Virus record (IMG/VR): IMGVR_UViG_3300044645_002685
Span: 1-20,067 of that record
Length of the DNA stretch: 20,067 bases
Direction: 5' to 3' (one strand)
Origin: a virus
Shown piece after piece: positions 1-20,067 of the stretch. Both the position numbers and the translations under genes were made by a program. A model generated the notes under the pieces. The model was given only the letters and a program-made list of their open reading frames with translations. It was not told the DNA's origin and ran no database searches. Numbering within the stretch: the stretch's first letter is position 1; each line of letters begins with the position of its first letter.

Positions 1-1
1 G

Positions 2-121
2 CTTGCGTATTTGCGCGGGGAACAATTATTAAAGCCGTGCGGCAAAAAAGATTGCCAACAAATAATTACCCAATTAAATGAGATGAATTTTTGTGAGACT
101 TGTAATCTCCGAATTATGTAA
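2..121 (+). CDS. C-terminal end of unknown small Cys-containing protein (partial)
   Basis: An open frame enters from the left edge and ends at TAA 119-121, leaving 39 visible residues. The visible part has two Cys pairs, C-x4-C (CGKKDC) and, 13 residues later, C-x2-C (CETC), a spacing that could bind zinc or a metal cluster. It ends in NLRIM. The amino-acid mix is ordinary, with a charged Lys/Gln-rich helix between the pairs, which argues for real coding. It converges on the WhiB gene. I do not recognise the family. The N-terminus lies outside the window, so length and function are unknown. Confidence 0.45.
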   Translation, partial: LAYLRGEQLLKPCGKKDCQQIITQLNEMNFCETCNLRIM

Positions 122-149
122 GTGGTACATACAAAAGAAATAAAAAATC

Positions 150-188
150 GAAAAAAGAACGCGCGCGCAAACTTTTTGCCCTTTTTTC
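150..188. terminator. Possible bidirectional terminator between convergent genes
   Basis: Positions 150-157 (GAAAAAAG) and 181-188 (CTTTTTTC) are perfect inverted repeats. They are flanked by further A-rich and T-rich runs that extend the pairing imperfectly, around a 23-base loop containing an alternating CG tract (160-168). The element lies between a plus-strand stop at 121 and the end of the minus-strand WhiB gene at 209, where a terminator for both directions would be expected. The stem is almost all A-T, so its strength is doubtful. Confidence 0.35.
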
Positions 189-208
189 TCTCTTTCTTTT
201 GCCGGCTC

Positions 209-556
209 TTACCCTCCCCACATCTGTGCAAGCGTCGGTCTTGTCGGTTTTATCTTTCTTCTTCTTTGTTCTGCTGCTAGCTGTCGACTCGTCAACCCTG
301 CCCAGACACCATGCATATCGGCAGGTGGAAACTCCAGTGCATACTCTAAACAGTGATTTCGAACTGGACATGCTTTACAGATGGCTCTAGCCTGTGCGAT
401 GTAGGTAATGTCCTTATGTTGTTTGGGAAACATAAGTTCTGTTTTTCCTTTGCATCCTGCTAGTTTAAACCAATCTTTTTTTTCTATATACAAAGACACA
501 GCAGGTACTGAATCTTTTTTATCCAATTCTTTTTGGGTAATTTTATTACTAGCCAC
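209..556 (-). CDS. WhiB-family iron-sulfur transcriptional regulator
   Basis: This 115-aa protein has the full WhiB signature: four cysteines at 35, 60, 63 and 69 (C-x24-C-x2-C-x5-C), expected to hold a 4Fe-4S cluster, then the GVWAG turn at 83-87 and a basic C-terminal tail (EQRRRKIK) for DNA contact. WhiB proteins bind the primary sigma factor and tune transcription in actinobacteria; phage copies such as that of mycobacteriophage TM4 interfere with host WhiB function. The start is GTG at 556, with AGGAG about 11 bases upstream. No other in-frame Met precedes the first Cys. It is divergent from the 77-aa gene at 666. This is the strongest evidence for an actinobacterial host. Confidence 0.93.
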   Translation of the reverse strand: MASNKITQKELDKKDSVPAVSLYIEKKDWFKLAGCKGKTELMFPKQHKDITYIAQARAICKACPVRNHCLEYALEFPPADMHGVWAGLTSRQLAAEQRRRKIKPTRPTLAQMWGG

Positions 557-665
557 TTGTTAAAGTCTCCTAAAAAGAGAGCATTCTTACTCTTCTTATC
601 TAATTACTACTAGATGAATACTGAAACTAGGTGTCAAGTGGATTTAGGTATTTGGTAGGTGTGTT

Positions 666-899
666 ATGCTTTCTTTTATGGATAATTTGTACGCACAAGA
701 TAAGAAAACAGTCATGATGTACGAGCAGGAAGCGCTTAATTTCCTTATGGAGTCTCAGCAAATAACCCATGACGATATTGAGACAACCATTGAACAGAGC
801 CCTAAGTACTCACTAGTACAGATGACTGCCAACAACATGTTCCACACCAATAAGAGGCTTACTTGGAGTGATGTAGAAAATGCAAGGAAGACGAAGTAA
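666..899 (+). CDS. Unknown 77-aa phage protein
   Basis: This small acidic/hydrophilic protein begins at ATG 666 with a GGTAGG ribosome site at 654-659 (six-base spacing). A second Met at 678 is less well placed. It ends with LTWSDVENARKTK, a helix-like basic tail. The N-terminal half carries Met-rich amphipathic stretches, and no signal peptide or membrane segment is seen. It is the only plus-strand gene between WhiB and the first minus-strand operon, so it is probably an early accessory gene. I do not recognise the family. Confidence 0.6.
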   Translation: MLSFMDNLYAQDKKTVMMYEQEALNFLMESQQITHDDIETTIEQSPKYSLVQMTANNMFHTNKRLTWSDVENARKTK

Positions 900-918
900 G
901 TTCTTCTCTCTCCTTTAG

Positions 919-936
919 TATCCCTATGTAGGGGTA
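919..936. other. Short GC-containing hairpin downstream of the 77-aa gene
   Basis: TATCCCT (919-925) and AGGGGTA (930-936) pair with one G-U around a four-base loop, starting 19 bases after the stop at 899. No T-run follows on either strand, so a canonical intrinsic terminator is not supported; a factor-dependent terminator or RNA-stability hairpin is possible. The rest of 937-1008 shows nothing I can name. Confidence 0.35.
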
Positions 937-1008
937 TAGGACTATCCGGTAATCAGCAACGTGGATGCTTTAAAATAGCGGCGCGATGTTTTCGGCCTTT
1001 GGCTATTA

Positions 1009-1140
1009 TCAGTCTTCTTGTCTTGGGTCCGACAGGTATTCAGACGCTTCATACTCGCCTATCTTAAAGACTAGGCCCAGGAAAGCGATTACAGCAATAA
1101 TCAAAGTGCCAAATATTGGGAGTAGCCAGAGCGGATTCAT
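1009..1140 (-). CDS. Small single-pass membrane protein (43 aa)
   Basis: A 43-codon frame runs from ATG 1140 to TGA 1009. Residues about 3-26 form one strongly hydrophobic helix (WLLPIFGTLIIAVIAFLGLVF), followed by a short charged tail ending in SDPRQED. The topology resembles small phage membrane proteins such as inhibitors, holin-like or superinfection-exclusion peptides, but no family is recognised. It lies 45 bases after the proteasome-like gene on the same strand, so it is probably the last gene of that operon. No clear Shine-Dalgarno is seen, which lowers confidence. The clean helix-plus-polar-tail design argues against chance. Confidence 0.55.
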   Translation of the reverse strand: MNPLWLLPIFGTLIIAVIAFLGLVFKIGEYEASEYLSDPRQED

Positions 1141-1185
1141 GATTCAATAGTACCAATTTTGTTTTACTGTAAAGTTATCTATTGG

Positions 1186-1806
1186 TTATTTTGCTTTTTC
1201 TTGTCCCTGCACCAGCGTATGGTACGGCGCTCCCGTGTATGGGTCAAACTTAGCCGCAACTGAGATTGCTTTAATTGCCATTTTCCTTGCTACTGCCAGC
1301 GTGAGTTTGCCTTTTGGCTGTGCTGCATACAAGGCTCCCAGCGCGTACTGAGCACCAGTCCCTATGGCGAATATCCCACTTGAATCGGAAATCCATGAGT
1401 AGTCCCCATCAATTACATATATCGCCCCATTGATGGCCATGATGACCGTAGATGAGTGCTCGGCTATATGTGTCTTTGAGCCGTTGTCAGGTAGTGCGTA
1501 ACCATGTGATTCAAAGCATTCCCTTAAACTTGGGATAAATTTAGCTGTAACAAAGTGGTCCAGCTTCTTTCCTCTTAGTGTTGGGGTTGGGTTGGGAGGC
1601 GTGAATGCATGATGCAGGATATTGATTGCTCTTAAATCTCCGGCCGCGCCGAGCACGTACCGTCCATTTACACCTATCTTGCCGTTTGACTCCCTGAGAC
1701 TGACTATCTGTGATATCGGGCCCTCATCGCTATCAAGCGTTGATATACGCGAATCAGCCGTGACCACACAAAAGCCATCACCCTGAATCCCGATAATCGT
1801 TGTCAT
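1186..1806 (-). CDS. Proteasome beta / HslV-like Ntn-hydrolase
   Basis: This 206-aa protein begins Met-Thr-Thr-Ile. Met removal would expose an N-terminal Thr nucleophile as in HslV, with no propeptide. In mature numbering Asp17 and Arg19 fall exactly where 20S proteasome beta subunits have them (ADSR). A GAAGD segment matches the AGGxAD turn, IGTGAQYALGAL (residues 148-159) matches the SxGSGxxYAxG helix start, and DPYTG (188-192) matches the DxYSG motif holding Asp166 and Ser169. The catalytic Lys33 cannot be placed with certainty: the nearest Lys is residue 43. It would be expected to form a ring-shaped Thr protease or a derived hydrolase. It is last-but-one in an operon with a phosphoesterase and starts two bases after the preceding stop. 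Confidence 0.75.
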   Translation of the reverse strand: MTTIIGIQGDGFCVVTADSRISTLDSDEGPISQIVSLRESNGKIGVNGRYVLGAAGDLRAINILHHAFTPPNPTPTLRGKKLDHFVTAKFIPSLRECFESHGYALPDNGSKTHIAEHSSTVIMAINGAIYVIDGDYSWISDSSGIFAIGTGAQYALGALYAAQPKGKLTLAVARKMAIKAISVAAKFDPYTGAPYHTLVQGQEKAK

Positions 1807-1808
1807 TG

Positions 1809-2048
1809 CTAGTCGGAGCCTTCTTGCAAGTGTCGTGCTTCTTCTATTCTGTGTGCTTCTTCTAGAAGTACAGACATAGCTTCGTAAGGGTCGAACTCGC
1901 CCTTTGACTCATCGATGAATTCAATTGTTTTCTTGCTTAATCCATATAGCCATTCACCCTCTGGGTTTATGCCTACAACCTCAATTAAACCTACCTGTCT
2001 TAGGAAATCTAGGTCTTGGATGATTGCTTCATTCCATTCTTCACTCAT
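1809..2048 (-). CDS. Small winged-helix-like protein (79 aa)
   Basis: The start is ATG 2048, which overlaps the stop of the upstream phosphoesterase gene as ATGA (translational coupling). AGGGGAG lies about 13 bases upstream. Residues about 8-43 read helix (IIQDLDFLRQVG), then LIEVVGINPEGEWLYGLSKKTIEFID, a recognition-helix-then-hairpin pattern typical of a winged-helix fold. An acidic helical tail rich in Glu follows. It could be a DNA-binding or protein-binding adaptor for its operon partners. I do not recognise a named family, and the fold is inferred from the hydrophobic pattern only. Confidence 0.65.
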   Translation of the reverse strand: MSEEWNEAIIQDLDFLRQVGLIEVVGINPEGEWLYGLSKKTIEFIDESKGEFDPYEAMSVLLEEAHRIEEARHLQEGSD

Positions 2049-3262
2049 GCTTTGTATTCTTCTCCCCTGAATATTCCGTGACCGTTGTAAATCCACATTG
2101 GTTCGTAGAAGAACTCTTCTCCGCCAACGCCAACTGGCTGGTAGGTAACTACGCCGAGTCCCTGCTGCCAGTTCTCAGCACCCTGAAGCAATGGTCGGCC
2201 AAATTCATCTGAGCCAGACTTTACAGAAGGTACTGCTCCGTCAATCCTACAGAGACATCCAGGACTTGCGGCCATAATTGTTCTAGGGCCCTTGTCTGTT
2301 CTTCTAGTTCTGTAGGCGTACTCGTTCCTGTGGATATGTCCGTAGATGACTGATATACGCTCATTATCCAAATACTTCTTCGTGGTGGAGTTGTTTGAGA
2401 CGACCTTGTCGCCGTGGACAACCATCAGGTTCGTGTTGATATAGTGCGCAGACTCTGGGTATCCAGACAGGTAGTCAATGCCGAATTCATCCATTCTGCA
2501 GAGATATGGGACTGTCATCACTGGCCAGCCCTCTCTTAGCTCTCCTGGCTTAATCCCTCTAGTCAAACCAAACGCTGCTTCTGCGTTCATCTGTATATAT
2601 CTAGGTAGTCTTGCCTCATGGTTGCCGGCAATCCATGTGATTTTGGCTCTCGGTGCTGCTTCTCTGAGTTGGGCGCAGAGATAAGTCGCTCTATCTATCG
2701 CGGCTTGAACGAGCATCTTGAATGGTGCGGCGGTTAGATATTTGCCAAATTCTGCAAAATCCAGGTTGTCTCCAACCAGAACGACTTGGTCTGGGTTGGT
2801 TTTCTCAATAACTTTGAGGGCAACTGCCAAAGCTTGTTCGTCATGGATTGGCTCAATGTCAAAAGAATCAAGCGATTTACGGTAGTGACCTATCTGTATA
2901 TCAGGTACGATTACAGCGGTCTCCCAGCCATTTGGCTTGCCTACTTTTGTCTTTGTCTTTTGTATTTGTATTCTGGGTCCCTGAGTGACAACTGGCCACT
3001 TTGGTCCTGCTTCCCAAGTAGGGGAAATCTTTATTGCAGTTGATGTTGTAGCTTTTGGCTTTCCATCTTTATCTGTTGTTGTTCTGTGGTTAATACTAAT
3101 TGAAGCATCTGCGATGTCCTCAAGAGGGATGCCCTTTGCTTTAAGCACATCAGCAATATCTCCGAGAATCTTGTTCTTGGCAATACTCGAAGTGGCTTGA
3201 GCGTTCATGTTTCTCAACTTTGAACCAAGTCCGCTTTTTGGTGCATTTTTCTTACTTGCCAT
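2045..3262 (-). CDS. Calcineurin-like metallophosphoesterase
   Basis: This 405-aa protein carries the whole metallophosphoesterase motif set in order: PDIQ (120-123, with Gln in place of the usual His), GDNLD (164-168), GNHE (213-216), VHGD (282-285) and GHIH (308-311). These bind two metal ions and cleave phosphomonoesters or diesters. About 110 N-terminal residues precede the catalytic domain and include a Lys-rich disordered start and a short helical stretch, an arrangement I associate with actinophage homologues. The start ATG 3262 has AGGAG seven bases upstream and overlaps the preceding gene by 11 bases. The substrate is unknown; nucleic acid or a nucleotide is plausible. The DIQ variation may alter one metal site. 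Confidence 0.88.
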   Translation of the reverse strand: MASKKNAPKSGLGSKLRNMNAQATSSIAKNKILGDIADVLKAKGIPLEDIADASISINHRTTTDKDGKPKATTSTAIKISPTWEAGPKWPVVTQGPRIQIQKTKTKVGKPNGWETAVIVPDIQIGHYRKSLDSFDIEPIHDEQALAVALKVIEKTNPDQVVLVGDNLDFAEFGKYLTAAPFKMLVQAAIDRATYLCAQLREAAPRAKITWIAGNHEARLPRYIQMNAEAAFGLTRGIKPGELREGWPVMTVPYLCRMDEFGIDYLSGYPESAHYINTNLMVVHGDKVVSNNSTTKKYLDNERISVIYGHIHRNEYAYRTRRTDKGPRTIMAASPGCLCRIDGAVPSVKSGSDEFGRPLLQGAENWQQGLGVVTYQPVGVGGEEFFYEPMWIYNGHGIFRGEEYKA

Positions 3263-3536
3263 TCTTGACTCCTAGTCGCTGAGAGATACAGCAAGATTTT
3301 GCTGATTCTTGGTCTTTAAAACAGGTATTCCTTTTTTCACCAAGAAATTCCCTACCTATAGAAATCCCCTCGCTATTCAAGGCTCTAACTAATGACATGG
3401 TTGTAATATCACTTTTCATTGCCTGAATTAGTGCTTCTGCTGTGTCGTCATCAAGGCCGGCAATAATTCGTCCGAGCTTGCAGTCTTGCTTGGAATTCTG
3501 TGTTTCCAGAAGTTTCCCCAATGCGTCTTTTAACAT
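3252..3536 (-). CDS. Small HTH-like protein paired with the phosphoesterase (94 aa)
   Basis: I take ATG 3536 as the start because AGGTGG sits about six bases upstream; an in-frame GTG at 3545 would add three residues. The middle (residues about 17-70) reads CKLGRIIAGLDDDTAEALIQAM, then TTMSLVRALNSEGISIGREFLGEKRNTC. This matches the pattern of small phage proteins in which a helix-turn-helix unit ends in a basic His/Arg-Cys patch. Such proteins often sit next to a phage metallophosphoesterase, as here. It is the first gene of the minus-strand operon and overlaps the next gene by 11 bases. DNA binding is inferred, not shown. Confidence 0.7.
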   Translation of the reverse strand: MLKDALGKLLETQNSKQDCKLGRIIAGLDDDTAEALIQAMKSDITTMSLVRALNSEGISIGREFLGEKRNTCFKDQESAKSCCISQRLGVKNGK

Positions 3537-3545
3537 GAGTCCCAC

Positions 3546-3682
3546 CTGCTAACCTTTCGTTATATGGCCAGTCTCCTGACAGCGAACCCAACGCGGGTAT
3601 CGATATCTATGGGAAATGAGGCCCCCAATGTCGTCTACTCTGATAGTACACCATCTAGTTACATGCGTGTGGTTATGTCGTC
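3546..3682. promoter_or_regulatory. Divergent promoter region
   Basis: This 137-base gap separates two divergently read operons, so it must hold at least one promoter in each direction. On the minus strand TATAAC, about 25 bases before the AGGTGG ribosome site, is a plausible -10 with a weak TTCGCT 16 bases further up. On the plus strand TAGTTA and TTACAT near 3656-3664 are candidates. An overlapping ATCGAT/GATATC palindromic stretch (about 3599-3608) could be an operator for the two winged-helix proteins encoded downstream. None of the boxes is a strong match. Confidence 0.4.
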
Positions 3683-4123
3683 ATGAAAAATCAAAACTCT
3701 GAAAAGATAAAAAAAGCCCTGGAATTAGCCATCCAGGAGAGCTCCTCAAATGGCCTTGATGCGGTGGAGAGAATACTCCAGACATTGGACCAGCAAAAAA
3801 TAGTCAGATATCACAACGATGGGGACGTTAATCTCTTGTCCACATCAGGCAAAGTTCTTGTGTCTTTGATAGAAGACTCAACGATGACAATCAGAGCTAT
3901 AGCTACATATCTGGGTTTGAGTGAAACAATGATTGATAAAACAGTGAAATCATTGATGAATGCAGGCCTTGTTACAAAGACAAAAGTCAACCGACAAAAT
4001 GTCTACAAATTAAATAAAAAAATAATCAATGAGCAGCTTGATATACGTCAGTTTCTTCGTGCTATCAGCCTATTAAATGAAGAAAATATTGACGATGAAA
4101 TTGGAAACTCTGACCCGTTCTAG
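3683..4123 (+). CDS. Winged-helix transcription regulator-like protein (146 aa)
   Basis: After a helical N-terminus of about 55 residues comes a clear winged-helix unit, about residues 56-112: GKVLVSLIEDSTMTIRAIATYLGLSETMIDKTVKSLMNAGLVTKTKVNRQNVYKL. It has the two-helix turn, the recognition helix (SETMIDKTVKSLMNAG) and the beta wing (VTKTKVNRQNVYKL) seen in MarR and ArsR relatives. An acidic C-terminal tail follows. ATG 3683 has no good Shine-Dalgarno. It is divergent from the phosphoesterase operon and precedes another small winged-helix-like gene by 12 bases, so it may be a local or middle-gene regulator. The target is unknown. Confidence 0.8.
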   Translation: MKNQNSEKIKKALELAIQESSSNGLDAVERILQTLDQQKIVRYHNDGDVNLLSTSGKVLVSLIEDSTMTIRAIATYLGLSETMIDKTVKSLMNAGLVTKTKVNRQNVYKLNKKIINEQLDIRQFLRAISLLNEENIDDEIGNSDPF

Positions 4124-4135
4124 TATCTTGTCGGC

Positions 4136-4582
4136 ATGGATAATGATAGAAAGTCAAAGAGTCCTGTAACTTTCTACGGAAGCGGCAGTTACGCGCTTCT
4201 CTGCTTCGGCAAGAGTAGAAGAAAACCATTCTCTATGGATGTTGCGGCAAACGTTCTTGCCGGGAAATTTAGAAGAACAAGTGATGCCAGACATGCCGCT
4301 AGAAGGCTCGAGAAACACGGTCTTCTTGAAAATGTACACGAGGACATGTGGGTGCTTACTAGTCCTGGATATGAAGCAATAGATAATATTGCTGACAATT
4401 ACAGAAAACTAAGAGCTCGCTTGCTTGGCAAGACATACATGGAAAACAAGCTTCGTGAAATAAGAGTTGGCGCGTCAACTTCCATAGATGGTTTTATGGA
4501 CGATGAGATACTTGAAGAGATATACATGAAGACTGTTCAGGCCACGCAGAAGAAGTCAGCAAAAAGAAGGGGAAAGATTTAG
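4136..4582 (+). CDS. Second winged-helix-like protein (148 aa)
   Basis: This basic protein has an N-terminal segment with MDVAANVLAGKFRRTSDARHAARRLEKHGLL (about residues 34-64) followed by WVLTSPGYEAIDNI. That is the helix-turn-helix, recognition-helix and wing order of winged-helix proteins. The C-terminal half is helical (KLREIRVG, DDEILEEIYMKTVQ) and ends in a Lys/Arg-rich tail (KKSAKRRGKI). It starts 12 bases after the previous stop with no clear ribosome site; TAGTAT at 4121-4126 could be a -10 giving a very short leader. Its stop overlaps the end of the convergent 4579 gene by four bases. It is a probable DNA-binding partner of the preceding protein; no family is recognised. Confidence 0.7.
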   Translation: MDNDRKSKSPVTFYGSGSYALLCFGKSRRKPFSMDVAANVLAGKFRRTSDARHAARRLEKHGLLENVHEDMWVLTSPGYEAIDNIADNYRKLRARLLGKTYMENKLREIRVGASTSIDGFMDDEILEEIYMKTVQATQKKSAKRRGKI

Positions 4583-4911
4583 TCCCTGCTGATTAGCCAC
4601 GCCTGGAATATCTCGTCAGACAGTGGCATAAACCAAAGCTGTGATGCATCCGGGTTTTTGATATCGCCGACTAGCGTCCAACATATTTCAAGCTCGCTAT
4701 GGGCAGGACACATCCCACCATTGCAGTCCATCCCGTAGCGGGATATAAACCAACGAACGATGCATTCGTCTTCTTCTGTTTTGCACTCACCATCTGGTGA
4801 GTCAGGACATAGTATTTCCTGAACTTCAAGTTCAGACTTGTTGATACGTAAGACTATTTTGTGTTTATCGTTATGCCAAATTTGTTCAATTTCTGATTGC
4901 TTCTTTGACAT
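4579..4911 (-). CDS. Unknown Cys-containing 110-aa protein
   Basis: Two adjacent ATGs (4914 and 4911) are possible starts. I prefer 4911, since AAAGG then has a five-base spacing. The centre holds six cysteines (LCPDSPDGEC, EDEC, DCNGGMC, EICW) at spacings that could bind zinc or form disulfides, flanked by aromatic-rich beta-like stretches such as IVRWFISRYG and SQLWFMPL. No signal peptide or membrane helix is seen. It is the last gene of the lysis/surface block, 109 bases after the preceding gene and possibly with its own promoter. I do not recognise the family. Confidence 0.65.
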   Translation of the reverse strand: MSKKQSEIEQIWHNDKHKIVLRINKSELEVQEILCPDSPDGECKTEEDECIVRWFISRYGMDCNGGMCPAHSELEICWTLVGDIKNPDASQLWFMPLSDEIFQAWLISRD

Positions 4912-4956
4912 CATTGCCTTTGGATAAATTACAAAATCAGTGTACGGCTTTAAGCA

Positions 4957-4969
4957 TTGTGGTGCACAA
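4957..4969. promoter_or_regulatory. Short perfect inverted repeat upstream of the Cys-rich gene
   Basis: TTGTG-GTG-CACAA is a perfect 5+3+5 inverted repeat lying 46 bases upstream of ATG 4911. On the minus strand a TTAAAG and TAATTT pair, 16 bases apart, lies between this repeat and the gene. The layout would suit an operator just upstream of a promoter. Repeats this short also occur by chance. Confidence 0.25.
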
Positions 4970-5023
4970 AAAATGTATCACAGAAATAGACCTACTAAAT
5001 GTAGAGCTATTTTTACATTTTCA

Positions 5024-5350
5024 CTAGGCTTTTACTGCGAGCCTCTCGTCAACCTTTTCTAGGACATTTGACCATTTTCCATCAATCTCGTTAGAAAAAG
5101 ATATTACTTCTTCTCTGAGTTTTTCGGTCAACCCCTTTCCACACAGCTCCATAATCATCTCAAAAAATTCTTCACTTTGAGTGCTGAGGTGGACGGTTTT
5201 CTGGGTAATTGGATTCTTTATGTAAGCATACTTTGCGTCGAGCAGGGGAACCAAAACATTGTAGTTTGAGTTCATAGCTGACTGTATTGCTATTTCCTCG
5301 TTAGAACGTTTGTCTACGACTGCAACTTTCTTTTTTACAGGACCGCTCAT
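5024..5350 (-). CDS. Unknown 108-aa phage protein
   Basis: The start ATG 5350 overlaps the previous stop as ATGA. The protein has a Lys-rich start (MSGPVKKKVAVVDKR), a central segment NPITQKTVHLSTQSEEFFEMIMELC, and a helical, possibly coiled-coil end (LREEVISFSNEIDGKWSNVLEKVDERLAVKA). No membrane helix, signal or known motif is visible. It is coupled to the membrane protein and endolysin just upstream, so a role in lysis timing or virion assembly is possible, but only position supports that. Family not recognised. Confidence 0.65.
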   Translation of the reverse strand: MSGPVKKKVAVVDKRSNEEIAIQSAMNSNYNVLVPLLDAKYAYIKNPITQKTVHLSTQSEEFFEMIMELCGKGLTEKLREEVISFSNEIDGKWSNVLEKVDERLAVKA

Positions 5351-5601
5351 TTTGCTCTACTTTTCTTGTTGTTTGGATTGAAATCAATTAATGACATTCT
5401 CGAGTGGTCGGCAATATGAGAATCAATCTTTGCTTCAACCACAGAAATATCTGCGTCGATATCGGCAATGTCTTCTTTTAGTGAATCCAGACTATCCTTA
5501 ACAAAACCGTGGTCTCTAACATTCTCACGCCGGCCCTTCTCAATCATGATGGCCAATACGCTGAATGCTCCGGTTACTGCCGCTGCCCAAACGATTTCCA
5601 C
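5347..5601 (-). CDS. Small membrane-anchored coiled-coil protein of the lysis cassette (84 aa)
   Basis: GTG at 5601 shares one base with the TAG stop of the endolysin, so translation is coupled. Residues about 2-20 (EIVWAAAVTGAFSVLAIMI) form one transmembrane helix, followed by EKGRRENVRDHG and a heptad-like helix (LDSLKEDIADIDADISVVEAKIDSHI). Small proteins of this design directly after the endolysin are common in actinophages and are usually called holin-like or accessory lysis membrane proteins. It could also act as a spanin-like or tail-linked factor. The coiled coil suggests it oligomerises. Confidence 0.7.
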   Translation of the reverse strand: MEIVWAAAVTGAFSVLAIMIEKGRRENVRDHGFVKDSLDSLKEDIADIDADISVVEAKIDSHIADHSRMSLIDFNPNNKKSRAK

Positions 5602-6371
5602 TAGAGGCCAAGCAATTCTTTTACTTTTGGCCCGGCGACAGAATCGGCAGGAAGCTTGTTCGCCACTTTGAATGCCTTTATCGCAGCGTCAGTTGCGGCG
5701 TCTTTTTGGCCATTGATTGCCCCTTTATAGAAACCCTTAGCTTTAAGCGCCTCTTGGAGCTTGCTGATGTCATTGCCGCCTGCTGCAGGTGCTACGACTG
5801 GCGCTCCGCCTGCTGCTGGTGCGGTAACTCCGTTGGCGTCCATCCATGCCTTTACAGAGGCTGGAACATTGTCTCCGGAAACGTAACGAAGATGCCATGG
5901 CTCCGATGGAACAACTTCCCACGAGAAACCAAACTCTTTTACGTTTGCAATCAGCCAATTGAGACGCTTTGGCTCTGATGCTGAGTGAACGTCAACGGCC
6001 AAGCCGAGGTTATGCTGCGATTTACCCGGTGTGGCAAGCATCGCCATGCCCTTCTTGAGATACCAAGTCTTGCCTTCAAATGTCTTAGTGCTGGTTCCGT
6101 CCACTTTGTCAAGTGTGTAGCGGCTCAGAAATCCCTTTTTTTGACTTTCGTAATCGCGATATGTATCGCCGCTGGAAGTCGGTTTTAGTTCAACGCCTTC
6201 AGCTTTTGCTTTTTCGACCATTGCTGTCCATGCGGCTGCGGCAATCCAATGCATCTTCCCACCACCAGGAACAGCCTTAAGAAGGTTTGCAGGTAGCTTG
6301 CCTGGCTCAATTCCTTTAAGGTCTTTTGGAAGAACTACGGGGACGATGTAGTCCCAAGCAAGCTTGCTCAT
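5601..6371 (-). CDS. Endolysin: M15-type D-Ala-D-Ala/L-Ala-D-Glu peptidase with PG-binding domain
   Basis: This 256-aa enzyme would cut peptide stems of host peptidoglycan at lysis. The M15/VanY motifs are clear: SGDTYRDYESQ (67-77), SQHNLGLAVDVHS (118-130) with zinc ligands His120 and Asp127, and EPWH (157-160) giving the catalytic Glu157 and third ligand His160. An Ala/Pro/Gly linker (about 181-200) leads to a PG_binding_1 domain (about 201-256: ISKLQEALKAKGFYKGAING, then AAIKAFKVANKLP). There is no signal peptide, so it needs a holin. I use ATG 6371, with AAAAGAG six bases upstream; a TTG at 6377 is the alternative. The membrane protein that follows is coupled to its stop. Confidence 0.9.
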   Translation of the reverse strand: MSKLAWDYIVPVVLPKDLKGIEPGKLPANLLKAVPGGGKMHWIAAAAWTAMVEKAKAEGVELKPTSSGDTYRDYESQKKGFLSRYTLDKVDGTSTKTFEGKTWYLKKGMAMLATPGKSQHNLGLAVDVHSASEPKRLNWLIANVKEFGFSWEVVPSEPWHLRYVSGDNVPASVKAWMDANGVTAPAAGGAPVVAPAAGGNDISKLQEALKAKGFYKGAINGQKDAATDAAIKAFKVANKLPADSVAGPKVKELLGL

Positions 6372-6438
6372 TGTCAACTCTTTTCGTAAAGTAAAGAAAC
6401 CACCGGATGGCGTTACTAGATTTTACAATAAGAAACCC

Positions 6439-6466
6439 ACTATAAAAGCCTAATAAAGACATAACA
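6439..6466 (-). promoter_or_regulatory. Possible promoter for the endolysin gene
   Basis: The 101-base gap before the endolysin start has TATAGT (minus strand, 6444-6439), five of six matches to the -10 consensus, with only a weak TGTTAT 16 bases upstream. It would give a leader of about 60 bases. The gap suggests lysin expression may be partly separate from the large surface gene upstream. Confidence 0.25.
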
Positions 6467-6472
6467 GGAAAT

Positions 6473-7330
6473 TCACTGTAAAAAATTTAGGAATCTTTCG
6501 GAATACTTAATTTGCCCCAAGGCTCCAATGTGCCGGCCGTCAACACCTATTTCCCAGAAAGATTCAGTTTTTTCATTTGGTTTATATTTTGCTTTATTAA
6601 AAGCTTCTTCTGGTTCCTTAAGGTATCCATCAATTTTTGTAAATTCAAAAACCTCGTTGTCAGAATCATCCCATGAATAGAAAGCTAATTTTATCCCCAT
6701 TGCTTTACAAGCATTTGATATCTGAATTATTGAACTCAGTGAACTTTGGATACATGCTTTGAGTAGAAGATTTTGTCCATTTTTATTCTTTTCCAAAAAT
6801 CCATCGCCATCGTGGGACCAGAAACATCCAGCGTCTTCGTCCCATGAAAGCCGCTGCCTATATGGTTGCCCATCTACATAAATCCACTGTCTGGTTATTT
6901 CTGGAACCAATATAAGAAGATATTCAGGAGACCCATATTTTAATATGTATTCAAAAAACGCTGAAGCGATTTGAGGTATTGATGCACCAGGGAAAGCAAC
7001 ACTGTTTAGTGTCATCCCAGTTTTTTGTCGGATAATGTTGGGCCAAGCAAACTCGTCCCCAACCCCAACCCCAACCGTAACCGAGCAACCCATCGTGAGT
7101 ATTTTCGCACCAGGGATGAAATCCTGACCAATAACACCACTTGTATTTATCCTGTACTTAACATCAGGATGGGGCTTGTGAGAGCGAACCGTGTCGGTGA
7201 TTAAACCAGAAACTTCATATTCGGACTTGTATGTTCTAAAATCACCATCTGAGCAGAAACGCATTGTTCCGCTGTAAAACATGTTTTTAGCTATGTCAAG
7301 CGTTAATTGTTTCCTGTTTGGTTTTCTCAC
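6473..7330 (-). CDS. SGNH/GDSL-type hydrolase
   Basis: This 285-aa protein has the block I nucleophile in the form GCS (Gly81-Cys82-Ser83), followed by VTVGVGVGDEFAWPNII. It then has LNSVAFPGASIPQI, the Gly/Asn block region, and a C-terminal DGRH (264-267) supplying the Asp and His of the triad. Phage SGNH proteins of this type usually act as esterases or deacetylases on cell-surface polysaccharide or on virion glycans. The upstream NTSGVIGQDF stretch also fits this family. The start is GTG 7330, eight bases after TAGAAT on the same strand and without a Shine-Dalgarno, so translation may be leaderless; ATG 7282 is an alternative. It follows the giant surface protein by 21 bases. Confidence 0.8.
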   Translation of the reverse strand: MRKPNRKQLTLDIAKNMFYSGTMRFCSDGDFRTYKSEYEVSGLITDTVRSHKPHPDVKYRINTSGVIGQDFIPGAKILTMGCSVTVGVGVGDEFAWPNIIRQKTGMTLNSVAFPGASIPQIASAFFEYILKYGSPEYLLILVPEITRQWIYVDGQPYRQRLSWDEDAGCFWSHDGDGFLEKNKNGQNLLLKACIQSSLSSIIQISNACKAMGIKLAFYSWDDSDNEVFEFTKIDGYLKEPEEAFNKAKYKPNEKTESFWEIGVDGRHIGALGQIKYSERFLNFLQ

Positions 7331-7338
7331 AGGATTTT

Positions 7339-7344
7339 ATTCTA
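7339..7344 (-). promoter_or_regulatory. TAGAAT -10 element, leaderless-type, for the SGNH gene
   Basis: On the minus strand TGTGTAGAAT lies between the stop of the surface protein and GTG 7330, leaving eight bases between the -10 box and the start codon. Transcription would start at or next to the GTG. The same GTGTAGAAT string occurs at 11759-11767 before the peroxidase-like gene. No clear -35 is seen. Confidence 0.4.
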
Positions 7345-7351
7345 CACAGAA

Positions 7352-10300
7352 TTATTCGCTGTCTGGCTCTTTCATGTGAAGGTACATCGCGCATGCAAAT
7401 GCGATTGAAGTACCCCACAGTGCAACCTGTTGGGTGAATCCGGAGAGCGTGAAGTACATAACCACAGCTCCAGCAAGAGTGAATCCAGAGGCCATCACTC
7501 CATAAACAAACTTCTTAGTGAAATTCTTCCAGTCCATAACTCTCACTCCATCCTCGTATTTGTAAATAGATATCCGCTTAATCCATTCAGGACCTTCGCC
7601 CTCAATGGCTCCACCTTCCTCGGCTTCCTCATCTTCCCTGCGAACCGCAACGTCTTGTCTTGGGCCAGATGGGTTAGATGGGCTAGAGCCTGGGGTTGGT
7701 ATTCCACCAGCAGCAGCGGCTAGAGCCACAGTACTGGTCACCAAGTTTACCGCAATTACGCTTCTTCTTGTACCAACATCTATGGAAGAACCCAATGCGG
7801 TATACGTATCAAACACTCCGGCGAATACGTTGATTTCTTCTTCAAATGATTCCTTAACATCGGTTGGCGCCTCGGTGAGTGCTTCTGAAATCGCGGCACC
7901 AGCTTCTTCTGAAACCTCAGCAACAACGATTGCGTTAAACACTGCGGATGCTTGTTCGCCGTCAATGCTTTCAAGAACCTTGGAGCTTGTTGCAAGTTCG
8001 GTTGCTTGTCCAGACTCGATGCCACCCTCTTGCTCAATTACCAACGTAACGACTTGTCCAACCTGCTCGCTCGTAATTGTGTCGGATTCCAACACATCCA
8101 CGATTACTCCGACCGATTCAGCGTCTAGTTCATTACCCAAGACAGCGGTGAAGGTTTCAATCAAAACCTCGTTGCTTACTTCTTCGTCAAAGACCGCACC
8201 AAGAACAGTGTTCAACAACTCTGAGGTGAGTTCTTCCTCCAACACATCAACGATGAGGTCAATGGTTTCTGCGTCGGAAAGGTCACTGTCAAACACGCTG
8301 TCAAAGATTGCTTCTGTTTCTGACGCGCTTAGGTTTGTTTCAAGCAAGTCTCCAAGTACGGTCATAGTGTCCGCAACCGATATATCTTCGTCAAATACGG
8401 CTGCCATAACTGTGTCTAGGTCGCCAGAACTAAGCGGACCATCAAAGATTGACACCAAAGCCGACACCATATTCTCAGCAGAAGTATCTTCTGAGAACGC
8501 TGAATCCAAAACTGCCGTCAACTGTGCGCTAGTGATGTCTGCATCCAGCATCGTCGTCAGTGCTTCGGTGAATACATCTGCCGAAACATCTTCGGTAAAG
8601 ACGGCTTCTAGAACATTGTCAAACTGGGTGTTGGTAAGTTCTGCACCAAGGAGTGTGTCAAGAACAGCGCCAACCTCGTCAGCCTCAATATCGGCAGTGA
8701 ATGTATTTTCAAGAATATTGTCCAATATGACTGTCGTGATTGGCTCGTTGTCTTCTATGTCTGTGACGGTATAATCATCTGGTGGAATTATTATTACTAC
8801 CGTTTCGGTTTCTGTTGGGTCTATTCCAATTGGTTCTGAGTATTCTGGAATTGTTTCTGTTGGCAGTTCGATTCCAGTTCCTGTTTCTACGGGAAGCGGC
8901 ACCGTTGTGGATTCTGTTTCAGGCTCTGGGTATTGCGGGAGTGGCACTGTTGTACCGTATGGGGGAGTCACGACGACAGGAGCGACAGTCGTACTGGTCG
9001 TAGTTGTAGTAGTAGATGAAGTGGGTGTCGGGTCAAGAACAGTTGCATCAACGGTTACTTCAGGTCCATAGGTGCAACTACCAGTTCCAACCCCAGCACA
9101 CCCAGCCGTCATTGCTTTGATGCCGAAACGAACGGGTCCATATCCTGTTGTGACAGGATTACTGCCAGAGAACATCCCGGTGCTCAACGAGTAGTTGGTT
9201 CCTTGATTGGTCCAAACTCCCCAACCACCTGATTGTGCTCCACCAATTACGGTGAGGTCGTAGAAACTAACTGAGTAACCGTAGATAGAAGCATTACTTG
9301 CCGCCGACGCATCCCAATCAAGGTCAACACTTCCATCTGTGTTCGCAACGGCAGTCAGGTTTGTAACTGGATTAAGGTACGCCGCAGTAATCGTGTTGTT
9401 GGACTCGACATATCCAGAGCCTGAGAAATTGTTTGTGTTTTGCGCAGTAGTGCCAAATGTGTTTCCACTGGCTGTAGAGAACGAGTTCGCACTTGCTCCG
9501 TTGTATAACGAAGAGCCGTTATTCCAATTGTTTGCAAATTGAATAGCGGTGGTGTTGCCATTGAATGTATTACCTGAAACCATTTGATTGCCAGCGCCAA
9601 CCGTCCAAGAGGTGGGAATCCATGATGAGAAAGACACGCCAACACCGTTTGAAGTAAATGTCGAATTTAGAACTTGCTGACGGTTGAGCCCTCCTAAATA
9701 TGCACCAAACTGTGTGTTTCCTGTGAACTGGCTGTTATTTATTTTGACAAAGCGCTCGGTACGAATACCATAAGTATTTGATGTAAATGTAGAGCCATTG
9801 ACATAAATACGATTTGAGTAATCAGTATCCGTAAGGCTTAAGGCCGACGGGGTACCACCATGGTCAGAGGTAATTGCATAACCATTATTGGTGAATTGTG
9901 AATCATTGAATGTGGTAACTCCACCGCCGCCTTGGTAGAAAGCCCACGATGAATGATTGGAAATTTTTATCCGATTGAACGTCATTGTTCCGGAGGCGTT
10001 GTAAATAAGACCACCGTTCCATGACACATTTTTACCTTGCTTGAATGTCATGTCTTCAATAACAATTGTTCGTGCACCACTGTTGTAAATTGCTCGCCAC
10101 AAATTGTTTCCATCAATAATCGTCGTAGCCATACCTGTTCCGGTAATTGTTACGTCATCAGTAATCGCGGGCAGGTCAGAAGTAAGGGTGATTGTTCCAG
10201 TGTTTCCTGGAGCAAAGGTAATCGTGTTAATAGTGGCTGAAGCGTTTGCTGTAGTGATGGCCCAACGTAAAGAACCAGAGTCAGAGGTATCTGAGAGATT

Positions 10301-11692
10301 TTCAACAATGACAGATGTTAGGGCTGGAACCGTGATTGACGCAGCCGAGTTTGCCGTTAGTGAACCAATTGAGTTTGTTTTGGTTACGGCTACTCGTATT
10401 TGTTTCGCAACATCACCCGAACCAATTGTGTATGTTGAGGATGTTGCGCCAGATATATTTGTCCATGTGCACGAAGAAGGGGTGCAGGATTGCCACTGAT
10501 AGGTTGTCGCAGTTACAGCAGAGCCACCGTCACCCCAGGTTCCATCGACTGCGGTCAGAGTTTCTCCATACTCAATAGTTCCAGACATTGATGTTCCACC
10601 AGATGTTGTGGGAGCAGTGGCCCCTGCAAGCAAAGCAAACGACCGACTTACCGTGGATGCTGATACGTATGAGTTATTAGAAGAACTATTTGCGGAGATA
10701 GTGCAAGTTCCTGTTTGGTTAGCCAACACCGTCACCGTTGCAGTTGAAGTTCCACCACTATCAGTTGACGAGCCAACGGTGCATTTGCCTGTAGTGCTGG
10801 ATGTAAAAGTAACCGACAGTCCAGAAGTGGCAGTGGCTGAGACAGTAAATGTCTGGTTTGACGAAGAGGCAACTATGTCGGCAGGCTGAGCGAAGGTAAT
10901 AGTGTTTGCGCTGGCTACAGATATTGCTGAGTCAATATACATTGATGCACCAAGGACTTGACCGCCCGTTGCGTCATAGGAACCATTAACGAACCTAAAT
11001 CTGTAATAACCAGTAGATGGGACTATGCCACTAGACGTAACCCAACCTTGGTTTTGCCCGCGTCCATATGAAACCAAAGTTGAAGTAGCACTAGAGCCAT
11101 AGTCGTATGAGTTCCCACTTGCAGAAACCTCAACCAAGTACCCGTATGCTTCGTAGTCGTCACCACCACCAGCGGCGGCCCAGTCAAAAGAAATTGATTG
11201 ATTTGCCGTGGCAGGAAACGGCTCGGTCCATATCTCTGGCCCAAACGCCGAACCGTATGTTCCATGACTATCACAAGTATTGCCATAGGAAATAGTGCCA
11301 GAAGAGAAGAGACGAATTACTCCACTACGTCCACCATATTCCTGTCCTGTAGATGTGGAGTAAGACAGGTTCTGGGTGGTCGCTTCTTGGCCTTCGTACA
11401 ACTGCTGTTCTCGCGTGTAGTCCTTGTCGGTTACATAGGAGTAGGAACTATTGGATGCGGAGTCGGTGCCAGTCATCGTGTATGGACCAATCCCCTGCTT
11501 GCCCAGAACCTTGCATTGGGTTCGGCTTGCCAACGAACCTAGGGTTACTTTTGCCGCCGTAGTTGACTCAAAAACAGGCGACAATGCCTGAACTGGCGAA
11601 GAAAAGCCAAAAATCGATACCAGTAAAAGGAATACCGAAGGAACAGCCATGATTAATGCGGGCTTATTAACGCGGCGACGCCGTACGAACAT
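7352..11692 (-). CDS. Giant secreted, membrane-anchored multidomain surface protein (1446 aa)
   Basis: A positively charged signal peptide (RRRR, then LIMAVPSVFLLLVSIFGF) has a likely cleavage after VQA36. A jelly-roll-like domain follows (about 37-255, with SFDWAAAGGGDDYEAYGYLVEV), then two Ig-like domains (about 260-356 and 358-455) and a right-handed beta-helix typical of adhesins or polysaccharide binding (about 460-775). Next come a fibronectin-III-like domain (about 775-880), a Thr/Pro-rich linker (about 885-985), six exact-length 34-residue helical repeats (1004-1207), an acidic segment, and two C-terminal transmembrane helices (about 1395-1440). AAGGAGG lies four bases before ATG 11692. 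It may be a surface-displayed adhesin or fibre. A signal peptide plus membrane tail is unusual for a virion protein and may instead mark the infected cell. Confidence 0.85.
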   Translation of the reverse strand: MFVRRRRVNKPALIMAVPSVFLLLVSIFGFSSPVQALSPVFESTTAAKVTLGSLASRTQCKVLGKQGIGPYTMTGTDSASNSSYSYVTDKDYTREQQLYEGQEATTQNLSYSTSTGQEYGGRSGVIRLFSSGTISYGNTCDSHGTYGSAFGPEIWTEPFPATANQSISFDWAAAGGGDDYEAYGYLVEVSASGNSYDYGSSATSTLVSYGRGQNQGWVTSSGIVPSTGYYRFRFVNGSYDATGGQVLGASMYIDSAISVASANTITFAQPADIVASSSNQTFTVSATATSGLSVTFTSSTTGKCTVGSSTDSGGTSTATVTVLANQTGTCTISANSSSNNSYVSASTVSRSFALLAGATAPTTSGGTSMSGTIEYGETLTAVDGTWGDGGSAVTATTYQWQSCTPSSCTWTNISGATSSTYTIGSGDVAKQIRVAVTKTNSIGSLTANSAASITVPALTSVIVENLSDTSDSGSLRWAITTANASATINTITFAPGNTGTITLTSDLPAITDDVTITGTGMATTIIDGNNLWRAIYNSGARTIVIEDMTFKQGKNVSWNGGLIYNASGTMTFNRIKISNHSSWAFYQGGGGVTTFNDSQFTNNGYAITSDHGGTPSALSLTDTDYSNRIYVNGSTFTSNTYGIRTERFVKINNSQFTGNTQFGAYLGGLNRQQVLNSTFTSNGVGVSFSSWIPTSWTVGAGNQMVSGNTFNGNTTAIQFANNWNNGSSLYNGASANSFSTASGNTFGTTAQNTNNFSGSGYVESNNTITAAYLNPVTNLTAVANTDGSVDLDWDASAASNASIYGYSVSFYDLTVIGGAQSGGWGVWTNQGTNYSLSTGMFSGSNPVTTGYGPVRFGIKAMTAGCAGVGTGSCTYGPEVTVDATVLDPTPTSSTTTTTTSTTVAPVVVTPPYGTTVPLPQYPEPETESTTVPLPVETGTGIELPTETIPEYSEPIGIDPTETETVVIIIPPDDYTVTDIEDNEPITTVILDNILENTFTADIEADEVGAVLDTLLGAELTNTQFDNVLEAVFTEDVSADVFTEALTTMLDADITSAQLTAVLDSAFSEDTSAENMVSALVSIFDGPLSSGDLDTVMAAVFDEDISVADTMTVLGDLLETNLSASETEAIFDSVFDSDLSDAETIDLIVDVLEEELTSELLNTVLGAVFDEEVSNEVLIETFTAVLGNELDAESVGVIVDVLESDTITSEQVGQVVTLVIEQEGGIESGQATELATSSKVLESIDGEQASAVFNAIVVAEVSEEAGAAISEALTEAPTDVKESFEEEINVFAGVFDTYTALGSSIDVGTRRSVIAVNLVTSTVALAAAAGGIPTPGSSPSNPSGPRQDVAVRREDEEAEEGGAIEGEGPEWIKRISIYKYEDGVRVMDWKNFTKKFVYGVMASGFTLAGAVVMYFTLSGFTQQVALWGTSIAFACAMYLHMKEPDSE
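8072..8683 (-). repeat. Six tandem 102-base units encoding 34-residue helical repeats
   Basis: Six consecutive units, each exactly 34 residues, share the pattern xxxxxxxLxxLLxxxLTSxxLxxVLxxVFxEDxS, for example the ends AVFTEDVS, SAFSEDTS, AVFDEDIS, SVFDSDLS and AVFDEEVS. Each unit is made of two similar 17-residue halves, so it probably folds as a two-helix hairpin and the array as an acidic alpha-solenoid. The DNA copies have diverged strongly, which points to old duplication under selection for length. Confidence 0.85.
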
Positions 11693-11696
11693 GGGG

Positions 11697-11716
11697 CCTC
11701 CTTAAAAAAGACCTCC
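11697..11716 (-). promoter_or_regulatory. Double Shine-Dalgarno before the giant surface protein
   Basis: On the minus strand a perfect AAGGAGG (11703-11697) lies four bases from ATG 11692, and a second GGAGGTC (11716-11710) lies just upstream, separated by a T-run. This is the strongest ribosome site seen in the window and suggests high or queued translation of this very long gene. Confidence 0.6.
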
Positions 11717-11761
11717 AATTCTAGCACTTAAGCAATATGGAGTGATGGATTATTGTTGGTG

Positions 11762-11767
11762 TAGAAT
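11762..11767 (+). promoter_or_regulatory. TAGAAT -10 element, leaderless-type, for the peroxidase-like gene
   Basis: GTGTAGAAT ends six bases before ATG 11774 and no Shine-Dalgarno is present, so the transcript would begin at the start codon. Leaderless mRNAs are common in actinobacteria. A -35 match is weak or absent. Confidence 0.5.
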
Positions 11768-11773
11768 ATTCTG

Positions 11774-12655
11774 ATGGCCAACAATAGATTCGGAAAAATT
11801 CTTCCGATTTCAATTTATGACATCGAATTGATGTCTTTGAATAATGAAAAAAGTGACTTGTTGTCAAAAAGAAAAGGGAAAGTAACCCTTATTTTCAATG
11901 TCGCTGCTGGATGCGGGAACATACCCCAACACTCAATAATTGAAGAGCTAAACCAAAGATACAAGAATGAGGATGATTTCAGCATTCTCGCCGTAGTAGT
12001 TGATGACTTTACATGTCACGGGTATCCAGAGTTCCAAAATGGCATAAAGTCATATATTGAAGAAAACAGTCTTGAACTTACCCCTGGTCAAGTGGCAAAA
12101 AAATATGCTGTTGACAATTTCGGAGTGACATACGAGTTCTCTGAACTAACAAATGGAAGATACGACAAGCATAGATACGACAAGAGTTTTGTTCCTGGAC
12201 TTGTCAAAGAGCAGGAGCAACACACGCTCTGGCACTATCTGACAGGAGCATACGAAGCTGAAATAAACCCAGAAAATGGTTTGCCGTATCATTCAGAAGA
12301 AGTGCCTTGGTCAGAAGTTGAGCCGATTGATATTACAAATAAAAAAACATTCCCACCACTTCGAGGAAACTTTGAGAAGTTCTTAATCGACAGAACTGGA
12401 ACAAAAATTAAAAGATATGCAAATGGCTTCCTTCTCGGTGAAAGGGACCAGATAGGTGCAACTTTTCCCTGGGTGCAAGAAAAATATCAAGAAAATGGGA
12501 AACGTGACTGGAATCCAGTTATTACACCGCAAGAGAATCAGCAAACAACACCCAAAGGCCAACATTCAAGTTGGCCCACAAAAGAACAAAGAAACGGTAT
12601 TGACTTTTCTCTTGATTCAATCAGTAAAGACATAGATGAGTATTTAGGAAAATAA
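11774..12655 (+). CDS. Glutathione-peroxidase-like protein with altered active site
   Basis: This 293-aa protein keeps the thioredoxin-fold hallmarks of glutathione peroxidases: GKVTLIFNVAAGCG (35-48) places Cys47 at the peroxidatic position, HTLWHYLTG (150-158) matches the HPLYKFLxx segment, and GNFEKFLIDRTG (198-209) matches WNFxKFLVDxxG. Of the usual tetrad, Cys47 and Asn199 remain, but the Gln of the NQF motif is Asp78 (VDDF) and the Trp is Gly198. An extra Cys81 lies near the lost Gln and could serve as a resolving or substitute residue. A tail of about 75 residues (219-293) is not part of the family. It is the only plus-strand gene between two long minus-strand operons, with its own leaderless-type promoter. 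Peroxidase activity is uncertain; a redox or disulfide role is possible. Confidence 0.75.
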   Translation: MANNRFGKILPISIYDIELMSLNNEKSDLLSKRKGKVTLIFNVAAGCGNIPQHSIIEELNQRYKNEDDFSILAVVVDDFTCHGYPEFQNGIKSYIEENSLELTPGQVAKKYAVDNFGVTYEFSELTNGRYDKHRYDKSFVPGLVKEQEQHTLWHYLTGAYEAEINPENGLPYHSEEVPWSEVEPIDITNKKTFPPLRGNFEKFLIDRTGTKIKRYANGFLLGERDQIGATFPWVQEKYQENGKRDWNPVITPQENQQTTPKGQHSSWPTKEQRNGIDFSLDSISKDIDEYLGK

Positions 12656-12656
12656 T

Positions 12657-13931
12657 CTAAATATCTCTATCTGCTATCTTTCTTTTTTCTACTGGCTCAA
12701 GTCTTCCGTGATGCTTTGCTTCTCCGTCTTTTCTAACCCATGTCATACCATAGGTTGATTCAAGGTTCTCTGTTCCTTCTCTGCGCAACAGTCTCTCCGC
12801 CATTGACTGGAATGTTGGGTCATCGCTGAGATTCAGGTAAGAGTTGTGTGACCAAGGAAGGTCGTAGAAGGCTGGAGCATTGACCAAAAGAGCTCCCGCA
12901 GTCGTCCAATGCTCTTCTATTCTTGGATTTTCATGAACAATTGGACCCGATAGGCAATATGCAGGAACATCTATTCCTACAAGTGGCCTGTTCACTTCAA
13001 GCATTTTTTCAATAGCTACTGAATCAAGTGACATGTCCGAATCTATATACAGAACTGCTGAGTAATTTGCAACTCCATAGTTCAATTCGGTGCAGTCTTC
13101 ACCCCAATGGTGACCACTTGTTATTCTGTTTCTTTGAGCAAATTCCCTAATTAGGTTTCTTCCAGTCTCTATGCGAATCCATCTATTGCCGGAATCAACT
13201 TTTTTTTGCATGTCATTTATCGAATATGTCCAGTAATCTCCATTGACTTCTTTTAGTGCTTCAATCACTTCATGGAAAGGTTCTATTCCTCGGTTGTCTA
13301 ATTCAAATGAAGCAAACCATTTAACGTTTGGGAACTTCCTACAAATCTCTGCTCTATCGGCCATCCAGTTCATGTGCTCTTTGGCATCACACTTCCATGC
13401 AACCAATGGAGTACCGATAACAAAATGTTTTTCGTAATCAATTGGCTTCAGTACTGGTGATTCGGAAAGTTTGTATTTAGGTTTGTTTAACTCTGCAACA
13501 AAATCTGAACAAACACCGGAGTATTGAATTTTCCAGTCAGAATCCATCTCCCACCAAGATGTTTCTGGAAGCACCTTTATGCATTTCTTTGAACTTGCTT
13601 TTTTCCCAGGAAATGCCCAAACATAACCCCTGCTGGTAATCGTATAGTCGTCCGTGTTATGGAAGAAACAATGCAAATCATTTTGCATGGAAAAAGCTAA
13701 TGCTTCTGCATTTTTGCAATGAATCCATATTTGGTCAGTTCTATCAATGAGCCATTGATGTGGAACTGAATATTGCGGACCGTCATGCCCTAGGGAAGTT
13801 CCAAATTCATTAACCCACAAGTCAACCTCAACATCAAACCCACGCTCAATTGCTTCTTCTATGTATTTTGGATTATTTTCAAGTTCTGGTTTGGGTCCGT
13901 GCAGGTTGCCCCTGTGAGATATATAAATCAT
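12657..13931 (-). CDS. GDPD-like phosphodiesterase domain fused to a GT-A glycosyltransferase
   Basis: I take ATG 13931, which overlaps the methyltransferase stop as ATGA, giving 424 aa. Residues 1-145 follow the glycerophosphodiester phosphodiesterase plan: SHRGN (His6, Arg7), ENNP, DVEVD (Glu35, Asp37), LGHD (His49) and HCKN (Lys73). Residues about 168-410 resemble a GT-A sugar transferase: GTPLVAWKCD start, ETGRNLIREFAQRN, and a DSD metal motif (297-299, LYIDSDMS), followed by TAGALLVNAPAFYD. The pair suggests making or editing a glycan with a phosphodiester link such as glycerol-phosphate; this is inference. It is the last gene of the glycan operon and ends two bases from the convergent peroxidase-like gene. 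Confidence 0.75.
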   Translation of the reverse strand: MIYISHRGNLHGPKPELENNPKYIEEAIERGFDVEVDLWVNEFGTSLGHDGPQYSVPHQWLIDRTDQIWIHCKNAEALAFSMQNDLHCFFHNTDDYTITSRGYVWAFPGKKASSKKCIKVLPETSWWEMDSDWKIQYSGVCSDFVAELNKPKYKLSESPVLKPIDYEKHFVIGTPLVAWKCDAKEHMNWMADRAEICRKFPNVKWFASFELDNRGIEPFHEVIEALKEVNGDYWTYSINDMQKKVDSGNRWIRIETGRNLIREFAQRNRITSGHHWGEDCTELNYGVANYSAVLYIDSDMSLDSVAIEKMLEVNRPLVGIDVPAYCLSGPIVHENPRIEEHWTTAGALLVNAPAFYDLPWSHNSYLNLSDDPTFQSMAERLLRREGTENLESTYGMTWVRKDGEAKHHGRLEPVEKRKIADRDI

Positions 13932-14635
13932 TTTTCCACCTGAACCCATATCCAGTTTTTGTGATTATCACCAGGTCCTGTGTCACGTATGTCTGATTTA
14001 TAGTTTGTAAAACCAATTTCCCCTATTAGGTCGTCAACAAGTGATTGCTCATCCTTCACGCTTACGTCAGAGTGTCCGTTTGTGCTTCCGGCGTCATAGT
14101 TGTTGTCGTAGTAATCAGCAGTTGGAATTTCACCCTTTCCGCCGTATCCCATCTGGAAACACAACTTGCCGCCCGGCTTTAGAACTCTGAATATGTCCTT
14201 CAAGATGTTGAATCTAATTTCGTGGACACAAATGTGTTGGAAACATATAACTGCGAATACAACATCGTATGATTCATCAGCAATAGCTGAAAGATTATCT
14301 CCACTCGTAACATATAAGTGTGGCTCTGAAATATTGTTTGCTTTTGTATTGATTCTGGCTTTTTCTATATTTACATCAGATATATCAATTCCGTCAACTC
14401 GAGCAAACCTGTCTGCAAACTTGACCAAGTTTCGTCCAGGGCCACATCCGTACTCAAGAGCGATAAGACCATTAGTGTCAAAGTCCTTGAATAAAAAATT
14501 GTCATAATCCGACCAGTTGTTATGAGCGTCATACGAGCCGACAACTGGGTCCCTAAAATCCAGCGACCACTTCGATGCATATTCGTCGTAATAAGAATTC
14601 TGCATATCTAGATAATCTTTTTTGTTCTTGCTCAT
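13928..14635 (-). CDS. Class I SAM-dependent methyltransferase
   Basis: The start ATG 14635 overlaps the upstream stop as ATGA, giving 235 aa; a longer frame to 14686 is not needed. Motif I is LEYGCGPGRNL (60-70), the acidic residue binding the SAM ribose is Asp84 in VDGIDIS, and motif IV is YDVVFAVICFQHI, with the DIFRVLKPGGKLCFQ post-motif that is classic for this fold. The acceptor is not evident. Within a glycosyltransferase operon, O-methylation of a sugar is the simplest reading, as in rhamnan or capsule caps. It ends with an ATGA overlap into the GDPD-GT gene. Confidence 0.9.
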   Translation of the reverse strand: MSKNKKDYLDMQNSYYDEYASKWSLDFRDPVVGSYDAHNNWSDYDNFLFKDFDTNGLIALEYGCGPGRNLVKFADRFARVDGIDISDVNIEKARINTKANNISEPHLYVTSGDNLSAIADESYDVVFAVICFQHICVHEIRFNILKDIFRVLKPGGKLCFQMGYGGKGEIPTADYYDNNYDAGSTNGHSDVSVKDEQSLVDDLIGEIGFTNYKSDIRDTGPGDNHKNWIWVQVEK

Positions 14636-16005
14636 TTGTTGTTCTCCAAGTAGTAATTCAGGTCTTCCGGCGTTCCAATTCCCCACATTTTAGGGACTTC
14701 TTTAATTCGAATCTTTTTGCCATCCTGAATGGCTTCATTAAATACTGGGCAGACATAAAACTCATTATTGGTTCTAATGTCTTTTTCAATCATTTGATTT
14801 GCATATTTGACATAATCAGAACCATGTTTCCAGTAGTAAATACCTACAGTTGCATTATCTGAAATTGGGTTTTTTTCTGCAACTTCATCCACCAGGCCAT
14901 CATCCCCTAGCTTCGCGTATGACCACTTTGGGTGGGTGGCCTTGAATGTGAGGATTCCACCATCAACGCCTTCCGCACCAAATGCGTACAAACACTCGTT
15001 GCTATTCCAATCGACTATCTGGTCAGAGTTGGCCATCAGTAATGGTTCATCGTTATCTATTAGTCCAGACGCAAGTAGGGTCGTGCATGCGGCGCCCTCT
15101 GTCATTCCGTCAACCAGAACGATGTCACACCCTGGCTTGATGAGTCCTAAAACCTGTTTCAAGTTGTATTTCTCGTAGTGCTCTTTTTGTACAAGAAAAA
15201 TAAAATGAGCGTCTATGTTTAGATTCTCGACGACTACCTGAATCATTGGTTTACCGTTGACTTCAATTAGAGGCTTCGGAAATGTGTAGCCAGCTTGCGC
15301 AAATCTAGAGCCGGCTCCTGCCATTGGTATCAAAACATTCATTTTTTCATTCCTCCAAGCAACAGGCTTTTTGCCTCTATTTTCTATTTCATCAACAAAA
15401 CGCATTAACCGTTGTTTATTAAGGTCTGCGGCATTTTTTATTGCATGAAGGTTTGCGCCAGAACTAAGCGCACCTTCTCTACCGATATGAGAATCCTCAA
15501 TAATTATAGTATTTGCAGGACTTGCATCAAGGGAGACCATGCATTGCCAGTACATTTCTGGGTGTGGCTTGTGATTTCTCACGTCCTCGTTGCTCATTAT
15601 GTAACTGACGTATTTGAGAACCCCAATTGCATCCAGGGCGGTTATGACCGTGTCTCTTATGGCGTTTGAGGCAACAGCAATACGCCAGCCCTTTTCCTTC
15701 AGGGTCTGCATTATGTCAATTGCTACGTAGTTCTTAGGGAAATCTGAAAGTATTTTTAGAGTGGCTTTTTGTTTGTCTTCCCAGATTTGTTGATGTTTTG
15801 ATTCTGGAAGGCCTTTTTCTTCGGTCAACATCTTTAGCTTTGTAGTTGTCCCAAGGCCGTCATATTTGGACAGGTGTTCTTCTTGCGAAATTACGTATTT
15901 AACATCAACTCTGCTTAGGGCAATATTCAGTGAATCATAATGAACGTCGCGTGACTCAATCAAAACCCCATCAAGGTCAAAGATGACAAGAAAGTTACTT
16001 TTCAT
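14632..16005 (-). CDS. HAD phosphatase fused to a sugar-phosphate nucleotidyltransferase
   Basis: From ATG 16005 (457 aa; the first 11 bases overlap the previous gene) residues 1-205 are a HAD phosphatase of the beta-phosphoglucomutase type: FDLDGV (Asp10, Asp12), ASNA (112-115), HKPHPEMY with Lys146, and IIEDSHIG with Glu170-Asp171. Residues 222-457 are a sugar nucleotidyltransferase: MNVLIPMAGAGSRF (222-235), FPKPLIEVNGKPMI with Lys244, MANSDQIVDW, and a C-terminal WGIGTPEDL. Together they could convert a sugar-phosphate precursor into an NDP-sugar for the neighbouring glycosyltransferases. The junction is unusual: GGAGG and ATG 15342 would give a stand-alone 236-aa nucleotidyltransferase, and the fusion rests on a run of six A. 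Confidence 0.88.
   Translation of the reverse strand: MKSNFLVIFDLDGVLIESRDVHYDSLNIALSRVDVKYVISQEEHLSKYDGLGTTTKLKMLTEEKGLPESKHQQIWEDKQKATLKILSDFPKNYVAIDIMQTLKEKGWRIAVASNAIRDTVITALDAIGVLKYVSYIMSNEDVRNHKPHPEMYWQCMVSLDASPANTIIIEDSHIGREGALSSGANLHAIKNAADLNKQRLMRFVDEIENRGKKPVAWRNEKMNVLIPMAGAGSRFAQAGYTFPKPLIEVNGKPMIQVVVENLNIDAHFIFLVQKEHYEKYNLKQVLGLIKPGCDIVLVDGMTEGAACTTLLASGLIDNDEPLLMANSDQIVDWNSNECLYAFGAEGVDGGILTFKATHPKWSYAKLGDDGLVDEVAEKNPISDNATVGIYYWKHGSDYVKYANQMIEKDIRTNNEFYVCPVFNEAIQDGKKIRIKEVPKMWGIGTPEDLNYYLENNK
15342..15356 (-). promoter_or_regulatory. Internal Shine-Dalgarno and ATG at the domain junction
   Basis: On the minus strand GGAGG (15356-15352) lies nine bases before ATG 15342, the Met that begins the nucleotidyltransferase domain. 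A six-A run (15347-15342) sits between them. This permits separate translation of the second domain. Confidence 0.55.
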
Positions 16006-16651
16006 TTGGATTAGGCCCTGCGTGTCTATGCCACTTGTTGTGACGGACAATGCTTTTCCCATTGCACTTCATTACGTATTTATTCCGAACGCGCATGGAC
16101 CACTCGACGTCCTCTTCCTCGTTCCACCCACGCGATTCGTCAAGTGGCTCTTCAACCATCACGTGTTTCTTAAGCATAAAGAAACCGCCGGATATATACA
16201 TGTATTGAGTTTGTGTCCAGTCGTTGTATTCAAGCGACCAGGCGCGCCCGTGCCCTGGCTTATCCCATAGCGACCAATCCATTGGGTTTCTTTCCCCAGT
16301 AATCAAATATTGAGGGCATGAACATATTTCCCAGTCTTCCCCAAATGACTTAAATTCTTCATACCATTTCGAGTCGAATATGTGGTAGTCGTGCATCATT
16401 ACTATATTTTCGTATTTTGCATTCTGGGCAAGAATGTTTTTTTTGCGAGTAATCCATCGCGGCTTTATTGACTCATCAAAGTCAATCTTTACAATGTCAT
16501 CCCCTTCGATTCCAGATGAATCCCCTCCACCGACAAAAAGTATTTCGTATTCGGGAATTTTTAAATCACGGATGCTTTTTATAATTTCATCTAATCGATT
16601 TTTATCTTCGTATACAGTAATTATTCCAAATGTAAAAGAAATGTCTTTCAT
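15995..16651 (-). CDS. GT-A (family 2-like) glycosyltransferase, short
   Basis: This 218-aa protein opens FTFGIITVYEDKNRLDEIIKSI, the nucleotide-sugar-binding start of GT2-like enzymes. VGGGDSSG follows, then VMMHDYH (84-90) at the position of the DxD metal motif, YISGGFFMLKK, and WNEEEDVEWSMRVR, a typical acceptor-side ED motif. It lacks the long C-terminal extensions or membrane helices of processive GT2 enzymes, so a soluble single-sugar transferase is likely. AGGTG lies four bases before ATG 16651. It follows the GT-B gene by seven bases and overlaps the HAD-nucleotidyltransferase gene. Confidence 0.82.
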   Translation of the reverse strand: MKDISFTFGIITVYEDKNRLDEIIKSIRDLKIPEYEILFVGGGDSSGIEGDDIVKIDFDESIKPRWITRKKNILAQNAKYENIVMMHDYHIFDSKWYEEFKSFGEDWEICSCPQYLITGERNPMDWSLWDKPGHGRAWSLEYNDWTQTQYMYISGGFFMLKKHVMVEEPLDESRGWNEEEDVEWSMRVRNKYVMKCNGKSIVRHNKWHRHAGPNPNEK

Positions 16652-16658
16652 GAATCAC

Positions 16659-17750
16659 CTAAATTTTTTCCAAGATGACGCGCATTGTTGCATCCCAGTC
16701 ATCCCCTCTGGCGTTCATGTCAAATTTTTTTAACAATTCTCTGTTTTCATTCATTTCATCAATGCGCATTTGATGATTCATTAATTCGTCTAGGTGGTAA
16801 ACCCATTCTTCATCAGTTTTTGCCATTCTTCCAATTCCCTGACTGACCAGGAATTCGTATTCTGGAGAGTATGAGGTTATAAATGGGACCCCTGCGGCAG
16901 CGTATTCGAGTCCTTTTATGAATGATTTTGCGTGATTGAACTGTATGTTGTTTAGTGGAATTGTCCCGATATCCATATTGGAAAAAAGGCGTGGGTATGC
17001 CGATATTGGCGCCATTGGTGAATGTGTAAATCTTGTTTTATCAATCTTTAGTAAGTCGTGTACTGATGGCGCAGATGGTGAGTGTCCAGAATGATGGAAC
17101 TTTGTATTTCGTGATTTTAAATAATCATCCATGAAACCAGAAAGCTGCTCTAAGTCATTGGAGCGCCAGTGGGTAGCACCAACCCATCCAATATTTGATT
17201 TTTTAAGGTATCTAACTGAGCGTTTATTATACCTATCTGAATCGATTCCATTTCTTACCATAAAAACGTTATCGCGTTTTTTTGCGTAGTAATCAAATAG
17301 AAATGGCGTTGATGTAATAACGGCATCCGCCTGCATTATTATTTGTGCGTAAATATCCCTGTTGTTGTCCGGATTCTTTTTGGGGTCTGTTGCTTGAAAT
17401 GCTCTATTTGTCTCGGCAAGACCATCAAACCAGTCGTCGACATCAACTACCAATTTTTGCCCCATTGCTTGAGCGAGCGGCATTTTTTCCAACACTTCTC
17501 GTTGCATGAGTAGTTTAAAAACGATTATGTCCCAACCATGAACAGACCTACCGTCTGACATCAACATCCCAAATCCTTTATCTGCGCCATAACCAGGGAA
17601 TCCGACAGCAGTAAACCACCCACGCTTGTTCAGTTCATTGGAAGGAAGGGTGCATCTGTAGTAACAGCATCCATTTGGCTCAAGTGGCTCCGTCCCCCAT
17701 GCCCAGTCATGAGTCATGAAGCCAATTGTTGGTTTGTGTTGCTTCTTCAT
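16659..17750 (-). CDS. GT-B (family 4-like) glycosyltransferase
   Basis: This 363-aa protein is the first gene of the glycan operon. The C-terminal half has IGWVGATHWRSNDLEQL, then FIKGLEYAAAGVPFITSYSPEYEFL, the sugar-nucleotide-binding segment with two Glu residues typical of GT4 enzymes. Earlier come KLVVDVDDWFDGL (about 111-123) and ADAVITSTPFL, which mark the inter-domain region and the start of the second Rossmann fold. No membrane segment is seen. Its start at ATG 17750 lies behind a TATAAG -10-like box 13 bases upstream. It probably transfers one sugar, either to a virion protein or to a growing glycan; the acceptor cannot be told. Confidence 0.88.
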   Translation of the reverse strand: MKKQHKPTIGFMTHDWAWGTEPLEPNGCCYYRCTLPSNELNKRGWFTAVGFPGYGADKGFGMLMSDGRSVHGWDIIVFKLLMQREVLEKMPLAQAMGQKLVVDVDDWFDGLAETNRAFQATDPKKNPDNNRDIYAQIIMQADAVITSTPFLFDYYAKKRDNVFMVRNGIDSDRYNKRSVRYLKKSNIGWVGATHWRSNDLEQLSGFMDDYLKSRNTKFHHSGHSPSAPSVHDLLKIDKTRFTHSPMAPISAYPRLFSNMDIGTIPLNNIQFNHAKSFIKGLEYAAAGVPFITSYSPEYEFLVSQGIGRMAKTDEEWVYHLDELMNHQMRIDEMNENRELLKKFDMNARGDDWDATMRVILEKI

Positions 17751-17865
17751 AATTTACGAAAATCTTATATTGTTTTACTCCAGTTGGCTTTCAAGTGTTT
17801 TTGTAAAAACGTATTGTGATAAAATATTCATGCTTCTACTTAATCGATTACAAACAGGAGAGAAA
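17751..17865. promoter_or_regulatory. Divergent promoters: glycan operon (-) and holin/tail genes (+)
   Basis: On the plus strand TGTGATAAAAT (TAAAAT at 17820-17825) is a good -10, about 40 bases before the holin ATG. On the minus strand TTGAAA followed 19 bases later by TATAAG lies before ATG 17750. Both directions need a promoter here, since two operons diverge from 115 bases. Confidence 0.5.
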
Positions 17866-18081
17866 ATGAACGCATCATTTATCAAGCAAGCAGTTGAGCA
17901 AGCAGTAAAGACATTCGTCACCGCATTTCTTGGTGCCTGGGTGGCTTCTGGTTCTGACTTCGACGCACTCACTGATTCAGCAAATCTCAAAATTGGCGTG
18001 ACTGCTGTTGCGGCCTCAATTGCCATGAGCATGGGCCTCAAGAAAGTTGGGTCAAATAAGGACTCAGTTTCGGTTCTGTAG
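17866..18081 (+). CDS. r1t-like holin
   Basis: This 71-aa protein has two hydrophobic segments, about 12-29 (AVKTFVTAFLGAWVASG) and 43-58 (IGVTAVAASIAMSMGL), separated by a short polar loop, with the conserved C-terminal NKDSVS motif (64-69). This is the layout of the r1t holin family common in actinophages, which forms the membrane lesions releasing endolysin. ATG 17866 has AGGAGAGA five to ten bases upstream; an in-frame ATG at 17830 would add 12 residues. It is unusual in lying about 11 kb from the endolysin and on the other strand. Confidence 0.85.
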   Translation: MNASFIKQAVEQAVKTFVTAFLGAWVASGSDFDALTDSANLKIGVTAVAASIAMSMGLKKVGSNKDSVSVL

Positions 18082-18114
18082 GTAAAACTACGCTTCCATA
18101 GAGATTTGTTCATC

Positions 18115-18120
18115 TACAAT
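18115..18120 (+). promoter_or_regulatory. Possible -10 box before the first tail gene
   Basis: TACAAT matches five of six -10 positions and lies 28 bases before ATG 18149. No convincing -35 is present. The 67-base gap after the holin holds nothing else. Confidence 0.25.
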
Positions 18121-18148
18121 CTTCTTGGTTGATGATTGGAGGAGAACC

Positions 18149-18565
18149 ATGTCAATGGTCGCTGGAACATATGCAATGACTTGTCAGCAGGGGTCTACTT
18201 TTGACCTTCAGCTAACTCTGCAATACACAAACCCAGATTATGTAAACGGCTGCAATGGAGCTTCAGTCTGTCCTGAATTTTTAATTTGGGACCTTACTGG
18301 CTACACAGCGAGAATGCAGGTCAGAAAATACGTTGACTCAGCAACAGCAATGGCAACACTAAATACAGAAAACCTTTCAAGTTACAGAATTACCCTGGGG
18401 AACCCAAACCCTACAGATGGCACTATCACACTGTTCATTAGGGCTGAGGACACAAGGACAATATTGACATCTGGAGTATATGACATTGAGATAATTTCAC
18501 CCACAAATGAAGTGGACAGAATACTGCAAGGCCAATTCATTCTTTCCCCAGAGGTAACGCGATGA
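18149..18565 (+). CDS. Virion/tail-associated structural protein (138 aa)
   Basis: The start ATG 18149 is chosen because GGAGGAG lies four bases upstream; a TTG frame extension to 18125 is less likely. The protein is beta-rich: TCQQGSTFDLQLTLQY, then LTGYTARMQVRKYVDSATAMATL, GTITLFIRAEDTR, SGVYDIEIISPTNEVDRILQGQFILSPEVTR. This order, a gain-of-G loop, YDIEI strand and a final PEVTR, is shared by small tail or baseplate proteins of many environmental phages. Its stop overlaps the next gene as ATGA. The exact virion position is unknown. Confidence 0.75.
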   Translation: MSMVAGTYAMTCQQGSTFDLQLTLQYTNPDYVNGCNGASVCPEFLIWDLTGYTARMQVRKYVDSATAMATLNTENLSSYRITLGNPNPTDGTITLFIRAEDTRTILTSGVYDIEIISPTNEVDRILQGQFILSPEVTR

Positions 18566-18996
18566 CCCAAAATGTGGTCCAAGTAATTACGACGGAAACA
18601 CCCAACAGGGTTCTAATAACAACTACCCGCGCTCCCGGCGTTCAGCAGTTCACTTACCAAGTGCAGATTTTCACTGTTCCAGGGACCCTGAGCGTAGGAA
18701 CTGGTCGGGCAAAATTCTACATTCCTGGGCCAATCACGCTCGGAAACGTAAGAGCGTCAGTTGGTACAGCCCCCACTGGCGCAGACATAACCATAGATGT
18801 GAACAAAAATGGAACAACTGTTTTCACAACACAAGCAAACAGACCAAAAATCTTTGCTGGTCAAACACTTGTGTCAACATCTACGCCAAATATCAGGGAG
18901 CTTACGACTGGAGACTATATCACGGTTGATGTTGACACTATTGGTTCACTCAATCCAGGAAGCGACTTAACTGTTCAAATAGAATTTACTCCTTAG
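18562..18996 (+). CDS. Virion/tail-fibre-associated beta-sandwich protein (144 aa)
   Basis: This protein is translationally coupled (ATGA) to the previous one. After a Thr-rich start it has a compact beta-sandwich: IFTVPGTLSVGTGRAKFYIPGPITLGNVRASVGTAPTGADITIDVNKNGTTVF, then DYITVDVDTIGSLNPGSDLTVQI. I associate this domain with head or tail-fibre decoration of phages, where it is often fused to larger fibres; here it stands alone. No catalytic residues are evident. It probably forms part of the adsorption apparatus with its neighbours. Confidence 0.78.
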   Translation: MTQNVVQVITTETPNRVLITTTRAPGVQQFTYQVQIFTVPGTLSVGTGRAKFYIPGPITLGNVRASVGTAPTGADITIDVNKNGTTVFTTQANRPKIFAGQTLVSTSTPNIRELTTGDYITVDVDTIGSLNPGSDLTVQIEFTP

Positions 18997-19050
18997 GTGT
19001 ATTCTATTGGGAAGCGGTATTAACCGGCCCCTAGCAAAAAGGTATCAATC

Positions 19051-19419
19051 ATGACAATTTCAAACTTTCTAGAAAACGAGTTACTCGATACCTTGGATGG
19101 TTCGGGTTCTGCATACTCGGCTTCTGCTACCTATCTCAAGCTCCACACTGGAGACCCAGGCGAATCTGGAACCAGCAACCCTGCAACAGAAACAACTCGC
19201 AAGACTGTTGCTTTTAGCGCTGCATCTGGCGGCTCAAAGACTTCAACAGCAACTGTTGAGTGGACTCTTGTTGCTGCAACAGAGACCTACTCACATTGGT
19301 CATTGTGGGACAACTCAACCGCTGGCAACTGCCTCTGGTACGGTGCTCTTTCGGCAAACGCTGCAGTTACCGCAGGTGACACTTTCGAGATTACCTCTCT
19401 TACACTGACACTCGACTAA
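19051..19419 (+). CDS. Small tail-fibre-like protein (122 aa)
   Basis: AAAAAGG lies about eight bases before ATG 19051. The sequence fits a widespread family of small phage structural proteins: NELLDTLDG start, ATYLKLHTGDPGESGTSNPATETTRKTVAFSAA, YSHWSLWDNSTAGNCLWYGAL, then AGDTFEITSLTLTLD. These are usually next to fibres or minor tail proteins and may form a trimeric collar or tip. No enzyme motif is seen. It is followed by the repeat-rich fibre gene after 22 bases. Confidence 0.8.
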   Translation: MTISNFLENELLDTLDGSGSAYSASATYLKLHTGDPGESGTSNPATETTRKTVAFSAASGGSKTSTATVEWTLVAATETYSHWSLWDNSTAGNCLWYGALSANAAVTAGDTFEITSLTLTLD

Positions 19420-19425
19420 TCCACA

Positions 19426-19440
19426 AGGGGAGTGACCCCT
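19426..19440 (+). promoter_or_regulatory. Hairpin overlapping the ribosome site of the fibre gene
   Basis: AGGGG-AGTGA-CCCCT forms a five-base-pair, GC-rich hairpin whose 5' arm is the Shine-Dalgarno of the next gene (ATG 19442). Pairing would mask the ribosome site and could lower or gate translation. Confidence 0.35.
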
Positions 19441-19441
19441 C

Positions 19442-20067
19442 ATGGATGAACAAGAGATAATTAGTTTTTCGGAGCCATTCCGAGGGACGTCGTCGTTCTA
19501 TGTAGGATTTAAAACAGTATCGGAGACTGCCTCCGCTACAGCAAGTGGTTCTTCGTCCGTATCGCAACTTCATACGGCAATACGAACTGCTTCAGCATCT
19601 GCTACATCTGGCCACGCCATTGTCTCAGTACATACTTCTCCACGAGGGGCCACTGGCTCTGGTTCTGCAACCGCAGGAGACCAGGCAATTGGTCTCCATA
19701 CAGCTCCAAGACAAGCATCTGCTTCTGCTAGCGGAGATGGCAGTGTTGTTGTTCTACACACAGCTCCACGAAGTGCAACAGGAAATGGAACTGGCTCTTC
19801 AAGCAATCTAAGTGAAGTAATAACCTTCCTGAGAGCTGCAAGTGCATCGGGCGGTGCAACAGCTGGAGATAGTGCAATTGGTCTTCATACTGCACCGAGA
19901 GGTGCAACTGGTTCTGGCCAGTCAAGCGAATCATCAACAAGAGTTAGAACGGCTGTTGTTTCGGCTACCGGTTCAGCCATAAGCGGCTCAACTGCAGTTG
20001 GCCTGCACACCGCACCAAGAACAGCAACTGCAGATGGACAGTCAAGTGAATCTGCAACGCGACTCAT
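19442..20067 (+). CDS. Repeat-rich tail fibre protein, N-terminal part (partial)
   Basis: The frame opens at ATG 19442 behind AGGGGAG and stays open to the window edge (208 residues seen). After about 43 residues (FSEPFRGTSSFYVGFK) comes a chain of about 20-22-residue repeats with core LHTAPRxATGxG, ending in AIGL or TRL. Cores start near residues 44, 64, 86, 106, 131 (degenerate), 149, 169 (degenerate) and 189. The composition is almost wholly Ser, Thr, Ala and Gly, as in fibrous beta shafts and in proteins that receive O-linked sugars. Its place after three tail-type genes supports a fibre. The tip and any receptor domain lie outside the window. Confidence 0.75.
   Translation, partial: MDEQEIISFSEPFRGTSSFYVGFKTVSETASATASGSSSVSQLHTAIRTASASATSGHAIVSVHTSPRGATGSGSATAGDQAIGLHTAPRQASASASGDGSVVVLHTAPRSATGNGTGSSSNLSEVITFLRAASASGGATAGDSAIGLHTAPRGATGSGQSSESSTRVRTAVVSATGSAISGSTAVGLHTAPRTATADGQSSESATRL
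19571..20067 (+). repeat. HTAPR-type tandem repeats in the fibre gene
   Basis: About eight imperfect 60-66-base units encode the core L/V-HTAPR-x-ATGxG. The closest pair at DNA level is the units around 19885 and 20005, which share CACCxAGA and ATGGxCAGTCAAGxGAATC-like strings. The array continues beyond the window. Confidence 0.7.

Follow-up and report, generated by a model that had tools for sequence, protein, structure and literature searches.

Members of the proteasome-like superfamily are already known in phages. PPH, AAH and CPH are group-I proteasome homologues present in phages, for which no genomic context suggestive of function was reported and no actinobacteria-specific phage with AAH was found (Fuchs et al. 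2021, PMC8665760). Group I is defined by a compact, propeptide-less architecture without the extra C-terminal S12/H5, and PPH comprises about 140 residues and lacks the second helix H2 (PMC8665760). The described systems that bear most closely on the present locus are the beta-proteobacterial proteasome homologue BPH (5OVS/5OVU), which is likewise devoid of a propeptide and for which a function without an ATPase has been proposed, the protease HslV (ClpQ) and the actinobacterial 20S beta subunit PrcB. On the phage side, PHROG 1040 is annotated as 'peptidase HslV family', and a protein of the lake phage DSL-LC01 (Actinomycetia phage, OQ999401.1) as 'ATP-dependent protease subunit'.

The DNA analysed here, termed the window, is a stretch of 20,067 nt from a viral contig (IMG/VR record IMGVR_UViG_3300044645_002685). 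It encodes a proteasome/HslV-like N-terminal threonine hydrolase (NTN), a genuine and intact phage proteasome homologue that adds a member from likely actinophages to this superfamily. The gene and its conserved neighbourhood are:

209–556, minus strand: WhiB-like transcription factor, encoded 3' of NTN (same strand) and retaining its four Cys
1186–1806, minus strand: NTN, 206 aa, ATG start (ORF list, Pfam, PHROG, AlphaFold/Foldseek, alignments)
1809–2048, minus strand: short ORF, 79 aa from the ATG at 2048 (the ORF list gives 95 aa, starting at a GTG further upstream)
2045–3262, minus strand: calcineurin-like metallophosphoesterase, 405 aa (Pfam/PHROG profiles, motif alignment)
3252–3545, minus strand: 97-aa ORF overlapping the phosphoesterase start, with a homologue in 53 loci
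3683–4123, plus strand: winged-HTH (TrmB-like) regulator, divergent and part of the same conserved block

An earlier sequence-only reading had recognised a phage-borne, proteasome-fold N-terminal-Thr hydrolase in a phosphoesterase operon and had proposed a profile search, a structure prediction and a survey of phosphoesterase co-occurrence; this identification is supported. The Pfam Proteasome profile (PF00227) matches NTN at E=1e-7 with 32.2 bits, exceeding the gathering cut-off of 22.4, and phrog_1040 spans residues 1-204 and thus the full length (E=1e-24), both far beyond chance. AlphaFold2 was used with a 33-sequence alignment to model the protein (pLDDT 82, pTM 0.79). The model adopts the Ntn fold, and Foldseek ranks BPH (5ovs, E=1.6e-11, TM 0.69) before HslV and 20S beta, with a probability of 1.00 for all three. 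BPH 5OVS is also the top natural solved relative in the PDB sequence search; alphaRep designed proteins appearing in the PDB profile search were dismissed, as no domain was significant alone. In a library of viral structures, 33 proteins match the NTN fold at E<=0.001, and the fold is therefore common among phages.

NTN reaches 25.4 bits with the HslV equivalog TIGR03692 (cut-off 157.75), and among the 20S beta equivalog models only the archaeal one was matched, at 32 against the 224 bits needed. Sequence identity amounts to ~21% with BPH, which is bacterial and not phage-borne, and to ~20% with HslV. PrcB shares the fold and the catalytic residues, but NTN has no propeptide, a compact C-terminus and a weaker similarity to PrcB than to BPH and HslV. 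Unlike PPH, NTN has 206 residues and model helices at 58-67 and 79-100, with one strand following the last helix. NTN is accordingly compact, propeptide-less and without the extra C-terminal S12/H5 (definition in PMC8665760). It is a compact group-I (BPH/HslV-like) member of the wider superfamily that lies outside HslV, PrcB and PPH by the tests made, which covered these three families. A second proteasome-family gene that could encode an alpha-subunit partner was not found in these phages, and double proteasome matches in two of them (G009, G012) proved to be pieces of the NTN frame rather than two genes.

The catalytic residues of the proteasome family can be mapped onto NTN as Thr2 (Thr1), Asp18 (Asp17), Lys43 (Lys33), Asp188 (Asp166) and Thr191 (Ser169), with Gly56 in the oxyanion loop. 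The Thr-Thr pair after Met, Asp17 and the DPYTG motif noticed earlier are all present, the last (188-192) matching D166-x-x-S169-G170. Thr1, Asp17, the Lys33 equivalent, Asp188 and the GAAGD oxyanion loop do not vary among the 73 distinct core homologues, while position 191 is Thr and in one case Ser; the Thr1/Asp17/Lys set is found in every distant phage homologue aligned. The Arg that had been placed in proteasome register is indeed located at mature position 19 (residue 20), but it is not an invariant feature (53 R, 20 Q), and HslV carries the Gln also seen in some phage members. The catalytic lysine, in turn, had been described as not obvious owing to a register error: it had been sought at mature position 33, which is Ile. 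In the hmmsearch alignment, the 'SKV' of NTN pairs with the 'RKV' of ClpQ/HslV that contains Lys33, followed by a two-residue gap. Because of this pairing and the two-residue-shorter hairpin, Lys43 (mature 42) is the Lys33 equivalent, and the idea of a lost or substituted Lys33 was rejected. MAFFT shifts the HslV row by one residue at this point, placing Arg instead of the neighbouring Lys, which reflects an alignment ambiguity. Since approximately residues 21-40 and the pore loop are modelled at low confidence, the geometry of the lysine is based on alignment and conservation.

In 77 of 78 distinct homologues the start codon immediately precedes the Thr pair (65 ATG, 7 GTG, 5 TTG), and in NTN itself (MTT) it is placed directly at Thr1, leaving no propeptide. 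Comparison with seven relatives yielded dN values of 0.06-0.32 and dS values of at least 1.6 or saturated, indicating strong purifying selection. With all catalytic positions invariant and the gene under such selection, the suggestion of a derived or inactive ring subunit was rejected. Given the invariant catalytic set, the start at Thr and the purifying selection, NTN is instead predicted to be active and to be processed by Met removal alone. Methionine aminopeptidase prefers small second residues, Thr included, and from this known preference we infer that the host enzyme takes off Met1.

The NTN gene is tightly embedded in its operon. The ATG of the short ORF overlaps the phosphoesterase stop codon by 4 nt (ATGA), and the short ORF ends 2 nt before the NTN start. 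The phosphoesterase is located directly upstream of NTN in 39/55 distinct loci, with the short ORF in between in 29; where the short ORF was undetected, the phosphoesterase usually abuts NTN, and in most loci the gene ends overlap or are spaced by a few nucleotides. This conserved overlapping arrangement across loci shows that the phosphoesterase operon is real, beyond chance. The metal motifs of the phosphoesterase (D121xQ, GDN164-166, GNHE213-216, H283 and GHxH308-311) are invariant in 36 sequences. The short ORF is poorly conserved in sequence and obtained no family match in the profile search. A WhiB gene follows NTN in 35/55 distinct loci. The order of the conserved block is endolysin, small ORFs, winged-HTH regulator, 97-aa ORF, phosphoesterase, short ORF, NTN and WhiB. 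Defence-system models gave no match for either NTN or the phosphoesterase.

A scan of viral contigs identified 168 stretches encoding an NTN relative, 80 of which were kept. The corresponding scan of genome contigs, using two peptide patterns that reach close relatives only, found the same phage block on one MAG contig (L087). This contig is binned as 'Gammaproteobacteria' and carries the complete block including WhiB; it is most simply a misbinned phage contig. A host gene carried by chance was rejected as an explanation, since close relatives are found almost solely in viral contigs, with L087 as the sole MAG case in this two-pattern scan. The nearest named-phage relative is the DSL-LC01 protein (45% identity), which has the same catalytic set and is directly followed by WhiB, but lacks an adjoining phosphoesterase and has a longer basic C-terminal tail. 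Weaker relatives are encoded by Arthrobacter, Microbacterium, Psychrobacter, Moorella and Vibrio phages as well as by rhizobial and Streptomyces plasmids. WhiB is an actinophage marker, and its presence in the block together with the lake phage record makes an actinobacterial host likely; the gene belongs to a tailed phage whose host is probably a lake actinobacterium.

A search for unfoldases in eight large contigs (80-172 kb) from the window's lineage gave no Clp/PAN/HslU-type match above cut-off, AAA_2 included; nor was an HslU found to accompany this HslV-like protein. The absence is provisional because viral contigs may be incomplete. At a distance of ~10 kb from NTN, the opposite strand carries a CobS-like AAA_5 gene beside a VWA-like (CobT-like) gene, and the remaining AAA matches in this lineage are equal to it in size and place. 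This AAA_5 gene was rejected as an unfoldase partner: in each of the three contigs that were read it adjoins the VWA-like gene, and it is not of Clp/PAN type. The pair, with a VWA-like protein of 500 aa, is located at L114:8843-11112 (minus strand) and also present in L118 and L120.

That NTN has this fold, retains its catalytic set, lacks a propeptide, evolves under purifying selection and is tightly coupled to the phosphoesterase gene is established or strongly supported. Taken as a whole, NTN is reasonably likely to be a catalytically competent, compact group-I proteasome homologue of a tailed phage with a probable actinobacterial host, coupled to a phosphoesterase. After exposure of Thr1 by the host methionine aminopeptidase, the subunits might form a single or double ring, whose enclosed Thr1 sites could degrade unfolded or delivered proteins. 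As no unfoldase was found in the large contigs, NTN would either be fed by a host ATPase or need none, the latter as proposed for BPH. Our best guess at the role is a ring-forming threonine peptidase that, together with the co-translated phosphoesterase, would serve the takeover of the host early on or the quality control of proteins.

A second conserved context of NTN is found in sister phages. Their contigs (up to ~216 kb) have no phosphoesterase and carry a colinear gene set at L125:8847-21543 and in loci L126-L155, in the order ThiF/E1-like, Ubl-like, AAA, two E2-motif proteins, SSB, uracil-DNA glycosylase (UDG), KTSC-like ORF, NTN and zinc ribbon; the SSB, UDG and KTSC-like genes were assigned by reading the sequence. 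The ThiF/E1-like gene matches PF00899 (8e-13), and the AAA ATPase is nearest to CDC48 (E=1e-37) and PAN (7e-36), while defence-system models relate it to IetA-type AAA. One small protein, whose EFHRR(A/S)GEKG end is nearly invariant, reads like a beta-grasp Ubl; it gave no family match in the profile search. In the two E2-motif proteins, an Asn and a Cys spaced by eight positions (N-x7-C) are invariant, as in E2 enzymes. A search of open-access papers found no earlier report of a phage E1/Ubl/PAN-like cassette.

These neighbours raise the idea that NTN is the protease chamber of a phage targeted-degradation pathway comprising the E1-like, Ubl-like and candidate E2 proteins and a PAN/CDC48-like unfoldase, which would have been rewired to the phosphoesterase in the window's lineage. 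This proposal is improbable on the present evidence, and the stricter version, in which the chamber is fed by the PAN/CDC48-type ATPase and marked by the Ubl cassette, with the chamber retained in the window's lineage and the cassette absent from it, is a little less probable still. NTN is present in 22/31 sister loci, absent in 7 and cut off by the contig end in 2 (22/29 where the block end is covered), colinear with and downstream of the E1/Ubl/PAN-like genes. In a quick tree with long distant branches, the sister NTNs belong to the same well-supported family as the window NTN and are interleaved with the phosphoesterase-linked ones. However, the ATPase lies ~8 kb from NTN, with the unrelated SSB and UDG genes in between, and neither a ThiF nor a PAN-like gene was seen in the window's own lineage. 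PF14460 (Prok-E2_D) matches 7/23 candidate E2 members weakly (best E 0.014), and an E2 fold for the cassette proteins was not confirmed, as a model of middling confidence (pLDDT 69) matched none in the PDB. With the Ubl lacking a family match, the Prok-E2_D matches weak and the E2 fold unmatched, a functional tie of NTN to these genes would be a suggestive lead rather than a result. Both contexts, phosphoesterase plus WhiB and the E1/Ubl/PAN-like set, provide concrete gene pairs for studying possible viral control over protein turnover.

Ntn hydrolases cover a wide chemistry, and NTN may act as an amidase or ligase, by analogy with connectase or other enzymes of this class. A non-proteolytic amidase or ligase acting with the phosphoesterase on a small-molecule or peptide substrate would fit the tight coupling of the two genes. 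The nearest solved relatives are all proteasome-type peptidases, however, and the proteasome-type Thr1/Asp17/Lys33/Asp166/Ser169 set is retained, so that such a function has a low probability next to the ring-forming threonine peptidase favoured above.

Two further explanations are highly unlikely. Some actinobacteria possess a 20S proteasome, and NTN, which is of the same fold family, might, as a divergent subunit, become part of the host 20S (PrcB) particle, cap it or poison it. The related earlier suggestion that the phage copy could replace, poison or redirect host protein turnover finds no support with regard to the 20S proteasome: NTN resembles BPH and HslV more than 20S beta in both fold and sequence, carries no propeptide, and has relatives in phages that infect Vibrio, Psychrobacter and further hosts in which a 20S proteasome is not expected. 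Maturation proteases are common among phages, but a capsid- or tail-maturation role for NTN is just as hard to sustain, as the gene belongs to a regulatory/lysis-side block away from portal or capsid genes and an S78-type prohead protease domain is present elsewhere in the same phages (8/12 records), an argument that is weaker for the cassette-lineage records, which have no S78 match.

The S78-type domain is located inside open frames of ~870 to 4000 aa (L190, L191 and others), which suggests very large fused structural proteins. In a PF03420 search, no control matched. Beyond the NTN block, the window encodes a VanY/M15 peptidase with a peptidoglycan-binding domain at 5601-6377 (minus strand), a probable endolysin. 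At 7352-11692 (minus strand) it encodes a 1446-aa protein with a signal-like start, a Thr-rich linker, hydrophobic C-terminal segments and many near-repeats of the 'LDxxLxxxLTxxxLxxVLxxVF' type; no Pfam family matched it above cut-off, and a homologue adjoins the endolysin in ~31 loci. Judged by sequence reading alone, the region 12657-17750 (minus strand) contains a run of ORFs resembling a glycosyltransferase, a methyltransferase and a HAD + nucleotidyltransferase fusion and is probably a glycan-modification island. At the contig end, after head-/tail-like genes, 19442-20065 (plus strand) encodes Ala/Ser-rich repeats around LHTAPR.

Follow-up and report, generated by a model that had tools for sequence, protein, structure and literature searches.

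A predicted miniature GDPD-like barrel fused to a GT-A type glycosyltransferase in a viral glycan operon, and its recurrent HAD-nucleotidyltransferase partner

The nearest described counterparts of the protein reported here are the glycerophosphodiesterases (GDPDs, PF03009), for example TM1621 (PDB 1o1z) and a P. furiosus enzyme (7e0v), and AvrBs2, a GDPD-fold enzyme that is reported to convert UDP-galactose to a cyclic galactose phosphodiester with release of UMP (PMC12807533). The paper places AvrBs2 near agrocinopine synthase in the authors' phylogeny, and describes for it an additional motif specific to its family and a fifth catalytic residue that is acidic (PMC12807533). On the glycosyltransferase side, the GT-A enzymes PcManGT (6yv7), ColGalT1 (9evj), TarP (6h4m) and WrtF (9omh) have the fold and the DxD-type motif that are predicted for the C-terminal half of our protein. 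Two BFVD entries also bear comparison: a Homavirus protein titled 'Methyltransferase FkbM' (A0A3G5A5B5) includes a close relative of the N-terminal domain (41% identity over 155 columns) with a different partner domain, and a Bodo saltans virus 'Glycosyltransferase/phospholipase' (A0A2H4UUJ1) pairs both activities by name, with a weak match to the barrel (E 4.5e-3).

The DNA analysed, a virus record of 20,067 bases that we call the window, contains a WhiB gene (Pfam E 2.9e-14); because WhiB is cited as a key indicator of actinophages (PMC10202952), the host of the virus is probably an actinobacterium. Five genes of the window run head to tail on the minus strand as a glycan operon, listed here in order of transcription:

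16659..17750, minus strand: probable GT-B glycosyltransferase, 363 aa (phrog_7162, glycosyltransferase, E 6e-34)
15995..16651, minus strand: probable GT-A type glycosyltransferase, 218 aa (Pfam Glycos_transf_2, E 0.0053, below cut-off)
14632..16005, minus strand: HAD (beta-phosphoglucomutase-like) domain plus sugar nucleotidyltransferase (profile and structure-database matches, neighbourhood counts); its longest open reading frame starts at 16062
13928..14635, minus strand: class I SAM-dependent methyltransferase (Pfam Methyltransf_11, E 1.4e-17); its longest open reading frame starts at 14686
12660..13931, minus strand, stop codon at 12657-12659: GDPD-like / GT-A glycosyltransferase fusion protein, 424 aa (open frame, relatives, dN/dS)

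The 363-aa protein also matches the NCBIfam model TuaH below its cut-off (E 3.1e-8). ATGA overlaps occur at both ends of the methyltransferase gene, which are the last two junctions of the run, and because the ATG at 13931 overlaps the methyltransferase stop in this way, we take the fusion protein as 424 aa rather than the 430 aa of the longest open reading frame. Other genes of the window include a glutathione-peroxidase/redoxin-like gene (11774-12655, plus strand, Pfam GSHPx E 4.5e-8) convergent with the operon, and a gene annotated as a peroxiredoxin lies near the corresponding module of cyanophage DSL-LC03 too. Also near the operon is a 1446-aa protein (7352-11692, minus strand) lacking any Pfam match over cut-off and having, by eye, an apparent signal peptide and C-terminal membrane segments. 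A 285-aa protein (6473-7330, minus strand) shows an SGNH-hydrolase-like GCS motif by eye, its Pfam and PHROG matches being weak, and a proteasome-subunit-like protein is encoded at 1186-1806 (minus strand, Pfam Proteasome E 1e-7).

The initial annotation had placed a GDPD-like part and a DSD glycosyltransferase part in one gene at 12657-13931; those coordinates stand, and the strand is minus. The plus strand across the locus holds many stops, whereas the minus-strand frame is open. Each of 36 relatives translated over its full length (five of which are the window's own protein) is open throughout with a single terminal stop. Half by half, across seven relatives, dN/dS was 0.06-0.07 for the N half and 0.015-0.05 for the C half, these ranges covering the 7 of 14 comparisons in which dS was unsaturated. 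The protein has no match over the Pfam or NCBIfam cut-offs, and no single Pfam, NCBIfam or PHROG family spans both halves. A search of 50,697 phage records with the whole protein returned 16 matches, each confined to the small N-terminal domain, and the C half gave no tblastn match there at E up to 1. The suspicion that no standard enzyme has this pairing is borne out so far as these sources reach, in that phage records, Pfam, NCBIfam and PHROG yielded no named one; likewise no title or abstract opening among the open-licence PMC papers listed in literature searches names the fusion or the module. The small domain is already known as a PHROG with no assigned function. A Pfam Polycystin_dom match (E 0.011 for the window, 0.0024 for family members) is below cut-off and was taken as chance. 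A defence role was considered and set aside: PADLOC returned nothing for the fusion protein, and its match of the adjoining methyltransferase to mad2 (E 5e-19) is taken as reflecting the common methyltransferase fold.

Within the fusion gene the following features, all on the minus strand, are used below:

13482..13931, minus strand: miniature GDPD-like domain, residues 1-150 (phrog_34507, predicted model, GDPD structural matches)
13911..13916, minus strand: His6-Arg7 (109/109 rows covering it; aligned to GDPD His-Arg)
13821..13829, minus strand: Glu35-x-Asp37, presumed metal ligands (110/110 rows; aligned to GDPD ExD)
13785..13787, minus strand: His49, presumed second catalytic histidine (110/110 rows; aligned to GDPD HD)
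13713..13721, minus strand: His71-x-Lys73, at the place of GDPD (E/D)xK (His71 and Lys73 in 110/110 rows)
12660..13436, minus strand: predicted GT-A glycosyltransferase domain, residues 166-424 (Foldseek and VIA matches, best Z 15.1)
13035..13043, minus strand: Asp297-Ser298-Asp299, DxD-type motif (68/68 rows)

The predicted model of the N domain is a compact barrel (pLDDT 95.5, pTM 0.90) which, on the strength of that model, we assign to the GDPD-type TIM barrels. Its best Foldseek match in the PDB is the GDPD 7e2a (E 7.7e-4); with a second structural aligner 1o1z leads (Z 10.8, rmsd 3.2, 142 residues aligned), and the alignments to 1o1z and 7e0v take in the full model, with 142-143 of 150 residues at Z 10.6-10.8. 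The first 31 rows of this alignment list are by title GDPDs and related phospholipases D except for five, namely two beta-glucanases (Z 10.4 and 10.3), Protein D and two phage spike proteins, and below row 31 the first clearly different TIM barrel appears only at Z 7.3. Structure prediction of the two halves, which had been proposed as a check, thus gave GDPDs as the best PDB matches of the N half and a GT-A fold for the C half. At about 150 residues the domain is shorter than the top-ranked GDPD chains (217-254). By sequence, phrog_34507 (unknown function) matches it at E 2.5e-29 over residues 3-111 only, a PDB sequence search with the N profile returned nothing up to E 10, and the Pfam GDPD model has no match in the window protein, matches 1 of 34 family members (E 0.25) and finds nothing in G004, G006, G007 and G015, genomes that carry the small domain.

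The catalytic signature of GDPDs (HR, ExD and H(D)) is present in the N domain, as judged by alignment and conservation. A profile comparison with five canonical GDPDs aligns residues 2-51 at 93% probability and pairs His6-Arg7, Glu18-Asn19, Glu35-x-Asp37 and His49-Asp50 with their His-Arg, Glu-Asn, Glu-x-Asp and His-Asp counterparts. Our alignment of 110 small domains (sequences under 125 aa dropped, 111 to 110) has one row that lacks residues 4-12; across the alignment Glu18, Asn19, Glu35, Asp37, His49, His71, Lys73, Phe89, His91, Asp94, Thr99, Trp105, Cys141 and Asp143 are invariant, although relatives reach down to about 34-37% identity (phages, bacteria and one contig binned as archaeal). 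His6-Arg7, Glu35, Asp37, His49 and Lys73 thus sit where the annotation had put them and do not vary. The departure from GDPDs lies in the third acidic ligand: all five canonical enzymes have (E/D)xK, while the small-domain family has HxK with His71 in 110/110 rows, an equivalence of position that we take from order and strand because the profile alignment ends at residue 51. The domain is a miniature GDPD relative, probably with similar chemistry; we do not file it as a member of the GDPD family, since the third ligand differs at that presumed position and the Pfam threshold is not reached, and with no acidic third ligand its chemistry may differ from that of canonical GDPDs. Its setting also differs, in glycan clusters beside a nucleotidyltransferase.

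Set against AvrBs2, the small domain may have GDPD-type catalytic residues in common with it: His6, Glu35, Asp37 and His49 fit the AvrBs2 residues by pattern, and the further Asp of AvrBs2 may correspond to His71. AvrBs2 is reported to use a nucleotide sugar, and the phage domain is tied to a nucleotide-sugar enzyme through gene neighbourhood. It differs from AvrBs2 and agrocinopine synthase in being a minimal barrel in a biosynthetic operon.

The C half is assigned a GT-A fold on its predicted model, which aligns to 6yv7_B at Z 15.1 (rmsd 3.3, 192 residues) and falls below pLDDT 50 at residues 269-286 and 360-380. The DSD motif reported in this part is Asp297-Ser298-Asp299, found in 68/68 C-domain rows, a count that includes the window and its identical relatives; C sequences under 250 aa were dropped before counting (74 to 67). 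The wall-teichoic-acid glycosyltransferases TarP and RmlT (Z 13.0-13.6) stand among many near-tied GT-A folds. Unlike known GT-A enzymes, the window protein has no Pfam match over cut-off to GT2 (Glycos_transf_2) or GT8 (Glyco_transf_8). Among 15 C-half relatives one matches GT8 at E 0.0062 and none is listed for GT2, Pfam and PHROG matches being weak throughout (best phrog_1574, unknown function, 2e-4), and a PDB sequence search with the C profile returned one unrelated chain (E 0.59).

The fusion represents one of the forms taken by a stable gene pair, whose members elsewhere are separate neighbours, as follows from the counts of fused and split loci, the gene spacing and the changes in the tree. 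A whole-protein scan of viral contigs gave 40 loci, of which 39 carry the two halves as a single frame (three of these contigs are cut by their ends and several are near-identical) and the fortieth, L040, has the small domain only. Among the best 80 of 199 relatives of the GT half, 65 are fused, 15 have a separate small gene and no locus is without the small domain. Of the best 80 out of at least 588 small-domain relatives, 26 are fused, 28 are split and 26 have no visible GT half, some of these last contigs ending soon after the small gene. These counts, like those from the best 80 of at least 590 loci given below, lean towards the window's kin because only the best matches are covered. Split GT frames lie within 60 bases of the small gene in 34 of 43 cases, the scans overlapping so that some contigs are counted twice, and a tree of 67 GT halves requires at least two changes between fused and split. 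In three phages (L098, L099, L102) the nucleotidyltransferase is 98% identical to the window's and the small domain 53-54% identical and unfused, as though the small gene alone had been swapped.

Outside the window's phage family the small domain occurs by itself. The seven cyanophage records that were read carry it as a stand-alone reading frame of about 148-167 aa, annotated in one as a glycerophosphoryl diester phosphodiesterase. At 17 genome loci, titled SAR11, Methylophilaceae, Patescibacteria, Flavobacteria, Actinomycetales, Lokiarchaeota and others, it also stands alone with no GT fusion, among neighbours that by eye look like epimerases, transferases and flippases. These bin labels may err: L059 (Flavobacteriales) has the same gene order as two Pelagibacter contigs, L060 and L061, and L065 (labelled Planctomycetaceae) resembles cyanophage S-SM2 by eye. 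No GT half is seen at any of these 24 loci (seven cyanophage and 17 genome loci, L042-L065), so the small domain does not need one for its reaction. Searches for the C domain found none in the 17 genomes with the small domain, nor in 246 genomes from the same phylum as G006, empty answers that are uninformative for want of a positive control; the small domain occurs in one of those 246, G006 itself.

A HAD-nucleotidyltransferase is the steady partner of the small domain. Scored by BLASTP to the window's HAD and nucleotidyltransferase (NTP) halves anywhere in a locus, both halves are present in 77 of the best 80 of at least 588 viral small-domain loci, with the NTP half only in 2 and neither in 1. 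Both are likewise present at 12/17 genome loci and 4/7 phage loci, the remaining 5/17 and 3/7 having the NTP half only, some of these NTP relatives at about 30% identity. In the converse scan the small domain is present at 69 of the best 80 of at least 590 viral HAD-NTP loci, and nine of the 11 loci without it run out of contig within 760 bases downstream; L308 and L324 have room downstream yet no small domain. Across 197 genomes of the order to which the seed genome G012 belongs, called SAR11 here after the title of L060, the small domain occurs in 11 (E 1.1e-46 or better), the HAD-NTP protein in 11 (E 1e-60; nine matches over the whole length, two over the NTP half only) and both in 10, G012 among them (Fisher p 6e-15). 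In all 10 the two genes are adjacent, separated by 7-57 bases, with the small gene preceding the HAD-NTP gene, an order opposite to the window's. The discordant genomes are G273, with the small domain only, and G393, with the NTP half only and a weak small-domain match on another contig. Because glycan clusters often include nucleotidyltransferases, presence by itself says little; support for the partnership comes from adjacency and from co-occurrence across the 197 genomes.

A further 21 of the 197 genomes have weak small-domain matches only (E 1e-5 to 1e-3) and were left out of the 2x2 count; most of the 14 weak-match loci that were read resemble, by eye, ordinary GDPDs some 226 aa long. Three of the 14 (L239, L240, L245) encode shorter GDPD relatives of 196-220 aa with NxK for (E/D)xK (two NVK, one NIK), perhaps, by eye, intermediate between canonical GDPDs and the 150-aa family.

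The HAD half of the partner matches the beta-phosphoglucomutase model TIGR02009 at E 6.8e-26, below its cut-off; in the PDB the sugar-phosphate phosphatase 3kbb leads in a single-sequence search, so that this half could be a phosphatase, while beta-phosphoglucomutases lead in a profile search. The remainder of the partner is a sugar nucleotidyltransferase (PDB 4evw) of the RmlA/GlmU sugar-1-phosphate type. Both this partner and the existence of the pair as two adjacent genes go beyond what had been annotated.

Most likely the small domain acts in the cytoplasm on a nucleotide sugar or a derivative of one, a reaction on a nucleotide sugar or sugar-phosphate product being the likeliest in view of the active site, its strict conservation and the nucleotide-sugar-enzyme partner. 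The reading of the whole fusion that we favour, tentatively and with somewhat less than even confidence, is of a two-step enzyme that belongs to the phage's glycan-building operon and works in the cytoplasm on a nucleotide sugar or on a product carrying it. The HAD domain would yield a sugar-1-phosphate, from which the nucleotidyltransferase would make the nucleotide sugar. In the GDPD-like domain Glu35 and Asp37, perhaps with His71, would hold a divalent metal, with His6 and His49 as acid and base, and the domain would attack the sugar-phosphate bond of the nucleotide sugar, or of a product carrying that sugar phosphate. Either the sugar-phosphate would pass to a different hydroxyl, freeing a nucleoside monophosphate, or the bond would be hydrolysed; the GT half would then add another sugar to the product, the fusion keeping both steps together, and the completed glycan would be displayed on the host surface or on the virion. 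The full-length model places the two halves unreliably relative to each other (pTM 0.58), so that channelling between them is a guess. A synthetic, phosphodiester-making role for the small domain is plausible by analogy, given the published case of a GDPD-fold enzyme that uses a nucleotide sugar to form a sugar phosphodiester. The more specific proposal, that the domain is a nucleotide-sugar-dependent sugar-1-phosphate transferase that uses its partner's nucleotide sugar, joins a sugar-phosphate to another sugar and releases the nucleoside monophosphate, we regard as doubtful at this stage.

The small domain could instead act upstream, hydrolysing a glycerophosphodiester or sugar phosphodiester and passing the sugar- or polyol-phosphate to the HAD-nucleotidyltransferase for activation, the nucleotide sugar itself being left untouched. 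Canonical GDPDs hydrolyse phosphodiesters of this type, the catalytic plan is mostly kept, and the small gene comes before the HAD-NTP gene in the 10 SAR11-order genomes with both; however, an RmlA/GlmU-type nucleotidyltransferase and a HAD domain resembling hexose-phosphate mutases and phosphatases suit a hexose phosphate rather than glycerol phosphate, and the barrel is much shorter than in canonical GDPDs with its third ligand changed, so we judge such a supply of precursors possible but on the unlikely side. That the domain trims or proofreads phosphodiester links of a finished glycan to which the GT half adds sugar, in line with the first option of the annotation, would explain why it is fused to or co-occurs with the GT half in 80/80 loci (the best 80 of 199 in the GT scan). 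Editing of this kind seems distinctly unlikely when the small domain is spread more widely than the GT half and retains its nucleotidyltransferase partner without it, the GT half being unseen at 26/80 loci of the small-domain scan (where some contigs end) and at the 24 cyanophage and genome loci. If the domain were non-catalytic and served only for binding or as a scaffold, this would account for its reduced size and for the failure of the Pfam GDPD model to detect it; such a role is very improbable for a domain in which Glu35, Asp37, His49, Lys73, His71, His91 and Asp94 are invariant across 110 sequences and His6 across 109/109.

The annotation had also offered that the protein senses host-wall teichoic acid. 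The probable actinobacterial host and the presence of TarP and RmlT among the structural matches of the C half speak for sensing or cutting of that polymer. Those two are, though, only a pair among many near-tied folds; the first barrel strand starts at residue 2 in the model, which would leave no room for a signal peptide; the gene overlaps an operon of biosynthetic genes; and the domain occurs in viruses and bacteria of Gram-negative type, including Synechococcus phages, SAR11 and Methylophilaceae. Cyanobacteria (Synechococcus), SAR11 and Methylophilaceae are, to our knowledge, groups without classical teichoic acids. Sensing was dropped for the lack of signal-peptide room and the spread of the domain, and a role on teichoic acid of either kind has only a slender chance of being right. 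Relatives that carry the halves as overlapping or adjacent genes might suggest that the fusion is an assembly or sequencing artefact, a pseudogene or the result of a stop codon lost by chance. Against this stand the 47 different fused open frames (truncated copies among them), the low dN/dS and the two or more fused/split changes in the tree, which leave it next to no probability.

The module of HAD domain, nucleotidyltransferase and minimal barrel recurs in SAR11-order genomes, in marine and lake Synechococcus phages and in many other viral contigs. What it makes may therefore be widespread in surface glycans, which often decide phage attachment. For phrog_34507, an uncharacterised phage family, the analysis supplies a likely active site and a defined partner and so makes it an enzyme that can be tested. 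Should the barrel make phosphodiesters, it would exemplify in minimal form the kind of GDPD-fold synthase that was described in 2025. If the transferase proposal is true, it would provide a soluble minimal-barrel route to phosphodiester-linked glycans across phages, SAR11 and other microbes, the barrel in the window's phage family being fused to the glycosyltransferase that acts next.

Some clusters with the small gene and the nucleotidyltransferase also contain, by eye, a RuBisCO-like protein: a Pelagibacter contig (L051:2289-3545), a Patescibacteria contig (L053:8739-9914) and, in two frames, a viral contig (L040:8402-9577). In L053 and L040 a small cupin-like gene (by eye) occurs with it, and cupin-like genes appear by eye at the small-domain loci L047, L048, L049 and L134 as well.
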